From: Nocardioides eburneiflavus
GTDB lineage: Bacteria; Actinomycetota; Actinomycetes; Propionibacteriales; Nocardioidaceae
NCBI RefSeq assembly: GCF_004785795.1
Contig: NZ_SRRO01000001.1
Location: forward strand, 4,712,001-4,776,000
Direction of reading: 5' to 3'
DNA length: 64,000 nucleotides
Below the pieces are notes generated by a model that did no database searches, was not told the DNA's origin, and worked only from the letters and a program-made list of their open reading frames with translations. Each line of letters opens with the position of its first letter. Positions within the stretch are counted from its first letter, which is position 1. This document shows positions 1-64,000 of the stretch, piece by piece. The position numbers and the translations under genes were made by a program.

Positions 1-1300
1 CCGGCAGGCCGTCGTCGGTCCAGTGCAGCGGCAGCGACATCGCGGGCATGCCGGTGACGTTCCAGGCGGACGTCCACGGCGTGAAGGCCTTCTGGTTCGC
101 GAAGTCGCGGGCCGGATCGGCGTCGTCGCGCAGCTCGCCGACCAGGGCGGGCGGCCGGGCGAGGGTCGGCGTGAGCACGACGTCGTACGGAGCCAGCGCC
201 GCGAGGGCCGCCGCCGCGTGCTGGCGCAGGCGGCCGATGGCGAGCCCAAAGTCGGGGCCGCTGACCGCGTGACCGATCCCGCCGAGCCAGCGCGTGAGTG
301 GGCGGAGCCGGTCCTCACGGCCGGGTGGCGCGGGCGAGAGGGCGGTGAGGACGGCCCAGCAGGTCTCGAAGTCGGCGACCGCGTCCGGCGGGATCGGCAC
401 GGGCACGTCCTCGACGTCGTGGCCCAGCGACTCGAGCAGGTGGGAGGCGTCGTCCCAGGCGGTCACGGACGACGGATGCACGTCGACGTCGGTGATGACC
501 GGGGTGATGAAGCGGGCGACGCGCAGCCGGCCGGGGTCGCGGTCGCACGCGTCGAGGAAAGGGCCGCTCGGCGCCGGCGCCCAGAACGGGTCGCCCACCC
601 GCCGCCCGGCGAGGACGTCGAGCAGCGCGGCCGCGTCGCGGACCGTACGGGCGAGGGTGCCGGCGGTCGCGAGGCCGACCGGGTCGCCGTAGCGCGGGGC
701 GCCGCTGATCCGGCCACGGCTGGGCTTGAGGCCGACGAGACCGCAGCAGGACGCGGGGATCCGGATCGACCCGCCGCCGTCCGAGCCGGGGGCGACCGGG
801 AGCAGGCCGGCCGCCACGGCCGCGGCCGCTCCGCCGGAGGACCCGCCCGCCGTACGGCTCGGGTCCCACGGCGTCACGGCCGCGGGCGCCACGTCGGGCT
901 CGGTGTAGCAGGGCGAGCCGAACTCCGGCGTGTTGGTCTTGCCCAGGCTCGGCATCCCCGCGGCCTCGACGGTCAGGACGAGGTCGTCGGAGGCGTCGGG
1001 GACGAAGTCGTCGTACGCCGCCGAGCCGAAGGTGGTGCGCACCCCCGCGGTGGCATGCAGGTCCTTGATGCCGGTCGGGACGCCCCAGAGCGGACCTGCG
1101 TCCGTGGGGCGTCCCGACCCGGCGAGGAGGGAGGTCAGGCGGCGCGCGTGCTCCCGCGCCAGCTCGTGGGTGGTGGTGATGAAGGCACCCACCTCCACCG
1201 AGCCGGCGCGGTCGGCGTAGTGCTCGACGAGCTCGAGCGGCGACACGTCACCGTTGCGCACGGCGTCGCCCTGCTCGAGCGCGGTCAGGTCGTGGAGCAC
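1..1300 (-). CDS. Amidase signature family protein, C-terminus cut by window edge
   Basis: The minus strand is open from a GTG at 1300 to the window edge (433 codons seen, stop outside). The protein belongs to the amidase signature family: the Lys of [12 protein letters not shown], the glycine/serine motif [12 protein letters not shown] and the segment [19 protein letters not shown] supply the usual Lys-cisSer-Ser triad. This family hydrolyses amide bonds in the cytoplasm; the substrate cannot be told from sequence. A nearby conserved start of the type [10 protein letters not shown] supports the chosen GTG. It is transcribed away from the FMN reductase gene's 3' end, across a 100-base gap filled by a palindromic repeat. 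It is a paralogue of gatA further right, but there is no gatB or gatC partner here, so a stand-alone amidase is more likely than a transamidosome subunit. Confidence 0.9.
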
Positions 1301-1320
1301 ACGCCGAACCTAGCCGGTGG

Positions 1321-1398
1321 CCTCGGTTTCGACTCGGGCTCGTTCCTCGCCCGGCTCAACCAGCGGTGAGCCGCTGGGCGAGCGTGTCGAGACCGAGG
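1321..1398. repeat. Long imperfect palindrome, GGTTGAG...GAAACC repeat family
   Basis: This intergenic element starts CCTCGGTTTCGAC and ends GTCGAGACCGAGG, which are complementary at 12 of 13 positions. An inner perfect hairpin CCAGCGG (1360-1366) / CCGCTGG (1371-1377) sits inside. Read on the minus strand it has the pattern GGTCTCGACACGCTCG ... CTGGTTGAGC ... GTCGAAACC, the same family as the cluster at 13571-13709. It lies between the 5' end of the amidase gene and the 3' end of the reductase gene. Confidence 0.75.
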
Positions 1399-1404
1399 TG
1401 GCGA

Positions 1405-1959
1405 TCAGGCCGCGGCCTCGACCTCGTGTGCCACGAGCGCGTCGAGAGCGCCGAGGAAGCGCCGGACGGCGGCCTCGTCCTGCAGGGGGTCACCGTCCAC
1501 GGCGGGCTCGTCGACGACGATGCCCTCGACCACCACGGCGCCGGCGATGGTGGCGGAGTGGCGGGCGTGCTCGTGCGACCACTTGCCGCCGTACGGCGTG
1601 GGCGTGGCGCCGATGGCCGCGAAGGGCTTGCCGACGATGGCGCCCTGGCCGTAGGGACGCGAGAGCCAGTCGATGGCGTTGTTGAGCACGGCCGGCATGG
1701 TGCCGTTGTACTCGGGGGTGACGGCGAGGACGCGGTCGGCGGCGGCGACGGACTCGCGCAGCGCGGTCGCGGCGGCGGGAGCCGTCTCGCCGTCGATCTC
1801 CTCGTTGTAGAACGGGATGGCGTCGATGCCCTCGACGACGTCGACGGTCACGCCGGCCGGGGCGTGGTCGCGCAGGTGCTCGGCGATGCGGCGGTTGAGG
1901 GAGCCGGCGCGGTAGGAACCGAGGAGCACGGCGACGCGGGTCTGCTTGTCAGTGGTCAT
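1405..1959 (-). CDS. NADPH-dependent FMN reductase family protein
   Basis: A 184-residue flavodoxin-like reductase of the NADPH:FMN/chromate/azo reductase family. The N-terminal strand and phosphate-binding loop RVAVLLGSYRAGSLNRRIA (about residues 7-25) and the central TPEYNGTMPAVLNNAIDWLSRP (about residues 83-104) are the flavin-binding signatures of this family, and the length is typical. ATG 1959 starts the flavodoxin fold directly; a longer reading frame would run into the divergent regulator. It probably reduces flavins, quinones or xenobiotics with NAD(P)H in the cytoplasm. It is divergent from a TetR-type regulator with only 73 bases between starts, and that gap holds two inverted repeats, so regulation by the neighbour is likely. 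Confidence 0.9.
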   Translation of the reverse strand: MTTDKQTRVAVLLGSYRAGSLNRRIAEHLRDHAPAGVTVDVVEGIDAIPFYNEEIDGETAPAAATALRESVAAADRVLAVTPEYNGTMPAVLNNAIDWLSRPYGQGAIVGKPFAAIGATPTPYGGKWSHEHARHSATIAGAVVVEGIVVDEPAVDGDPLQDEAAVRRFLGALDALVAHEVEAAA

Positions 1960-1966
1960 GGAGGTC

Positions 1967-1988
1967 GAAACGGACCACGGTCCGCTTC
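1967..1988. promoter_or_regulatory. Candidate operator, 22-bp near-perfect palindrome
   Basis: GAA-A-CGGAC-CACG-GTCCG-C-TTC between the divergent reductase and TetR genes. The CGGAC/GTCCG core (1971-1975, 1980-1984) is perfect and the outer GAA/TTC also pairs, with one mismatch. Size and position fit a TetR-family dimer site; the assignment is inferred. Confidence 0.55.
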
Positions 1989-1990
1989 TA

Positions 1991-2006
1991 TTCCGGTGCG
2001 GCGGAA
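1991..2006. promoter_or_regulatory. Second inverted repeat in the same divergent promoter
   Basis: TTCCG-N6-CGGAA, a perfect 5-bp inverted repeat two bases after the first palindrome. With TAGTCT (2020-2025), a possible -10 box seven bases before the TetR start, it could place a repressor over the regulator's own promoter. Confidence 0.45.
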
Positions 2007-2032
2007 CTTTTCCCGCACCTAGTCTTGCCGGC

Positions 2033-2623
2033 GTGACCCACCTGCTGCCGCTCGCGGACGAGCCCGCTCCGGAGCGGGCCGACGCGGCGCGCAACCGGGA
2101 GGCGATCCTCGCAGCCGCGCTGCGCCTCGTGCAGACCAAGGGCGTCGGCTGCGTGACGATGGACACGGTCGCGACCGAGGCGGGCGTCGGCAAGGGCACG
2201 CTGTTCCGGCGCTTCGAGAGCCGCGAGGGACTCATGGGCGCGGTGCTCAACGAGTCGGAGACGGCGTGGCAGGCCAGTGTCATCTCCGGTCCCCCGCCGC
2301 TCGGACCGGGCGCCCCGCCGATGGAGCGGCTGCTGGCCTTCGGTCACTCCCGGCTCCGGACGAACCTGACCCATGCCGAGCTCATCGCGGCGGCCGGTCG
2401 CCCCGGCACCCGTTCCGCTGCGGCGCTGTCCTTCGCCAACATGCACGTGCGCTACCTCCTCGGTGAGCTCGGCGTCACCGGCGACCTGCTGATGCTCGCC
2501 ACGGCACTGCTCACGCCCCTCGAGATGGTCGTGCTCGACCAGCAGGTCAACGCCGAGCACATCTCGCTCGAGCGGATCGAGGCAGGCTGGGACGACCTCG
2601 TGCGTCGCGTGGTCGGCTGCTGA
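2033..2623 (+). CDS. TetR/AcrR family transcriptional regulator
   Basis: A 196-residue regulator. Residues about 18-65 form the TetR helix-turn-helix (NREAILAAALRLV ... TVATEAGVGKGTLFRRFESREGL); the C-terminal part is the variable ligand/dimer domain. GTG 2033 is chosen because a TANNNT hexamer (TAGTCT, 2020-2025) ends seven bases upstream, suggesting a leaderless transcript, and because longer starts would overlap the divergent reductase gene. The regulator probably represses itself and the reductase through the two inverted repeats in the 73-base gap. The inducer is unknown; flavin-, quinone- or drug-like compounds are possible given the reductase. Confidence 0.88.
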   Translation: MTHLLPLADEPAPERADAARNREAILAAALRLVQTKGVGCVTMDTVATEAGVGKGTLFRRFESREGLMGAVLNESETAWQASVISGPPPLGPGAPPMERLLAFGHSRLRTNLTHAELIAAAGRPGTRSAAALSFANMHVRYLLGELGVTGDLLMLATALLTPLEMVVLDQQVNAEHISLERIEAGWDDLVRRVVGC

Positions 2624-2650
2624 CGGGCCGGCGCAGCCCGTACGCCCCGG

Positions 2651-3328
2651 TCAGCCTTCGAGCTCGGCGAGCTTGCGCTTCATCGCCGCGATCTCGACCT
2701 GCTGGTCGGTCCCGATGTGGCTCGCGAGCTGGAACACCTCGGACTCCTGCCCGCCCTCGCCCTCGGTCAGCAGCATCTCCACCATCACCACGGCGCCCTC
2801 GTGGTGGCGGATCATGCCCTGCAGGAACAGCCGGTCGAATCGCGGCCCCGACGCCCTCTCGAGCCTGGCCATCTCCTGTGGCGTGAGCATCCCGGGCATC
2901 CCGTGCCCGCCGTCGGAGTGCCCGGCGTGCATGCCCGACACGCTCTCGCCGCGTCCGGTCAACCACCCCTGGAGCTGCACGATCTCGGCGACCTGGGTGA
3001 CCTCGATCCGTTCGGCCATCGCGGCGAGGCCCGGGTCGTCGGCGCGCCGGTCGACGAGCGCGGTCATCTCCAGGGCCTGCTGGTGGTGCGGGATCATCCC
3101 CTGGACGAAGGCGACGTCGGCGTCCGTGTACGCCGGCTCCTCGATGCTCTCCGCCTCCTCCGGCGACAGCGTGGTGCCGGACTCCCCCGGTGCACCGAGC
3201 TGCACCACCGGCGCGGCCGTCTCCTCGGGCTCGGGCCCGGCCTCCGAGGTGCACCCCGCCACGCCGACCAGCAGCACGACGAGCGCGGCAGCGGTCCGGC
3301 CGGGACGGAGGTTCGGGGTCGTCGGCAT
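2651..3328 (-). CDS. DUF305 family lipoprotein
   Basis: A 225-residue secreted lipoprotein. The N-terminus has a hydrophobic stretch ending in the lipobox VAGC (about residues 20-23). The mature part carries two copies of the DUF305 four-helix motif: VQGMIPHHQQALEM and LQGMIRHHEGAVVM, with a His/Met-rich stretch GMHAGHSDGGHGMPGM between them. His-His pairs and Met clusters suggest metal binding, possibly copper, but this is inferred. ATG 3328 has a good GGAGA ribosome site and starts the signal peptide; an ATG ten codons upstream lacks one. It is divergent from the LVIVD-repeat gene, across a gap with a perfect 9-bp inverted repeat. Confidence 0.9.
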   Translation of the reverse strand: MPTTPNLRPGRTAAALVVLLVGVAGCTSEAGPEPEETAAPVVQLGAPGESGTTLSPEEAESIEEPAYTDADVAFVQGMIPHHQQALEMTALVDRRADDPGLAAMAERIEVTQVAEIVQLQGWLTGRGESVSGMHAGHSDGGHGMPGMLTPQEMARLERASGPRFDRLFLQGMIRHHEGAVVMVEMLLTEGEGGQESEVFQLASHIGTDQQVEIAAMKRKLAELEG

Positions 3329-3376
3329 GGGGTCTCCATTCACGAGGTCGTGCCACATTCTGGGGCTGGCGGTGCC

Positions 3377-3403
3377 GACCTGTCATCGCTACGTTGACAG
3401 GTC
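3377..3403. promoter_or_regulatory. Perfect inverted repeat in DUF305/LVIVD divergent promoter
   Basis: GACCTGTCA (3377-3385) and TGACAGGTC (3395-3403) are perfect complements around a nine-base spacer. The right arm overlaps TTGACA (3394-3399), a consensus-like -35 hexamer reading toward the LVIVD gene. A dimeric regulator bound here could control both divergent genes; its identity is unknown. Confidence 0.55.
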
Positions 3404-3477
3404 ATAGTAGGTCGACCACGCCGCGGACCTTCCGGACCGAGCACCACGTGCCGACCTGACCTTGGGAGGCCCCCGCG

Positions 3478-5283
3478 ATGTCTCGTCAACCCCGTAGGAA
3501 CAGGACCACGATGCGCGCGGCGGGGGTGATCGTGCTGGCGGCCGCGCTCCTGCCCGCCGCGGCGTACGCCGCCGACGACCCCCGCGAGGACCTCGCGCCC
3601 GGCTACATCCCGTGGTCTGACGCGGCGAGCAACATCGAGCTGCTCGACAACGACCCCCGCGTGGCGCCGTTCGACGCACTGCCCGGCAACTTCGGCTTCG
3701 TCAACTCCGACCTCGCCTTCTCCGGCGACCGCGCGTTCGTCGGCAGCTTCAACGGATTCCAGGTCTACGACCTGTCCGACCCCACCGACCCGGTCCTCGA
3801 GTCGTCGTTCGTCTGCCCGGGCGGCCAGGGTGACCTGTCCGTCCACGGCGACCTGCTCTTCATGTCGGTCGAGGAGACCCGTGGCCGCATCGACTGCGGC
3901 ACCCAGGGCGCGCCCGGCACCGTCAACGCCGAGCGGTTCCGCGGCGTACGGATCTTCGACATCCGTGACGTCGCCAACCCGGTCCAGCTGCCGGGCGTGC
4001 AGACCTGCCGAGGGTCCCACACCCACACGATCGTGACCGACCCCGACGACTCCGAGAACATCTACATCTACAACTCCGGCACGTCCGGGGTCCGCTCGCC
4101 GCTCGAGCTCGCCGGCTGCGAGAACGCCACGCTGACGCAGAGCCCGGTCACCACGGGCAACCCGACGCAGTGGCGCATCGACGTCATCAAGGTGCCGCTG
4201 GCCGCTCCGCAGACGGCTGCGATCGTCAGCCAGCCGCGGATCTTCACCGACCCGGCGACCGGTGCCTTCAACGGGCTGCAGAACACGTTGTCCTGCGCCC
4301 AGCAGCCCGTCGGCTGCCTGCACCCCTCCGGCACGCAGTACTCGCCGACGCCCAACACCAACACCTGCCACGACGTGACCGCCTTCCCGGCGCGCGAGCT
4401 GGTGGCCGGCGCCTGCCAGGGCAACGGCATCCTGCTCGATGTCGAGGACCCGGTGAACCCCGTACGCCTGGACGCGGTCAGCGACCCGAACTTCTCCTAC
4501 TGGCACTCCGCCTCGTTCAACAACGACGGCACCAAGGTGATCTTCACCGACGAGTGGGGCGGCGGCACGAGCGCCCGCTGCCGGGTCACCGACAAGCCGG
4601 AGTGGGGCGCCGATGCGCTCTTCGACATCGCCGGCGAGCAGATGGAGTTCGCGAGCTACTACAAGATGCCCGCTGCTCAGACCGCGCAGGAGAACTGCGT
4701 GGCGCACAACTCGTCGCTGGTGCCTGTGCCGGGACGCGACATCCTCGTGCAGGCGTGGTACCAGGGTGGCCTGTCGGTGATCGACTTCAGCGACACCGCC
4801 GCCCCGGTCGAGATCGCCTACTTCGACCGCGGTCCCATCGACACCCCCAACCCGACAGGGCTCAACCTCGGCGGGCTGTGGTCGACCTACTGGTACAACG
4901 GCCTGGTCTACGGCAGCGAGATCGCGCGCGGCTTCGACACCTTCGGCCTGCTCACCAGCGACCTGCTGAGCGAGAACGAGCTCGACGCGGCCCGCGAGGT
5001 GAAGCTCGACGAGTTCAACGCCCAGCACCAGCCGAAGATCGTGTGGGAGCCGAGCTTCAACGTCGCCGGCGCCTACTACGACCAGGCGGTCCGCTCGGGC
5101 GCGCTGACCGGCAAGACGCTGACGACGGTGACCCGTCACCTCGCCAAGGCCGAGCTGCTCGCCGGCAAGGGCGAGACCGCCTCCGCGAAGGACCAGCTGG
5201 CCAACGCCATCCGGGTCCTCGGCGACAGCGGCGACCAGGGTGAGCTCAAGCAGGCCCTCCGGGAGCTGCGCGACAGCCTGTGA
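3478..5283 (+). CDS. Secreted LVIVD-repeat beta-propeller protein
   Basis: A 601-residue exported protein with a signal peptide (about residues 12-32, ending AAAYAADDP). The body has repeats of the LVIVD type found in surface beta-propellers, such as FQVYDLSDPTDPVLES, VRIFDIRDVANPVQLP, ILLDVEDPVNPVRLD and LSVIDFSDTAAPVEIA. A His-rich segment SHTHTIV and paired cysteines suggest a stable extracellular fold. The C-terminal 70 residues are helical and charged, resembling FIMAH-like repeats seen in other exported proteins. ATG 3478 is preceded by GGAGG. The partner across the divergent promoter is the DUF305 lipoprotein, so the two may work together outside the membrane. Enzymatic function is unknown. 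Confidence 0.85.
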   Translation: MSRQPRRNRTTMRAAGVIVLAAALLPAAAYAADDPREDLAPGYIPWSDAASNIELLDNDPRVAPFDALPGNFGFVNSDLAFSGDRAFVGSFNGFQVYDLSDPTDPVLESSFVCPGGQGDLSVHGDLLFMSVEETRGRIDCGTQGAPGTVNAERFRGVRIFDIRDVANPVQLPGVQTCRGSHTHTIVTDPDDSENIYIYNSGTSGVRSPLELAGCENATLTQSPVTTGNPTQWRIDVIKVPLAAPQTAAIVSQPRIFTDPATGAFNGLQNTLSCAQQPVGCLHPSGTQYSPTPNTNTCHDVTAFPARELVAGACQGNGILLDVEDPVNPVRLDAVSDPNFSYWHSASFNNDGTKVIFTDEWGGGTSARCRVTDKPEWGADALFDIAGEQMEFASYYKMPAAQTAQENCVAHNSSLVPVPGRDILVQAWYQGGLSVIDFSDTAAPVEIAYFDRGPIDTPNPTGLNLGGLWSTYWYNGLVYGSEIARGFDTFGLLTSDLLSENELDAAREVKLDEFNAQHQPKIVWEPSFNVAGAYYDQAVRSGALTGKTLTTVTRHLAKAELLAGKGETASAKDQLANAIRVLGDSGDQGELKQALRELRDSL

Positions 5284-5288
5284 CCGAC

Positions 5289-5325
5289 GTACGGCGCCGC
5301 CACCCCAGCGGTGGCGGCGCCGTAC
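5289..5325. terminator. Bidirectional terminator hairpin
   Basis: A perfect 16-bp stem (5289-5304 with 5310-5325) around a CCAGC loop, between the convergent LVIVD gene and cimA. There is no long T run, as is common in actinobacteria. Confidence 0.85.
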
Positions 5326-5328
5326 GGC

Positions 5329-6909
5329 TCAGCGGTGGTGGCGCCGCAGGCCGAAGGTGAGGCCGTCGACGAGCGCGCCCCACGACGCCTCGATCACGTT
5401 GGCCCCGACCCCGACGGTGACCCACGACGACTCCCCGTCGGTGGTCTCGATCAGGACCCGGGTGATGGCGTCGGTGCCGTGGCCCTGGTCGAGGATGCGG
5501 ACCTTGTAGTCGATCAGCTCGAACTTCGCGACCTCCGGGAACGCCTGCCCGATCGCCTCGCGCAGCGCCGCGTCGAGGGCGTTGACCGGGCCGTTGCCCT
5601 CGCCCGTCACGACGTACCTCACGCCCTCCGACCGCAGCTTGACCGTCGCCTCGGAGATCGCCTCGCCGTCCGTACGGGTCTCCGTGATGACCCGCCACGA
5701 CTCGACGTCGAAGTAGGACGGGCGCCTGCCCTCGACCTCCTCGGCGAGCAGCAGCTCGAACGAAGCGTCGGCGGCCTCGAAGGTGTGGCCGCGCTGCTCC
5801 ATCGCCTTGACCCGGTCGGTGACCCGGGTGACCAGCTCCCGGTCCGCCGAGAGGTCGTAGCCGAGCTCCTTGCCCTTGAGCTCGATCGAGGCCCGCCCGG
5901 CCATGTCGGAGACGAGCAGCCTCATGTCGTTGCCGATGTCGACCGGGTCCATGTGCTGGTAGAGGTTGGGGTCGACCTTGATCGCGCTCGCGTGCAGCCC
6001 GGCCTTGTGGGCGAACGCCGACGTGCCGACGTACGGCTGGCGCGAGGCCGGCGGGACGTTGGTGACCTCCGCCACGGCGTGCGCGATGCGGGTCGCCTCG
6101 CGCAGCAGCCCCTGCGGCAGGACGGTGCGATCGAGCTTGAGCTCCAGGTTGGCCACGACGGTGACGAGGTCGGCGTTGCCCGTGCGCTCGCCGTAGCCGT
6201 TGATGCAGCCCTGCACGTGGGTCGCCCCGGCCGCCACCGCGGCGAGCGAGTTGGCGACCGCGCAGCCGCTGTCGTTGTGGGCGTGGATGCCGACGCGGGC
6301 ACCGGTCGTCTCGATCACGTCGAGCACCACGTCGGAGACCCAGTCTGGCAGCATCCCGCCGTTGGTGTCGCAGAGCGCGACGACCTCGGCGCCGGCCTCG
6401 GCCGCGGTACGGAGGACCTCCAGGGCGTACGCCCGGTTCGCGCGGTAGCCGTCGAAGAAGTGCTCCGCGTCGAGGAACACCGTCTGCCCCTCGGCGCGCA
6501 GGTGCGAGATCGTGTCGCGCACCATCGCGAGGTTCTCCTCCAGCGTGGTGCGCAGCGCCAGCTCGACGTGGCGGTCGTGCGACTTCGCGACGAGGGTGAC
6601 CACGCCCGCGCCGGAGTCCCGCAGGGCAGCGACGAGGGGGTCGTCGGCGGCACGTACGCCGGCGCGGCGGGTGGCGCCGAACGCCGCGAGCCGTGCGTGG
6701 CGCAGGTCGAGCTCCGCAGCTGCACGGCGGAAGAACTCGGTGTCCTTGGGGTTGGCGCCCGGCCAGCCGCCCTCGATGTAGCCCACTCCGAGGCCGTCGA
6801 GCTGACGCGCGATGCTCAGCTTGTCGGCGACGCTCAGGTTGAGACCCTCCTGCTGGGCGCCGTCGCGCAGGGTGGTGTCGTAGACGTGGAACGAGCCGTG
6901 CAGGTCCAT
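5329..6909 (-). CDS. cimA: Citramalate synthase
   Basis: A 526-residue enzyme of the HMG-CoA lyase/isopropylmalate synthase superfamily. DTTLRDGAQQEG at residues 11-22 is the active-site signature, HAHNDSG around residue 215 supplies metal-binding histidines, and the second half contains the LeuA-type allosteric/dimer domain. Length and the QQEG variant fit citramalate synthase rather than LeuA. It condenses pyruvate and acetyl-CoA to (R)-citramalate, the threonine-independent route to 2-ketobutyrate and isoleucine. ATG 6909 begins the TIM barrel. Upstream lie a leader peptide ending Thr-Thr-Thr-Ile-Ile-Ile-Ala and an intrinsic terminator, so transcription is probably attenuated by charged tRNA-Ile (and perhaps tRNA-Thr). 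Confidence 0.9.
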   Translation of the reverse strand: MDLHGSFHVYDTTLRDGAQQEGLNLSVADKLSIARQLDGLGVGYIEGGWPGANPKDTEFFRRAAAELDLRHARLAAFGATRRAGVRAADDPLVAALRDSGAGVVTLVAKSHDRHVELALRTTLEENLAMVRDTISHLRAEGQTVFLDAEHFFDGYRANRAYALEVLRTAAEAGAEVVALCDTNGGMLPDWVSDVVLDVIETTGARVGIHAHNDSGCAVANSLAAVAAGATHVQGCINGYGERTGNADLVTVVANLELKLDRTVLPQGLLREATRIAHAVAEVTNVPPASRQPYVGTSAFAHKAGLHASAIKVDPNLYQHMDPVDIGNDMRLLVSDMAGRASIELKGKELGYDLSADRELVTRVTDRVKAMEQRGHTFEAADASFELLLAEEVEGRRPSYFDVESWRVITETRTDGEAISEATVKLRSEGVRYVVTGEGNGPVNALDAALREAIGQAFPEVAKFELIDYKVRILDQGHGTDAITRVLIETTDGESSWVTVGVGANVIEASWGALVDGLTFGLRRHHR

Positions 6910-6938
6910 CGGTGGTCTCTCGGTCGGGGCGGGGGTAC

Positions 6939-6965
6939 AAAAAAACCTCCTGGGGTGCAGGAGGT
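6939..6965 (-). terminator. Attenuator terminator ahead of cimA
   Basis: On the minus strand a perfect 8-bp stem ACCTCCTG/CAGGAGGT with a five-base loop runs into seven T residues (complement of 6939-6945). It lies 26 bases after the leader peptide stop and 30 bases before the cimA ATG, the position expected of a transcription attenuator. Confidence 0.85.
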
Positions 6966-6990
6966 GTGCGCGGCGGGGTGTCCCGTCGCG

Positions 6991-7041
6991 CTAGGCAATG
7001 ATGATCGTGGTGGTGCTCACGGAACCGATGGTGCCACGCAT
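6991..7041 (-). CDS. cimA leader peptide, 16 residues with Thr-Thr-Thr-Ile-Ile-Ile
   Basis: The frame reads MRGTIGSVSTTTIIIA then TAG. Four isoleucine and four threonine codons among sixteen, with three consecutive of each, is the signature of a ribosome-mediated attenuator. An internal GTG (7020-7018) could instead start MSTTTIIIA. Stalling at the Ile codons when charged tRNA-Ile is scarce would favour an antiterminator over the hairpin at 6939-6965. The ribosome site upstream is weak. Leader-peptide control of branched-chain amino acid genes is established in actinobacteria; its presence here is read directly from sequence. Confidence 0.75.
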   Translation of the reverse strand: MRGTIGSVSTTTIIIA

Positions 7042-7179
7042 CGGTCCGTCGTGAGACGGCTGTCTCGGGATCCGGTCGCCCCCGCACGCGACCGAGCCCC
7101 GGGCTCCGCCCCCACGACGGCTCCCGGGGCCCGGTTTCCCCCAGCTGTGTTCCCCTGGCGTTCCCAGGCCCGAACCGGA

Positions 7180-7596
7180 TCAGCAGGCGTACGCCTCCGC
7201 GCCGGCGACGTAGGTGGCGACCATCTGCTCCGGCAGCGGCGAGCCGTCGCCGAAGTACTCCAGGCCGACGCCGTCGGCCCCGTTGGGGTTCGTCCGGCCG
7301 GTGTGCTTCGGGTCCCCGATCGTCATCTTCTCGAAGACCTTGAGGCCGACCGGGAGGCCCGCCTCGCGCAGCGCGGCGTACCCGGCCTCCTCGGCCCCGG
7401 CACAGTCGGCCGTGTAGCCCTCGAAGCCCGCCCCCATCGCGGCCGAGACCACGAACCAGTTGGCCGACGACGGCCCGGTCAGGGAGTACATCGGGACGAA
7501 GCAGTGGTGCGCGCTGGCGCTCGTCGCCGTGAGCGCGACGGCTGCTGCGGCCGCGCCGGCGACGACGCCGAGACGTCGTACGGTGGTGATGCTCAT
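7180..7596 (-). CDS. Small secreted protein of unknown function
   Basis: A 138-residue exported protein. A signal peptide (about residues 5-29, ending ATSASAHHC) is followed by a mature part of about 110 residues with aromatic and glycine-rich segments (FVPMYSLTGPSSANWFVVSAAMGAGFEG) and three cysteines. I recognise no family. ATG 7596 has GAGGGG seven bases upstream, and a GGGACC/GGTCCC hairpin (7616-7634) lies just before that. It stands alone between cimA and the GSDH/PKD gene on the same strand; a GC-rich inverted CCCGGG region at about 7098-7135 follows its stop and may end transcription. Confidence 0.7.
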   Translation of the reverse strand: MSITTVRRLGVVAGAAAAAVALTATSASAHHCFVPMYSLTGPSSANWFVVSAAMGAGFEGYTADCAGAEEAGYAALREAGLPVGLKVFEKMTIGDPKHTGRTNPNGADGVGLEYFGDGSPLPEQMVATYVAGAEAYAC

Positions 7597-7742
7597 GTGG
7601 TGTTCCCCTCGCGATGGGACCCCCTGTAGGTCCCGACACCACCAGTCCAGCGTGGGTGCGGGCCACCGACCACGGTCAGTGACCCGCACACTTCTCGCAC
7701 AGTTCCGCCGCCGCACGGCACGGACCGTGGCCCGACCCGGGC

Positions 7743-10079
7743 CTAGCGGAACCGCGCGGTGAAGGTCTGGCTGGTCGCCGGAGCGACCACGTCGTGGGTC
7801 TGCGCGCCGCCGTCGGACCAGGAGACGAACTGGTAGGTCTTCGAGCCCTTCTTCTGCGGCGCTGGGGCACTGATCGAGTTGGTGGATCCGACGATGACCG
7901 TCCGCGTGAACGACGCCTTGGCGGTGCTCCCGCCGACCGTCAGCGACAGCCCACCCGGATTGGTCTGGAACGTCAGCGACACCGTGCGCGGGTCCAGCCG
8001 GACGCTCCGGGTGGCCTGCATCCCGCCGGAGTCGGTCGCGGTGAGCCTCAGCTCGAGGTGCGAGGGGTACTCGTGGTCCGGAGCGGTGAACGAGCCGCTG
8101 GCCACCCCGGGCCACGTCTGGACCTGGTGGCTGTGGCAGTTCGACGGACAGTGCTGCATCAGCAGCTCCCACGACAGCGCCGAGGGTGGCATGGCGCCGT
8201 CCTGGGCATCGGTCGCGGAGCCGGAGAAGCTGAGGACGTCGCCGACCTTCCACGCGGTCCCGGACGTGGGTGTCTGGATGGTGGGCGTCGGCGCCGTGTT
8301 GCCGACCGAGATGACGAGTGTGTCCGTGGCCGTGAGACCGTCACTGTCCGTGACCCGGAGCGACGCCGCGAAGGTGCCGGAGACGGTGTAGGTGTACGTC
8401 GGCTGCGCGCTCGTCGAGTCGTCGAACGCACCGTCGCCGTCGAGGTCCCAGGCGTGGGTGATCACGTCGCCGGGGTCAGGGTCGTACGACGCGGTGCCGT
8501 CGAACGACACCGTGAGCGGAGCCGCCCCGGACGTGGGCGTCGCGGTGGCCACGGCCACCGGCGCCTGGCCGCCGGCCTCGTAGTGGATGCGCCGGATCGT
8601 CCCGCCGTCGAAGTCGACGTAGAAGAGGTCGCCGCCCGGTCCGACCTGGAGGTTGACGGGGTTCGCCGCACCCGAGACGAAGGTCCGCACGAGACCGGGG
8701 GCCGGCTTGCCGTCGGCGCCCTTGGGCATGACCCAGATGCAGTCCCGGGAGTAGTCGGCGAAGAAGAGCGCGTCGTCGTACTCGGCGGGATAGGAGTGCT
8801 GGCTCGCCGCGAACTCGAACTGCAGCCCGGCCACGGAGGAGCTGCCGGTGGGGCACGTCTCGTTGGGCACCACGCGGTTGCTGTGGTGGTAGGCGTGGTA
8901 CGGCGCGGTCACCGCTCCCGGCGAGGCGTACAGGTTCTCGCACATGGTCAGGTTGGCCGAGTCGTAGCCCGACTGGCGCTGTGCGCCCTCGTAGCAGGGC
9001 CACCCGAAGTTCTGCATCTGTCCGGCCGAGGGGATGACGTTGATCTCTTCCCAGTCGTTCCAGCCGACGTCGCCCACCCAGATCTCGTCCGTTCCGGGCC
9101 GGGGCGTGATCCGGAAGGGGTTGCGCAGCCCGTAGGAGATGATCCGGCGGGCGTTCGGGTCTGCGGAGGCCGCCAGCGGGTTGCCCGCGACGCCGGCGCC
9201 CGTGGCGCGGTCCACGCGGATCACGGTGCCGTCGAGGGACACCGGGTCGCTCGGCGTCCGGAGGTCCTGGCTGCGCAGGGCGCCACCCTCGGCCGTCGGG
9301 GGCGTGAGGGCCGAGCCGACGGTCCCGGGCGGATCGCCGCAGGGGTTCACCGGGGACCCGTCCTGCCCGTAGTCGACGAAGTTGAAGCTGGCGCCGTCGC
9401 CGCCACTGGCGTAGAGGGCGCCGTCCCGGCCGAACTCCACGCTGCCGATCGAGTGGCTCGGGTACTGCTGGCACCAGTCCTCGACCAGTACGTGCTCCGG
9501 ACCCGTCATGGCGTTGCCGCTGGCCTGCAGGCGGGAGAGTCGGCCGCTGACGACGCACCCGTCGGCAGTGGCACCCGGAGGCGTCGGACAGGGATCGGAG
9601 TACACCCCCGGAGTTCCCCACCGCGGGGCCGCGGCGGAGGATCCCAGCACGTGGTCGTAGGTGTAGAGCACGTAGACGTAGGGCTCGGCCGGGAAGCTCG
9701 GATCGAGTGCCATGCCGAGCAGCCCCCGGTCCCAGAAGTTGTGCACGTTGACGTTGAGGTCGGCGAAGACATCGGGCGTCGCGTCGGTGAGCGAGTCGAA
9801 GACCTTGATGACGCCCCGCTTCTCGGCGACGAAGACCCGGCCGTCGGCAGCGAAGCGCACCGCGGTCGGGTTCGTCAGACCACTGAGAACCACCGTCTCC
9901 CGGAAACCGGAGGGCAGGGTGGAGGCGCCACGTGCGTCGGTGCTCCCCAGCGCGACGAAGGCGGCACTGCTGGCCGCCAGGAGAGTGACGAGGAGGATCC
10001 GCCATCGCGCCAGGCCCGCTGGGGATCCGGGACCTGCGACCACGCGTCCCGTTGCCGTGATGATCGCCATGCGAGTCAT
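7743..10079 (-). CDS. Secreted PQQ-dependent sugar dehydrogenase-like protein with PKD domain
   Basis: A 778-residue exported protein. After a signal peptide (about residues 22-50), residues about 55-515 form a glucose/sorbosone dehydrogenase beta-propeller (LSGLTNPTAVRFAADGRVFVAEKRG, RNPFRITPRPGTDEIWVGDVGWNDWEEIN, FGWPCYEG, QFEFAASQHSYPAEYDDALFFADY). A PKD domain follows (about 517-605: APLTVSFDGTASYDPDPGD...WDLDGDGAFDD). The last 80 residues resemble bacterial surface repeats with FVSWSDGG. The propeller family oxidises sugars using PQQ, but no PQQ synthesis genes are in view, so substrate and cofactor remain open. It is probably a wall-associated or secreted carbohydrate-active protein. 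Confidence 0.85.
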   Translation of the reverse strand: MTRMAIITATGRVVAGPGSPAGLARWRILLVTLLAASSAAFVALGSTDARGASTLPSGFRETVVLSGLTNPTAVRFAADGRVFVAEKRGVIKVFDSLTDATPDVFADLNVNVHNFWDRGLLGMALDPSFPAEPYVYVLYTYDHVLGSSAAAPRWGTPGVYSDPCPTPPGATADGCVVSGRLSRLQASGNAMTGPEHVLVEDWCQQYPSHSIGSVEFGRDGALYASGGDGASFNFVDYGQDGSPVNPCGDPPGTVGSALTPPTAEGGALRSQDLRTPSDPVSLDGTVIRVDRATGAGVAGNPLAASADPNARRIISYGLRNPFRITPRPGTDEIWVGDVGWNDWEEINVIPSAGQMQNFGWPCYEGAQRQSGYDSANLTMCENLYASPGAVTAPYHAYHHSNRVVPNETCPTGSSSVAGLQFEFAASQHSYPAEYDDALFFADYSRDCIWVMPKGADGKPAPGLVRTFVSGAANPVNLQVGPGGDLFYVDFDGGTIRRIHYEAGGQAPVAVATATPTSGAAPLTVSFDGTASYDPDPGDVITHAWDLDGDGAFDDSTSAQPTYTYTVSGTFAASLRVTDSDGLTATDTLVISVGNTAPTPTIQTPTSGTAWKVGDVLSFSGSATDAQDGAMPPSALSWELLMQHCPSNCHSHQVQTWPGVASGSFTAPDHEYPSHLELRLTATDSGGMQATRSVRLDPRTVSLTFQTNPGGLSLTVGGSTAKASFTRTVIVGSTNSISAPAPQKKGSKTYQFVSWSDGGAQTHDVVAPATSQTFTARFR

Positions 10080-10190
10080 GGCCTCACCCTTCCCGAGCGC
10101 GTGGACGCGCTCGTCCCACCATCAGCATCGGCCGGGGTGGCAGAGCGGCGCATACCGCGTTCAGGGCATCCTCGCGCAGCCGAACGACGG

Positions 10191-10234
10191 ACCCGGCCCG
10201 GCGGCGGAATGGAGCTTCCGCCGCCGGGCCGGGT
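10191..10234. terminator. Terminator hairpin after the metalloprotease gene
   Basis: A perfect 19-bp stem (10191-10209 with 10216-10234) and a six-base loop, 30 bases past the stop of the minus-strand metalloprotease gene. The stem is very GC-rich and has no T run. Confidence 0.85.
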
Positions 10235-10264
10235 CCTGGTCAGGATCGGCCGATTCCTGCTCGG

Positions 10265-11284
10265 CTACGAGATCGCGCGGTACTCCGTCCACGCCATCTG
10301 CATCCGCGCGGCCTGGCCGGCGGTGAACTCCGTCATGCAGGAGTCGTAGGTGTAGTCCATGAAGTTGGTGATGGGGTCGACTCCCCCGCCCTCGCACGTG
10401 TCGCGCCCGACCGGGCACTGGAAGGCCGGCGAGGCCTCGGGGGCGGTGTCGGCGACGTAGTCACCCGGCTCGGAGCACCCGCCCTGGAAGGTGTGGTAGA
10501 GCTCGAGCCAGTGACCGACCTCGTGGGTCGCGGTGTCGCCCTCGCCGTAGACGGTGTAGACCGTCGAGTCGCCGGTGTCGTTCTCGACCGTGGGCAGGCT
10601 GCGGTAGTCGACGACGACGCCGTCGCGGTAGGCCGGCAGCGGGTCGCCCAGGGTGGACTCGTCGGTGAAGTCGGAGGGGAAGTAGGCCCAGCCCAGCAGC
10701 GACTGCGCCAGCGAGGCGGAGTAGATGTTCAGCGTCTCGGAGGTGCTGTCGTCGTAGAAGTACTGCTTCATCTTCACCTCCTTGCCGCCGCCGCGGTAGA
10801 AGCGGGGCAGCCCGCCGTTGGACGAGACCAGGTTGAACCACTCGGGCTGCTTCACGCGGTGGATCTCCTCGAGCACGAACGAGAAGCCGGTGCCGGCGAA
10901 GCCCTCGTTGAGCACCCTGATCTGCTCCGCGACCCGCTCGTCGGACAGGTAGCCGCCGTCCGCGCTCCTGTCCTTGTAGACGACGTTGAAGCGGACCGGG
11001 ATCTCGACCGGCGCGAACGCCGCGGCGGCGGTGGCGCCCGGCTTGCCCCTGGCTGACGTACGCGCCGCGCGGGCCGCCTTGGCCAGCGGGTCCTTGTGGA
11101 CGACGTGGAGGTCGTCGCGCGGGATCGTGCCGGCCGGGGCCTTGGCGACGTCGCCGTACTCGATGCAGTCGACCGCCTTGTCCTTCGCCGGTGCGCCGAA
11201 CGTCGGCGTGGACACGGCCATGCCGAGGGCCAGTGCCGTGGCCGTGACGCCGAGGCGTTGCAGTGCGCGGGTGCTGGGGTTCAT
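10265..11284 (-). CDS. Secreted zinc metalloprotease, M43 (pappalysin)-like
   Basis: A 339-residue exported protease. The signal peptide covers about residues 10-30. The active site reads HEVGHWLELYH, i.e. HExxHxxGxxH-type with Leu at the usual Gly position, followed by a Met-turn NFMDYTYDSCM and a C-terminal zincin helix (FTAGQAARMQMAW). This arrangement, the ~180-residue pro-like region and the cysteines in GGCSEPGDYVADTAPE match the M43 family. It is predicted to cleave proteins outside the cell. ATG 11284 has GAGGGG upstream and starts the signal peptide. It is followed by a strong terminator and forms a single-gene unit. Confidence 0.88.
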   Translation of the reverse strand: MNPSTRALQRLGVTATALALGMAVSTPTFGAPAKDKAVDCIEYGDVAKAPAGTIPRDDLHVVHKDPLAKAARAARTSARGKPGATAAAAFAPVEIPVRFNVVYKDRSADGGYLSDERVAEQIRVLNEGFAGTGFSFVLEEIHRVKQPEWFNLVSSNGGLPRFYRGGGKEVKMKQYFYDDSTSETLNIYSASLAQSLLGWAYFPSDFTDESTLGDPLPAYRDGVVVDYRSLPTVENDTGDSTVYTVYGEGDTATHEVGHWLELYHTFQGGCSEPGDYVADTAPEASPAFQCPVGRDTCEGGGVDPITNFMDYTYDSCMTEFTAGQAARMQMAWTEYRAIS

Positions 11285-11381
11285 GCGGGGGGTCCCCTCT
11301 CGTCGGAGTCGGTCGAGGGGAACGTAAGCCCCGGCACCGACCCGCGGGAAGACCACTCCGGGGTGGATTTGCCGGAATCTG

Positions 11382-13085
11382 TCAGAGCCAGCCGGGCAGC
11401 CGGACGTCGGAGAACGGCGCGTCGTCGTACGGCGTCCAGCTGGTGCCCTGTGCCGACGCGGCCGCTCCCAGCCCCGAGCCGGCCGCCGCCACCACCAGGG
11501 TGACCAGCAGCCAGGGCACGCCTCGCCGGGCCAGCGGGTCGACGAGACGGTGCACCGGGGAGCGGACGCGCTCGGCACCGGGTCCCCACCAGGCCGACAC
11601 CGCGAAGGCTCCGCCGATGGCGGCGAGCGAGGTGGTCATCGAGAGCGACGCCGCGAAGCAGAGCAGCGCCACCGCGCAGGCGATCCCGGCACTCCAGAGG
11701 AGGAGGACGAGCGAGCCGCCGAGGCCGGCGACGACGTGCCACGGCGCGGCGAGCAGCACCTGGATGCCGTCGTACCACTTCACCCCGCGCCGGTCGCGGC
11801 GGTGGCCGGCGGACGCGGCGGCGAGCGAGCCGCTCCGCAGCAGCCAGATGGCGACGAACAGGACGGCGAGGCTGGCCCAGGGCGCCAGCACGATGCCACC
11901 GGTGACGACACCCCCGAGGGCGACGAGCGTCAGCGACCGGCGCAGGCGCTCGCCGGCCGGCACCCTCTCGCGCGCGGGCGGGCCGTAGTCGGTGACGTAC
12001 TCGGTGGAGCCGTCCGGCAGCACCCTGGTCCGCCGGTGCGGGACCGTGCCCGCGGCCTCCCAGTCCTCGTCCGGGCGGTCGTCGGGCTCCCCCGCCGGGG
12101 CGGCCCAGCCGTCTGACCAGTGCACGGGCTCGTCGAGGGGCGCCTGCGCCGCGGCTGCGGTGCCGGCGTGGGTCGGCGCGGCGTACGCCTCCGCGACCGC
12201 GGCGTAGGGCAGGGTGACCGGCGCCGGGCCGCGGTGGTCCCGCGAGGTGCCCCTCTCGTCGTGCCCGGCCGGCTCCGAGGCGAGGTCCTCGAGCCAGTCA
12301 CGGACCTCGTCGAGCGACGGCCGGTCCTCGGGCGACGGCGCGAGCGCGTCCTCGACCAGCTCGAGGACGTCGGGGTCCAGACCGGTGAGGTCGTGCTCGC
12401 CACGGCGGACGCGGTCCATGATCGCCATGGAGGGACCCCGGCCGTACGGCGCGCGGCCGGTGCCGGCGTAGGCGACGGTCGCGGCCCAGGCATGCACGTC
12501 GGAGGCGGCTGTCGCGTCGTCGCCGTAGAGGATCTCGGGGGCGAGGTAGCCGGGCGTGCCGAGCAGCCAGCCGTTCATCGTGATGCGCGAGTCGTCGGCG
12601 ACGCGGGCCAGGCCGAAGTCGATGAGGATGGGCGTACGCCCCTCCATGATCACGTTGGACGGCTTGATGTCGCGGTGCAGCACGCCAACGGCGTGCACGG
12701 CCTCCAGCGCCTCGGCGAGGCAGTCGGCGAACCACAGCAGGTCGTCCCCGGCCAGGGGACCCTCCTCCTGCACGTGGTCGTGCAGCGACAGGCCCGGGAC
12801 GTAGCGGGTCGCGACGAAGGGGATGTCGCCGAAGGGGTCGGCGTCGACGATCTCGGCGATGCGGCGGCTGCGGACGCGGCTCAGGGAGCTGACCTCGCGC
12901 GCGAGGCGGCGTCGGGCCTCGTCGTCGCCGACGACGTGCGGGCGCAGGACCTTGATGGCCACCGGTCGCTCCCCCGGCTTCTGGCCGAGGTGGACCACGC
13001 CCATGCCGCCCTCGCCGAGCCGGGCACGCAGCGCGTAGCCGCCGACGGTGAGCCCGGGCGGCGGCGCCTTCGGGGACGTCGTCAC
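11382..13085 (-). CDS. Membrane Ser/Thr protein kinase
   Basis: A 567-residue PknB-type kinase. The catalytic domain spans about residues 12-275: glycine loop LGEGGMGVVHLG, ATP lysine in VAIKVL, catalytic HRDIKPSNV, DFG, and an APE-like LAPEIL. A variable Pro/Ala/Asp-rich linker follows (about 280-400), then four or five hydrophobic segments to the C-terminus instead of the usual single TM plus PASTA sensor. GTG 13085 is chosen because TATCCT (13092-13097) ends six bases upstream, indicating a leaderless start, and because it immediately precedes the kinase fold. It is divergent from the DksA-type zinc protein. Substrates are unknown. Confidence 0.9.
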   Translation of the reverse strand: MTTSPKAPPPGLTVGGYALRARLGEGGMGVVHLGQKPGERPVAIKVLRPHVVGDDEARRRLAREVSSLSRVRSRRIAEIVDADPFGDIPFVATRYVPGLSLHDHVQEEGPLAGDDLLWFADCLAEALEAVHAVGVLHRDIKPSNVIMEGRTPILIDFGLARVADDSRITMNGWLLGTPGYLAPEILYGDDATAASDVHAWAATVAYAGTGRAPYGRGPSMAIMDRVRRGEHDLTGLDPDVLELVEDALAPSPEDRPSLDEVRDWLEDLASEPAGHDERGTSRDHRGPAPVTLPYAAVAEAYAAPTHAGTAAAAQAPLDEPVHWSDGWAAPAGEPDDRPDEDWEAAGTVPHRRTRVLPDGSTEYVTDYGPPARERVPAGERLRRSLTLVALGGVVTGGIVLAPWASLAVLFVAIWLLRSGSLAAASAGHRRDRRGVKWYDGIQVLLAAPWHVVAGLGGSLVLLLWSAGIACAVALLCFAASLSMTTSLAAIGGAFAVSAWWGPGAERVRSPVHRLVDPLARRGVPWLLVTLVVAAAGSGLGAAASAQGTSWTPYDDAPFSDVRLPGWL

Positions 13086-13174
13086 GGCACGAGGATACGG
13101 GCGACCGGCGGCGATCACCCTGATCCGCGCGCCGCGCCGGGGACGCTGTCGTACGCGTGGGACACCATGGCGTG

Positions 13175-13519
13175 ATGGACGAGACCCGACACCGCCTCGC
13201 CGTCGAGCGCGAGCAGGCACTCGCGCGGCTCGCGAGCCTCACCGGGGACCACGAGTCGATGGTGGCGGCGTCGCTCGACACCAACGCCGACGACGAGCAC
13301 GACCCGGAGGGCGCGACGATCGCCTTCGAGCGCTCGCAGATCGGGGCACTGGTCCGTCAGGTGCGCCACCACGTCGCCGAGGTCGACGCCGCCCTCGAGC
13401 GCGTCGACGCCGGCACCTACGGCGCGTGCGAGCGCTGCGGGACGGCGATCGGTGAGGCACGGCTCGACGCGCTCCCCGCGGCCCGGACGTGCATCGCGTG
13501 CGCGTCGGGCAGCGGCTGA
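13175..13519 (+). CDS. DksA/TraR-type C4 zinc finger protein
   Basis: A 114-residue protein of the TraR/DksA family. The N-terminal half is a coiled-coil-like helical hairpin rich in Arg, Glu and Ala. The C-terminal zinc finger is CERCG...CIAC with the family's usual spacing and the conserved G.ARLDALP segment between. Such proteins bind the RNA polymerase secondary channel or act as small zinc-binding regulators. It lacks the acidic DxxDxA tip in the canonical position, so true DksA activity is uncertain. ATG 13175 gives the typical start; an ATG six codons upstream is also in frame. Confidence 0.85.
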   Translation: MDETRHRLAVEREQALARLASLTGDHESMVAASLDTNADDEHDPEGATIAFERSQIGALVRQVRHHVAEVDAALERVDAGTYGACERCGTAIGEARLDALPAARTCIACASGSG

Positions 13520-13570
13520 GGTGCGTGCGCCGCCCCGCCCGTCGTCCCTCGCTGGTCGAGCAGGGCGGCC

Positions 13571-13709
13571 GCTGGTTGAGCAGGTCGCGCAGCGACCGTG
13601 TAGAAACCCCTCCGAGCCGGTGGTTGAGGCGCGAGCCCCGCGAGCCTCGGAACCACTTCTTCCTCGCTGGTCGAGTAGCCCGCGAGGGACGAGCGGGCGT
13701 ATCGAGACC
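13571..13709. repeat. Cluster of three GGTTGAG...GAAACC palindromic repeats
   Basis: Three related elements lie in tandem in the 262-base gap before the DUF222 gene: 13571-13608 (GCTGGTTGAGCAGG...TAGAAACC), 13619-13654 (GGTGGTTGAGGCG...CGGAACC) and 13666-13709 (GCTGGTCGAGTAGCC...TATCGAGACC). Each starts with a GGTTGAG-like and ends with a GAAACC-like motif, with an inner hairpin. A half element (CTCGCTGGTCGAGCAGG) precedes the first. They match the palindrome at 1321-1398. Confidence 0.75.
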
Positions 13710-13781
13710 CACCACGAACCCGGCCACAGCCGTCGCTCGAGCCGATGGGCGTTGTCGGTGGGCTCCCCTAGGATCGAACAC

Positions 13782-15216
13782 ATGATCGACGGACTGGCAG
13801 CCGAGGCACGAGGGGTCGCAGACGACCTCTCACCCGCCGACCTGCTCGCCACGATCAAGGCCTCCCGCGACGTCGAGAACACCGAGGCCGCCCGCCAGCT
13901 CGCTCTCGCCGCCCGGTGGGCCGACCTGCACCCGCCGGAGTCGATCCACGACGCGGCGTCGTTCACGGTGCCCGGGTCCCAGCACGAGGAACCCATCGCC
14001 GGTGAGGGTGCCCCGCTGGTGGCGGAGTTCTGTTGCGCCGAGCTCGGCACCGTCCTCGGCATCACCGTCGACCGCGGCGAAGAAGCTCATCGGTCACGCC
14101 CTCGAGCTGCGCCACCGCCTGCCGCGGTTGTGGGAGCAGGTCCACGCAGGTGCGGTGCCCGCCTGGCGGGCCCGGGCGGTCGCGGACACCACCATCCACT
14201 CCACCCCTCCCCTCACCGCCGAGGCGGCCGGGTTCGTCGACGCGCAGGTCGCCGCCGTCGCCGGACGGGTCGGCACCGCGCAGCTCGACCGCCTCGTCGC
14301 CGAGACCATCAGGCGCTACGACCTCGCGACCGCCGACCCCACGCAGGACCCGGAGGACGGCTACCTGCACGTCGACCCCCGCCACGTCACCGTCGACACC
14401 GACGACGTGCACTACGCCGGCACCCTGCGGATCGAGGCCGAGGTCGACATCGCCGACGCCCTCGACCTCGACCGCGCCCTCGCCCACCACGCCGAGACCC
14501 TGAAGGCCCTCGGGTCGCTGCTGCCGCTCGACGCCCGCCGGGCCAAGGCCCTCGGGGACCTCGCCAGGACGCAGACCGCGCTCGAGCTCGCGTGCCAGGG
14601 TGCCGACGCCGCCGCCGATATCGACGAGCCGGACCTGCCGGCCGCCCGCGCGGTCGTGATCCACGCCCACTTCGACGCATCCGTCTCCGGCGACACCACG
14701 GTGTTCGGTCCCACCGGGAGGATGGAGAACGGCCAGCGCCTGGTCCTGCTCGAGCAGGTCCAGTCCTGGTGCGCCGACACCCGCACCGAGGTCACCATCA
14801 AGCCCGTCATCGACCTCAACACCACGCTGACCGCGCAGACGCGGAAGGTCCCGGCGACGATCCGCGAACACGTGATCCTGAGAGATCGCACGTGCGTGTT
14901 CCCGCGATGCACCCGCCCGGCACGGCGCTGCGACGTCGACCACGTCATCCCGTGGGACGACGACGCCGAGGCCGAGGGCCGCCCGCAACCCGGCCCGACG
15001 ACCACGAGCAACCTGGCCTGCCTGTGCCGGTTCCACCACCGCCTCAAGACCCACTCGCCCTGGCGCTACGAGATGACCACCCCCGGGATCTTCGAGTGGA
15101 CCTCACCCCATGGCCACCGCTACCGCCGCGACCACACCGGCACCACCGACCTCGACCCACCAGATCCGCCGGACCTGGCAATCCCACCCGGCCTCCCGCG
15201 ACCACGCCGACGATGA
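13782..15216 (+). pseudogene. DUF222/HNH endonuclease gene interrupted by a one-base frameshift
   Basis: The first frame (from ATG 13782) gives a DUF222 N-terminus, MIDGLAAEARGVADDLSPAD to ...ELGTVLGITVD, and then breaks. The second frame continues it without loss from AAKKLIGHALELRHRLPRLW to the stop at 15216. Removing one C at 14072-14073 joins them into about 477 residues, a usual length. The C-terminal HNH nuclease is intact: CVFPRCTRPARRCDVDHVIPW, then NLACLCRFHHRLKTH. TAGGAT (13769-13774) lies seven bases before the ATG, suggesting a leaderless promoter. It may be a real recent mutation or a sequencing error in a C pair. Such genes are multicopy in Nocardioides and relatives; their role is unclear. 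Confidence 0.85.
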
Positions 15217-15225
15217 CCCCGCCCC

Positions 15226-15256
15226 ACACCCCGCCGACACAGGTACGGCGGGGTGT
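15226..15256. terminator. Terminator hairpin after the DUF222/HNH gene
   Basis: A perfect 11-bp stem, ACACCCCGCCG (15226-15236) with CGGCGGGGTGT (15246-15256), ten bases after the stop. The sequence from there to 15414 shows no gene I can support. Confidence 0.75.
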
Positions 15257-15414
15257 CAGGTGCGTCCACCTGGGGGTGGTCCCTGATGCCCGGACGAGCC
15301 CGGCGCTCAACGTGCCGGGCATGCCGTACCAGCGACGGTGGCTCCGCTGGACGACCTCGTCCCCGGTCGCGCGGGATGCGGCTGCAGTGCGCGGGCAGGA
15401 CCGAGCACTCCTGG

Positions 15415-15714
15415 TCAGCCTCCCCACGACGGAGGCAGCTCGCCCGTCGCAGAAGGGACCAGGTCGACGCCCCTGTCGCACACGAGGAACGGTTGATCCT
15501 CAGGTAGCGCGAGGATCCGTTCCCGCACGCTGCGAGGGGTATCGCGCCCGACGAGGCTGACCAGCGAATCCCACTCGTCTGGGGTCAGCACGAGCTCCAC
15601 GGTCCGGTGCCCCCCGGTGGGCCTCCTGAACGTCACCGCGATGCCACCAGTGACCTCTCGTGCGTCCGCCCACGAGCTGAGGGACTCCACGAGACGGTTC
15701 CAATGGATCGCCAT
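15415..15714 (-). CDS. Small hypothetical protein
   Basis: A 99-residue soluble protein of unknown function, starting MAIHWNRLVESLSSWADARE. Acidic and Trp/Arg residues are spread along it, with a segment RTVELVLTPDEWDSLVSLVG that looks like a small alpha/beta fold. ATG 15714 is preferred because a CACACT hexamer lies about eight bases upstream and the longer in-frame N-terminus is low-complexity Arg/Gly. It has no clear partner: its 3' neighbour is the converging DUF222 gene and its 5' neighbour is another small minus-strand gene. Confidence 0.6.
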   Translation of the reverse strand: MAIHWNRLVESLSSWADAREVTGGIAVTFRRPTGGHRTVELVLTPDEWDSLVSLVGRDTPRSVRERILALPEDQPFLVCDRGVDLVPSATGELPPSWGG

Positions 15715-15825
15715 AGGCCCAGTGTGACAGCGCTTGCCGGCGTTGCCTCCCTCTGCGTGCCGTCCTCGGGACGGAGCGCGCAACGTCACCGCGGTAGGCG
15801 GCATCGCCCGAAGGCAGCCACCGAG

Positions 15826-16152
15826 TCAGGCGAGCCCCTGCCGCCGGATGGCCGTGATCACGGCGAGGGCGCCCCCGCCGACGAGGAGCAGCAGTCCGAG
15901 GAGCGGCAGCCCGTACTGGATCGCGTCGTAGTAGATCCGCGGGTGCATGGGTGCCAGGTGGAGCTCCTGGACCGGGGTGGCGTCGACGTCGGCACAGGTC
16001 ACCACGACGACCCCGTCCGCGGGAGCCGTGAAGGTGGACGACGCCTCGGGCACAGCGACCCACGGCCCGAGCCCCACCACGCCCAACGCTGCTGACGCCC
16101 ATGTCGCCGCGCCCCGCCGCCTGGGCCTGGTCAGTACCGATCCCCCGTGCAT
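15826..16152 (-). CDS. Small membrane protein of unknown function
   Basis: A 108-residue protein with two predicted transmembrane helices, about residues 15-34 (AATWASAALGVVGLGPWVAV) and about 80-100 (YGLPLLGLLLLVGGGALAVI). The loop between them (VVVVTCADVDATPVQELHLAPMHPR) would lie outside the membrane. No family is recognised. It is divergent from the histidine kinase gene with 100 bases between starts, so co-regulation is possible. Confidence 0.6.
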   Translation of the reverse strand: MHGGSVLTRPRRRGAATWASAALGVVGLGPWVAVPEASSTFTAPADGVVVVTCADVDATPVQELHLAPMHPRIYYDAIQYGLPLLGLLLLVGGGALAVITAIRRQGLA

Positions 16153-16252
16153 GCGCCGGAGCGTACGGGCTTCCGGCGGCTCACCGCCCCGGCACGCGCA
16201 CTCAGCCATCCGGCCGATCCGCAGCGCGGTCCCAGCGCACTACCGTTCACGC

Positions 16253-17380
16253 GTGCGCACCGTCCTCCGCCAGCTCTGGCGCCTGCCCGCGCCTGCGGAC
16301 GCGCGCCCGGCCACCCGCTGGGACGTGGCGGCGGTCGCAGCCCTTGCCGTGCTCGCGGTGCTCGAGGCGGTCGCCTGGCAGCCCGACCTGGCGTGGCGCT
16401 GGGTGTCGCTGGGCATGTTCCTGGTGTGGCTGCCGACGCTGCTCGTACGCCGCACCCGTCCGCTGCTGATGGCGGTGGTGTTCGCGGTGCTGGCGCCCGT
16501 GCCCATGGTCACCGGCTACGTCGACGGCACCACGCCCGAGGAGCTCGTCACGGCGGTCGTCGGGCTGCTGATCCCCTACTCCCTCACCCGCTGGGCGGCC
16601 GGCCGCGACCTCGTCGTCGGGCTGGGGCTGTTCCTCCTCGTCGCCGTCACCTCGCTCGTGACCCAGCCGCTCGTGGCGGCCGACCGGATCGGCGGGGTGG
16701 CCGTCATCGTCGCCGCGATGGCGACCGGAGCGGCGGCGAGGGCGCGGTCGTTGCTGCACGGGCGCCAGCTCGAGGACGTACGCCGGGACGAGCGCGAGCG
16801 CCTCGCCCGCGACCTGCACGACACCGTCGCCCACCACCTGACGGCCATCGCGATCAGCGCGCAGGCGGGGCTGGCGGTCGCCGACACCCAGCCGGGCGCC
16901 ACCAAGGACGCCCTGCGGCGGATCGACGCGGAGGCGACCCGTACGCTCGCCGAGACCCGCCGGGTCGTGCGGATGCTCCGCACCGAGGAGGAGCCCCCCG
17001 ACGCGCCGCTCGACGACATGGCCGGGCTGGCCGCAGCCGCGGGGCCCGGCCCGGTCGTCGAGGTCTCGCTCGACGAGCGCCTCGAGCTCTCCCCCACGGT
17101 CGCGGCGGCGCTCCACCGCATCGCCCAGGAGGCCGTGGCCAACGCCCGCCGTCACGCCTCGGACGTGACCGAGGTCCGGGTGGAGGTGGCAGCCCGGGGC
17201 GACGACCTGGAGCTCACCGTCACCGACGACGGCGCTCCCGTCGCGCGCCGGGCGAGCGGGTTCGGGATCGTCGGCATGACCGAGCGGGCCGCCCTGCTCG
17301 GGGGCACCCTCGAGGCGGGCCCCACCGAGCCCCGCGGGTGGCGTGTGCGCGCGGTCCTGCCGAGGGAGGACGTCGGATGA
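16253..17380 (+). CDS. NarL-type sensor histidine kinase
   Basis: A 375-residue membrane histidine kinase. The N-terminal third has five or six hydrophobic helices (about residues 20-160) and no separate sensor domain. The HisKA_3 dimerisation helix carries the phospho-acceptor in ERLARDLHDTVAHHLTAIAI, and the ATPase part shows HRIAQEAVANARRHA and DDGAPVARRASGFGIVGM. GTG 16253 is chosen because TACCGT (16241-16246) ends six bases upstream (leaderless pattern). It overlaps the response regulator gene by ATGA, so the two are translated together. The signal is unknown; the membrane domain probably senses envelope state or a lipid-soluble compound. Confidence 0.9.
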   Translation: MRTVLRQLWRLPAPADARPATRWDVAAVAALAVLAVLEAVAWQPDLAWRWVSLGMFLVWLPTLLVRRTRPLLMAVVFAVLAPVPMVTGYVDGTTPEELVTAVVGLLIPYSLTRWAAGRDLVVGLGLFLLVAVTSLVTQPLVAADRIGGVAVIVAAMATGAAARARSLLHGRQLEDVRRDERERLARDLHDTVAHHLTAIAISAQAGLAVADTQPGATKDALRRIDAEATRTLAETRRVVRMLRTEEEPPDAPLDDMAGLAAAAGPGPVVEVSLDERLELSPTVAAALHRIAQEAVANARRHASDVTEVRVEVAARGDDLELTVTDDGAPVARRASGFGIVGMTERAALLGGTLEAGPTEPRGWRVRAVLPREDVG

Positions 17381-18021
17381 GCCTGCGCGTGCTGGTCGCC
17401 GACGACCAGGAGATCGTGCGCACCGGACTGGCGATGATCCTCGGCGCGCAGGACGGCATCGAGGTGGTCGCGACCGCCGTCGACGGACAGGACGCCGTGG
17501 AGCAGGCCCGGGACCTGCGCCCGGACGTGTGCCTGCTCGACATCCGGATGCCCCGGCTCAACGGGATCGAGGCCACCCGCGCCCTCGCCGGTCCCGACGT
17601 CGCGGACCCGCTGGCGGTCGTGGTGGTGACCACCTTCGACCTCGACGAGTACGTCTACGGCGCCCTCCTCGCGGGCGCGAAGGGCTTCCTGCTGAAGGAC
17701 TGCGGACCCGAGCTGCTCACCCACGCCGTACGGGCGGCCGCGGACGGTGGGTCGCTGATCGCGCCGAGCGTGACGACGCGGCTGCTGAAGGGCTTCGCCA
17801 CGAGGGACGCCCCCGCCGCGCCCGTCTCCCCCCTCACCGACCGGGAGGAGCAGGTGCTGGTCGCGGTCGCCCGCGGACTGACCAACCACGAGGTCGCGGC
17901 GGAGCTGTACATCTCGCTCAGCACGGTGAAGACCCACCTCGGCTCGCTCATGGCCAAGCTCGGGGTCCGCAACCGGGTCGAGCTCGCCCTGTGGGCCTAT
18001 CAGACCCGTCGCCTGGACTGA
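17377..18021 (+). CDS. LuxR/NarL-family response regulator
   Basis: A 214-residue regulator paired with the preceding kinase (ATGA overlap). The receiver domain has acidic residues D9/D10, the phosphorylation site D55 in CLLDIRMP, the switch Thr in VVVVTTFD and Lys in FLLKD. The C-terminal LuxR HTH (PLTDREEQVLVAVARGLTNHEVAAEL to KTHLGSLMAKLG) binds DNA. The last 22 bases overlap the 3' end of the convergent DUF2306 gene, which is a candidate target by neighbourhood only. Confidence 0.92.
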   Translation: MSLRVLVADDQEIVRTGLAMILGAQDGIEVVATAVDGQDAVEQARDLRPDVCLLDIRMPRLNGIEATRALAGPDVADPLAVVVVTTFDLDEYVYGALLAGAKGFLLKDCGPELLTHAVRAAADGGSLIAPSVTTRLLKGFATRDAPAAPVSPLTDREEQVLVAVARGLTNHEVAAELYISLSTVKTHLGSLMAKLGVRNRVELALWAYQTRRLD

Positions 18022-18680
18022 CCCGAGCGCGCCTGGCTGCACCGCACCAGCCACTCCGCGACCACCAGGTTGATCACCCACGCGACCGTCATGCCGGCTG
18101 CCTTGAGGTTCCCGCCCGGATCGTCCACGAGGAGGACCATCGGCCCGAGGACGATCGCCTGCGTCCCGGCGCCCTGCGCCACGGCGTACGCCCGCGCCAT
18201 CCACCGCTGGTGGGCGCGCACGTCGCGGCGCCGGATCGCGAGGACACCGAGCGCGAGCCCGGCGACCATCACCGAGCCGAACACCAGCCGGGACACCATC
18301 AGGGCCTCGTTGTCGTGGGCCGGGAGCGGGTACCAGAGCGTCATCCACAGCCCGCTCAGCGCGGCGGCGAGACCGGCCGGCACGAGGACCCGTCCGCTCC
18401 AGCGGTGCCACCGCGGGCGCCGGGCCCGGAAGGACGGCATGAGCTGGAACGCGCCGAGCACGGTGTAGATGCACGCGCCGATGACGTGCACCACGACGGG
18501 CAGCGGCGAGTCGAAGAAGCGCTGGTCGGCCGCGTCGGCCTCGCCCGCCGCCAGCTCGGCGACCCTGAACACCCCAGCTGCGACCGGGACCAGGGTGAGC
18601 GCGAGCAGGCTCGCCGGGATCCACCACTCGCGGCGCGGTCGGGTCGGGACGTCGGGCCGGTCCGGGGCGAGGGTCGTCAT
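18000..18680 (-). CDS. DUF2306 family membrane protein
   Basis: A 226-residue protein with six to seven hydrophobic helices. Conserved DUF2306-type features are HVIGACIYTVLGAFQLMPSFR, the RPRWHRWSGR loop and RAHQRWMARAYAVAQ, with several histidines that might bind a metal or quinone. Function is unknown. ATG 18680 begins just before a short cytoplasmic tail. It converges on the two-component system with a 22-base overlap, so the antisense 3' ends may influence each other. Confidence 0.85.
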   Translation of the reverse strand: MTTLAPDRPDVPTRPRREWWIPASLLALTLVPVAAGVFRVAELAAGEADAADQRFFDSPLPVVVHVIGACIYTVLGAFQLMPSFRARRPRWHRWSGRVLVPAGLAAALSGLWMTLWYPLPAHDNEALMVSRLVFGSVMVAGLALGVLAIRRRDVRAHQRWMARAYAVAQGAGTQAIVLGPMVLLVDDPGGNLKAAGMTVAWVINLVVAEWLVRCSQARSGQSRRRV

Positions 18681-18737
18681 GCCACGAGCCTCGCGGCGAG
18701 GGACGTACGTCCGCATCGGCCCGCGGGCCGATGCGGG

Positions 18738-20600
18738 TCAGCCGATCGGCCGAGACTGCGTCGATGCCTCGAGGGCTGCGATGAGGGTGCGGGCGTCGTG
18801 GGGGCCGACGTGCCGGGTGGCGCCGACGAAGAAGGTCGGGGTGCCGCGCACGCCGCTCGCCTCCGCCGACGCCACGTCGTGCTCGACGTGACGCGACAGC
18901 TCGTCGTCGTCGAGGTCGCGCATGAACTGCTCCAGGTCGAGGTCGAGGTCGGCGGCGTAGCCGACCAGGTCCTCGAGCTCGAGCTGGTCCTGGTGGGTGA
19001 AGAGCATCGCGTGCATCTCCCGGAACCGGTCCTGCCGCGCTGCTGCCTCGGCCGCGAGGGCGGCCAGCTCCGCGTGCGGGTGCACCGGGAGCGGGAGGTG
19101 GCGGGTGACGTAGCGCAGCCGGTCGCCGAAGTGCGCCCGGAGCTCGTCGCCGACGCCGCTGACGCGGGCACAGAAGGGGCACTCGTAGTCGAGGTACTCC
19201 ACGAGCGTCAGCTCGGCGTCGTCCGGGCCGACCACGTGGTCGCGTGCCGGGTCCACCGGAGGACTCAGCAGCGTCGGCAGTGCCGCGTCGCGCTGGCCGA
19301 GGAACCGCGCCGCGAAGCGGAAGGCGAGCCACCCGGCCAGGCTGGCCAGCACGGCAGCGAGGAGGACGCCGACCCGGGCCTGGTCCTGCAACCGGGTCGA
19401 GTCGAAGGCGAGACTGATGATGAGGAGGGACACGGTGAAGCCGATGCCCGACAGCGCGCCGCCGGCGAGGGTGTGACCCAGCCCGACGCCCTGCGGCAGG
19501 CGGCCCCAGCCGAGACGTACGCTCGCGAACGCGCCGAGGAAGATGCCGAGCGCCTTCCCGACGACCAGGCCGAGCACGATGCCCCACATCAGCCGCGAGG
19601 CGAGGGCGTCGCCGAGCACCCCGTCGCGGAGGTCGACCCCGGCGTTGGCCAGCGCGAAGACCGGCACGACGACGTGGCTGGTCGGGGTGTGCAGGGCCTC
19701 CTGGAGGCGCTCGTTGACGGAGATCGCGCGAGTGAGGGAGCGGCGGGCGGCGCGTTGCACGCCGGGCATCGGCGACTGCCGGAAGGCGCGGAAGCTGCGT
19801 GCGGCGTCCTCGACGTCGGCTCGCCGGGGGTCCAGTGCCGGCACCAGCAGACCGCTCAGCATGCCCGCGATGGAGGCGTGGACGCCCGACTCGACCGTCG
19901 CGATCCACAGGACGAGCACGACGACCACGTACGGAGCGGCCTGCCACACGCCGGCGCGGTCGAGCACCACCAGCACGAGCAGGCAGGCCGCCGCCAGGGC
20001 GAGCGCACCGAGCGAGAGGTCGTCGGAGTAGACGACGCCGATCACGCTGACGGCGACGATGTCGTCGATGACGGTCAGGGTCAGCAGGAAGATCCGCAGC
20101 TGCGTGGACACCGCAGGCCCGACGAGCGCCATCACGCCGAGGAGGAAGGCGGTGTCGGTGCCGATCACCGCACCCCAGCCCGCCGCCTCTGGGCCAGAGG
20201 GGTTGAGGGCGAGGAAGAGTCCGGCCGGCACGAGCATGCCGGTGACGCCGGCGACCAGCGGGACCACGACCCGGCTGCGGTCGGTGAGCTCGCCGATGGC
20301 GAACTCCTTGCGGACCTCGAGGCCGATGACGAAGAAGAACACCACCATCAGGCCGTCGTTGACCCAGTGGTGCAGGTCCATCGACAGGCCGCCGTCGCCG
20401 AGCCGTACCGACAGCTCTGTGTGCCACAGGTCGACGTAGGACTGCGACCACGGCGAGTTCGCCCAGACCAGCGCCACCAGCGCCGCGACGACGAGCATGC
20501 CCGCCGAGCCGGACTCGGTGCGGATGAAGTCGCGCAGCGAGCGCGAGGTCTGCGCCTCGAACGTCGCCGACCCTCGGCCGGTGGACTGGTCCGTGCTCAC
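18738..20600 (-). CDS. nhaA: NhaA-type Na+/H+ antiporter fused to a C-terminal DsbA-like thioredoxin domain
   Basis: A 620-residue two-domain protein. Residues about 20-430 form the NhaA antiporter, with TVIDDIVAV holding the ion-binding aspartate pair and [12 protein letters not shown] and GSGIHA-like [13 protein letters not shown] as family motifs. Residues about 450-620 are a thioredoxin-fold domain of the DsbA/FrnE type with a CPFC redox pair ([11 protein letters not shown]) and [11 protein letters not shown] as the cis-Pro loop. This fusion architecture is known in actinobacteria but its physiology is not settled; the redox domain may regulate or repair the antiporter. The GTG start overlaps the ilvE stop (GTGA), so translation is coupled to an amino acid biosynthesis gene. 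Confidence 0.9.
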
Positions 20601-21685
20601 ACGACCTGGTGCATCCAGCCGAAGGTGTCCTCGGCGCGGCCGAACTGCATGCCCACCAGCGCCTCGCGGATCCGCATCGTCAGCTCGGTGCTGGCCGGCG
20701 CCGGGGTCACGCCGCGCGGCGAGCGCAGCTCACCGACGGGCGTGACGACCGCGGCGGTGCCGCACGCGAAGACCTCGGTGATCTCGCCGGAGGCCACGCC
20801 GTCACGCCACTCGTCGATGCTGAACTTGCGCTCCTCCACCGAGTGGCCGAGCTTGCCGGCGAGCTCGATGATCGAGGCGCGGGTGATGCCCTCGAGGATC
20901 GTGCCGGTCTCGGGCGTGACGATGTGGCCGTCGGCGTGGACGAAGAAGAGGTTCATCCCGCCGAGCTCCTCGATGTAGCGGAACTCCTGGTCGTCGAGGA
21001 AGACCACCTGGTCGCAGCCCATCTCGATCGCCTCGCGCTGCGCGGCCAGCGACGCGGCGTAGTTGCCGCCGGTCTTGGCCGCACCCATGCCGCCGCGACC
21101 GGCGCGGGTGAAGGTCTCCGAGAGCCACAGGTTGACCGGCTTGACGCCGCCCTTGAAGTAGGCGCCGGCGGGAGAGGCGATCACCATGAAGGTCACGTGC
21201 TGCGCGGGACGCACGCCGAGGAAGACCTCGGAGGCGAACATGAACGGACGGAGGTAGAGCGCCTTCTCGCCCTCGCCCTGTCCTGTCGAGTTCTGGGGCA
21301 CCCAGCGCTGGTCGGCCTGCACGAGCGCGTCCACGCACGCGACGAAGTCGTCGACGGGCAGCTCGGGGAACGCCAGGCGCTGCGAGGAGCGCACCATCCG
21401 CGCGGCGTTCTGCTCGGGCCGGAAGGTCCAGATCGAGCCGTCGTCGTGGCGGTAGGCCTTCATCCCCTCGAAGGTCTCCTGCGCGTAGTGCAGGACCGCG
21501 GTCGCGGGGTCGAGGGTCAGCGGGCCGTACGGCTCGATCCGGGCCGCGTGCCACCCCTCGTCGGGCGTCCACTCGACCGTGAGCATGTGGTCGGTGAAGT
21601 GCTGGCCGAACCCGGGGTTGGCGAGGATCTCGGCCAGCCGGGCGTCGTCGACGGGCGTGGGGTTGGCGGTCGTGCGGATCTGCAT
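20597..21685 (-). CDS. ilvE: Branched-chain amino acid aminotransferase
   Basis: A 362-residue class IV PLP aminotransferase, the length of the mitochondrial/actinobacterial IlvE group. The PLP lysine lies in [12 protein letters not shown], and the phosphate/carboxylate-binding loops [24 protein letters not shown] and [14 protein letters not shown] are intact. It performs the last step of Leu, Ile and Val synthesis with glutamate as amino donor. It follows leuB after 17 bases, and the nhaA fusion gene begins within its stop codon, so the three are co-transcribed. Confidence 0.95.
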
Positions 21686-21702
21686 GGGGTCAACCTATCG
21701 AG

Positions 21703-22782
21703 TCAGAGCCGGGCGGCGATGGCGTCCCCGACCTCGCTCGTACGACGGGTCGCCCCGGGCGCGCGCTCCGTGAGGTCGGCCAGCACGGCTGCCTCGATCG
21801 CGGCGGCCGCGGCGGCGTGGCCGAGGTGGTCGAGGAGGAGGGCGCCGGACAGGATCGCGGCGGTCGGGTCGGCCTTCTGCTGGCCGGCGATGTCGGGGGC
21901 CGAGCCGTGGACGGGCTCGAACATGGACGGAGCCGTGCGGTCGGGGTTCACGTTGCCCGAGGCGGCCAGTCCGATGCCACCGGTGATGGCGGCGGCGAGG
22001 TCGGTGATGATGTCGCCGAAGAGGTTGTCGGTGACGACCACGTCGAAGCGGGCGGGGTCGGTGACCATGAAGATCATCGCGGCGTCGATGTGGATGTAGT
22101 CGGTCGTGACGTCCGGGTGCTCGGCGGCGACCTGCTCGAACAGGCGCCACCACAGCGACCCGGCGTTGACCAGGACGTTGGTCTTGTGGACCAGGGTCAC
22201 CTTCTTTCGCGGCCGCTTCTCGGCGCGGGCGAAGGCGTCGCGGATGACCCGCTCCACGCCGTACGCGGTGTTGACCGACACCTCGGTCGCGATCTCGCCG
22301 GGGGTGCCGACCCGGAGGGCACCGCCGTTGCCCGTGTAGGGACCTTCGGTGCCTTCACGGACCACCACGAAGTCGATCTCGCCCTTCTGCAGGACCGGCT
22401 CGGCCAGGGGTGAGGCCGTGCCGGGGAAGAGGCGCGACGGACGCAGGTTGACGTAGTGGTCGAGCTCGAAGCGCAGCTTGAGCAGCAGGCCACGCTCGAG
22501 GATGCCGGGAGGCAGGTCGGGGTCGTTGGGCTTGCCACCTACGGCTCCGAGCAGGATCGCGTCGTGCTCGCGGATCTCCGCGAGCACCGAGTCGGGCAGC
22601 ACCTCGCCGGTCGCGAGGTAGCGCTCGGCGCCGAGGTCGTAGCGCGTCGACTCGAACTTCACCGGGGACGCGACCTCGAGGACCTTGAGGGCCTCGGCGG
22701 TCACCTCCGGGCCGATGCCGTCGCCGGGGATGACGGCGAGGGTGGGCGTGCCGGTGGGAGCGGTCTGCTGGGTGTCTGGCAT
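21703..22782 (-). CDS. leuB: 3-isopropylmalate dehydrogenase
   Basis: A 359-residue enzyme of the isocitrate/isopropylmalate dehydrogenase family that oxidises and decarboxylates 3-isopropylmalate in leucine synthesis. Motifs include the N-terminal [39 protein letters not shown] with the substrate arginines, and [23 protein letters not shown] with the metal aspartates. [22 protein letters not shown] is the NAD-binding end. ATG 22782 starts the conserved MPDTQQ...TLAVIPGDG region, only ten bases after the stop of a 46-residue small gene, so leuB is the second gene of the unit small ORF-leuB-ilvE-nhaA. Confidence 0.95.
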
Positions 22783-22792
22783 GCGGGCGACG

Positions 22793-22933
22793 TTAGTTGT
22801 CGTCCGGGCGCTCACCGCCGCCGTCTCGCAGGTCAAGCGCGGTCTGCAACGCCAGGGCGACGTTCTCCGCGCTGCGCGGGTTCTCCGGGTCGTGGGCCGC
22901 GGGGCCCCAGGCGTCGGGGTACAGGTCGTACAT
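22793..22933 (-). CDS. 46-residue small protein gene ahead of leuB
   Basis: ATG 22933 with GGAGTGAG upstream opens a 46-codon frame ending TAA at 22793: it begins [19 protein letters not shown] and ends GGGERPDDN. The protein is acidic, Pro/Asp-rich at its start, with a short Ala/Leu helix ([15 protein letters not shown]) in the middle. A good ribosome site, actinobacterial codon use with G/C at third positions, and the ten-base gap to leuB argue for a real gene. It has few Leu codons in a row, so it is not an obvious attenuator leader. I recognise no family. Confidence 0.6.
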
Positions 22934-23366
22934 CGTTCTCACTCCTGGTCACATCGTGCGGTGTGTGCGGATGGTGAGTCCGAAGCTGCCGACACCGCGG
23001 CGGGTGACGGAGCTGGGGTGCGGGGATCGCCCGGGCCCGGCTGCCGGCCGACGAGCGTGCGGATCGCGCAGGGACTGCGTGGACCCGCCACGGAGGCGGC
23101 GGCTTCGAACTCGGCTGGGCTGCTGCCCAGCGAAGGGGCGAAAGGCCGGGTGGCGGAACCTCGTCAACGCCGAACACCGCGACGAGGTGGCCTCTCTGTC
23201 AGGCCCCGCCGCGGCGATCGATAAGTACGAAGACGCTCCGCATGGTGGGTCGACTGTACGACCGCGCCGGGTCGCCGCGCAGCCGCTTTTCACAAACGTG
23301 TCAGATCGTGAGATGTCGGCCCGCCCACTGGGATCGGCGCCGTGGGGTGACAGACTCGGCGGCCTC
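22934..23366. other. 433-base gap with hairpin-forming sequence, no gene recognised
   Basis: The gap between two divergent genes shows no protein gene I can support. It holds two perfect hairpins, GCTGGGC/GCCCAGC (23114-23120, 23125-23131) and CCTCGTC/GACGAGG (23159-23165, 23181-23187), separated by GGGGCGAAAGGCC and GGCGGAACC, a spacing that could form a folded RNA. A CTTTTCACAAACGTG AT-rich patch (about 23285-23300) may belong to the methyltransferase promoter. I could not match it to a known RNA family. Confidence 0.4.
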
Positions 23367-23933
23367 ATGTCTGCTCCCCCGGATCTTCCCCACATCGTCC
23401 AGCGCGCGTTCGACGTGTGCCGCCAGGCCGGCTACGTCGCGTTCTGCCGCAACGAGACCGGCCGCCTGCTGGCGACCCTCGCCGCCACGCGCGGCGGCAC
23501 GATGGCGGAGTTCGGCACCGGCTGCGGCGTCGGCACCGCGTGGCTGCGCAGCGGCGTGCGCAACGGGGCGCGGATCCTCACCGCCGAGCTCGACGAGTCA
23601 CTGGCCGGCGCGGCCTCGAAGATCTTCGACGACGACCACAAGGTCGAGGTGCTGGCCGCCGACTGGAACGTGCTGCGCGAGCACGGGCCGTTCTCCCTGC
23701 TCTTCCTCGACTCGGGCAGTCCGTCGGAGGTCGGCGTCGACGCGGTCATCGACCTGGTCGAGCCGGGCGGCATCGTGGTGCTCGACGACTTCGCGCCGTG
23801 CGAGTCCTGGCCGCCGATCACCTACGGGCGGGTCGACACCCTGCGCGAGCAGTGGCTCACCGACGACCGCTTCACCGCGGTCGAGGTGATGGTGGCGGCG
23901 GACGCGTCCGCGGTCATCGCCACGCGTCGATGA
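23367..23933 (+). CDS. Class I SAM-dependent methyltransferase (O-methyltransferase-like)
   Basis: A 188-residue Rossmann-fold methyltransferase. The SAM-binding glycine motif is MAEFGTGCGVGTAWL (about residues 49-63), followed by an acidic strand ITAELDES-like ILTAELDESL and the post-I motif FSLLFLDSGSP. The closing region VEPGGIVVLDDFAP resembles motif II of the catechol O-methyltransferase-like family. The substrate is unknown. ATG 23367 begins the helix before the fold. It is followed, after an AT-richer 158-base promoter region, by the TasA/CalY-like gene, which looks independently transcribed. Confidence 0.75.
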   Translation: MSAPPDLPHIVQRAFDVCRQAGYVAFCRNETGRLLATLAATRGGTMAEFGTGCGVGTAWLRSGVRNGARILTAELDESLAGAASKIFDDDHKVEVLAADWNVLREHGPFSLLFLDSGSPSEVGVDAVIDLVEPGGIVVLDDFAPCESWPPITYGRVDTLREQWLTDDRFTAVEVMVAADASAVIATRR

Positions 23934-24091
23934 CACCAGGGCGACTAGTTGTCAATACCGAACTGACTAGATTTTGCCGAACGGCAGATTTCTTTACCTT
24001 GTCGTTCCTACGGTGTGGCTGCACCCAGTGCCGGGCGCCACGATCGGGCGCCCCGACCATTCGCACGTTCTCGGTTGGAGAGACACACACC

Positions 24092-24724
24092 ATGATCAAG
24101 CCGTCCCGTCGCGCCCAGAAGCTTATGGCCGCGGCCACCACCCCCGTCGCCGTGGTCGCGGCGGGCGCCCTCGTCTACCAGGCGTCCTACGCCGCCTTCA
24201 CGGGCCAGACCCGCAACTCCGGCAACGAGTGGGCGACCGGCTCCGTCCGGCTGACCGACGACGACAACGGGCAGGCCCGTTTCCGGGTGGCCAACATGCT
24301 CCCCGGCGACACCGAGACCAAGTGCATCAAGGTGACCGCCGACGCCAGCGTGCCCAGCACGGTGCGGGGCTTCACCATCAACCCGGTCACCTCCGTGCAG
24401 GGCCTGGAGAACCGGATCATGATCACGATCATCGCGGGCAACGGCGGCGGCTTCGCCGACTGCGCCGGCTTCGCGCCGCTCCAGGACGCAGCCAACGGTG
24501 TCATCGTCGCCGACGCGCCGCTGTCGATGGTCTCGCAGAAGAACACCTTCGAGACCGCGATGGGCGGCTGGGACGTGCCGTCCGGCGTCAGCAGCCGGAC
24601 CTACAAGATCACCTGGGAGTTCGACACCACGGGCATGACCCAGGCGCAGATCGACCAGATGCAGGGCGCCAAGACCGGCGTGGACATCCAGTGGGAGATG
24701 CGTACCGCCGAGCCCACCCCCTGA
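24092..24724 (+). CDS. Secreted TasA/CalY-like protein with SipW-type signal peptide
   Basis: A 210-residue exported protein. The signal region (about residues 10-36) ends YQASYAAFTGQTRNSGNEW, the pattern seen in TasA/camelysin (CalY) type proteins that are cut by SipW-class signal peptidases. The mature domain is beta-rich (GSVRLTDDDNGQARFRVANMLPGDTETKCIKV), like other members, which form fibres or coats in Bacillus. ATG 24092 follows GGAGAG. The next gene, 40 bases on, encodes a SipW-type signal peptidase, so the pair probably forms a secretion unit. Whether it assembles into fibres is not known from sequence. Confidence 0.75.
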   Translation: MIKPSRRAQKLMAAATTPVAVVAAGALVYQASYAAFTGQTRNSGNEWATGSVRLTDDDNGQARFRVANMLPGDTETKCIKVTADASVPSTVRGFTINPVTSVQGLENRIMITIIAGNGGGFADCAGFAPLQDAANGVIVADAPLSMVSQKNTFETAMGGWDVPSGVSSRTYKITWEFDTTGMTQAQIDQMQGAKTGVDIQWEMRTAEPTP

Positions 24725-24764
24725 TCACTGCTCGGCGACACCCTCTCTTCTCGGAGCGACACGC

Positions 24765-26111
24765 GTGCGCATGCCACCACACGACGCAGCAGCCGGGTCC
24801 GGCTGGACCCGGCTGCTGCTCGTGCTCGTGTCACGCGCCTACCGGGCGATGCTGCTCACCCTGACCGTGGTCGCCGCGGCGCCGCTCGCGGCCGGGTGGG
24901 GCTCCTACGTCGTGGCCTCTGCGTCGATGCAACCCTCGATGGCTCCGGGGGACGTGGTCCTGGGGCGGCCGACCGCGACCGACCACCGGGTGCGCGTGGG
25001 CCGCGTCTACGTCTTCGACGATCCCGCGCGCGCCGGTCGCCTGCTGGTCCACCGCGTGGTGGAGCGGCGCGACGACGGCGACTACACCACCGCGGGCGAC
25101 GCCAACGACGTCACGGACATCGCCCCTCTGGAGCCCGCCGCCATCCGGGCCCAGGCGATCCTCCTCGTCCCGCTGGTGGGGCTGCCCGTCCACTGGGGGC
25201 GCACCCGCGACTGGCTGCCGCTCCTGCTGTGGATCCTGGCCAGCAGCGCGGCGTTCGTGCTCGCCGGGCAGCGGCTCGACACCCAGCGGCCCCCACGCCC
25301 GGGCCGCTCGCGGACGGCGGTCGCGACGGCCGTGGCCGTGGGAGCCGTCGCTGCAGGAACCGCGGGGTCCGCCGGCGCGACCTTCACCGACCGGACCACC
25401 GCCTCGGGCAGCGAGTGGACGGCCGGAGCGTGGACGCAGCCGTACGTCGGCGCGGTGCTCGCCGACTCCCCCCGGTTCCTGTGGCTCCTCGACGAGAAGG
25501 CAGGAACGACCACCGCCCAGGACAGGTCCGGCAATGCGTTCCTCGGCGACTACCGGTCCGCCGCGGGGCTCGGCCAGCCGGGCGCCCTGCCGAACAACCC
25601 CGGCACCTCGATGAGCACCAGCGGCGGCCTCGCCCTCACGAGCGCGTACACCGCCGGATCCCCCGGCACCCACTCGATGGAGCTCTGGTTCAGGGTCGCC
25701 CCCCGGAGCGCCGGCCCCCTGATCGGCTTCGGGTCCAGCACCACGGCGGGCGCCCCTCCGCAGGAGGACCGCGTCGTGCGGCTCACGTCGTCCGGGCAGA
25801 TCACCTACGGCGACTGGGACTCCAACCCGAGGAGCATCATCACCACCCCGGGCGCCTACGACGACGGCGCCTGGCACCACCTCGTGGTGGTCTCCGCCGC
25901 CGCGAACGGCGGGCGGCAGAGCACGGTCATCTACGTCGACGGGGTCGCGCGAGCCAGCGGCCTGACCTCGAAGGTGGGCGACTACTCCAGCCACGTCCGC
26001 ATCGGCGGCGGGTCCGGGACCGTCACCTCCACCGGCTCCGTCGACAACGTCGCGGTCTACCACTCCGCACTCTCAGCGAGTCGTGTCGCGGCCCACTGGG
26101 CCGCCCGGTAG
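24765..26111 (+). CDS. SipW-type signal peptidase fused to a LamG domain
   Basis: A 448-residue fusion. Residues about 25-125 are an S26B signal peptidase: catalytic Ser54 in SASMQPSMAPGD, His96 in LLVHRVVE (His replaces the bacterial Lys, as in SipW/ER-type enzymes) and Asp112 in AGDAND. A membrane helix follows (about 150-168). A second hydrophobic segment (about 184-204) ends SAGATFTDRTTASGSEWTA, closely resembling the cleavage region of the upstream CalY-like protein. Residues about 235-445 are a concanavalin-like LamG domain. The protein thus seems to carry its own substrate, which it might release by self-cleavage. GTG 24765 or ATG 24771 may start it. Confidence 0.8.
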   Translation: MRMPPHDAAAGSGWTRLLLVLVSRAYRAMLLTLTVVAAAPLAAGWGSYVVASASMQPSMAPGDVVLGRPTATDHRVRVGRVYVFDDPARAGRLLVHRVVERRDDGDYTTAGDANDVTDIAPLEPAAIRAQAILLVPLVGLPVHWGRTRDWLPLLLWILASSAAFVLAGQRLDTQRPPRPGRSRTAVATAVAVGAVAAGTAGSAGATFTDRTTASGSEWTAGAWTQPYVGAVLADSPRFLWLLDEKAGTTTAQDRSGNAFLGDYRSAAGLGQPGALPNNPGTSMSTSGGLALTSAYTAGSPGTHSMELWFRVAPRSAGPLIGFGSSTTAGAPPQEDRVVRLTSSGQITYGDWDSNPRSIITTPGAYDDGAWHHLVVVSAAANGGRQSTVIYVDGVARASGLTSKVGDYSSHVRIGGGSGTVTSTGSVDNVAVYHSALSASRVAAHWAAR

Positions 26112-26789
26112 CGCGACGGTGAACCACGGGAGCATCAGCTGCGTCAGCGGGCCGATCGCCAGGGCGTACGCCACGGTGCCGAGGCCGAGCACGCCGCCGA
26201 GCAGCAGCCCGATCACCACCACGGTCACCTCGAGCCCGGTGCGGACGAGGCGCAGCGACAGCCCGGTGCGGCGGGACAGCCCGGTCATCAGCCCGTCACG
26301 GGGCCCGCGCCCGAGCTGGGCGCCGATGTAGAGCGCGCTGGCGAGACCGCAGAGCACCACGCCGCCGACCATGAGCGCGATCCTCGCGACGAGGCCGTCG
26401 GGGCGTTCGAGCACCGCGAGGGTGGCGTCGGCGGACAGCCCGACCACGATGGCGTTGCTGATCGTGCCGAGCCCTGGCATCTCACGCAGCGGGACCCAGA
26501 GCACCAGCACCACGAAGCTGAACAGCACGACGGCCTGGCCGAGGGTCATCGGGACGTGGCGGACGAAGCCGGAGTGCAGCACGTCCCACGGCGCGAGCCC
26601 GAGCGCGCCGCGGACCATCATCGCGAGCGAGACGCCGTAGAGGAACAGGCCGACGTAGAGCTGCGGCAGGCGGCGGGCGAGCCGTCCGGCGCGGAGCTGC
26701 GCGATCGGGCCGAGGTCGACGAGCCCGTCGCGGGGGGCGTGGACGGTGCCGGCGGGTGCTCCGCCGAGGTCAGGGGTGGTGCTGGTCAT
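26073..26789 (-). CDS. YczE/YitT-type membrane protein
   Basis: A 238-residue integral membrane protein with five or six helices. GLFLYGVSLAMMVRGALGLAPWDVLHSG and GRGPRDGLMTGLSRRTGLSLRLVRTGLEV are the repeated GLGPWD/GRGPRDGLM motifs of the YczE family. Its transport or other function is unknown. The gene overlaps the converging signal peptidase-LamG gene by 39 bases and is divergent from a MocR-type regulator, a pairing commonly seen for YczE genes and suggesting it is the regulator's target. Confidence 0.85.
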   Translation of the reverse strand: MTSTTPDLGGAPAGTVHAPRDGLVDLGPIAQLRAGRLARRLPQLYVGLFLYGVSLAMMVRGALGLAPWDVLHSGFVRHVPMTLGQAVVLFSFVVLVLWVPLREMPGLGTISNAIVVGLSADATLAVLERPDGLVARIALMVGGVVLCGLASALYIGAQLGRGPRDGLMTGLSRRTGLSLRLVRTGLEVTVVVIGLLLGGVLGLGTVAYALAIGPLTQLMLPWFTVALPGGPVGRDTTR

Positions 26790-26807
26790 GTCGACCATCC
26801 TGACGGC

Positions 26808-26834
26808 GATTGGCCTTGTTGGACATAGCCAATC
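26808..26834. promoter_or_regulatory. Inverted repeat between yczE-like and MocR-type genes
   Basis: GATTGGC (26808-26814) and GCCAATC (26828-26834), a perfect 7-bp inverted repeat with a 13-base spacer, in the 62-base gap between the two starts. A weaker TGTTG/CAACA pair overlaps it. It is a candidate binding site for the neighbouring regulator. Confidence 0.5.
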
Positions 26835-26851
26835 GTGCAACAGTGGCCTGC

Positions 26852-28318
26852 ATGAGCCGCGTGATCAGTGCCCAGCGCATAGCCACTCTCGTGGGCGACT
26901 TCCCCCGCTCCCCGGCGTACGTCGGTCTCGCGGACAGCCTGCGGGTGCTGATCGGCGACGGCCGCGTCGCCATCGGCGTACGGCTGCCGAGCGAGCGCGA
27001 CCTCACCTCCGCGCTCGACGTCTCGCGCACCACGGTGACCCGGGCCTACGAGGTGCTGCGCGAGTCGGGCTACGCCGAGGCGCGCCGCGGGGCCGGCACG
27101 TTCACCACGGTCCCGGGAGGACGACGCCGCGCCCACGACCGGTCCCTGCTGCCGGGCGCCGGCGGCGAGGACGCGATCGACCTCAACTGCGCGGCCCACT
27201 CCGCCCCGCCCGGCCTCGTGGAGGCCTACCAGCGCGCCACCGAGGAGCTGCCGGCCTACCTCAGCGGTCCGGGCTACTTCCCGCTCGGCGTCCCCGCCTT
27301 GCAGGCGCGCATCGCCGCGGCGTACGAGGCCCGTGGCCTGCCGACCGTGCCCGAGCAGGTCATGGTCACGGCGGGGGCCCTGGCTGCCGCCTCGATCGTC
27401 GCGCAGGCCTTCACCGCGCCCGGTGAGCGGGTCGTGGTGGAGTCGCCGACCTACCCCAACGCGACCCAGGCCGTCCGCCACGCGGGCGCGCGTCTCGTCC
27501 CGGCGGCCGTCGACCCCGACGGCTGGGACCTCGACGCCCTGGCCGCGACGCTGCGGCAGACGTCGCCGCGGCTGGCCTACCTGATCCCCGACTTCCAGAA
27601 CCCGACCGGACACCTGATGTCCGACGCGCAGCGCGAGGAGCTCGCCGCCGCCCTCGCCCGCACGCGCACGGTCGTCGTGGCCGACGAGGCCCACCAGGCG
27701 CTGGCGCTGCGCCCCGGACTCGCGGCAGCGATGCCGCGCCCGCTCGCGTCGTACGCACCCGACGCGATCACGATCGGCAGCGCGAGCAAGTCGTTCTGGG
27801 GTGGCCTGCGCCTCGGGTGGGTGCGGGCGCCGCTGGCCGAGATGGACCGCCTCGTCCACGCCCGGATCGGGCTCGACCTCGGGGCGCCCGTCCTCGAGCA
27901 GCTCGTGCTGGCCGACCTCCTGGACCACGCCGACGAGGTGCTGCCGCTGCACCGCGAGCGACTGCTGGCCGGGCGGGACGCGCTCGTGGCGGCCGTGCGC
28001 GAGCACCTGCCGTCGTGGCGGTTCCGGGTGCCGGAGGGCGGCCTGGCGCTGTGGTGCGAGCTGCCCGAGGCCCTCGGCACCGCGACGTCGGCGGAGGCCG
28101 AGCGGCGCGGGGTGGTCGTGGCGCCGGGCCCGGTGTTCGCGGTCGAGGGCGGGCTCGACCGCCACGTGCGCATCCCGTGGACCGCCTCGCCGGAGGACCT
28201 CACCGAGGCCGTACGCCGGCTCGCCGCCGCATGGCAGCACGTCGGCTCGGACGCGACCCGGCCGGCCACGCAGTCCGCGGGATCGCGTCGTGCCGCTGGT
28301 CGGGTGATGGTCGCGTAG
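26852..28318 (+). CDS. MocR-type regulator: GntR HTH fused to PLP aminotransferase fold
   Basis: A 488-residue protein of the MocR/PdxR subfamily. Residues about 10-80 form the GntR winged helix (LRVLIGDGRVAIGVRLPSERDLTSALDVSRTTVTRAYEVL). The rest is a class I aminotransferase fold, with VESPTYPNATQ, YLIPDFQNPTG, VVADEAHQAL and the PLP lysine in SASKSFWGG. Such proteins sense PLP and usually an amine ligand rather than catalyse. ATG 26852 follows the divergent inverted repeat and skips a spurious 14-residue extension. The likely target is the YczE-like gene, and the ligand is unknown. Confidence 0.9.
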   Translation: MSRVISAQRIATLVGDFPRSPAYVGLADSLRVLIGDGRVAIGVRLPSERDLTSALDVSRTTVTRAYEVLRESGYAEARRGAGTFTTVPGGRRRAHDRSLLPGAGGEDAIDLNCAAHSAPPGLVEAYQRATEELPAYLSGPGYFPLGVPALQARIAAAYEARGLPTVPEQVMVTAGALAAASIVAQAFTAPGERVVVESPTYPNATQAVRHAGARLVPAAVDPDGWDLDALAATLRQTSPRLAYLIPDFQNPTGHLMSDAQREELAAALARTRTVVVADEAHQALALRPGLAAAMPRPLASYAPDAITIGSASKSFWGGLRLGWVRAPLAEMDRLVHARIGLDLGAPVLEQLVLADLLDHADEVLPLHRERLLAGRDALVAAVREHLPSWRFRVPEGGLALWCELPEALGTATSAEAERRGVVVAPGPVFAVEGGLDRHVRIPWTASPEDLTEAVRRLAAAWQHVGSDATRPATQSAGSRRAAGRVMVA

Positions 28319-28345
28319 GGGCAGTGCCCCCGGTCCGACGACGTG

Positions 28346-29956
28346 TCAGGCCAGGTCGACCGCTCTCACCGTGGTGGCCTTCATGGCCGTCGCGATCTCG
28401 GCGAGCGTGTCGGCCGGGATCGCCGAGTCGACGCTCAGCGCGACCAGCGCCTCGCCGCCGCGGTCCTGGCGCGAGACCTGCATGCCGGCGATGTTGACCG
28501 CGGCGTCGCCGAGGATGCCGCCGACGACGCCGACCATGCCGGGGCGGTCCTCGTAGGTCACGAACGCGAGGTGCGTGGTGGGCTCGATGTCGACGTCGAA
28601 GCCGTTGACCTCGACGAGCCGCTCCTTCTGCGAGATGCCGACGAGCGTGCCGCTGACCGAGACCTGGGTGCCGTCGGCGAGGGTGCCGCGCAGCGTGATG
28701 AGGTTGCGGTGGTCCGGGCTCTCGGCCTCGGTCACGAGGCGCACCTCGGTGCCGCGCTCGGCCGCGAGGAGCGGCGCGTTGACGTAGGAGACCTGGTCCT
28801 CGACGATGTCGGCGAACACACCCTTCAGCGCGGCCAGCTCGAGCACCTTGACGTCGAACTCGGTGATCTCGCCGCGCACCTCGACGTCGAGCTGCTGGGC
28901 TACCTCGCCGGCCAGGGCGGTGAACACGCGGCCGAGCTTCTCGGTGAGCGGGATGCCGGGACGGACGTCCTCGGCGATGACGCCACCCTGGACGTTGACG
29001 GCATCGGGGACGAGCTCGCCGCTCAGCGCCAGGCGCACGGACCTGGCGACGGACACGCCGGCCTTCTCCTGCGCCTCGTCGGTCGAGGCCCCGAGGTGCG
29101 GGGTCGCGACGACGTTCTCGAGCTCGAAGAGCGGGCTGTCGGTGCAGGGCTCGCTGGCGAAGACGTCGAGGCCGGCGGCGGTGATCTGACCGGTCTTGAG
29201 GGCGTCGAAGAGGGCGGCCTCGTCGACGATCCCGCCGCGTGCGGCGTTGACGAGCACGAGGCTCGGCTTGGCGGCGGCGAGCTGGTCGGCGCCGATCAGG
29301 CCGACGGTCTCGGGCGTCTTGGGCAGGTGGACGCTCATGAAGTCGGACTCGGCGAGCAGCGTGTCGAGGTCGACGAGGCGGACGCCCATCTGCGCGGCGC
29401 GGCCGGCCTGGACGTACGGGTCGTAGGCGATCACCTTCATGCCGAAGGCGCTCAGGCGCTGGGCGACGAGGACGCCGATGCGGCCGAGGCCGACGATGCC
29501 GACGGTCTTCTCGTACAGCTCGATGCCGGTGTACTTCGAGCGCTTCCACTCGCCACCGCGCAGCGCGGCGTGCGCGGGGCTGATGTGGCGCGCGGCGGCG
29601 AGCATCAGCGCGACGGCGAGCTCGGCGGCGCTGACGATGTTGCTGGTCGGGGCGTTCACGACCATCACGCCGGCCTGGGTGGCGGCCTTGACGTCGACGT
29701 TGTCGAGCCCGACACCGGCTCGCGCGACGACCTTGAGGCGCTGGGCCGCGGCCAGCGCCTCGGCGTCGACCTTGGTGGCGGACCGGACCAGGATGGCGTC
29801 CACGTCAGCGATCGCGGGCAGCAGCTCGGCGCGGTCGGCACCGTTGCAGCTGCGGATCTCGAAGTCCGGCCCGAGCGCCTCGATCGTGGCGGGGCTCAGC
29901 TCTTCGGCGATGAGTACGACAGGCCGTGCGTGGGTGGAGGATTCGGGTGCGTTCAC
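28346..29956 (-). CDS. serA: D-3-phosphoglycerate dehydrogenase
   Basis: A 536-residue long-form SerA, first enzyme of phosphorylated serine synthesis. The NAD domain has TVGIVGLGRIGVLVAQRL; the catalytic set includes the Arg in NAARGGIVDE, a Glu in FASEP and the His in TPHLGAST. The C-terminal part has the ASB domain and an ACT domain (LAFVTYEDRPGMVGVVGGIL), which mediates feedback by L-serine in actinobacteria. GTG 29956 is chosen because of an upstream GAGGA and the correct family length. It is convergent with the MocR-type gene, 27 bases away. In many actinobacteria serA follows ilvC; here they are about 3 kb apart on the same strand. Confidence 0.95.
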   Translation of the reverse strand: MNAPESSTHARPVVLIAEELSPATIEALGPDFEIRSCNGADRAELLPAIADVDAILVRSATKVDAEALAAAQRLKVVARAGVGLDNVDVKAATQAGVMVVNAPTSNIVSAAELAVALMLAAARHISPAHAALRGGEWKRSKYTGIELYEKTVGIVGLGRIGVLVAQRLSAFGMKVIAYDPYVQAGRAAQMGVRLVDLDTLLAESDFMSVHLPKTPETVGLIGADQLAAAKPSLVLVNAARGGIVDEAALFDALKTGQITAAGLDVFASEPCTDSPLFELENVVATPHLGASTDEAQEKAGVSVARSVRLALSGELVPDAVNVQGGVIAEDVRPGIPLTEKLGRVFTALAGEVAQQLDVEVRGEITEFDVKVLELAALKGVFADIVEDQVSYVNAPLLAAERGTEVRLVTEAESPDHRNLITLRGTLADGTQVSVSGTLVGISQKERLVEVNGFDVDIEPTTHLAFVTYEDRPGMVGVVGGILGDAAVNIAGMQVSRQDRGGEALVALSVDSAIPADTLAEIATAMKATTVRAVDLA

Positions 29957-30101
29957 AGCGGGGTCCTCGTGATGATCAAGGGTGGTCCGGGACTGCACGA
30001 CGCTGTGCCCGACCCACACTACCGGGGAGTCGGGCGTGCGGCCCATCGCCCCACATGCCGGACGCCGAGCCTCTGTCGGCGCCCGCCCCTACGCTGGGCC
30101 G

Positions 30102-30674
30102 ATGGGTGCGATGGACGACGCCGAACGCCTGGAGCCCGGGACCGTCGAGGAGTGGAGCGCATGGCTGCGCGAGCACCACACGCAGCCCTCCGGGGTGTGG
30201 CTGGTGTCGCCGCGCAGGGCGGCGCAGAGGACGTTCTCCTACGAGGAGGCGGTGCTCGAGGCGCTGCGCTACGGCTGGGTCGACTCGACCGTGCGGCCAC
30301 TCGACGAGCTCCGCTCGATGCAGTGGTTCGCGCCACGCCGTCGCGGCAGCATGTGGACCCGCATCAACAAGGGTCGCGTGGCGCGGCTGGAGGCGGCCGG
30401 ACTCATGGAGCCCGCCGGCGCCGCAGCGGTCGCCGCCGCCCAGGTCACCGGCATGTGGACGCTCATGGACGACGTGGAGGACTGCGTCGTCCCCGACGAC
30501 CTGGCTGCGGCCTTCGACCGGCACCCGGGCGCACGCGCGCACTTCGAGTCGTGGTCTGCCTCGGCGCAGAGGCTGATCCTCACCTGGATCGTGCTGGCCA
30601 AGCGGCCCGAGACCCGCGCCTCCCGCGTCGAGACGACCGCGGAGATGGCCTCACGCGGCGAGAAGGCTCGCTGA
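30102..30674 (+). CDS. YdeI/OmdA-family protein
   Basis: A 190-residue protein of the YdeI/OmpD-associated family, described elsewhere as bacteriocin-protection related, though the biochemistry is unclear. Supporting motifs are EEAVLEALRYGWVDSTV, FAPRRRGSMWTRINKGRVARL and the C-terminal SWSASAQRLILTWIVLAKRPETRASRVE, the family's Arg-rich helix. ATG 30102 has TACGCT (30090-30095) six bases upstream, a leaderless pattern. The gene is divergent from serA and converges on the FrnE-like gene. Confidence 0.82.
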   Translation: MGAMDDAERLEPGTVEEWSAWLREHHTQPSGVWLVSPRRAAQRTFSYEEAVLEALRYGWVDSTVRPLDELRSMQWFAPRRRGSMWTRINKGRVARLEAAGLMEPAGAAAVAAAQVTGMWTLMDDVEDCVVPDDLAAAFDRHPGARAHFESWSASAQRLILTWIVLAKRPETRASRVETTAEMASRGEKAR

Positions 30675-30680
30675 GCGGCC

Positions 30681-31394
30681 TCAGATCGCGCAGCCGTCGG
30701 GGCCGCACGCCTCACCGCCGTCGGCGGTCGCGAGCACCTCGATCCTCGGGTGCGACTCCGACCATGCCTTCTCGAGCACCTGGCTGAACACCTCGGCGGG
30801 CTGTGCGCCGGAGATGCCGTACTTCTCGTCCACGACGAAGAACGGGACGCCGCTCGCGCCGTACGCCTGCGCCTGCGCGATGTCGGCCTGGACGTCCTCG
30901 GTGAACTCGGTGCCGGCGAGCACCTCGTCGACGCGCTGCGGCTCGAGCCCGGCCGCCACGGCGACCTCGCGCAGCACGTCGTGGTCGGCCACGTCGCGGG
31001 CCTCGGTGAAGTACGCCTGCAGGAGCGCCTCCTTCACCTGCCCCTGGAGCTCGTTGCCGCCCTGCTCGTGGCCGAGGTGGATGAGCCGGTGGGCGTCGAC
31101 GGTGTTGAGGTGGAGGGTCTCGGAGAGCCGGTAGACCAGGCCGTCCTCGGCCGCGACGGCCTCGACGCGGTCCTGCATCTGCTGGGCACCCGCGGGTGAC
31201 TGGCCGTACTTGCGGGCCAGCATCGAGGAGGTCCTCTCCGTCGGCGTGGTCGGGGCGCCGGGGTCCAGCTGGTACGACCGCCAGTGCACCTCCACCTCGT
31301 CAGCGTGCTCGAACCCCGCGAGGGCCTTCTCGATGCGGCGCTTGCCGATGTAGCACCACGGGCAGACGACGTCGGACCAGATCTCGATCTTCAC
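30681..31394 (-). CDS. FrnE-like DsbA family oxidoreductase
   Basis: A 237-residue cytoplasmic thioredoxin-fold protein with a CPWC active site near the N-terminus (WSDVVCPWCYIGKRRIEKAL), an inserted helical domain, and the cis-Pro loop ASGVPFFVVDEKYGISGAQP. There is no signal peptide. FrnE proteins are disulfide isomerases or oxidoreductases linked to oxidative stress. A short C-terminal tail has two extra cysteines (EACGPDGCAI), which could form a second redox pair or bind a metal. GTG 31394 starts the first beta strand. It lies downstream of the NCS1 transporter on the same strand. Confidence 0.9.
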   Translation of the reverse strand: MKIEIWSDVVCPWCYIGKRRIEKALAGFEHADEVEVHWRSYQLDPGAPTTPTERTSSMLARKYGQSPAGAQQMQDRVEAVAAEDGLVYRLSETLHLNTVDAHRLIHLGHEQGGNELQGQVKEALLQAYFTEARDVADHDVLREVAVAAGLEPQRVDEVLAGTEFTEDVQADIAQAQAYGASGVPFFVVDEKYGISGAQPAEVFSQVLEKAWSESHPRIEVLATADGGEACGPDGCAI

Positions 31395-31433
31395 GTCCGG
31401 CCCAACACGCGGCCGGACCCGCGTGTTCCCGCG

Positions 31434-32933
31434 TCAGGCCTCCTGCCGGCGCACCGTGCCCCGGCGGGCGACGTACGTCACCACGAACCCCAGGACCAGG
31501 GCGAGCAGCACGCCGAGGTTGGCGTAGGGCCAGTTGCCGTCCCAGTAGGGCCCGGCCGGGTCGTCGACGTAGGTCCCGAGGCCGAGGGGCCCGAGGAAGT
31601 AGCCCTGCCAGTTGTTCCACGCGGCGTCGACGGCGAAGTTGTTGACCACCAGGCCCCAGCCGACGACCGAGGCACCGACCATCGTGGCGACCGAGGTCCA
31701 GTCGACGGCGCGGTAGCGACCACGGCTGTCGAAGAGCGCCTCGTCGTCGTAGTCGCGGCGGCGCAGCGCGATGTCGGCGATCATGATCCCCGCCCAGGCG
31801 GCCAGCGGCACGCCGAGCGTGATCAGGAAGCTCTGGAACGGGCCGAGGAAGTCCTCGGCGAAGAAGACCACCCACACGGTGCCGCAGGTGAGGATCACCC
31901 CGTCGATGAAGGCGGCGACGGGCCGCGGGACCCGTACGCCGAGGGAGAGCAGCGTCAGTCCCGAGGAGTAGATGCCCAGCACGGCCCCGCTGACGAGGGC
32001 GAGGATCGCCGCCAGCAGGAACGGCACGAGGAACCACGTCGGCAGCAGCGTGCCGAGGGTGCCGATGGGGTCGGCGGCGATGCTCGCGCTGAGGTCGCCG
32101 GACGAGGCGGCGAGCAGCAGGCCGAACACCACCAGCAGGACCGGCGCGACCGCTCCGCCGAAGGTGTTCCACCCGACGATCGCGGAGCCCTTCGCATCGC
32201 GGTGCTGGTAGCGCGACCAGTCGGCCGCGATGTTGATCCAGCCGAGCCCGAAGCCGGTCATCACCATCACGAGCGCCCCGACCATCTGCTGGGTGCTGCC
32301 GGCGGGGACGGCCTGCACGGCCGACCAGTCGATCTCGTCGAGCGTCAGGGCGACGTAGACGATCGTGGCGATGCCGGTCAGCCACGTCAGCACCGACTGC
32401 ATCCGCATGATGACGTGGTAGCCGGCGACGCTCGCCGACACGATGAGCGCGGCGACGACGACGGTGGCGAACACCTGGGTGGTCGTGCCCGCGGACCAGC
32501 CGAGCTGGTCGAAGATCGTGGCCGTGGCGAGCACGGCGAGGATCGCGAGGAAGGTCTCCCAGCCGATCGAGACCAGCCACGAGACGACCCCGGGCAGCTT
32601 CTGCCCCTGCACGCCGAACGCCGCCCGGCTCAGGATCATGGTGGGCGCCGAGCCGCGCTTGCCCGCGATCGCGATGACCCCGCACAGCGCGAAGGAGATG
32701 ACGACGCCGACCACCGTGACGACCAGGGCCTGCACGAACGAGATGCCGAATCCCAGCACGAACGATCCGTAGCTGATGCCGAAGACCGAGACGTTGGCCG
32801 CGAACCACGGCCAGAACAGGTCGCGCGGGCGCGCGGTCCGCTCGGACTCCTCGATGATCTCGATGCCAGTGGTCTCGACGCCGAGGCGACGGGTCTGGTC
32901 GAGGCCCGTGCCATTGGTCGTTGTGGTGCCCAT
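31434..32933 (-). CDS. NCS1-family nucleobase/cytosine-type permease
   Basis: A 499-residue polytopic protein with about twelve helices. NCS1 features include the N-terminal RDLFWPWFAANVSVFGISYG, the helix pair GSAPTMILSRAAFGVQGQKLPGVVSWL and GWINIAADWSRY, the segment carrying substrate-contact residues. The family imports nucleobases, hydantoins or related heterocycles with Na+ or H+; the exact substrate is not readable here. ATG 32933 gives the standard cytoplasmic tail. It is downstream of ilvC but separated by a strong terminator, so it is likely expressed independently. Confidence 0.87.
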   Translation of the reverse strand: MGTTTTNGTGLDQTRRLGVETTGIEIIEESERTARPRDLFWPWFAANVSVFGISYGSFVLGFGISFVQALVVTVVGVVISFALCGVIAIAGKRGSAPTMILSRAAFGVQGQKLPGVVSWLVSIGWETFLAILAVLATATIFDQLGWSAGTTTQVFATVVVAALIVSASVAGYHVIMRMQSVLTWLTGIATIVYVALTLDEIDWSAVQAVPAGSTQQMVGALVMVMTGFGLGWINIAADWSRYQHRDAKGSAIVGWNTFGGAVAPVLLVVFGLLLAASSGDLSASIAADPIGTLGTLLPTWFLVPFLLAAILALVSGAVLGIYSSGLTLLSLGVRVPRPVAAFIDGVILTCGTVWVVFFAEDFLGPFQSFLITLGVPLAAWAGIMIADIALRRRDYDDEALFDSRGRYRAVDWTSVATMVGASVVGWGLVVNNFAVDAAWNNWQGYFLGPLGLGTYVDDPAGPYWDGNWPYANLGVLLALVLGFVVTYVARRGTVRRQEA

Positions 32934-32960
32934 GGAGGAATCGTAGGCCCGGGAACGAGC

Positions 32961-33000
32961 ACGGCGCGCCGGGCAGGAGGTCTCCTGCCCGGCGCGCCGT
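32961..33000. terminator. Terminator hairpin after ilvC
   Basis: A self-complementary 40-base block (32961-33000) can form a stem of up to 18 perfect pairs with a small loop. It lies directly past the ilvC stop on the minus strand and closes the ilvBNC unit. Confidence 0.9.
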
Positions 33001-33024
33001 ACGACGGGTGCGCGCGGTGTCGCG

Positions 33025-34635
<1,611 letters not shown>

Positions 34636-34636
<1 letters not shown>

Positions 34637-36393
34637 CAGATGTCGTCCTCGTCGAACTGGGGCGCCAGGTCCCGGGCGTACTTGATCTCGTCGTTGCTGG
34701 TGCCGGCGGCCACCATCGGCCAGACCATCGCGTCGCGGTGGACGCGGAAGTCCACCACGACCGGCTGGTCGTCGATCGCCATCGCCTTCTCGATCGTGGC
34801 GTCCACGTCGCTCGGCGACTCGCACGCCAGGCCGACACAGCCGTAGGCGTCGGCGAGCTTGACGAAGTCGGGGATGCGCTTGGAGTGCAGGTCGGTGTTG
34901 GAGTAGCGCTCGTTGTAGAACAGCGTCTGCCACTGCCGCACCATGCCGAGCGACTCGTTGTTGATGATCGCGACCTTGATCGGGATGTCGTTGATCGCGC
35001 AGGTGGCCAGCTCCTGGTTGGTCATCTGGAAGCAGCCGTCACCGTCGACCGCCCACACGGTGCTGTCGGGCTTGCCGACCTTGGCACCCATCGCGGCGGG
35101 GACGGCGAAGCCCATCGTCCCGAGGCCACCGGAGTTGATCCACGTGTTGGGCCTCTCGTAGCCCACGAACTGGGCGGCCCACATCTGGTGCTGGCCGACG
35201 CCAGCGACGTAGATCGAGTCGGGGCCGGCGATGTCGCTGAGCCGCTCGAGGACGTACTGCGGGGCGAGCGAGCCGTCGGTCGGCGCGTCGTAGCCGAGCG
35301 CGTACTGCTTCTTGACGCCCGCCAGGAAGGCGATCCACGCCTCGTAGTCGCCGTCCGCGCCCTCGGCCTGCAGGCGCGCGACGAGCTGCGCGATGACCTC
35401 CTTGCAGTCGCCGACGATCGGCACGTCTGCGTGCCGGTTCTTGCCGATCTCGGCCGGGTCGATGTCGGCGTGGATCACGAGCGCGCCGGGCGCGAACGAG
35501 TCGAGGTTGCCGGTCACCCGGTCGTCGAAGCGCGCACCGAGGCTGATGATGAGGTCGCTCTTCTGCAGCCCGGCGACCGCAGCGACGGTGCCGTGCATGC
35601 CCGGCATGCCGAGGTGCTGGGCATTGCTGTCGGGGAACGCGCCGCGGGCCATCAAGGTGGTGACGACCGGGATGCCCGTCAGCGCGGCCAGCTGGGCGAG
35701 CTCACGGTGGGCGCGGGCGCGGATCACGCCGCCGCCGACGTAGAGGACCGGCCGCCTCGCCTCCCGGATCAGGCGCACGGCCTCCTTGATCTGCTTGGCG
35801 TGCGGCGTCGTGACGGGGCGGTAGCCGGGCAGGTGGAGCTCGCTCGGCCAGGCGTACGTGGTCTGCGCCTGAAGGGCCGACTTGGCGACGTCGACGAGGA
35901 CCGGACCGGGGCGCCCGGTCGAGGCGATGTGGAAGGCCTCCGCGATCGTGCGCGGGATGTCGGCCGGGTCGGTGACGAGGAAGTTGTGCTTGGTGACCGG
36001 CATGGTGATGCCGCGGATGTCGGCCTCCTGGAAGGCGTCGGTGCCGATCATCGACGCGCCGACCTGCCCGGTCACCGCCACCATGGGCACCGAGTCCATG
36101 TGGGCGTCGGCCAGCGGCGTGACCAGGTTGGTCGCCCCCGGACCCGACGTCGCCATGCACACGCCCACGCGTCCCGTCGCCGCGGCGTACCCCTGCGCGG
36201 CGTGTCCGGCACCCTGCTCGTGGCGCACCAGGATGTGCCGGATCCTGGTGGAGTCCATGAGGGGGTCGTACGCCGGGAGGATCGCGCCGCCCGGGATGCC
36301 GAAGATGTCCGTCACGCCGGCCGCCTCGAGGGACGTCACCAGGCTCTGCGCGCCCGTGACCGATCCGCTGCCCTGTCCGCCCTGCTCCGTCAT
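34636..36393 (-). CDS. ilvB: Acetolactate synthase large (catalytic) subunit
   Basis: A 585-residue ThDP-dependent enzyme that makes acetolactate or acetohydroxybutyrate. The N-terminal [19 protein letters not shown] and the catalytic Glu in [14 protein letters not shown], the FAD-binding middle domain, and the ThDP motif [32 protein letters not shown] are intact. ATG 36393 follows a strong GGAGAGAAGGA site. It is the first gene of ilvBNC, preceded by an Ile-Leu-Val leader peptide and an intrinsic terminator, so its transcription likely responds to branched-chain aminoacyl-tRNA levels. Confidence 0.95.
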
Positions 36394-36435
36394 GTCCTTC
36401 TCTCCTGCGTCTGGCTGTCCAGCAACTGAGCCCAT

Positions 36436-36469
36436 AAAAAAGCCCCTCGGCCCGGTGGGCGACGAGGGG
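36436..36469 (-). terminator. Attenuator terminator ahead of ilvB
   Basis: On the minus strand CCCCTCG (complement of 36463-36469) pairs with CGAGGGG (complement of 36443-36449), with an inner GCCC/GGGC stem, followed after one C by six T residues (36436-36441). It lies 27 bases after the leader peptide stop and about 40 bases before the ilvB start. Confidence 0.9.
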
Positions 36470-36496
36470 TGACGCGCGTGCGTTCGGCCGGGGGCC

Positions 36497-36538
36497 TCAG
36501 CTCACGCGTCGCGTGCGTACAAGAATCTCGGTGCGCAT
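36497..36538 (-). CDS. ilvB leader peptide [13 protein letters not shown]
   Basis: A 13-codon frame with ATG at 36538 and TGA at 36497. The three consecutive regulatory codons Ile-Leu-Val are the hallmark of actinobacterial ilvBNC leader peptides; the MRT.ILV start matches that known pattern. Ribosome stalling at any of the three codons under starvation would prevent the downstream hairpin from forming. The gap of about 27 bases to the terminator suits an alternative antiterminator fold. Confidence 0.88.
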
Positions 36539-36634
36539 GCGACAACCGTCGTCGCCGGGGCGGTCCGGCGTCAAGCGAGTGTGACACTCGTCCCAGGATG
36601 TGGAACAGCGGTCTCGGAATGTGGCTGCTCTGGG

Positions 36635-37324
36635 TCAGCCGCGGTCGAGCGGCGTGCAGATGCAGGAGCGGTTGCCGTCGGCGTCCTCGACCACCCAGTA
36701 GGACGGCGCGGCGGCGTCGCTGACCAGGCGTCCGCCGGCGTCGAGCACCGCCCGCAACCGCCGCTCCCCCTCGTCGTGCGGCACCCACACGTCGAGGTGC
36801 CAGCGCTGCTCGGGGACCTGCTCTGGGAGCACCGGGCCGGCGTCGTCCGCGCTCGCAGCGGGCTCCTGGAACCACATCGTGGAGACCTGGCCGCTGGGGT
36901 CGACGGGCTCGCCGCCCTGCACCTCGCCACCGATCAGCGCGGCGTAGAACGGCGCCAGCCGCGAGCCGTCCGCGGTGTCGAGCCCCGGCTCGACCTGGGT
37001 CAGGCCGGAGACGTCGGCCGACGCGCCCAGCTCGGCGGCGAAGCCGCTGATCCGGCGGGCCAGGTCGACGTCGCGACTGGTGATGCCGCCGACGTCGTGG
37101 CTGGACAGCGTGACGATGACCTCGGGGTAGGTCAGCGAGATGTCGGGGTGGTGGTCAGCCTCCTCGGCCGCTGCGCCGATCCTGTCGACGAGCGCGAGAC
37201 CGGTGGCGAAGTCGCCGGTGCGGAAGCGGGCGCGGAGCCGGTTGAGCACCTTGCGCCAGTCGTCGAGGCCGGCCTCGAGGAGGTCGTCGTGGCTGAGCCT
37301 GGCCTTCGGGTCCGGTTCGCTCAT
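36635..37324 (-). CDS. Pterin-4a-carbinolamine dehydratase-like domain fused to a VOC domain
   Basis: A 229-residue fusion. Residues about 1-100 are PCD-like, with the signature EADHHPDISLTYPEVIVTL and HDVGGITSRDVDLARRI that supplies the catalytic histidines of pterin carbinolamine dehydratases. Residues about 115-229 are a glyoxalase/bleomycin-resistance (VOC) beta fold (PFYAALIGGEV..., WHLDVWVPHDEGERRLRAVLDAGG...SYWVVEDADGNRSCICTP). PCD recycles tetrahydrobiopterin in hydroxylase systems; no pterin-dependent hydroxylase is in view. ATG 37324 begins the PCD domain. It lies between ilvBNC and a peptidase gene. Confidence 0.85.
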   Translation of the reverse strand: MSEPDPKARLSHDDLLEAGLDDWRKVLNRLRARFRTGDFATGLALVDRIGAAAEEADHHPDISLTYPEVIVTLSSHDVGGITSRDVDLARRISGFAAELGASADVSGLTQVEPGLDTADGSRLAPFYAALIGGEVQGGEPVDPSGQVSTMWFQEPAASADDAGPVLPEQVPEQRWHLDVWVPHDEGERRLRAVLDAGGRLVSDAAAPSYWVVEDADGNRSCICTPLDRG

Positions 37325-37373
37325 GGGACCGACCCTGCCACGACCCACCGACAGCGACCACCCCCTGACGGGC

Positions 37374-38390
37374 TCAGCCGAGCGTCTGGGTGATCTCGCG
37401 GGTGTCGCCGTCGACGACGACCCGCGCCAGCGCACCGTTGACGAGCGGCAGGTGCGGCGGCACGTGGCCGATCTCGAGGTCCCACACGATCGGCACGTCC
37501 AGGCGCCCGAGCGCGTCGACGACCGCTTCGCGCTGGGTGAGGTCCGGGTGGTCCGGTGCGTTCGTCCGCCCCACGAGCACGGCCGCGGCCCGGTCGAACC
37601 AGCCGGCGAGGCGCATGCCGTGCAGGCAGCGGCAGATGTCGACCGCGTGGTCCTCGCACGCCTCGACGTAGACGACCGTCGGCTCGTCCAGCCCGTCGGC
37701 CCACGCCCGCACGTCGCCGTACGGGGTGCCGGCGAGGTGGGCGACCGTCTCGATGCAGCCGCCGACGAGTCGGCCGGTCACGTCCAGACTGTCGCCGCCC
37801 AGCACCTCCCAGCGCCCCTCCCCCGCGCGCCTCCACTCGGTCGCGCGCGGGTCCTCCTCGAAGCGGACCCAGTCCGTGACCAGTCCGGAGTCCCGCTGCA
37901 CGAACGGACCCTCGCCACCGACGAGGTCGAGCCAGTGCAGCAGCCCGTCGGGGACGGCGTACGGCGTGTCCGCGAGGTTGTCGCCGTGGACGGTGGCCCA
38001 GCCGAGCCGGGTGGTGATCGGCACCATCACGGTCGTGAGGTCGGAGAAGCCCACGAGCCAGGTCGGCTCGCTCGCCGCGAGGAGGTCCCAGTCGAGCAGG
38101 TCCACCAGGTCGATCGCGGTCTCGCCGCCCCACGGCGGCACCACGCAGGCGATGTCGGGGTCGGCGAGCATGCGGGTCAGCTCGGCCGCCCGCTGCCCGG
38201 CCGGCGCGGAGGTGAGGCCGGTGCCGTCCATGCACTCCCCCACCTCGACCTCGTAGCCCCGCTCGCGCAGCCACGCGACGCAGAACTCGATCCGCGTCGC
38301 GGCATCACCCGAGGCCCCGGCGGACGGCGAGGTGACACCGATGCGGTCACCCGGACGGAGGGGGCGCGGGAAACGGAGTGGTGGAGCCAT
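37374..38390 (-). CDS. S66 family peptidase (LD-carboxypeptidase/MccF-like)
   Basis: A 338-residue serine peptidase of the S66 family. The catalytic Ser lies in WLVGFSDLTTVMVPI (nucleophile elbow GFSD), the Glu is in VVYVEACEDHAVDI, and the His in DLEIGHVPPHLPLVNGA. An N-terminal GDRIGVTSPS strand is typical. Members either trim muropeptides (LdcA) or inactivate microcin C-type antibiotics (MccF). There is no signal peptide, so it acts in the cytoplasm. ATG 38390 is the first residue of the conserved N-terminus. It is divergent from the DUF6973-like gene with only 25 bases between starts. Confidence 0.87.
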   Translation of the reverse strand: MAPPLRFPRPLRPGDRIGVTSPSAGASGDAATRIEFCVAWLRERGYEVEVGECMDGTGLTSAPAGQRAAELTRMLADPDIACVVPPWGGETAIDLVDLLDWDLLAASEPTWLVGFSDLTTVMVPITTRLGWATVHGDNLADTPYAVPDGLLHWLDLVGGEGPFVQRDSGLVTDWVRFEEDPRATEWRRAGEGRWEVLGGDSLDVTGRLVGGCIETVAHLAGTPYGDVRAWADGLDEPTVVYVEACEDHAVDICRCLHGMRLAGWFDRAAAVLVGRTNAPDHPDLTQREAVVDALGRLDVPIVWDLEIGHVPPHLPLVNGALARVVVDGDTREITQTLG

Positions 38391-38415
38391 GACCCGATTC
38401 TGACAGTCTGTGTCC

Positions 38416-38868
38416 ATGGGTTTCGGTGACGTGGTACAGCAGGCGATCCACGCGGGCACCGGCGTGCCGCGGCTCTACGCAGCGGCCACGCGGGCGGGCC
38501 TCGGCGCCTCCGGCGCGGTCGAGGTGCTCCGGATCTCGCAGGCGGCCCTGTCCGCCGCCGCGGGCCACGGCCGCGGCGTCCCCGGGCGCTCCAACGCCAT
38601 GCGGCACTTCATGTGGCAGGCCGCGCTCACCGCGCGCTTCGGTGTCGACGCGGCACGCTCGATCGCAGCGGCCCAGGAGGCGGGCAGCACCCGTCGTCGC
38701 GACTCGCGCGTCGACGAGCACAACAACGCGGCCGGCCAGGCGTACGGCGCCGAGCACGCGGACGACCTGGCGACGCTCTCGCCGTCCGAGGCGATGACGA
38801 GCCTGGTGCCCGTGGCGCTGGCGATGTGGGAGGCGGGCGAGCTGGTCTGGGTCAAGCCCAGGTCGTGA
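38416..38868 (+). CDS. DUF6973-like helical protein
   Basis: A 150-residue, mostly helical protein. The pattern NAMRHFMWQAALTARFG followed by RRRDSRVDEHNNAAGQAYG (R-H-x-x-W-Q ... D-x-H-N-N-x-x-G) resembles the DUF6973 family, where conserved His and Asn residues suggest a metal site. I am moderately sure of that match. The ATG is preferred over a GTG two codons upstream because CAGTCT (38404-38409) ends exactly six bases before it. The 3' end overlaps the converging deaminase gene by 17 bases. Confidence 0.6.
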   Translation: MGFGDVVQQAIHAGTGVPRLYAAATRAGLGASGAVEVLRISQAALSAAAGHGRGVPGRSNAMRHFMWQAALTARFGVDAARSIAAAQEAGSTRRRDSRVDEHNNAAGQAYGAEHADDLATLSPSEAMTSLVPVALAMWEAGELVWVKPRS

Positions 38869-39295
38869 GGCCGGCGCGGTCGTGCTCGCCCCCGGGCCAG
38901 ACCGCCCGCACGACGCCGGCCGCCGCCAGCGCCTTGCGGCACCCCGGGCACGGCGGGTCGGTGATGTACGCGGTGGCGCCCTTGGTGTCGCGGGTCGCGA
39001 AGAGCAGCGCGTTCACCTCGGCGTGGATCGCGATGCAGAACCCCGGCGTGCCCGGCCGGTCGTAGTCGCCGAGGCCGGGGACGTCGTCGTAGCCGAGCTG
39101 GCCGCGCGGGCACGCTCCGGCCAGGCAGTCGTCCTCCCCCGGAGCGGCGCCGTTGTAGCCGGTGGCGATGATCCGGTGGTCGATGGTGAGGACCGCGCCG
39201 ACGCGGCGGCGGGTGCACTTGGCCCGCGCGGCGACGGCGGCGGCGATGCCGAGGAAGTAGTCGTCCCAGCCTGGGACCGCGGGGGTCTCGCTCAC
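38852..39295 (-). CDS. Cytidine/deoxycytidylate deaminase family protein
   Basis: A 147-residue zinc deaminase. Zinc ligands are the His of AIHAEVNALLF and the two Cys of DPPCPGCRKAL; the Glu in HAE is the catalytic base. The insert GEDDCLAGACPRGQLGYDDVP is typical of the dCMP deaminase/ComEB group, so dCMP to dUMP conversion is the best guess. The GTG start overlaps the stop of the VOC gene (GTGA), making it the last gene of the kynU unit. Confidence 0.85.
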   Translation of the reverse strand: MSETPAVPGWDDYFLGIAAAVAARAKCTRRRVGAVLTIDHRIIATGYNGAAPGEDDCLAGACPRGQLGYDDVPGLGDYDRPGTPGFCIAIHAEVNALLFATRDTKGATAYITDPPCPGCRKALAAAGVVRAVWPGGEHDRAGLTTWA

Positions 39296-39708
39296 GGGAG
39301 GACGGACTGCCCGATCTCACCGGGGTTGCAGGCGACTTCCCAGCGGAACCCGTCCGGGTCGGCGAAGTAGCCGGAGTAGCCGCCCCAGTCGCGCTCGCTC
39401 GCCTCGCCGACGTCCGAGGCACCCGCCGCGCGGGCCTGCTCGAGGACGGTGTCGACGCCCTGCGTGGTCGCGAGGTTGTGCGACAGCGTGACGGGCGGCG
39501 TGCCGCCGCGCGCAGGTGCGTGGCCGACCTCCGCCGTGAACCCCGTCTCGACCCAGAGGCTCAGCACGACCTTCTCCGCGACCCGGAACATCAGCACCTC
39601 CCCCGGCACGTCGAGCTCCGCCTCCCAGCCGAGCCCCTCGACGTAGAACTTCCGGCTCGCCTCGAGGTCGCTCACGACGAGGGTGATGAAGCTGACGCGC
39701 TGGTCCAT
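39292..39708 (-). CDS. VOC family protein
   Basis: A 138-residue glyoxalase/bleomycin-resistance/dioxygenase superfamily protein with paired beta-alpha-beta units (FITLVVSDLEASRKFYVEGLGW... and WGGYSGYFADPDGFRWEVA). The characteristic terminal Glu in WEVA could be a metal ligand. The substrate is unknown. It starts one base after the GNAT gene's stop and its stop overlaps the deaminase start, so it is part of a tightly packed unit. Confidence 0.85.
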   Translation of the reverse strand: MDQRVSFITLVVSDLEASRKFYVEGLGWEAELDVPGEVLMFRVAEKVVLSLWVETGFTAEVGHAPARGGTPPVTLSHNLATTQGVDTVLEQARAAGASDVGEASERDWGGYSGYFADPDGFRWEVACNPGEIGQSVLP

Positions 39709-39709
39709 C

Positions 39710-40483
39710 TCAGGCCTCCTGCTGGTCGGCGTGCTGGTCGGGTGCGGGCGGGCGGGCAGCGAGGCGTACGCGCTGGCGGCCCGCGGAGTCGAAGTTGCTG
39801 TCGTCGAGCCAGGCGTCGAGGGCCGCGCGGACCCGCGGCCACTCGCGGTCGGTGATCGAGAACCAGTCGGTGTCGCGGTTGCGCCCCTTGTAGACGAGCG
39901 CCTGGCGGAACCGTCCCTCCCAGATGAAGCCGAGCCGGATCGCCGCCCGGCGCGACGCAGCGTTGAGGCTGTCGCACTTCCACTCGTAGCGGCGATGGCC
40001 GAGGTCGTCGAAGACGTGGCGCGCCAGCAGCGCCATCGCCTCGGTCGCGGCACGGCTGCGCTGGAGCTGGCGGCCGAACGCGATCTGACCGACCTCGATC
40101 GAACCCATCGCCGGGTCGATGCGCATCAGCGAGCAGAAGCCGACCGCGCGGCCGGTCTCCCGCGCCACGATCGCGTACATCACCCGTTCGGGGTCGGCCG
40201 CGCCGTCCTCGACGATCGCCGCCATCTCCTCGCGGGTGCGTGGCCGCTCCCACGACAGGTAGGTCCAGATCGGCTCGTCGTCCTCGCGGCACAGCGCGGA
40301 CAACAGGTCCTCGACATGCTGGGGTCCGATCGGCTCGAGGCCTACGCCGGCCCCCTCGAGGACCACGTCCTTCGCGGGCGCGGTCGCCCCGGTCCACTCG
40401 ACGGGTCGTCCGAGCGGCTGGCCGTGGTCGTTGGTCGTCCGGGTCCGGGTCGCCGAGAGCCGCACCCCCACCGGTCCGGTCAT
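39710..40483 (-). CDS. GNAT family N-acetyltransferase
   Basis: A 257-residue acetyltransferase of the RimJ/RimL-like group. The acetyl-CoA region includes VGQIAFGRQLQRSRAATEAMALLARHVF and the C-terminal NAASRRAAIRLGFIWEGRFRQALVYKGRNRDTDWFSI, a strong match to RimJ-type proteins. About 50 residues precede the fold. ATGA overlap with kynU places it second in the unit. The acceptor is unknown; amino groups of proteins or small molecules are possible. Confidence 0.87.
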   Translation of the reverse strand: MTGPVGVRLSATRTRTTNDHGQPLGRPVEWTGATAPAKDVVLEGAGVGLEPIGPQHVEDLLSALCREDDEPIWTYLSWERPRTREEMAAIVEDGAADPERVMYAIVARETGRAVGFCSLMRIDPAMGSIEVGQIAFGRQLQRSRAATEAMALLARHVFDDLGHRRYEWKCDSLNAASRRAAIRLGFIWEGRFRQALVYKGRNRDTDWFSITDREWPRVRAALDAWLDDSNFDSAGRQRVRLAARPPAPDQHADQQEA

Positions 40484-41688
40484 CGCAGCGCCTCCGCGAC
40501 GGCCGCGATGCCGCGCTCGACCTCGTCGAAGGAGGTGGACAACGGCGAGAGCCCGATCCGCAGGCCGCCGGGGTCGCGGTAGTCGGGGATCACGTCGCGC
40601 TCCCAGAGCCGAGCGGTGACCTCGCGCATGCGGTCGTGGCGGAGGGTCACGTGGCCGCCGCGGATCGCCGGGTCGCGGGGTGAGGCGAGGGTGACCTCCG
40701 GCAGCGTCGCGTCGGCGAGCTCGACGGCGTACGACGTCAGCGCGACCGACTTGGCACGGATCGCGTCGATGCCCGCCTCCTCGACGAGCTCCAGCATGCT
40801 CTGCATCGCGACCATGCCGAGGATCGGCGGTGTGCCGGAGGTGAACCTCCGCATGCCCGGCGCGGGCGTGTAGCCGGGCCCCATCAGGAAGGGGTCGGCG
40901 TGGCCCATCCAGCCCTGGATCGGCTGGGTGAGCTCATCCTGCAGACGGGCGTTGACGTAGCCGAACGCCGGCGAGCCGGGGCCGCCGTTGAGGTACTTGT
41001 AGGTGCAGCCGACGGCCAGGTCGACGTCCGACTCGTCCAACGCGACCGGCACGGCGCCGGCGGAGTGGCAGAGGTCCCAGAGCACGAGCGCGCCCGCGGC
41101 GTGCGCGACACGGGTGAGCTCCGGGAGGTCGGCCAGCCACGCCGACCGGTACGCGACGTGGTTGAGCACCACCAGCGCCGTACGCTCGCCGACGGCCTCG
41201 GCGAGCTGCGCGGCGGTCACGCCCGCGGACGTGTCGACCTCGATCCACCGCAGGGTGAGGCCGCGCTCGGCGGCGACTCCCTCGGCGACGTAACGGTCGG
41301 TCGGGAAGTTGTCGGTGTCGATCACGATCTCGGTGCGGCGCGGATCGGTGCGTACGGCATGGTCGACCGCGGCGCGCATCAGCTTGTAGAGCCAGACCGT
41401 GGTCGAGTCGCCGACGGCGCTCTGGCCGGCTGCGGCGCCGAGGGCGATCCGGCCGAGGTCGTCGCCGAGACGCGTCGGGAGCTCCATCCAGCTCTCGTCC
41501 CAGCCCCGGATCAGCCGGCCGCCCCAGTCCTGCCGGACGAACTCGCCCAGACGGTCGGCGGCGGCGGCGACGGGACGGCCCAGCGAGTTGCCGTCGAAGT
41601 AGACGAGGTCGGTGTCGGCGCCGACGAACCGGTCCCGGAACCGGGCGAGCGGGTCGGCGGCGTCGAGCTGTGCTGCAGTGGTCACCAC
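40480..41688 (-). CDS. kynU: Kynureninase
   Basis: A 402-residue PLP enzyme cleaving kynurenine or 3-hydroxykynurenine to anthranilate/hydroxyanthranilate and alanine. VYFDGNSLGRP, the PLP pocket segment TDNFPTDRYVAEG, and DLAVGCTYKYLNGGPGSPAF with the Schiff-base Lys are diagnostic. The start is GTG at 41688 (an adjacent GTG at 41685 is also possible). No tryptophan 2,3-dioxygenase or formamidase is nearby; it begins 47 bases after ilvD and overlaps the GNAT gene. Confidence 0.92.
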   Translation of the reverse strand: MVTTAAQLDAADPLARFRDRFVGADTDLVYFDGNSLGRPVAAAADRLGEFVRQDWGGRLIRGWDESWMELPTRLGDDLGRIALGAAAGQSAVGDSTTVWLYKLMRAAVDHAVRTDPRRTEIVIDTDNFPTDRYVAEGVAAERGLTLRWIEVDTSAGVTAAQLAEAVGERTALVVLNHVAYRSAWLADLPELTRVAHAAGALVLWDLCHSAGAVPVALDESDVDLAVGCTYKYLNGGPGSPAFGYVNARLQDELTQPIQGWMGHADPFLMGPGYTPAPGMRRFTSGTPPILGMVAMQSMLELVEEAGIDAIRAKSVALTSYAVELADATLPEVTLASPRDPAIRGGHVTLRHDRMREVTARLWERDVIPDYRDPGGLRIGLSPLSTSFDEVERGIAAVAEALR

Positions 41689-41735
41689 GGCAACCTATCC
41701 GTCGCTCCGTCCCCGCCCGACCCGGACCGGCGTGC

Positions 41736-43427
41736 TCAGTAGCAGACGGCGCCGTGGGCCGCCGACTGCACGACCTTGCGGTACTTGCCGAGCACCCCGC
41801 GCGTGTACTTGGGCGGCAGCGGCTCCCAGCCCTCGGCGCGCGAGGCCAGCTCGGCCTCGTCGACGTGGAGGTCGAGGGTCATGTTGGCCACGTCGAGCGT
41901 GATCTGGTCGCCGTCGCGGACGAACGCGATCGGTCCCGCGTCGCTCGCCTCGGGAGCGATGTGGCCCACGCAGAGCCCGGTCGTGCCTCCGGAGAAGCGC
42001 CCGTCGGTGATGAGCAGGACGTCCTTGCCGAGGCCGGCACCCTTGATCGCGCCGGTGATGGCCAGCATCTCCCGCATGCCCGGGCCGCCCTTCGGGCCCT
42101 CGTAGCGGATCACCACGACGTCGCCTGCCTGGATCGCGCCGTCCCCCAGGGCGTCGAGGGCCTTGCGCTCGCCGTCGAAGACGCGGGCGGTGCCGGTGAA
42201 GGTCGAGTCGTCGAACCCCGCGCTCTTGACGACCGCGCCGTCGGGGGCCAGTGAGCCCTTGAGGATCGTGAGCCCGCCCGTGGCGTGGATCGGCCGGTCG
42301 AGCTGGCGCAGGATCTCGCCGTCGAGTGGCTTGGGGTCGAGGGCGGCCAGGTTCTCGGCCATCGTCCTGCCCGTGCAGGTCAGCACGTCGCCATGCAGGT
42401 GCCCGGCGTCGAGGAGCGCCCGCAGCAGCACCGGGATGCCGCCCACCCGGTCGAAGTCGGTCCACACGAACCGGCCGAACGGCTTCATGTCCGCCAGGTG
42501 GGGGACCTTCCGGCCGATGCGGGTGAAGTCGTCGAGGGTGAGGTCGACCTCGGCCTCCCGGGCGATTGCGAGCAGGTGCAGGACGGCGTTGGTCGACCCA
42601 CCGAGGGCCATCGCCATCGTGATGGCGTTCTCGAAGGCGGGCCGGGTCATGATCTGGCGCGCCGTGATGCCTTGGCGCAGCATCTCGACGACCGCCTCGC
42701 CCGACTTGTGGGCGAAGCCGTCGCGGCGACGGTCCACCGCAGGCGGGGAGGACGATCCGGGCAGCGACATGCCGAGCGCCTCGGCCACGCTGGCCATCGT
42801 GTTGGCGGTGTACGCCCCACCGCAGGCGCCTTCGCCGGGACAGATCGCCCGCTCGATCTCGTCGACCTTCTCGCGCGTGATCTTGCCAGCCAGGCAGGCT
42901 CCGACGGCCTCGAAGGCGTCGATGATCGTGACGTCCTTGCCGTCGACCTGGCCGGGCATGATCGTGCCCGCGTAGAGGAAGACGCTCGCGAGGTCGAGGC
43001 GGGCCGCGGCCATGAGCATGCCGGGCAGCGACTTGTCACAGCCGGCGAGCAGCACCGACCCGTCGAGCCGCTCCGCCATCATCACGGTCTCCACCGAGTC
43101 GGCGATCACCTCCCGGCTGACCAGCGAGAAGTGCATGCCCTCGTGGCCCATGGAGATGCCGTCCGAGACGGAGATCGTGCCGAACTCCAGCGGGAACCCG
43201 CCGGCCGCGTGCACGCCGTTCTTCACGGCCTTCGCGAGCCGATCGAGGGAGAGGTTGCACGGGGTGATCTCGTTCCAGCTGGACGCGACGCCGATCTGCG
43301 GCTTCTCCCAGTCGTCGTCGCCCATGCCGACGGCTCGGAGCATGCCCCGCGCGGCCGCCTTCTCGAGACCGTCGGTGACGTCGCGGCTGCGGGGCTTGAT
43401 GTCGGGTCCGTCGGCTGCGTGGGTCAT
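41736..43427 (-). CDS. ilvD: Dihydroxy-acid dehydratase
   Basis: A 563-residue enzyme dehydrating dihydroxy acids to the keto acids of Val and Ile. Iron-sulfur cysteines appear in [23 protein letters not shown] and [16 protein letters not shown], and the C-terminal [19 protein letters not shown] is the substrate/metal region. Together with cimA, ilvBNC, ilvE and leuB it fills in most of the branched-chain pathway. ATG 43427 is the standard start. No leader peptide was found ahead of it. Confidence 0.95.
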
Positions 43428-43521
43428 GGCGTCAGGCTAGTGGCCGCTGCACCGGGCGGACCCCTGCGTCTCACCCGCTCGCCGCGCGTCGAGCCGGTCG
43501 GTGGGTCGGCCGGCCAGGCGG

Positions 43522-44244
43522 TCAGCCGGCGCGGCGGCGCTTGATCTCCTGGCGTCGTCGTTCGAGCTGTTCCTCGCGCCACTCGACCTCGGCGGCGAAC
43601 TGGTGCACCGCCGGATGGTCGTCCGGAACCCCCCACCGCTCCCGCTCACGGCGCTTGTCGTGCGGCTGGAGGCAGAACCCGATCGCCGGGTCCCTCGCCG
43701 CTCGCGAACGATCCAGCCACTGCCACGCCTCGATCGAGGTCATCGCCCGCAACCGCCGCGGCAGCCACCAGCCCCGCGCCCGCAGGTCCACATGCGCAGG
43801 GAACCGGCTCCCCGCATGCGTACGCGCCCCATCCGCACGCATCGGCACCACCTGCTGCCCGGTCTCCGCATCCGTGAAGCCCACCCGCAGCCCGGCCAGC
43901 TGCAACATCTGCTGCACCACCGCCACCCGCGGACTCGTCCGACCCGTCTCCCACCGCGCCACCACCGACTGCGAGACCCCCAACAAGCCCGCCAGCCCCC
44001 GCTGCGACACGTCCAGGATCCGCCTGATCCGACGCACCAGCCCCGGCACCTGACCCGCGAACGGGCCCATGAACCACCACTCCCGCTCGGCCTCGGACCA
44101 GTTCACCATCGCATCCCACGCCGGCTCCACCACCGGACCCAGCACCGGCTCCAGCACCGGCTCCAGCACCGGACCCGCCTCCGGCTCGTGGACCGGTTCC
44201 CCGGCCGGCTCCCGGGCCGGCTCGGCCCCACTCGTCTCGCGCAC
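43522..44244 (-). CDS. XRE-type HTH protein with Glu-Pro-Val repeats
   Basis: A 240-residue protein. Residues about 75-130 form an XRE/Cro HTH (IRRILDVSQRGLAGLLGVSQSVVARWETGRTSPRVAVVQQML). The N-terminal 45 residues are a low-complexity run of EPVLEPVLEPVLGP-type repeats encoded by near-identical 12-bp DNA units. The C-terminal part has several Trp and Arg residues and a coiled-coil-like end (EEQLERRRQEIKRRR). GTG 44244 has AGGAGAGGG upstream; a start at the internal MVNWSEAEREW (residue 46) is also possible and would remove the repeats. The target is unknown. Confidence 0.75.
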   Translation of the reverse strand: MRETSGAEPAREPAGEPVHEPEAGPVLEPVLEPVLGPVVEPAWDAMVNWSEAEREWWFMGPFAGQVPGLVRRIRRILDVSQRGLAGLLGVSQSVVARWETGRTSPRVAVVQQMLQLAGLRVGFTDAETGQQVVPMRADGARTHAGSRFPAHVDLRARGWWLPRRLRAMTSIEAWQWLDRSRAARDPAIGFCLQPHDKRRERERWGVPDDHPAVHQFAAEVEWREEQLERRRQEIKRRRAG

Positions 44245-44428
44245 CCTCGATCACCCTCTCCTGCCCCCGGGGGCCCCGCCACCCGGGGCCGCCTCAGAGC
44301 CATCCCACGCCCCACGACCGACACCCCGCACCCCGTCATCCACAACCACCCCCACCCAGCCCGCCAGCACCCACCCTGTGGACACTTCCCGGCCACCCCG
44401 GGGCACACGCCAGCGCCCCGACCCGGCC

Positions 44429-44465
44429 CCTTGCCCGTGAGTCGCCCAGAGACTCACCGGCAAGG
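44429..44465. repeat. Palindromic TGAGTC...GACTCA element, copy 1
   Basis: CCTTGCCCGTGAGTC...GACTCACCGGCAAGG: 15-base arms (one mismatch) around GCCCAGA. It lies in the 284-base gap between the HTH gene start and the SRPBCC gene stop. Both arms are full length, unlike the other four copies. Confidence 0.7.
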
Positions 44466-44492
44466 GCGCCGACACGAGATGGGCTCAGCGAC

Positions 44493-44523
44493 CCTGAGTC
44501 GCCCAGAGACTCACTGGCAAGGG
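44493..44523. repeat. Palindromic TGAGTC...GACTCA element, copy 2
   Basis: CCCTGAGTC...GACTCACTGGCAAGG around GCCCAGA; the left arm lacks the TTGCC extension. It ends five bases before the SRPBCC gene's stop codon in minus-strand terms and could act as its terminator. Confidence 0.7.
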
Positions 44524-44528
44524 TGCCG

Positions 44529-45008
44529 TCAGCGGGGCTGGCCGGCCGACCGCTCGGCTTCCTGCTTGAGCGCAGCGAGGCCCTTCTCGAAGTCGCCGCC
44601 GATGGCCTTGTCGAAGAAGAGCCTGCCGGCGAGGGACATGACGGCGCTGCGCGAGCCGGTCATCGTCCAGGTGACCTCGGTGACGTCGGCGGCGTCGCCG
44701 AAGGCAGCGAGGGTGAAGGTCGTGATGTTGGTGGCCTTGAATGGCTTCAGGAACTCCAGGTCGACCACGACGGCGGCCGGTGTGGACGCGGTGATCCGCA
44801 TCTCGCCCTCACCGGCCTTCCTGTTGCCAGACCAGTGGTACGTCGACCCGACCCCGTGGTCCGGGCCTGAGTACTCGCGGGTGAGGTCGGGATCGACGCC
44901 CTCCCAGGGCGACCACTTGCGCCACTCCCGGAAGTCGTCGATCAGTGCGTGAACGGAGCCTGCGTCCGCGTGGATGCGGGTGCTGCGGGAGAGAGAGAAG
45001 TCGGCCAT
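44529..45008 (-). CDS. SRPBCC family protein
   Basis: A 159-residue START-like (polyketide cyclase/dehydrase, AHSA1-type) protein. HADAGSVHALIDDFREWRKWSPWEGVDPD at the N-terminus and VTEVTWTMTGSRSAVMSLAGRLFFDKAIGGDFEKGLAALK at the end frame the lipid/ligand-binding helix-grip cavity. The ligand is unknown. It starts nine bases after the stop of the BNR-repeat gene and so is probably co-transcribed with it. Confidence 0.88.
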   Translation of the reverse strand: MADFSLSRSTRIHADAGSVHALIDDFREWRKWSPWEGVDPDLTREYSGPDHGVGSTYHWSGNRKAGEGEMRITASTPAAVVVDLEFLKPFKATNITTFTLAAFGDAADVTEVTWTMTGSRSAVMSLAGRLFFDKAIGGDFEKGLAALKQEAERSAGQPR

Positions 45009-45017
45009 CCCGCGACC

Positions 45018-46118
45018 CTAGATCGTGGCCGCCCGGACGACGAGCACGTCCGGCAGGTCCTTGTGGATCTCACGCCAGGTCGCACCCTCGTCCGGCGACG
45101 CCCAGACACCGCCGTTGCGACCGCCGAAGTACAGGCCGGCCTCGTCGTGGTCGTCGACGCACATCGCGTCGCGCATGACCGCCGTGAAGTAGCCGTCCGG
45201 GAGCGCCCCCTCGCCGAGGGGCTCCCACGAGGATCCGGCGTCAGTCGTGCGGTAGACCCGGGCCTTGCCGTCCACGGGCCAGCGGGCCTCGGCTCCGGTG
45301 ATCGGGAAGTTGTACGCCGTGTCGGCGCGGTGCGGATGGGCGACCATGGCGAAGCCGAACTCCGTCGGGAGGCCGGGGGCGATGTCCTGCCAGGACGCCC
45401 CGCCGTCATCGGAGCGGTAGACCCCACCGTGGTTCTGCAGGTAGAGACGTTCGGGGTCGACGGCGTCACGGGCCACCTTGTGCACGCACTGGCCGAACTC
45501 GGGGTAGTTGCGCTCCCCCGGGAAGAACTCGGCCTTCACACCGGTGTTCGACGGCGACCAGGACTCCCCACCGTCGCTGGTGACGTACACCCCGCCGGTC
45601 GAGAGCGCCGCGAGCACGCGCGAGGGGTCCGACGGGTGCGGCAGGACCGTGTGGAACGCCTGGCCGCCGAACCCCTCGTTCCACTCCTCCCGGTGCGGGT
45701 GGTCCCACAGCCCACGCACGAGCGAGAAGGTCTCGCCCCGGTCGGTCGAACGGAAGACGGCGCCGGGCTCGGTGCCGGCCCACACCACGTCGTCGTCGCC
45801 GTCGGCCGAGGGTCCGGGCTGCAGCTGCCAGACCCGCGCGAGCGTGGCGCCGGTGTCCTCGGGGAAGCGGACCGCGCCGTTGGGGGTCTCGTCCCACGTG
45901 GCACCGAGGTCGTCCGAACGCCAGACCTGCGGGCCGAGCCAGCTCGACGACGCTCCGGCAAGCAGGCGAGGTGCCGTGCCGCGGGTGTCGATCATGACGG
46001 AGTAGACCTCCTCCATCGGGAAGTGCGGCCCGGTCCACTCCCACGACGAGCGGGCCTCGTCGGAGGTCCCGAGCCACATGCCCTTGCGGGTTCCGACCAT
46101 GAGCAGCGTGCGCGACAT
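45018..46118 (-). CDS. BNR/sialidase-like repeat beta-propeller protein
   Basis: A 366-residue beta-propeller with at least six BNR (Asp-box) motifs: SDDLGATW, STDRGETF, SDGGESW, SDDGGASW, TTDAGSSW and SPDEGATW. It lacks the Arg triad and other sialidase residues, so it is unlikely to be a true sialidase. There is no signal peptide. The N-terminal MVGTRKGMWLGTSD is typical of a group often annotated as glycosyl hydrolase or exo-alpha-sialidase. ATG 46118 is divergent from the PadR regulator with 65 bases between starts, so it and the SRPBCC gene are probable PadR targets. Confidence 0.85.
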   Translation of the reverse strand: MSRTLLMVGTRKGMWLGTSDEARSSWEWTGPHFPMEEVYSVMIDTRGTAPRLLAGASSSWLGPQVWRSDDLGATWDETPNGAVRFPEDTGATLARVWQLQPGPSADGDDDVVWAGTEPGAVFRSTDRGETFSLVRGLWDHPHREEWNEGFGGQAFHTVLPHPSDPSRVLAALSTGGVYVTSDGGESWSPSNTGVKAEFFPGERNYPEFGQCVHKVARDAVDPERLYLQNHGGVYRSDDGGASWQDIAPGLPTEFGFAMVAHPHRADTAYNFPITGAEARWPVDGKARVYRTTDAGSSWEPLGEGALPDGYFTAVMRDAMCVDDHDEAGLYFGGRNGGVWASPDEGATWREIHKDLPDVLVVRAATI

Positions 46119-46152
46119 CCGTGGGCCTCCTGGCGCTCGAGGTACGAGACTA

Positions 46153-46165
46153 TTCCGATTAGGAA
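46153..46165. promoter_or_regulatory. Short inverted repeat in the PadR divergent promoter
   Basis: TTCC-GATTA-GGAA, close to TACTCT (46169-46174), a likely -10 box nine bases before the PadR start. It may be part of the regulator's operator; four-base arms make this weak. Confidence 0.3.
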
Positions 46166-46183
46166 CACTACTCTCGGTGGGAG

Positions 46184-46765
46184 ATGAGTCAAGACATCCC
46201 GGTCACGGGCTACGCGATCCTCGGCCTCCTCACGTTCGGCGACGAGCTGACGGGGTACGAGATCAAGCAGCGCGCCGACGTCACCCTCCGCTTCTACTGG
46301 GTGTCGCCCGCGATGAGCCAGATCTACACGGAGCTGCGCCGCTTGGCCGAGCATGGCCTCGTACGGGCCGACTCCCGCTCCGACGGCGGACGTGACGTGA
46401 CGTCGTACGCCATCACCCCGGCCGGGCAGGACGCCCTGAAGCGCTGGATGGACGACACCCCGGCGGGCTTCCCGGTCCTCAAGCACCCCGTCCTGCTCCG
46501 CCTGCTCGTCGGCCATGCGACGGAGCCCGAGCAGTCGCGGCGGATGCTGCACGACTACCTCCGCGAGCTCGACGCTGCCCTGCACGACCTCGGCGAGGTC
46601 CGCGAGTCGTTGCGTGGTGCGGACGGACGCGGTGAGCCCTTCCGGTTCCCGTCGCTGGTCGCGGACTGGGGCCTCGACTACTTCGCGGCGGAGGCGCGCC
46701 ACGCCCGGCGCGCCCTCGAGAGCCTTGACGAGACCGGCGACGAGACTGAGCGCGCGTCTGAATAG
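46184..46765 (+). CDS. PadR family transcriptional regulator
   Basis: A 193-residue regulator. The winged helix (GYAILGLLTFGDELTGYEIKQRADVTL...SQIYTELRRLAEHGLVRADSR) and a C-terminal helical domain (Vir_C-type, LLVGHATEPEQSRRMLHDYLRELDAAL) match PadR subfamily 1. Such proteins repress transport or phenolic-acid-like stress genes until a ligand binds. It is divergent from the BNR gene and ten bases ahead of the EamA exporter gene, so both are candidate targets. Confidence 0.92.
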   Translation: MSQDIPVTGYAILGLLTFGDELTGYEIKQRADVTLRFYWVSPAMSQIYTELRRLAEHGLVRADSRSDGGRDVTSYAITPAGQDALKRWMDDTPAGFPVLKHPVLLRLLVGHATEPEQSRRMLHDYLRELDAALHDLGEVRESLRGADGRGEPFRFPSLVADWGLDYFAAEARHARRALESLDETGDETERASE

Positions 46766-46774
46766 GCTGACGCG

Positions 46775-47686
46775 GTGACCACTCGAGCCCGCAGGGACCT
46801 GCTGGGCCCCGTCGGCCTGGTCCTCGGCGGCATCCTCTCGGTCCAGGTCGGGGCCGCGATCGCCAAGGGGCTCTTCGGCGAGATCTCCCCCACCGCGATG
46901 GTCTGGCTGCGCCTGGCCACCAGCGCCATCGTCCTGGGTGCCGTCGTCCAACCACGCATGCGCGGCCGGACCCGACAGGACTGGCTGGTCGTCCTCGGCT
47001 TCGGCACCAGCCTGGCCACCATGAACTGGGCCATCTACCAGTCCTTCTCCCGCATCCCGCTGGGCATCGCGGTGACCATCGAGTTCATCGGCCCACTCAC
47101 GCTGGCAGTCCTGGGGTCGCGACGCGTGCGGGACCTGCTGTGGGTGCTGCTCGCGGGCGTCGGCGTCGCGTTCCTCGGGTTCCAGCGCACCGGGCTCGAC
47201 CCCGCCGGCGTGCTGTACGCCCTGCTTGCCGGTGCGGCCTGGGCGGCGTACATCCTGCTCAGCGCGAGCACCGGACGGCGCTGGGACGGGTTCGACGGAC
47301 TCGCGGTTGCGAGCATCGTCGCCGCCTTCGCGATGACGCTGCCGGCGCTGCTGACGGCCGGTACGTCGCTCTGGGACGGCCGCATCCTCCTCATCGGCGC
47401 GCTCGTCGGCCTGCTCAGCTCGGTCATCCCCTACAGCTGCGAGCTCGTGGCGCTGCGCAGCCTGCGGCCCGCGGTCTTCGGGATCCTGATGAGCCTCGAG
47501 CCGGCCGCGGCGGCACTGGCCGCGATCGTCGTGCTCCAGGAGCACCTGTCGCCGGTGCAGTGGCTCGCCATCGCGTGCGTCGTGGTGGCATCGATCGGGG
47601 CGACCCGGTCGGGGGCGGGGCCCGGGGAGGCGCCCGGCCACCACGACGACGAGCGTTCGACCGCACCCGGCACACTGGCGACATGA
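46775..47686 (+). CDS. EamA/RhtA-type drug-metabolite transporter
   Basis: A 303-residue exporter with ten predicted helices in two EamA repeats (LVLGGILSVQVGAAIAKGLFG...ATSAIVLGAVVQPRMR and LYALLAGAAWAAYILLSASTG...LLSSVIPYSCELVALRSLRPAVFGILMSLEPAAAALA). It resembles the RhtA threonine/homoserine exporter group; the substrate is inferred only. GTG 46775 is preceded by TAGGCT (46763-46768) at six bases, but that hexamer overlaps the PadR stop region, so read-through transcription is equally likely. ATGA overlap couples it to the next gene. Confidence 0.85.
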   Translation: MTTRARRDLLGPVGLVLGGILSVQVGAAIAKGLFGEISPTAMVWLRLATSAIVLGAVVQPRMRGRTRQDWLVVLGFGTSLATMNWAIYQSFSRIPLGIAVTIEFIGPLTLAVLGSRRVRDLLWVLLAGVGVAFLGFQRTGLDPAGVLYALLAGAAWAAYILLSASTGRRWDGFDGLAVASIVAAFAMTLPALLTAGTSLWDGRILLIGALVGLLSSVIPYSCELVALRSLRPAVFGILMSLEPAAAALAAIVVLQEHLSPVQWLAIACVVVASIGATRSGAGPGEAPGHHDDERSTAPGTLAT

Positions 47687-48825
47687 GCAGGGTCGACGGG
47701 AGATGGCGCGCGGCGCTCGGATCGCTCGCCCTCACGCTGGCCGTCTCCGGCTGCGCGAGCGACTCCGCGGAACCGATCCCGCGGGTCACCCAGCCGACCG
47801 ACCTGCCCAGCCAGCCGACACCCAGCGAGACGACACCCGACCCGCCCACGGGCGCCCGCGACCCGGAAGTGGTCGACGTCCTCGCCGAGCGCCTCGAGGT
47901 GCCGTGGGGCGTCGACTTCCTCCCCGACGGCGCGGCCGTGGTCACCGAGCGCATCTCCGGCCGCGTCCTGCGCGTCCCCCCCGACGGCCGCGTCAGCGTC
48001 CTCGGCGCGATCACCGCGGCGGTCCCCCAGGGCGAGGCCGGACTGCTCGGCACCGCCGTGTCCCCCGACTTCGCCACCGACCGGACACTGTTCTTCTACC
48101 TCACCACGGGCTCCGACAACCGGGTGCTCAGGGCCCGGCTCGAGGGTTCGCGGCTCGGCGCGAGCAGCGTCGTCCTCGACGGCATCCCGGCGGGCTTCAT
48201 CCACGACGGCGGACGCATCGCGTTCGGCCCTGACGGCCACCTCTACGTGACCACCGGCGAGACGGGGAACCCCGAGCTGGCCCAGGACCCCGCCAGCCTG
48301 GCCGGGAAGATCCTGCGGATCACCGCCGACGGCGAGCCCGCTCCCGGCAACCCCGACCCCGGCTCCCCCGTCTGGTCGCTCGGCCACCGCAACGTCCAGG
48401 GCCTGGCGTGGGACGACGAGGGCCGGCTGTGGGCCTCCGAGTTCGGCGACTCCGCTTGGGACGAGCTCAACCTCATCGAGAAGGGCGGCAACTACGGCTG
48501 GCCCCGCGTCGAGGGCACGGGCGGCGGCCCGGACTTCGTCGACCCCCAGCTCGTGTGGCCTGTCGAGCAGGCCTCGCCGAGCGGGCTGGCGTACGCAGGC
48601 GGACACCTCTGGATGGCCGGCCTCCGCGGCCAGCGGCTGTGGCGGATCCGGGTCTCGGCCGACGGTGGGGCGACCCGACCGCAGGCGTACTTCACCGAGG
48701 AGTACGGCCGGCTGCGCACGGTGGCCGCGGCGCCGGACAGCCTGCTCTGGCTGACCACCTCGAACCGGGACGGCCGCGGCACCCCCACCCCGGACGACGA
48801 CCGGATCATCCGGGTCCGGCCCTGA
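47683..48825 (+). CDS. PQQ-dependent sugar dehydrogenase-like lipoprotein
   Basis: A 380-residue lipoprotein. A hydrophobic stretch ends in the lipobox VSGC (about residues 20-23), then a Pro/Thr-rich linker leads to a glucose/sorbosone dehydrogenase propeller. Conserved motifs are LEVPWGVDFLPDGAAVVTERISGRV, FIHDGGRIAFGPDGHLYVTTGE, GHRNVQGLAWDDEGRLWASEFGDSAWDELN and NYGWPRVEG. It is the second GSDH-type protein of the window but shares no PKD domain with the first. It converges on the B12-type ECF operon, with stops four bases apart. Confidence 0.87.
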   Translation: MSRVDGRWRAALGSLALTLAVSGCASDSAEPIPRVTQPTDLPSQPTPSETTPDPPTGARDPEVVDVLAERLEVPWGVDFLPDGAAVVTERISGRVLRVPPDGRVSVLGAITAAVPQGEAGLLGTAVSPDFATDRTLFFYLTTGSDNRVLRARLEGSRLGASSVVLDGIPAGFIHDGGRIAFGPDGHLYVTTGETGNPELAQDPASLAGKILRITADGEPAPGNPDPGSPVWSLGHRNVQGLAWDDEGRLWASEFGDSAWDELNLIEKGGNYGWPRVEGTGGGPDFVDPQLVWPVEQASPSGLAYAGGHLWMAGLRGQRLWRIRVSADGGATRPQAYFTEEYGRLRTVAAAPDSLLWLTTSNRDGRGTPTPDDDRIIRVRP

Positions 48826-48829
48826 GCCC

Positions 48830-49618
48830 TCAGCCCGGACGTACGACCGCGCGCCGGGCCGCGCGACGCAGGGTGGTGAGGATCGCCGGGCCGAGGACGA
48901 CGATCGCGACGGCGGTGGTGATCGCGCGTCCCGTGTCCCAGCCGCCGGTCGAGGTCAGCAACGTGTAGACGAGGAAGCGGTGCGCGTTCTCGAGCACCGG
49001 CGCGCCGGCGACGTACGCCAGTGAGCCCTCGTGGCCGGGCACCACGATGCCGAGCGCGAACGGCCACGAGCTGAGGTTCATCAGCAGGCCGTAGAGGTAG
49101 GAGGCGACGACCGCGTAGGCGGCCAGCATCGCGATCTCCGCCCGACCGCCGACCCGGCGCGGCAGCAGCCCCGCGCCCATCCCCACCCACGCCGCGCAGA
49201 TCATCTGGAAGGGCAGCCACGGCCCGACGCCCGCCGCGAGGAGGGCCGAGGCGAACAATGACGTGCAGCCGAGCGCGAAGCCGAAGCCGGCCCCGAACAC
49301 GCGGCCGCCCAGGACCAGCAGGAAGAACACCAGCTCGATGCCGGCCGTGCCCGCGCCGAGGCCGCGCATCACCGCGTTGATCGCGGACAGCACGCCGAGG
49401 ACGGCCAGGACCCGCGAGTCCATGCCGCCCTCGCCCATCTCGGCCAGGACGACGACCATCACGAGCGGGAGCAGCGCCAGGAAGACGAAGGGCGGGTCCA
49501 CCCGCTGGCCCGGCTGCGCCTCGAGCAGCAACGGCCAGCACAGCATCATCAGCCCGGCCGCCGACGCCAGGACGAGCACCGCGGCGGTCCGCGGGCCGAT
49601 GGGGAGGGCGACGTTCAC
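48830..49618 (-). CDS. ECF transporter S component, probable B12-type
   Basis: A 262-residue membrane protein with six or so helices. It has the small integral substrate-binding (S) subunit character: short loops, GRVFGAGFGFALGCTSLFASALLAAGVGPWLPFQMICAAWVGMGAGLLP and a C-terminal GRAITTAVAIVVLGPAILTTLRRAARR. It is GTGA-coupled to the double ATPase gene and thus is the last gene of the riboswitch-controlled unit. The substrate is inferred as cobalamin from the upstream riboswitch and the transcobalamin-like secreted proteins; sequence alone would only say S component. The GTG start is fixed by the overlap. Confidence 0.8.
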   Translation of the reverse strand: MNVALPIGPRTAAVLVLASAAGLMMLCWPLLLEAQPGQRVDPPFVFLALLPLVMVVVLAEMGEGGMDSRVLAVLGVLSAINAVMRGLGAGTAGIELVFFLLVLGGRVFGAGFGFALGCTSLFASALLAAGVGPWLPFQMICAAWVGMGAGLLPRRVGGRAEIAMLAAYAVVASYLYGLLMNLSSWPFALGIVVPGHEGSLAYVAGAPVLENAHRFLVYTLLTSTGGWDTGRAITTAVAIVVLGPAILTTLRRAARRAVVRPG

Positions 49619-51216
49619 CGGGTGGCTCCGTCCAGTGCCGCCGCGACTTCCTCGACGACCAGCCACGGCGCGCCGAGCACCTTGGTGACCTGCGGTGCGA
49701 AGGCCGGCGACTCCGCCAGCACACGACGGGGAGGTCCGCTGGAGACGACCTCGCCCTCGGCCATCACGACGACCTCGTCCGCGACGTGCGCGGCGAACTC
49801 GACGTCGTGCGTGGCGAGCAGGACCGCGTGGCCGTCGGCGGTCAGGTCGGCGACGATCCGCGCCAGCTCCGCCTTGCCGGCGTAGTCCAGGCCGCGGGTC
49901 GGCTCGTCGAGGAGCACCACCGGGGGCCGCGCGGTGAGCACGACCGACAGCGCGAGTGCCAGGCGCTGGCCCTCGGAGAGGTCGCGCGGGTGGAGGCCGT
50001 CCTCGATGCCCGGGGCGAGGCGGCCGAGGAGGCCGCGGCAGGTGCCGGTGTCGACCTCGGCCCCGACGTCGGCCGCGGCGCACTCGTCGGCGACCGTCTC
50101 GAGGTAGAGCAGGTCGGCCGCGGTCTGCGGGACCAGGCCGACGTGCATACGCCGCTGGGCGGGTGCGAGCTCCGCGGGATCGCTCCCGGCGACCTCGATC
50201 GAGCCGGAGCGGCGCCGCCCGGAGCCCTGGAGCGCCCAGATCAGGCTCGACTTCCCCGAGCCGTTGCGTCCCATCAGCACGGTCGTGCGGCCGCGCGACA
50301 GGGTCAGGTCGACGCCCCGGACGGCGACGTGTCGCCCGCGCACGACCGTGACCCCGCGGGCCACCATCACCGCCTGCGGGCCGGGCGCGCCGGCCGCCTC
50401 GACCGGCCCGGGGGCGGGCAGGTCCGGGAGCGTACGGGCGTGGCGGCGGGCGTCGCGCACCGTGAGCGGGAGGGGCTGCCACCCGGCGAGCCGACCGAGC
50501 TCGACCAGCGGAGGCGCGACGGGCGAGTCGGCGAGCACCGACCTCGGGTCGCCGACCCGTACGCCGCCCTCGCCCGTGACCAGGCAGATCCGGTCGGCGA
50601 ACGGCACCACCCGCTCCAGTCGGTGCTCGGCGAGCAGGACGGTCAGGCCCAGGTCGTGCACGAGGCGCGTGATCGTCGCCAGGACATCCTCCGCGGCCGT
50701 CGGGTCGAGCGCCGAGGTCGGCTCGTCGAGCACCAGCACCCGCGGGTGGGTGGTGAGCACGGCACCGATCGCGACCCGCTGCTGCTGGCCGCCGGAGAGC
50801 GTGCGCAGGTCCCGCGCACGCAGGTCGGCGATCCCGAGCAGGTCGAGGGTCTCCTCCACGCGCCGCCGCATGGTCTCGGGCGCGGTGCCCAGCTGCTCCA
50901 TCCCGTAGGCGAGCTCCTCCTCGACGGTGTCGGCGACGAACCCCGCCAGCGGGTCCTGGCTCACGTAGCCGACCAGGTGGGCGCGCTCGCGCGGCGGCTG
51001 CGCGACGATGCTCCGCCCCTCGAGCAGCACGTCGCCGGTCAGCACGCCGCCGGTGAACCGGGGCACGAGGCCGGTGACCACGCCGAGGAGCGTCGACTTG
51101 CCCACGCCCGTACGGCCGGACACGAGCACCAGCTCCCCCTCGTCGAGGGTGAGGTCGACCCGGTCGAGCACGACCTGCTCGTCGTAGTGGAAGCCGATCC
51201 CGCGCAGCTCGATCAT
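49615..51216 (-). CDS. ECF transporter energising ATPase with two fused ABC domains
   Basis: A 533-residue protein with two complete ABC domains in one chain. Domain 1: Walker A SGRTGVGKST, signature LSGGQQQR, Walker B VLVLDEPTSALDP. Domain 2: Walker A MGRNGSGKSS, signature LSEGQRLALAL, Walker B VVLLDEPTRGLD. This replaces the separate EcfA/EcfA' pair. It powers the T and S subunits. The ATG overlaps the T-component stop (ATGA), and the next start overlaps its own stop (GTGA), so translation is coupled on both sides. Confidence 0.93.
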   Translation of the reverse strand: MIELRGIGFHYDEQVVLDRVDLTLDEGELVLVSGRTGVGKSTLLGVVTGLVPRFTGGVLTGDVLLEGRSIVAQPPRERAHLVGYVSQDPLAGFVADTVEEELAYGMEQLGTAPETMRRRVEETLDLLGIADLRARDLRTLSGGQQQRVAIGAVLTTHPRVLVLDEPTSALDPTAAEDVLATITRLVHDLGLTVLLAEHRLERVVPFADRICLVTGEGGVRVGDPRSVLADSPVAPPLVELGRLAGWQPLPLTVRDARRHARTLPDLPAPGPVEAAGAPGPQAVMVARGVTVVRGRHVAVRGVDLTLSRGRTTVLMGRNGSGKSSLIWALQGSGRRRSGSIEVAGSDPAELAPAQRRMHVGLVPQTAADLLYLETVADECAAADVGAEVDTGTCRGLLGRLAPGIEDGLHPRDLSEGQRLALALSVVLTARPPVVLLDEPTRGLDYAGKAELARIVADLTADGHAVLLATHDVEFAAHVADEVVVMAEGEVVSSGPPRRVLAESPAFAPQVTKVLGAPWLVVEEVAAALDGATR

Positions 51217-52340
51217 GCGATCGCCTCCCGGCGGACCGGGGCGCTCGCCGGGACCGGCGTCGCGAATGCAGGCAGGGTGCCGATCACGCCGAGCAGCAGC
51301 GCCAGCGGCGAGAGGTACGGGACGACGTCGACGCCGGGGTGGGCGACGACGACCTGGGTGTGGGCGAGGTACCAGCCCAGCACCGCGACGAGCACGCCCA
51401 CGCCCGTGGTGAGCAGCTCGGGCCCGCGCCACGGGTCGGGGCGGTAGCGGGTGCGCGGCACGCGACGTCCCGCGCTGAGCAGGCCGACCACCGCGACGAC
51501 CACGCCCGCGCCCAGCATCGGGAGCGCCAGGACGCGGGGCGCGGTGGGGTCGAGCCAGGCGTACGTGCCGACGCAGATGCCGGTGAGGGCGAGGAGCAGC
51601 AGCGACCCGGTCACCCACCGTTCGCGGGTCGACGCACCGCCGGAGCGGCCGTAGCCGCGGGTGTCCATGCCCGCGGCGAGCGCCAGGGACCGCTCGAGCG
51701 CGTCCTCGAGGACGGGGACGAGGAACCGACGCAGCCGGCCGGCCCCTGTCGTGGTCCCGCCCCTCAGCGCCTGAGCGGCGCGCACGCGGCGCGCGCTGTC
51801 GGCCAGCTGGGGGAAGATCGTCACGGCCACCACGAGCGCGGTGCCGATCTCGTAGAGCGCCGGCGGCACCGAGGCGAGCAGGCGCTTGGGGTTCGCGAGC
51901 GAGTTGGCGGCGCCGACGCAGAGGATCACCGCAGCCAGCCGCAGCCCGTCGTACAGCCCGGCCAGCAGCGCCTCGCTGGTCACCGGGCCGAGCAGCCGGA
52001 CCCCGGCCGCCCACGCAGGCAGCGGGATCTCCGGGAGGTCGACGAGCACGTGGCCGACCTGCTGCCCGCCGAACAGGATGCGGAACACCACCCGCAGCAC
52101 GACCGTGACGGCCGCGAGGAGTGCGTAGAGCCGGAACGAGCGGCCGAACGGGTGGCCCGACCGGCGAGCCATGACGACCAGCGTCGCGGACCCCATCACC
52201 AGCACGAGCAGCAGCGGGTTGGTGGTGAGCGACGCAGCGGTGGCCAGACCGACCGCCCAGGCCCACCAGGCCAGAGGGTGCAGGTCACGTGCCAGGCCGG
52301 GACGGGTCGTCCCGGGACGAGTCGTCGCCGAGTCGGTCAC
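51213..52340 (-). CDS. ECF transporter T component (CbiQ-like)
   Basis: A 375-residue membrane protein. The coupling helices that contact the ATPases carry the EcfT-type signatures RRVRAAQALRG and LAAGMDTRGYGR (about residues 190-238). Helices precede and follow them, and the C-terminal 100 residues add three or four more helices than CbiQ normally has, so the protein is long for the family. The GTG start overlaps the DUF4430 gene stop (GTGA) and fixes its position in the operon. Confidence 0.88.
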   Translation of the reverse strand: MTDSATTRPGTTRPGLARDLHPLAWWAWAVGLATAASLTTNPLLLVLVMGSATLVVMARRSGHPFGRSFRLYALLAAVTVVLRVVFRILFGGQQVGHVLVDLPEIPLPAWAAGVRLLGPVTSEALLAGLYDGLRLAAVILCVGAANSLANPKRLLASVPPALYEIGTALVVAVTIFPQLADSARRVRAAQALRGGTTTGAGRLRRFLVPVLEDALERSLALAAGMDTRGYGRSGGASTRERWVTGSLLLLALTGICVGTYAWLDPTAPRVLALPMLGAGVVVAVVGLLSAGRRVPRTRYRPDPWRGPELLTTGVGVLVAVLGWYLAHTQVVVAHPGVDVVPYLSPLALLLGVIGTLPAFATPVPASAPVRREAIA

Positions 52341-53371
52341 GACGCGCCGGGCTCCCGCCGACGACGGGCCACGAGTGCGCTCACCGCGACGGCTGCGCCC
52401 AGCAGGCCGAGGGCTCCCCAGGTCACGGCCGCCGGGACCTTCGTCGGTCCGTCGGCGGCCGGCTGACCGGCGGCCGGGACGTCGCTTGCCGTTGAGTCTC
52501 CAGGAGACTCACGGGTCTCCGCGGCGGGGTCGTCCGGGTCGCTTGCCGGTGAGTCTCCAGGAGACTCACGGTCGTCGGACCCCTTCTTGTTGCGCCCGCC
52601 CGAGCCGGCCGGGGACCTTGAGTCTCCAGGAGACTCACTGGCAAGGGGCGACTCGGACGGGGTGCCGGAGGCCGACGCCGAGGGGCTCGACGACGGGGAC
52701 GACGACTCGGGGCTGTCGTCGCTCGAGGGGGACGGGCTCGACGGGGAGCCACCGCGCGGCCCGCCACCGGACCCACCGCCGCTCGAGGGAGAGGAGGACG
52801 GAGAGGAGGACGGAGAGGAGGACGGAGAACTGGTCGGCGCGGAGGACGGCGACGACGACGGCGCAGGGGTCGCGACCGGCGGGGCGACGCCGGGAGGTAC
52901 GGCGTTGCCGCTGCCCTGCTTCCACGCCCAGCCGACCGAGCCGCCGGCCGGGACCGTCAGGGAGCCCGAGCTGTACGACGAGTAGGTCCACGATCCCGAC
53001 GTCCCGTCGGACCACCACAGGCCCCAGTACGCGTCGGGGGGCGAGGTGTTGACGCAGGGGTCGCTTGCAGGGACGCCGTTGACGCGACACACGAACCCGG
53101 GCTGGCGCTGGGCGTAGTCGAGGCTCACGCCCACCGACGCGACGATCGCCGTGGCGCTCTTGCCTCCGCCGTCGGCGGCGCAGGCGGTGAACGCTGGGCC
53201 GCCGAGCTCGCGGTAGTCGACGACCACGCTGACGCCGCCGCCGGAGGTGCAGGTGGCCGCTCCGGCGGCGGGCAGGACCGTGGTCGGCCCGAGGCCGAGC
53301 ACCACGGCGGCACCGACGAGGCCGGCGGCCACGGACGCGGCCACCCGCCGAGCCCCGGCTCCCATCGTCAT
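52337..53371 (-). CDS. Membrane-anchored DUF4430 (transcobalamin C-terminal-like) protein
   Basis: A 344-residue surface protein. After a signal peptide (about residues 8-38), residues about 40-155 form a DUF4430 domain with paired cysteines and the aromatic motif YWGLWWSDGTSGSWTYSSY. In InterPro this domain is named for its resemblance to the C-terminal beta domain of transcobalamin. A 140-residue Ser/Pro/Gly linker follows, then a membrane helix (about 318-337) and an RRRR anchor. Three copies of the TGAGTC...GACTCA palindrome are read through within the linker as RESPGDS-type peptides. The start overlaps the previous gene's stop (TGATG). A role in holding cobalamin near the ECF transporter is inferred. 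Confidence 0.82.
   Translation of the reverse strand: MTMGAGARRVAASVAAGLVGAAVVLGLGPTTVLPAAGAATCTSGGGVSVVVDYRELGGPAFTACAADGGGKSATAIVASVGVSLDYAQRQPGFVCRVNGVPASDPCVNTSPPDAYWGLWWSDGTSGSWTYSSYSSGSLTVPAGGSVGWAWKQGSGNAVPPGVAPPVATPAPSSSPSSAPTSSPSSSPSSSPSSSPSSGGGSGGGPRGGSPSSPSPSSDDSPESSSPSSSPSASASGTPSESPLASESPGDSRSPAGSGGRNKKGSDDRESPGDSPASDPDDPAAETRESPGDSTASDVPAAGQPAADGPTKVPAAVTWGALGLLGAAVAVSALVARRRREPGAS
52485..52513. repeat. Palindromic element copy 3, inside the DUF4430 coding region
   Basis: CTTGCCGTTGAGTCTCC-A-GGAGACTCACGG: the core GAGTCTCC/GGAGACTC is perfect. On the coding (minus) strand it is translated as part of RESPGDSTASD. Confidence 0.75.
52542..52571. repeat. Palindromic element copy 4, inside the DUF4430 coding region
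   Basis: CTTGCCGGTGAGTCTCC-A-GGAGACTCACGG, nearly identical to copy 3 and 57 bases away. It is translated as RESPGDSPASD. Confidence 0.75.
52617..52646. repeat. Palindromic element copy 5, opposite orientation, inside the DUF4430 coding region
   Basis: CCTTGAGTCTCC-A-GGAGACTCACTGGCAAGG: same core, but now the TGCC-type arm is on the right, so it is inverted relative to copies 3 and 4. It is translated as LASESPGDSRS. Its truncated left arm matches copy 2. Confidence 0.75.
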
Positions 53372-55101
53372 CACTTTCGACGCAGCCAGAACTTCGTGGT
53401 CACGGGCTCGGCACCGCGCACGGTCTGCGTGGCCACGACACGCATCCGCTTCTTCCCGAGGACGGCACGCGCGGGCTTGGTGAGCCGGAGCGTGACCCTG
53501 GCGGTCCTGCCGGGCTCGACCGAGTACGCCGACTTCGCCACGACCAGCCTGGCCAGGGTGCCGTCGGCGCGCTCGACCTTGCCGGCCGTGCGGACCTTCA
53601 GCTTGCCGGCGCAGGCCACAACGCCGTCGCAGGCGACGGCGACCTTGAAGCGGTCGTTGCGGCCGACCTTCTCGACCTTCGCGACTGCCAGGTCGCCGAC
53701 GACCGGGGAGGGCGCGACCGGCGCGACCGGCGTGGCCGTCGCAGCGGTGGTCGCGGTGGTGGCGGTGGCAGACCCGGTGAGCGTCGTGACCCGGAACGTG
53801 TGCGCCAGAGCGCCGGCGGGCAACGTGAACGTGACGGGCACGACCGAGCCGGTGCCGGTCACCGGCGTGGCCCGACCCCCGAGGCTGACGCAGGCGGGCT
53901 CGCCGGCGCCCAGGCCGGCGACGCTGACCGTGACCGTGCTCTTCTCGACGGCGGTGGCCGGAGCCGACAGGCTGACCTCGCTGCCGGCCGGGACGTGGGC
54001 CAGCGCCGGGAGTGCCTGCGCGGTCGCCCGGCGCGCCAGCTCGCGGAGCGGCACGGAGAACGATCCCGCGGTGCGGGCGGTCGTCAGGTCGGCGGGCTTG
54101 TAGGCGACCGCGCCGTTGTCGGCCGACAGCACGCTCGCGCACGGTGCGAGGTCGGCGACCTGGACTCCGCGGAGCCACGCGGCGGCCTTCGTCGCGGCGC
54201 CGTCGTGGCCGGCCACGGCGAGTGCCCAGCCGGCCAGTCCGGTGGTGTTGGAGTTGATGCCGAGGGCGCCGGCGCTGAACGACCCGTCGGCAGCCTGCTG
54301 GGACCGCAGCCAGCTCGCTGCCAGGTGGGCGGCGCCCCTGGCCGTGGTCGAGGCCTCGGGGGTCCCGAGGATGTTGATGACGGCGAGCGCGGTCGTGTCG
54401 ACCTCGCCCGTGTCGGTCTGGGGGTCGCAGCCCTGGTCCGTGGCGGTCTTGTCCACGGTGAGGGCGGCGCGGAAGAAGCCGGCGTTGCACTGCTGCTCGA
54501 GCAGGAAGGCGGTGGCATCGCCCGCTCGTGGTGAGCCGGCGTGCGTGAGGGCACGCACGGCGAAGGACTGAGAGATCACGTTGACGAAGTCAGCGTCGAA
54601 GGGGTCGGCCGGGTCGACTCCGGCGTCCTGGAGTCGGCCGGTCACAGGCGCCTCGGAGGACACCAGTCCCTCGAGGCGATCGACCTGGTCGGTCCCGTTG
54701 TAGGACTCCGGGTTCCGGTCAGCCGCCTGCACGACGGCGACCATCTTGGCCACGCTGCCGGCGTAGACACGGCTGGAGGGGAAGCCGGCGACCCACTTCT
54801 CCACGTCAGGCTCGATGGCGTCGACGACCTGGGTGACCGCGGCCTCGTGGCCGCCGACGACGTCGAGGGCGAAGGCGATGTCGGCGGACAGGCCGAGGTC
54901 GTCGAAGTCGTACTCCTCGTTGTGCAGCACGCCGCCGGTGAGCTGGTCCTGCAGCCAGGTGGCGCCGGCGGACACGGCGCGCTCGCCTGCCGACTGCCCG
55001 GCCGCCGCGGTGGCAGGAGCGGCGTTGACGAGGGTCGCGGTGAGGGTCGCGGTGAGGGTGACGGCGACCGTGGCGGAGGCCAACCCTGGGGTGAGCTTCA
55101 T
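53371..55101 (-). CDS. Secreted alpha/alpha-barrel protein, transcobalamin N-domain-like
   Basis: A 576-residue exported protein. A signal peptide (about residues 8-34) precedes an alpha/alpha-barrel of prenyltransferase/squalene-oxidase type repeats (about 40-340): QQCNAGFFRAALTVDK, DTTALAVINIL, SQQAADGSFSAG and NSNTTGLAGWALA. This fold is shared by the cobalamin-binding N-domain of transcobalamin and intrinsic factor. No DxDD or other terpene cyclase acid is present, so cyclase activity is unlikely. The C-terminal 230 residues are beta-rich Ig-like modules. ATG 55101 follows GGAGGAAATC, and the SD sits in a hairpin. It is the first gene after the B12 riboswitch. Cobalamin binding is inferred. 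Confidence 0.8.
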   Translation of the reverse strand: MKLTPGLASATVAVTLTATLTATLVNAAPATAAAGQSAGERAVSAGATWLQDQLTGGVLHNEEYDFDDLGLSADIAFALDVVGGHEAAVTQVVDAIEPDVEKWVAGFPSSRVYAGSVAKMVAVVQAADRNPESYNGTDQVDRLEGLVSSEAPVTGRLQDAGVDPADPFDADFVNVISQSFAVRALTHAGSPRAGDATAFLLEQQCNAGFFRAALTVDKTATDQGCDPQTDTGEVDTTALAVINILGTPEASTTARGAAHLAASWLRSQQAADGSFSAGALGINSNTTGLAGWALAVAGHDGAATKAAAWLRGVQVADLAPCASVLSADNGAVAYKPADLTTARTAGSFSVPLRELARRATAQALPALAHVPAGSEVSLSAPATAVEKSTVTVSVAGLGAGEPACVSLGGRATPVTGTGSVVPVTFTLPAGALAHTFRVTTLTGSATATTATTAATATPVAPVAPSPVVGDLAVAKVEKVGRNDRFKVAVACDGVVACAGKLKVRTAGKVERADGTLARLVVAKSAYSVEPGRTARVTLRLTKPARAVLGKKRMRVVATQTVRGAEPVTTKFWLRRK

Positions 55102-55108
55102 GATTTCC

Positions 55109-55131
55109 TCCCTCGCCGCGACAGCGAGGGA
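55109..55131 (-). promoter_or_regulatory. Ribosome-site-sequestering hairpin below the B12 riboswitch
   Basis: TCCCTCGC (55109-55116) and GCGAGGGA (55124-55131) are perfect complements around a seven-base loop. In the RNA the 3' arm runs into GGAGG, the ribosome site of the barrel gene (complement of 55107-55111), so the stem hides the site. It fits a translational expression platform. Confidence 0.6.
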
Positions 55132-55194
55132 ATCGGCACGTGCCGGTCCGCCTCGCTGCATTCCTCGACAGCGATGGTGATCAAGACGCGTCGA

Positions 55195-55318
55195 GGTGGG
55201 TGTTCCGGCTCGCACGGGATCGCTCCCGTGCCCACGGTTGCGGGTCAGCGCCGGTGTTGGACCGGCTTTCCCCAGCTCGGGCGTGTGTGGTGCCGACCCG
55301 GGCGGGTGCGGCCTGCGA
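55195..55318 (-). promoter_or_regulatory. Cobalamin (B12) riboswitch
   Basis: On the minus strand the conserved core reads GGGGAAAGCCGG...CCGGCGCTGACCCGCAACCGTG (complement of 55232-55273), matching the B12 riboswitch core GGGAAnnCGGTG...CCGGnGCTGnCCCGCAACTGT. A peripheral hairpin CACGGGA/TCCCGTG (55213-55230) and a B12-box-like AGCCGGAACACCCACC (55197-55212) follow. GGTCGGCACCAC lies on the 5' side as in the family. A TACGCT hexamer (55319-55324) may be the -10 box. It controls the barrel-DUF4430-ECF operon. Confidence 0.88.
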
Positions 55319-55345
55319 AGCGTAACCCTCCCGCACCCCCGGACG

Positions 55346-55383
55346 CACTCCGGCCCGGCGTCTCGGGACGCCGGGCCGGAGTG
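55346..55383. terminator. Terminator hairpin after the first barrel gene
   Basis: A perfect 17-bp stem (55346-55362 with 55367-55383) around a TCGG loop, 26 bases past the stop of the upstream barrel gene and directly before the riboswitch promoter. It separates the two barrel genes. Confidence 0.88.
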
Positions 55384-55408
55384 GTGTGTGGCTGGTGGAG
55401 CTGGTGGG

Positions 55409-56818
55409 TCAGTTGCGCACGCGGATCGACGTACGTGCCTCGTCGTCCGAGGTCTTCACCAGTCCGACGCGGCGCTGGTTGCCCGTCGGCAGCTGGAGCT
55501 TGCGGACGATCTTGTCTCCGGACTTCTTGCCCTTCACGCGCACGAAGTCGCCCTTGACCTGCATGCAGGCGCTCTCGCTCGGCGCGAGGCCGTAGAGGCG
55601 GAACTGGACGCGGTCACCGGCGCGGGCCTCCTTGCGCACCGACACGATGCGGAGCTTGTCCTTGCTGGCGGGGGCGAACTGCAGGCCCAGGATCGCCTGC
55701 GCGGTGGCACGGCGCCACTCGTCACGGCCGTCGGCGGGGATGCCGCTGGTCTTGGACGCGGTGACCCGGTCCGGGCGGAAGGCCACCGCACCGGTGTCCT
55801 TGGTCAGCGCGGTGCGGCAGCGGTACTTGTCGACCGGCTGGTTCCTGCGGACCCAGAGCGCCGCCTTGAGGGCCGCGTCGCGGTTCTTCAGCAGGCCCAT
55901 CGCGTAGCCGCCGACGGCGGTCGTGTTGGTGTTGATCTGCGCCCCCTGCCCCGCGCTGCGGATCGCGCCACTGCGGCGCTGGCGCGCGTCCAGCCAGGCG
56001 CCGGCCTTGGCGAGGGCGGTCGTCACGGCCGCGCTCTTGTCGCCCGACTCGACCAGGTTGATCACCGCGAGCGCGGTGGCGTCCGGGTCTGCCTCGCTGC
56101 CGGCGACGCCGTCGGTGCATGCCTGGCTGGGCACGTCGGCCTTGTCGAAGTTGAGCCGGAACGCACCCGACGCGCACTGCTGCTTGAGCAGGAAGTCGCG
56201 CGCCGCACCCGCCTCGGCGGAGTTGGCCAGCGACAGCGCGCGCACGGCGTAGGACTGGCCCACCACGTTGGCGTAGTTGCCGAACTCGGACTTGTCGAAG
56301 ATCCGGCCCGCGATGGCGGCGGCCTGCGGCTCGGCCGCCGGGTCGGCCGGCACGTTGGCCGTGCGCTCCTCGAGGCGGGTGATCAGGTTGACACCGCCGT
56401 AGCTGGTCGGGTTCTTCTTGGCCGTGCGGGCGAAGGCGGCTGCCTTGGCCAGCGGGCCGGCGTAGCTCTCCTTGGTCCCGTCACCGACGTAGTCGGCGAT
56501 GCGGGGCTCCAGGGCGTTGTTGATCGCCGTCACCGTCGCACCTTGGCGAGCGACGGTCGACACGGCCATGCCGGTGTCGATGGTGAGCCCGAAGTCGGGG
56601 CCGGAGGTGCCCATCATCAGGCCGTTGGTGAGCTCGTCGGAGATCCACTCCGCCGCGATCGTGGAGGGCGTGCTGTCGGTGGCGGCCGCGGCCTTGGCCG
56701 CGCGCAGCGCGGGCGACGGCTCCGCGGAGGCGGGCGGAGCGGCGAGCACGCCGACCCCGAGCGCCGCGGTCGACAGGGCGACGGCGGCCGTACGGATGGG
56801 TCGAATGCGATGGTGCAT
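55409..56818 (-). CDS. Second secreted alpha/alpha-barrel protein, paralogue without a riboswitch
   Basis: A 469-residue exported protein. Signal peptide about residues 10-32 (ALGVGVLAAPPASA), barrel repeats in the middle: QQCASGAFRLNFDK, DATALAVINLV, NTNTTAVGGYAMGLL, all parallel to those in the downstream paralogue (QQCNAGFFRAALTV, DTTALAVINIL, NSNTTGLAGWALA). The C-terminal 80 residues are beta-rich and basic. ATG 56818 follows AAGGAAG. A terminator follows it and no riboswitch core is seen upstream, so it is regulated separately. It may be another cobalamin or ligand-binding surface protein; this is inferred from its paralogue. Confidence 0.78.
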   Translation of the reverse strand: MHHRIRPIRTAAVALSTAALGVGVLAAPPASAEPSPALRAAKAAAATDSTPSTIAAEWISDELTNGLMMGTSGPDFGLTIDTGMAVSTVARQGATVTAINNALEPRIADYVGDGTKESYAGPLAKAAAFARTAKKNPTSYGGVNLITRLEERTANVPADPAAEPQAAAIAGRIFDKSEFGNYANVVGQSYAVRALSLANSAEAGAARDFLLKQQCASGAFRLNFDKADVPSQACTDGVAGSEADPDATALAVINLVESGDKSAAVTTALAKAGAWLDARQRRSGAIRSAGQGAQINTNTTAVGGYAMGLLKNRDAALKAALWVRRNQPVDKYRCRTALTKDTGAVAFRPDRVTASKTSGIPADGRDEWRRATAQAILGLQFAPASKDKLRIVSVRKEARAGDRVQFRLYGLAPSESACMQVKGDFVRVKGKKSGDKIVRKLQLPTGNQRRVGLVKTSDDEARTSIRVRN

Positions 56819-56981
56819 GACTTCCTTCCCGCTCGCCGGGACGGTCACGACCGCATGCCGCGGCCGACCTGTTCCCCCGATGGTGCGAGCGTTGGTTGGT
56901 GATGTGACCAATGTGACGCGCGAGCAGCCTAACAAGTTGTCTAGACCGCGCCCCGGTCGCATCTCCCGACCAAAGTAGGGG

Positions 56982-58505
56982 TCAGGCGAGCTTCTCCAGG
57001 ATCAGCTCCCGCACCCGGCCGGCGTCGGCCTGCCCGCGCATCTCCTTCATCACCGCACCGATGAGCGCTCCGGCCGCGGCGACCTTGCCGTCGCGGATCT
57101 TGTCGGCGACGTCGGGGTTGGCCGCGATCGCGTTGTCGACGGCCGCGCCGAGTGCGCCGTCGTCGGACACGACCGCGAGGCCACGCTTCTCCACGACCTC
57201 GTCGGGCGTGCCCTCGCCGGCGAGGACGCCCTCGAAGACCTGGCGGGCGAGCTTGTCGTTGACGACCTTCTCGTCGACCAGCGCCTGGATCCGGGCGACG
57301 TCGGCAGGCGTGATCGGCAGGTCGACGAGGTCGATCCCGTCCTCGTTGCTGCGTCGCGCCAGCTCGCCGAGCCACCACTTGCGGGCGGCCTGGGGGGCAG
57401 CGCCCGCGGCGATGGTCTCCTCGACCAGCCCGAGTGCGCCCGCGCCGACCGTGTCGCGCATCTCCATGTCCGTGAAGCCCCACACGGCCTGCAACCGCGC
57501 CCGGCGTACGGTCGGGTTCTCCGGCAGCGTGCCGCGCAGCTCCTCGACCCACTCGCGGCTCGGTGCGACCGGCACCAGGTCCGGCTCGGGGAAGTAGCGG
57601 TAGTCCTCCGCGTCGGACTTCACCCGGCCGCTCGTGGTGATCCCGGTGTCCTCGTGCCAGTGGCGGGTCTCCTGAAGGATCGTGCCGCCGCCGCTCAGGA
57701 TCGCCGCGTGCCGCTGCATCTCGAAGCGCACCGCCCGCTCGACGGAGCGGAACGAGTTGACGTTCTTGGTCTCGGTGCGGGTGCCGAGGGTGCCGCTGCC
57801 CTTGGGCGCGAGCGACAGGTTCACGTCGGCGCGCAGGTTGCCCTGGTCCATCCGGGCCTCGGAGACGCCGAGAGCGACGATCAGCTCGCGCAGCTGCGCG
57901 ACGTAGGCCTTGGCCACCTCGGGTGCCTTCTCCCCCGCGCCGAGGATCGGGCGGGTGACGATCTCGATGAGCGGGATGCCGGCGCGGTTGTAGTCGACCA
58001 GCGAGTAGTCGGCGCCGTGGATGCGACCGGTGGCGCCGCCGACATGCAGCGACTTGCCGGTGTCCTCCTCCATGTGGGCGCGCTCGATCTCGACGCGGTA
58101 GGTCTCGCCCTCCCCGTCCTCGGTCGGCACCGTGACGTCCATCCAGCCGTCGAAGGCGATGGGCTCGTCGTACTGCGAGGTCTGGAAGTTCTTCGGCATG
58201 TCCGGGTAGAAGTAGTTCTTCCGGGCGAACCGGCACCACTCGGCGATGTCGCAGTTGAGCGCGAGGCCGATGCGGATGGCCGACTCGACGGCCTTGCCGT
58301 TGACGACCGGCATCGCGCCGGGCAGGCCCAGGCAGGTCGGGCACACGCCGGCGTTGGGCTCGCCGCCGAAGGTGGCCGGGCAGCCGCAGAACATCTTCGA
58401 GGCGGTGTTGAGCTCGACGTGCACCTCGAGGCCGAGGGCCGGGTCGTACGCCGCCAGCACCTCGTCGAAGGGCATCAGGGTCGTGTCGGTCGTGGGGGCG
58501 GTCAT
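56982..58505 (-). CDS. gatB: Asp/Glu-tRNA amidotransferase subunit B
   Basis: A 507-residue subunit that binds tRNA and activates Glu/Asp in the transamidation of misacylated Gln-tRNA and Asn-t[23 protein letters not shown], with the zinc-site cysteines CGC and [18 protein letters not shown], and [14 protein letters not shown] are diagnostic, and the YqeY-like tail ([15 protein letters not shown] type) is intact. The ATG overlaps the gatA stop (TGATG). It is the last gene of the unit gatC-gatA-gatB. Confidence 0.95.
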
Positions 58506-60031
58506 CACTCGGTCTCCAGTCCGGGGGCGCGGTCGAGCAGCGGGCCGCCCCACTGCTCGGCGTAGATGGCCTCGAGGGCGGCACCGACGCGGTAGACGCG
58601 GTCGTCGGCGAGCGCGGGCGCGAGCACCTGGAAGCCGCTGGGCAGGCCGTCCTCGTCGGCGAGGCCGTTGGGGACCGAGATCCCGGGCACGCCGGCGAGG
58701 TTGGCGGGGATGGTGGCGAGGTCGTTGAGGTACATCGCGATCGGGTCGTCGAGCTTCTCCCCCAGCCGGAACGCCGTGGTCGGCGCGGTCGGCGAGACGA
58801 GGACGTCCACACTGGCGAAGGCGGCGTCGAAGTCGCGGCTGATCAGCGTACGGATCTTCTGTGCCTGACCGTAGTAGGCGTCGTAGTAGCCGCTGGAGAG
58901 GGCGTAGGTGCCGAGGATGATGCGGCGCTTGACCTCGTCGCCGAACCCGGCGTCGCGGGTGGCGCGCATCACGTCCTCGGCGCTCGGGCTGCCCTCGGGG
59001 GTCACCCGCAGGCCGAAGCGCATCGCGTCGAACTTCGCGAGGTTGCTCGACGCCTCCGCCGGCAGGATCAGGTAGTAGGCGGCGAGCGCGTGCACGAACG
59101 ACGGGCACGACACCTCGACGACCTCGGCGCCGGCCTTGACCAGCAGGTCGACGGACTCCTGGAAGCGGGCCATCACGCCGGGCTGCCAGCCGTCGCCTGC
59201 GAGCTCGGTGATGACACCGACCTTCACGCCGGTCATGTCGCCGGTCGAGCCTGCCCGCGCGGCCTCGGTGAAGGAGGGCCACTCCTGGGCGATGGAGGTG
59301 GAGTCGCGCGGGTCGTGGCCGCCGATGACGTCGTGCAGCATCGCCGCGTCGAGCACCGTGCGGGTGACCGGGCCGGCCTGGTCGAGGCTGTTGGCGAGGG
59401 CCACGAGGCCGTAGCGGGAGACTCCGCCGTAGGTCGGCTTCACGCCGACGGTGCCGGTGACCGCGCCGGGCTGGCGGATCGAGCCGCCGGTGTCGGTGCC
59501 GATCGCGAGGGGCGCCTCGAAGGCCGCCACCGCAGCCGCCGAGCCACCGCCGGAGCCGCCGGGGATCCGGTCGAGGTCCCACGGGTTGCGGGTCGGGCCG
59601 TAGGCGGAGTGCTCGGTGGAGGAACCCATCGCGAACTCGTCCATGTTGGTCTTGCCGAGGATCGGCAGCCCCGCCTCGCGCAGTCGGGTCACGACGGTCG
59701 CGTCGTAGGGCGGGATCCAGCCCTCGAGGATCTTCGAGCCGCAGGTCGTCGGCAGCCCACGGGTGGCGAGCACGTCCTTGACCGCGATCGGCACGCCGTC
59801 GAGCGGGCCACGGACCTCGCCGCGGGCACGACGGGCGTCGGACTCGGCGGCGTCGGCGAGCGCGCCCTCGCGGTCGACGTGGAGGAACGCGTGGACACCC
59901 CGTCCGTCGGGGCGGGCGTCGACCGCGTCGATGCGGTCGAGGTGGGCCTCGGTGAGCTGCACCGAGGTCACGTCGCCGGCGGCGAGGGCGTCGGCGAGGG
60001 CGGCAGCGGTGCTGCGGGTGATCTCGGACAT
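58505..60031 (-). CDS. gatA: Asp/Glu-tRNA amidotransferase subunit A
   Basis: A 508-residue amidase of the amidase signature family that releases ammonia from glutamine. The catalytic Lys is in [22 protein letters not shown] and the Ser residues are in [18 protein letters not shown] and [18 protein letters not shown]. Start and stop codons overlap those of gatC and gatB, as expected for a co-translated heterotrimer. It is distinct from the truncated amidase at 1-1300. Confidence 0.95.
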
Positions 60032-60330
60032 CAGGCCTCCTCGCCCAGGATCCGCGGCACGGAGAAGCGCTGCTCCTCCACCTCGGGGGCGCCGGCGAGC
60101 GCCTCCTCGGCCGTGAGGCCGGGCACCACGACGTCCTCGCGGAACACGTTGGTCAGCGGGATCGGGTGCGACGTGGGCGGCACGTCGTCCCCGGCGACAC
60201 CGGTGATGGAGGCGACGGAGTCGAGGATGACGCTCAGCTGGGGCGCCAGGTGGTCGAGCTCGGCGTCGGAGAGGTCGATGCGGGCGAGCGTGGCCAGGTG
60301 GGCCACCTCGTCGCGGGTGATCTCGGGCAT
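60031..60330 (-). CDS. gatC: Asp/Glu-tRNA amidotransferase subunit C
   Basis: A 99-residue subunit that wraps and stabilises GatAB. The start [23 protein letters not shown] and the middle [16 protein letters not shown] are the family signature. ATG 60330 is the standard start. Upstream is a 149-base divergent gap with 11-bp tandem repeats. Confidence 0.95.
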
Positions 60331-60371
60331 GCGGGCAATCCTAGGTCCACGCCACGTCCGGTCCCGACGCC

Positions 60372-60404
60372 GGTCGGGAGCCGGTCGGGAGCCGGTCGGG
60401 AACA
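60372..60404. repeat. 11-bp tandem repeat (GGTCGGGAGCC, about three units)
   Basis: Two exact copies of GGTCGGGAGCC (60372-60382, 60383-60393) and a partial third (60394-60401). The 11-base period places them on one DNA face. They lie between gatC and the divergent DMFA2-like gene. Confidence 0.55.
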
Positions 60405-60479
60405 GCGTCCGGATCGTCCCGGGCTGTCGGGATCACCGCCTCGTGTGCCGGGATCGGTGTCGGCCGGATCGTCGGCCCC

Positions 60480-62072
60480 ATGAGGATCAGGTGGGAGATC
60501 ATGAGGGCGGGGACGGCCGTCGTCGGGGTGCTGCTCGCGCTGGGGATCGCGGGGTGCGGGTCGCCCGCGGCGCGCACCGTGCCGGCCGTGGCCACGAGCG
60601 CTCCGCTCCCGCACCCGGCGGGGTCCGGGGCCGACGATCCCGGGCAGGACGAGCATGACGAGCAGGAGGAGACCGTCGCCGGGCCGCGCGGCTCCGAGGA
60701 CTGGCGGATCTCGCGGCCTGCGCACCGCGGCGAGCTGGCGGCGTACACGACCCGCGCGAGCGGGCGTCCCGGCACGCGGGTCGGGCTCAAGGTCTCGACC
60801 ACCGAGGGCGGGTGGGAGGCCGCGGTCTTCCGGATCGGCTCGTACGCCGGCGGGACCGGCGCGTTCGTGTGGGAGTCGGGATTCCGGCGCGGGCGGCTGC
60901 AGCCCCCGGCCCGCTTCGCGCCGCACGCGACCCGCACCGTCGTCGCCCCGTGGGCGCGGGACCTCACGGTGGACACGTCCGGCTGGGAGCCCGGGTTCTA
61001 CGTCTTCCGGCTGGAGACCGACACCGGCTGGCACACCCAGGTGCCCTACGTGGTCACCTCGCCCTCCGCGGAGGGCACGGTCGCGCTCGTCGCCCCCGTG
61101 ACGACGTGGCAGGCCTACAACCAGTGGGGCGGCTACAGCCTCTACGCCGGAGCGGACGGTGACCGGCGCAGCCACGTCGTCAGCTTCGACCGCCCGTACA
61201 ACGGGGCCACCGGCGCCAACGACTACCGCACCGCAGCCATCCCCGTCGTCGTGCGGGCCGAGGCGACGGGTGCTCCGCTGTCCTACTTCACCAACGTGGA
61301 CCTCCACACGACGCCGGGCGCGCTGGCGGGCGCCCGCGGCTACGTGTCGATGGGCCACGACGAGTACTGGACGACCACCATGCGCGAGGTCGTCCTCGCG
61401 GCCCGCGACGCCGGCACCAACCTGGCCTTCCTCGGCGCGAACACCATGTACTGGCGGGTGCGCCTCGAGGACGCCGCGTCCGGCCCGGCGCGGCTGGTCG
61501 TCGGCTACCGCCACGACGCGCACCTCGACCCGGCGTACGCCGCGGGGTCGCCCGACGCGACCGCGATGTTCCGGGAGGGGCCGGTGCCCCGGCCCGAGCA
61601 CGACCTGGTCGGCATGCAGTACGAGTGCTTCCCGGTCGACACCGACTACGTCATCGCGAGCCCGCGCTGGTGGGGCTTCCGCGGCACGGGCGTACGCCGT
61701 GGTGACCGCGTCCACGGCCTGGTGGGCCCGGAGGCCGACCGCGTCTACCCCGACGACCGGCTCCCCCGCCCCCTGCAGGTCCTGGCGCACACGCCGTACT
61801 CCTGCCGCGGAGTCACCACCTCGTCGCAGTCGGTGTACTACACGACGCGGTCGGGTGCCGGGGTGTTCAACGCGGGCACGCTGCGCTGGGGGTGCGCGAT
61901 GGTCGACCGCTGCGAGCGTCCGCTGGGCGCCGCCACCGCGCGCTTCGTCCGTACGGTCACCACCACGCTGGTCACCGGCTTCGCGCGGGGGCCCGTCGGG
62001 GAGCGCCACCCGGCCCACGACAACGTCGACGACTTCCCCCTCCCGACCGCCAACACGGTGTCGGCGAGTTGA
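60480..62072 (+). CDS. DMFA2-like lipoprotein (N,N-dimethylformamidase beta subunit-like C-terminal family)
   Basis: A 530-residue lipoprotein (lipobox IAGC near residues 23-26). A charged linker (ADDPGQDEHDEQEE) is followed by the N,N-dimethylformamidase beta-like region: RGELAAYTTRASGRPGTRVGLKVST, an Ig-like beta segment, then APVTTWQAYNQWGGYSLYAG, the conserved YVSMGHDEYWTTTMREVVLAARDAG, LAFLGANTMYWRVRLE and a C-terminal DDFP tail. The family is common in actinobacterial surface proteins; whether it hydrolyses amides is unknown. ATG 60480 is the first Met of the signal peptide. It is divergent from gatC. Confidence 0.75.
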   Translation: MRIRWEIMRAGTAVVGVLLALGIAGCGSPAARTVPAVATSAPLPHPAGSGADDPGQDEHDEQEETVAGPRGSEDWRISRPAHRGELAAYTTRASGRPGTRVGLKVSTTEGGWEAAVFRIGSYAGGTGAFVWESGFRRGRLQPPARFAPHATRTVVAPWARDLTVDTSGWEPGFYVFRLETDTGWHTQVPYVVTSPSAEGTVALVAPVTTWQAYNQWGGYSLYAGADGDRRSHVVSFDRPYNGATGANDYRTAAIPVVVRAEATGAPLSYFTNVDLHTTPGALAGARGYVSMGHDEYWTTTMREVVLAARDAGTNLAFLGANTMYWRVRLEDAASGPARLVVGYRHDAHLDPAYAAGSPDATAMFREGPVPRPEHDLVGMQYECFPVDTDYVIASPRWWGFRGTGVRRGDRVHGLVGPEADRVYPDDRLPRPLQVLAHTPYSCRGVTTSSQSVYYTTRSGAGVFNAGTLRWGCAMVDRCERPLGAATARFVRTVTTTLVTGFARGPVGERHPAHDNVDDFPLPTANTVSAS

Positions 62073-62095
62073 GGCACGGGGCGGCGGCTTCGGCC

Positions 62096-62743
62096 ATGAT
62101 GAAGCGCATGGGCCACCCACGAGACCTGGCGGCACTCGCCGCCGCGGCGCTCACGCTGCTGGCCACGGCCGGGTGCTCCGGGGGCGGTCCGCCGGACGAG
62201 CCGGACCGGCCGCCGTCGCAGGGGGTCGCCCTGCGCGTCGAGACCGTGGCGGGCGCGGACCGCCTCGACGAGGACACCCGCGCCGAGGCCGAGGCAGCCG
62301 TCGGGGAGCTGCTGTCGGCCTACGTCGTGGACGCCTTCCTCGGCACGTTCCCGCGCCAGGAGTTCGTCCGCTCCTTCGAGTCGTTCACGAGTGTCGCCGC
62401 GCGCGACGGTGCCGGCGACATCGACGTGCTCACGGCGGCGAGCGCGCGCGACGCGACGGCCGTGCGCGCGACCGACCTCGAGGCCCGCCTGTCGTTCCTG
62501 GCCAGGGGTGGCACGGTCCACGGCAGCACCGCGACGGTGCACCTCGCCTTCGACGCGACGATGGAGGACGGATCGAGCCGCCCGCTCGTGCTCGACGGCC
62601 GCTTCCTGCTCGTCGCCGACAGCGAGGGCTGGTCGATCTTCGGCTACGACGTGGCCCTGGACGACGGCGCACCGGTCGACGCCGAGCTCGAGGACGACGC
62701 CGAGGGCGACGCCGGGGACTCAGCGACGGACGGCTCGTCGTGA
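62096..62743 (+). CDS. Lipoprotein of unknown function
   Basis: A 215-residue lipoprotein with lipobox ATAGC and a Pro/Gly linker, followed by a mixed alpha/beta domain that I do not recognise. ATG 62096, 62099 or 62108 could start it; a clear ribosome site is missing. It begins 23 bases after the DMFA2-like gene and ends with a stop overlapping the LCP gene start (GTGA), so it probably works with the LCP protein at the cell envelope. Confidence 0.65.
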   Translation: MMKRMGHPRDLAALAAAALTLLATAGCSGGGPPDEPDRPPSQGVALRVETVAGADRLDEDTRAEAEAAVGELLSAYVVDAFLGTFPRQEFVRSFESFTSVAARDGAGDIDVLTAASARDATAVRATDLEARLSFLARGGTVHGSTATVHLAFDATMEDGSSRPLVLDGRFLLVADSEGWSIFGYDVALDDGAPVDAELEDDAEGDAGDSATDGSS

Positions 62744-63648
62744 GTGCCGTACGACGCCTCGTGGCGCAAATGCTGCTGCTGGCCGGCGCGGCCCTGCTCG
62801 TCCCGGCGGGCTCGGTGCACCCGACGACCCTCAGCCTCACCACCGTCACGACGGCCAAGTCGGTGGACGCCGGCGACGGCGTGCTCTGGGTGCTCGCCCT
62901 CGGCTCCGAGGCAGGTCCCGGCCAGGACGTGATGACGGGGCGCACCGACGCCATCCAGCTGATCGGGGTGAGCTGGGAGACCCGCCGGGCGGTGGCGATC
63001 GGCCTCCCCCGCGACCTGTGGGTCGAGCTGCCGAGCGGTCGCGCGCGGATCAACGAGGCGCTCGCCGAGGGCGGTCCCGACGGTGCTGCCCGGGAGGTGG
63101 ACGACCTGCTCGGGATCACTCCCGATGTCGTGATGGTCACCGCCGCCGACGGCTTCCTGTCCATGATGGGCGCCGTCGGCGACGTACGGGTGGACTCGCC
63201 GATCGGCTTCACCACCGAGGAGGGCGGGGTCCGGGTGCGCCGCGGCACCAACACGCTCGACGCCCGGCAGGCCCTGGCGTACGCCACCACGCGGGAGGGC
63301 CTGCCCGCCGGCGACTTCGACCGGGCCGCCAACCACCAGCGCCTGCTGCTCGCCACGCTCGCCCGACTGCGCGCCGCGGAGGACGAGGTGGGGTTCATGG
63401 AGCGGGTCGCGCTCGCCGCGCTCGAGGGGATCGACACGGACCTGTCGCCGTCCGCCGCCTACCGCCTGGTCCAGGCGCTGACCACGATCGACCCCGCCCG
63501 CACCGACGCGTGCATCATCCGCGGTGACTTCGGGGTCGAGTTCGGCGCCGACGTCGTCTACCCGGACGAGGAGCAGGCCCGGGCGGTCGGTGCGGACGCG
63601 CGCGACGACGTACGCCTCCAGGGCGGGTGCCGCGACGGGAGCGGCTGA
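62740..63648 (+). CDS. LytR-CpsA-Psr (LCP) family protein
   Basis: A 302-residue LCP family membrane protein. A short N-terminal helix (about residues 8-25) anchors it; the extracellular LCP domain has GRTDAIQLIGVSWETRRAVAIGLPRDLWVELP, the conserved Arg/Asp pair, RINEALAEGGPDGA and the C-terminal TTREGLPAGDFDRAANHQRLLLATLARL. LCP enzymes attach teichoic acids or polysaccharides to peptidoglycan. GTG 62740 is fixed by GTGA overlap with the upstream lipoprotein gene. It lacks the C-terminal LytR_C extension of some relatives. Confidence 0.85.
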   Translation: MSAVRRLVAQMLLLAGAALLVPAGSVHPTTLSLTTVTTAKSVDAGDGVLWVLALGSEAGPGQDVMTGRTDAIQLIGVSWETRRAVAIGLPRDLWVELPSGRARINEALAEGGPDGAAREVDDLLGITPDVVMVTAADGFLSMMGAVGDVRVDSPIGFTTEEGGVRVRRGTNTLDARQALAYATTREGLPAGDFDRAANHQRLLLATLARLRAAEDEVGFMERVALAALEGIDTDLSPSAAYRLVQALTTIDPARTDACIIRGDFGVEFGADVVYPDEEQARAVGADARDDVRLQGGCRDGSG

Positions 63649-63657
63649 GGCCTGCCT

Positions 63658-64000
63658 CTACTGTCCGAGGCCCGCCTCGCGAGCCTTGACGATCGCCTGG
63701 GCCCGGTGGGCGACCTGGAGCTTGGTGAAGATGTTGCTGGCGTGGTTGCGCACCGTCTTGACCGACAGCCCCAGCTGTCGCGCGATCTCGCCGTTCTCGC
63801 GGCCCTCGGCGATGAGCCCCAGCACGACCCGCTCGCGGTCGGTGAGGTCCGGGAAGGCGTCGGCGACGGGCCGGCTGCGGACCCCGGCGAAGTAGGTCAT
63901 CACCCGGTCGGCGATCCCCGGCCCGAAGATCACCTCGCCGGCCCCGACGGCCTGCACCGCGCGCGTGATCTCGGCGCGGCGCGCCCCCTTGAGCAGGTAC
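63658..64000 (-). CDS. LuxR/NarL-family response regulator, N-terminus cut by window edge
   Basis: The C-terminal 114 residues of a NarL-type regulator. The visible receiver end YLLKGARRAEITRAVQAVGAGEVIFGPGIAD is continuous with the LuxR HTH (FPDLTDRERVVLGLIAEGRENGEIARQLGLSVKTVRNHASNIFTKL). The reading frame runs open to base 64000, so start and phosphorylation site lie outside. It converges on the LCP gene with nine bases between stops. Any cognate kinase would be to the right. Confidence 0.9.
   Translation of the reverse strand, partial: YLLKGARRAEITRAVQAVGAGEVIFGPGIADRVMTYFAGVRSRPVADAFPDLTDRERVVLGLIAEGRENGEIARQLGLSVKTVRNHASNIFTKLQVAHRAQAIVKAREAGLGQ

Follow-up and report, generated by a model that had tools for sequence, protein, structure and literature searches.

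A gene cluster in Nocardioides eburneiflavus is probably an operon for the capture and import of corrinoids (vitamin B12). It lies in the window analyzed here, a 64,000-nucleotide stretch of contig NZ_SRRO01000001.1. A role in corrinoid uptake is highly probable, and we place the proposed mechanism, a two-chain clasp with hand-over of the ligand, at about even chances. The evidence comprises conserved gene order, riboswitch association, the beta-domain fold, the toroid class of the partner proteins and the importer subunits, together with natural fusions, linkage of the locus to the sole B12-domain gene, and relatives whose genomes lack CbiC.

All features of the locus are on the minus strand. 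Two genes for alpha/alpha-toroid-type proteins with predicted export flank a cobalamin-riboswitch core (55196..55278), which is recognized by an RF00174 match, a family covariance model and covariation. Upstream lies bar1 (469 aa, 55409..56818), which is not under the riboswitch here, and bar2 (576 aa, 53371..55101) is the first gene under it. The gene for a membrane-tethered protein of 344 aa follows (52337..53371), with a transcobalamin-like beta domain, a Ser/Pro-rich linker and a C-terminal hydrophobic segment; the stretch modelled as a beta-grasp (DUF4430-like) domain spans 52859..53263. The remaining genes encode an ECF T component of the CbiQ family (375 aa, 51213..52340; PF02361, 30.1 bits, cut-off 25), a fused double ECF ATPase (533 aa, 49615..51216; two PF00005 stretches) and an S component with several hydrophobic segments (262 aa, 48830..49618), which reaches just 14.3 bits for PF07155 (cut-off 26.7). 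Pfam thereby confirmed the CbiQ-type T subunit and the two ATPases of an ECF transporter. Every part named in the initial annotation was recovered in the window by ORF and profile searches, including the overlapping run, in which stops and starts overlap from bar2 through the beta-domain, T and ATPase genes to the S gene, and the separate encoding of toroid and beta domain. Its placement of the riboswitch ahead of the barrel gene holds for bar2 but must be amended, as two toroid-type genes flank the element and bar1 lies upstream.

The riboswitch scores below the Rfam gathering threshold. A default Rfam scan of the window gave no match at all and missed it, and the RF00174 match at 55198-55272 (minus strand) reached 26.5 bits against a gathering score of 31.5 (E 0.0012 in an 8.7-kb stretch), which leaves it short of RF00174 membership by cut-off. 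A hand-made pattern matched upstream of 20 of 80 loci, 17 of which were aligned with the window (L055, L061 and L073 were not taken); removal of two misplaced rows (L081, L082) and two near-duplicates (L054, L058) left 14 rows. The covariance model built from these rows found the riboswitch at 77 of the 80 loci. It scored the window element at 102.7 bits, a value that is not independent since this copy is one of the 14 training rows, with the next match in the window at 11.4 and no second riboswitch found there by this model. Independent support comes from recurrence in relatives and from covariation. Pair counts took in 64 of the 80 loci together with the window (omitting 13 close relatives and three without a match); 99.3% of cells were paired and four pairs had changed on both sides, in an alignment that was fitted to the model. 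None of 500 shuffles reached the observed value for four of five measures; the fifth, concerning further pair types, was not above shuffles (235/500). The B12 riboswitch core of the initial annotation is thus borne out as a conserved core whose pairs are kept by compensatory change, albeit sub-threshold in Rfam. The bar2 leader folds into a predicted hairpin spanning the ribosome-binding site (55108..55132), a possible expression platform. Hairpin arms resembling these were seen by eye in the sequences of 17 related leaders, the fold itself being computed for the window leader.

The beta-domain protein is probably exported and tethered to the membrane by a long flexible linker, judging from its sequence. 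Sub-cut-off Rfam matches to mir-136 and mir-873 were dismissed as linker palindromes. None of 61 members, including the window protein, matched PF14478 (DUF4430) at E up to 1, and Pfam did not reach DUF4430 elsewhere in the genome; among 35 diverse members a single one matched, at E 0.14. In profile–profile comparison with certified PF14478 members, the diverse set A7 gave E 3.8e-7 (41.7 versus at most 21.3 for shuffles), and the Nocardioides-dominated set A4 just 16% probability and E 0.0016. Searches of solved structures with Nocardioides and diverse beta-domain profiles returned chance matches only. Structure prediction against transcobalamin, which the initial annotation had proposed and which was applied to the beta domain alone, points to a transcobalamin-type beta-grasp fold. 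The DUF4430 label therefore finds support in profile–profile comparison and in the modelled fold, although the Pfam gathering score is not reached.

The barrels can be assigned to no more than the broad alpha/alpha-toroid class. This assignment comes from a family profile and covers a portion of the sequence; taken singly, both window barrels stay below the Pfam cut-offs. They are 35% identical to each other, and bar1 has a hydrophobic N-terminus. Of the 68 barrels, 54 hit NF053823 (SCO2321 family membrane protein; E up to 0.001), a family whose name assigns no function; both window barrels fall far under its 300-bit cut-off, with bar1 at 50 bits. Neither window barrel matched the transcobalamin family PF01122, to which two of the 68 barrels are weakly similar (best E 0.012), and a search of solved structures with the barrel profile brought up no transcobalamin at E values as high as 10. 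The closest solved structures are squalene-hopene cyclases, but the cyclase DxDD motif stands at the aligned place in just 27 of 68 barrels, and a class II terpene cyclase is accordingly judged unlikely. Of the original transcobalamin-like interpretation, B12 control, the modelled beta-domain fold, a toroid-class partner and the ECF importer stand, whereas kinship of the toroids with that of transcobalamin was not recovered by sequence. Five relatives carry toroid and beta domain on a single chain, as in transcobalamin; P0192, whose apparent fusion we judge to be a frame error in the database protein, was not counted. A barrel is present in 15 of 20 fetched contexts and absent from L134, L145 and the riboswitch-free L147-L149, and is therefore not universal. 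bar2 is far more divergent than the neighbouring genes (the barrel tree excluded sequences that contained stops or were shorter than 250 residues). Positive selection on bar2 was rejected, the median omega of 0.76 deriving from saturated distances and the closest pairs giving about 0.2-0.45.

S components are often too diverged for sequence search. Here, the S profile gave only chance matches to solved structures, and no solved CbrT was matched by sequence. PF12822 is carried by several of the 120 relatives listed, and one relative, P0309, is named CbrT in one source. The bacteria with the locus are mostly environmental Nocardioides. CbiC is absent from 24 of 29 relatives bearing the locus, and 17 of these 24 have the riboswitch upstream; by hand count, 14 of 22 linked relatives have a linked RF00174 match above cut-off. 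Where the riboswitch is missing, the locus is linked to the sole B12-domain gene in relatives. G322, G362 and G335 have neither a linked riboswitch nor a B12-domain gene on the same contig, that of G335 beginning 283 bases upstream. The host itself carries CbiC as well as ORFs read as other cob genes, and so probably makes B12.

In the proposed mechanism, low intracellular B12 would cause the riboswitch to free the bar2 ribosome-binding site. Bar2 would be exported, as would the beta-domain protein, held at the membrane on its flexible linker. By analogy with transcobalamin, the toroid and beta-grasp domain may clasp one corrinoid as two chains, and the loaded complex would hand it to the S component, with the dedicated T and double-ATPase subunits powering import. 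A further, rather doubtful reading envisages a putative surface capture complex that serves the ECF importer and has an exchangeable toroid cassette, in which a conserved, riboswitch-free barrel would serve basal uptake and a divergent, horizontally exchanged, riboswitch-induced barrel would tune the cobamide caught or evade phages or competitors. If true, the two halves fused in animal transcobalamin would have living relatives in these split beta and toroid proteins.

The main rival, import of cobalt for B12 synthesis, draws on published cases of B12 riboswitches ahead of cobalt-uptake genes (PMC2667541) and on the host's CbiC. It is very improbable given the CbiC-less relatives, most of which keep the riboswitch, and the linkage of riboswitch-lacking loci to the sole B12-domain gene; the predicted transcobalamin fold also speaks against it, as does an ORF read as the transporter CbtA, which adjoins another weak riboswitch match in the same genome. 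A folate importer, or one for another vitamin, appears more improbable still: 10 of 24 S proteins weakly match the FolT family (best E 5.5e-5), but the riboswitch association, the transcobalamin fold and the link with the sole B12-domain gene all weigh against it.

Closer to the preferred reading, and overlapping with it, is the unlikely alternative that the ligand, to be salvaged and remodelled, is not cobalamin but another cobamide or a corrinoid precursor, such as cobinamide or pseudo-B12. What the riboswitch detects is the end product and not the ligand being imported, and cobinamide is also taken by ECF-CbrT (PMC5997447); the findings here do not distinguish among cobamides. The barrel could alternatively be an enzyme or unrelated surface protein, leaving B12 to the beta domain and the ECF importer. 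The cyclase matches, the divergence of bar2 and the five contexts without a barrel favour this, yet predicted export, the sparse DxDD motif and the five toroid-beta fusions make it quite unlikely.

Corrinoid capture and import by this locus would have several implications. In ECF importers as generally described, the S component binds the substrate and no separate capture protein takes part; a surface clasp dedicated to this task, if real, would add a step to this picture. The locus provides a candidate B12 importer for those actinobacteria, 24 of 29 here, that lack CbiC, and its hosts are bacteria that allow each counterpart of a transcobalamin half to be tested separately. The split operon also bears on the proposal (PMC1796856) of a bacterial origin, by acquisition, for the transcobalamin-like proteins of animals.

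The general idea was already in print in 2007: Burroughs et al. (PMC1796856) describe SLBB proteins of bacteria that resemble transcobalamin, have toroid domains, occur in CbiO/CbiQ operons and are predicted to scavenge B12, and the details reported here render that prediction testable. Among the matches listed, the open-licence literature did not describe the actinobacterial operon, and the sole paper naming SCO2321, from what is visible of it, concerns a skin-delivery peptide (PMC9237094). The SLBB systems share with this locus CbiO/CbiQ genes, secreted domains of toroid and beta-grasp type, a predicted role in scavenging B12 and, sometimes, a second paralogous surface protein. In the text seen, low-GC Gram-positives and planctomycetes are their main hosts and archaea rarer ones, with toroid-beta fusions and no riboswitch named, whereas here separate chains, a riboswitch and a beta domain beyond the reach of Pfam occur in a high-GC actinobacterium. 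ECF-CbrT of Lactobacillus delbrueckii (PMC5997447) has the same ECF architecture, and B12 is the predicted substrate here; unlike it, this locus has dedicated T and fused ATPase subunits beside the S gene, co-encoded capture proteins, and an S component without detectable sequence match to solved CbrT. Animal transcobalamin, haptocorrin and intrinsic factor resemble the proteins of this operon in predicted beta-domain fold and toroid class, and differ in that two chains, a membrane tether and a toroid without PF01122 match are found here, with an ECF importer in place of a receptor.

On the minus strand of the host genome (4,998,011 bases), bar1, a toroid-type protein (55409-56818), lies upstream of a riboswitch core (55196-55278), which separates it from bar2, a second toroid-type protein (53371-55101) sharing 35% identity with bar1. 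These are followed by a DUF4430-like, transcobalamin-like beta-domain protein (52337-53371) and an ECF importer comprising a T component (51213-52340), a fused double ATPase (49615-51216) and an S component (48830-49618). From bar2 to S, every gene's stop overlaps the start of the next. The minus-strand ORF ahead of bar1 is presumably gatB. Hydrophobic N-termini are present in bar1, bar2 and the DUF4430-like protein, the last of which ends in a hydrophobic segment followed by arginines; based on these features, all three are predicted to be exported, with the DUF4430-like protein probably membrane-tethered. Its gene also contains, in a linker, three of the five whole-genome sites of a 17-base inverted repeat, GAGTCTCC(A/T)GGAGACTC (52494-52510, 52551-52567 and 52620-52636), which did not occur in 100 shuffles of the window; a looser form of the pattern turns up in 15 of the 80 related loci. 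The closest named loci belong to Nocardioides, and bar1 of N. ganghwensis is 93% identical to that of the window.

The initial annotation described a riboswitch-controlled operon in which two transcobalamin-like halves trap cobalamin for an ECF importer. The parts are indeed present, but there are two barrels rather than one, and the riboswitch falls below the family cut-off: the default Rfam scan of the window returned no riboswitch match, and a permissive scan of the operon stretch placed the cobalamin riboswitch RF00174 at 26.5 bits (E 0.0012), under the threshold of 31.5 bits. When run on 80 related loci, a covariance model trained on 14 copies (the window and 13 loci) placed the core ahead of the beta-domain gene in 77; among the 67 loci outside the training set, it did so in 64. 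In the three loci without a match (L074, L098, L102), the contig ends close upstream. Across 1.46 Mb, the model gave 82 matches, 81 on the operon strand and one, weak, elsewhere. An alignment of 69 copies, drawn from the window and 64 of the 80 loci, had 99.3% of its cells paired, with two-sided changes in 16. None of 500 shuffles reached four of five covariation measures, and 235 reached the fifth, further pair types, which shows no excess; the structure was used in fitting the alignment, and shuffling does not correct for relatedness. The predicted leader fold places a hairpin over the ribosome-binding site, suggesting translational control. Four operons (L066, L068, L108, L124) carry two riboswitch copies ahead of different genes. 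Elsewhere in the host, a second weak RF00174 match (G000:C1:1277312-1277492, 20.2 bits, below cut-off) lies beside ORFs that we take to encode a cobyrinate amidase/CobC fusion and the cobalt transporter CbtA.

The association of riboswitch and beta domain was surveyed in other genomes of the phylum. An 11-row beta-domain profile matched 45 of 396 genomes; of the 44 besides the host, the survey covered the 29 with best E <= 4.6e-6, the other 15 being weaker matches. In 22 of these 29, an RF00174 match (E up to 0.1) precedes the locus in the same orientation, at a distance of 185-2980 bases. Thirteen of the 29 contain a single RF00174 match, which in 12 is the operon-linked one. No linked match was found in seven (G335, G322, G362, G268, G008, G225, G343); the G335 contig starts 283 bases upstream of the locus.

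This distribution also bears on whether the operon supplies cobalt rather than B12. CbiC is a corrin-ring enzyme, and it was detected in only 5 of the 29 genomes (5 of 25 at least 90% complete), whereas B12-binding domains occur in all 29. Cobalt supply is made less likely by the 17 of 24 CbiC-less genomes in which the riboswitch still precedes the locus. An independent link to B12 comes from four genomes devoid of RF00174 matches, G268, G008, G225 and G343, whose sole B12-binding-domain gene lies 6.8, 3.9, 6.4 and 4.1 kb, respectively, from the beta-domain gene. In G008 this gene is metH (TIGR02082, 1339 bits); from ORF length, we infer the same for the other three. Counting against this link, no barrel was seen at L147-L149 (three of four RF00174-free loci were fetched), and in the phylum search the beta-domain match in G268 and G008 crosses one stop, although open frames matching the profile are present in both. 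At L147, L148 and L149, the beta-domain gene adjoins an ORF of about 1000 residues that matches ATPase or S queries and is apparently a fused ECF transporter. The host itself has CbiC, as well as presumed cob genes beside riboswitch matches, so the operon would supplement synthesis there. B12 import by this operon, as originally proposed, is well supported.

Within the importer, the T component and double ATPase show clear family matches. The S component of the window falls below the family cut-off and gave no match to solved CbrT structures. Several of 120 listed S relatives carry PF12822, one relative (P0309) is called CbrT by one source, and 10 of 24 S proteins weakly match a folate S family.

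The barrels likely belong to the alpha/alpha-toroid class, judging from profile and Pfam matches. Among solved structures, the barrel profile aligns with squalene-hopene cyclases (E 2.7e-15) and with thioester domains of complement or macroglobulin proteins, covering about 50-90 of the 536 profile positions; no transcobalamin is matched up to E 10. Pfam searches of 68 barrels (E up to 1) yielded TED_complement in 51, Prenyltrans in 29 and Cobalamin_bind in 2. Kinship with the toroid of transcobalamin did not emerge from these sequence comparisons. Toroid and beta domain are joined in a single chain in five relatives (L131, L135, L137, L138, L146), and these natural fusions support joint action of the two domains. 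Among four fusions scanned, two contain cell-wall-binding repeats and one S-layer repeats; the L131 C-terminus reads as a transmembrane segment, and L138 weakly matches Cobalamin_bind (E 0.0058, below cut-off). A barrel, fused or separate, was detected in 15 of 20 fetched contexts; L134, L145, L147, L148 and L149 yielded none. One locus, L130 (genome G171), combines a divergent beta-domain protein with a PF14478-certified DUF4430 protein (7134-8177 and 13982-14128), the gene for the latter coming after the S gene and a barrel.

In a quick tree of 100 barrels with long branches, bar1 groups with barrels of L066, L067, L075, L081, L082 and L109 (27 rows, support 100), all but L066 having a single barrel behind a riboswitch; bar2 copies are split between a group of 13 rows and a separate one of 7. 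In L066 the bar1-type barrel has a riboswitch on either side, and in L060 bar1 lies ahead of the riboswitch. These groups and layouts fit a duplication of the riboswitch-barrel unit, after which the window's group would have lost the first riboswitch. Across 20 genomes with both barrels, mean identity is 78.0% for bar1, 49.4% for bar2, 79.7% for the beta domain, 87.3% for T, 87.6% for the ATPase and 91.0% for S. In comparisons of L048, L049 and L059, bar2 has a silent distance of 0.09-0.16, lower than the 0.18-0.70 of the other operon genes in these pairs, suggesting recent exchange of bar2 between species. We make no claim of positive selection on bar2.

Among the papers listed in a search conducted largely without subscription literature, none concerned the actinobacterial operon, which is weak evidence of absence. 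Burroughs et al. 2007 (PMC1796856) reported bacterial transcobalamin-like beta-grasp domains that are fused to toroids and encoded in operons with CbiO and CbiQ, and predicted B12 scavenging for these systems; they place the clade chiefly in low-GC Gram-positives and planctomycetes, with rarer occurrence in archaea. Lactobacillus ECF-CbrT is a proven B12 importer (PMC5997447). Two-part capture of B12 by toroid and beta domain is a plausible proposal here. The general kind is already known and predicted, and the present operon is a new variation on it.
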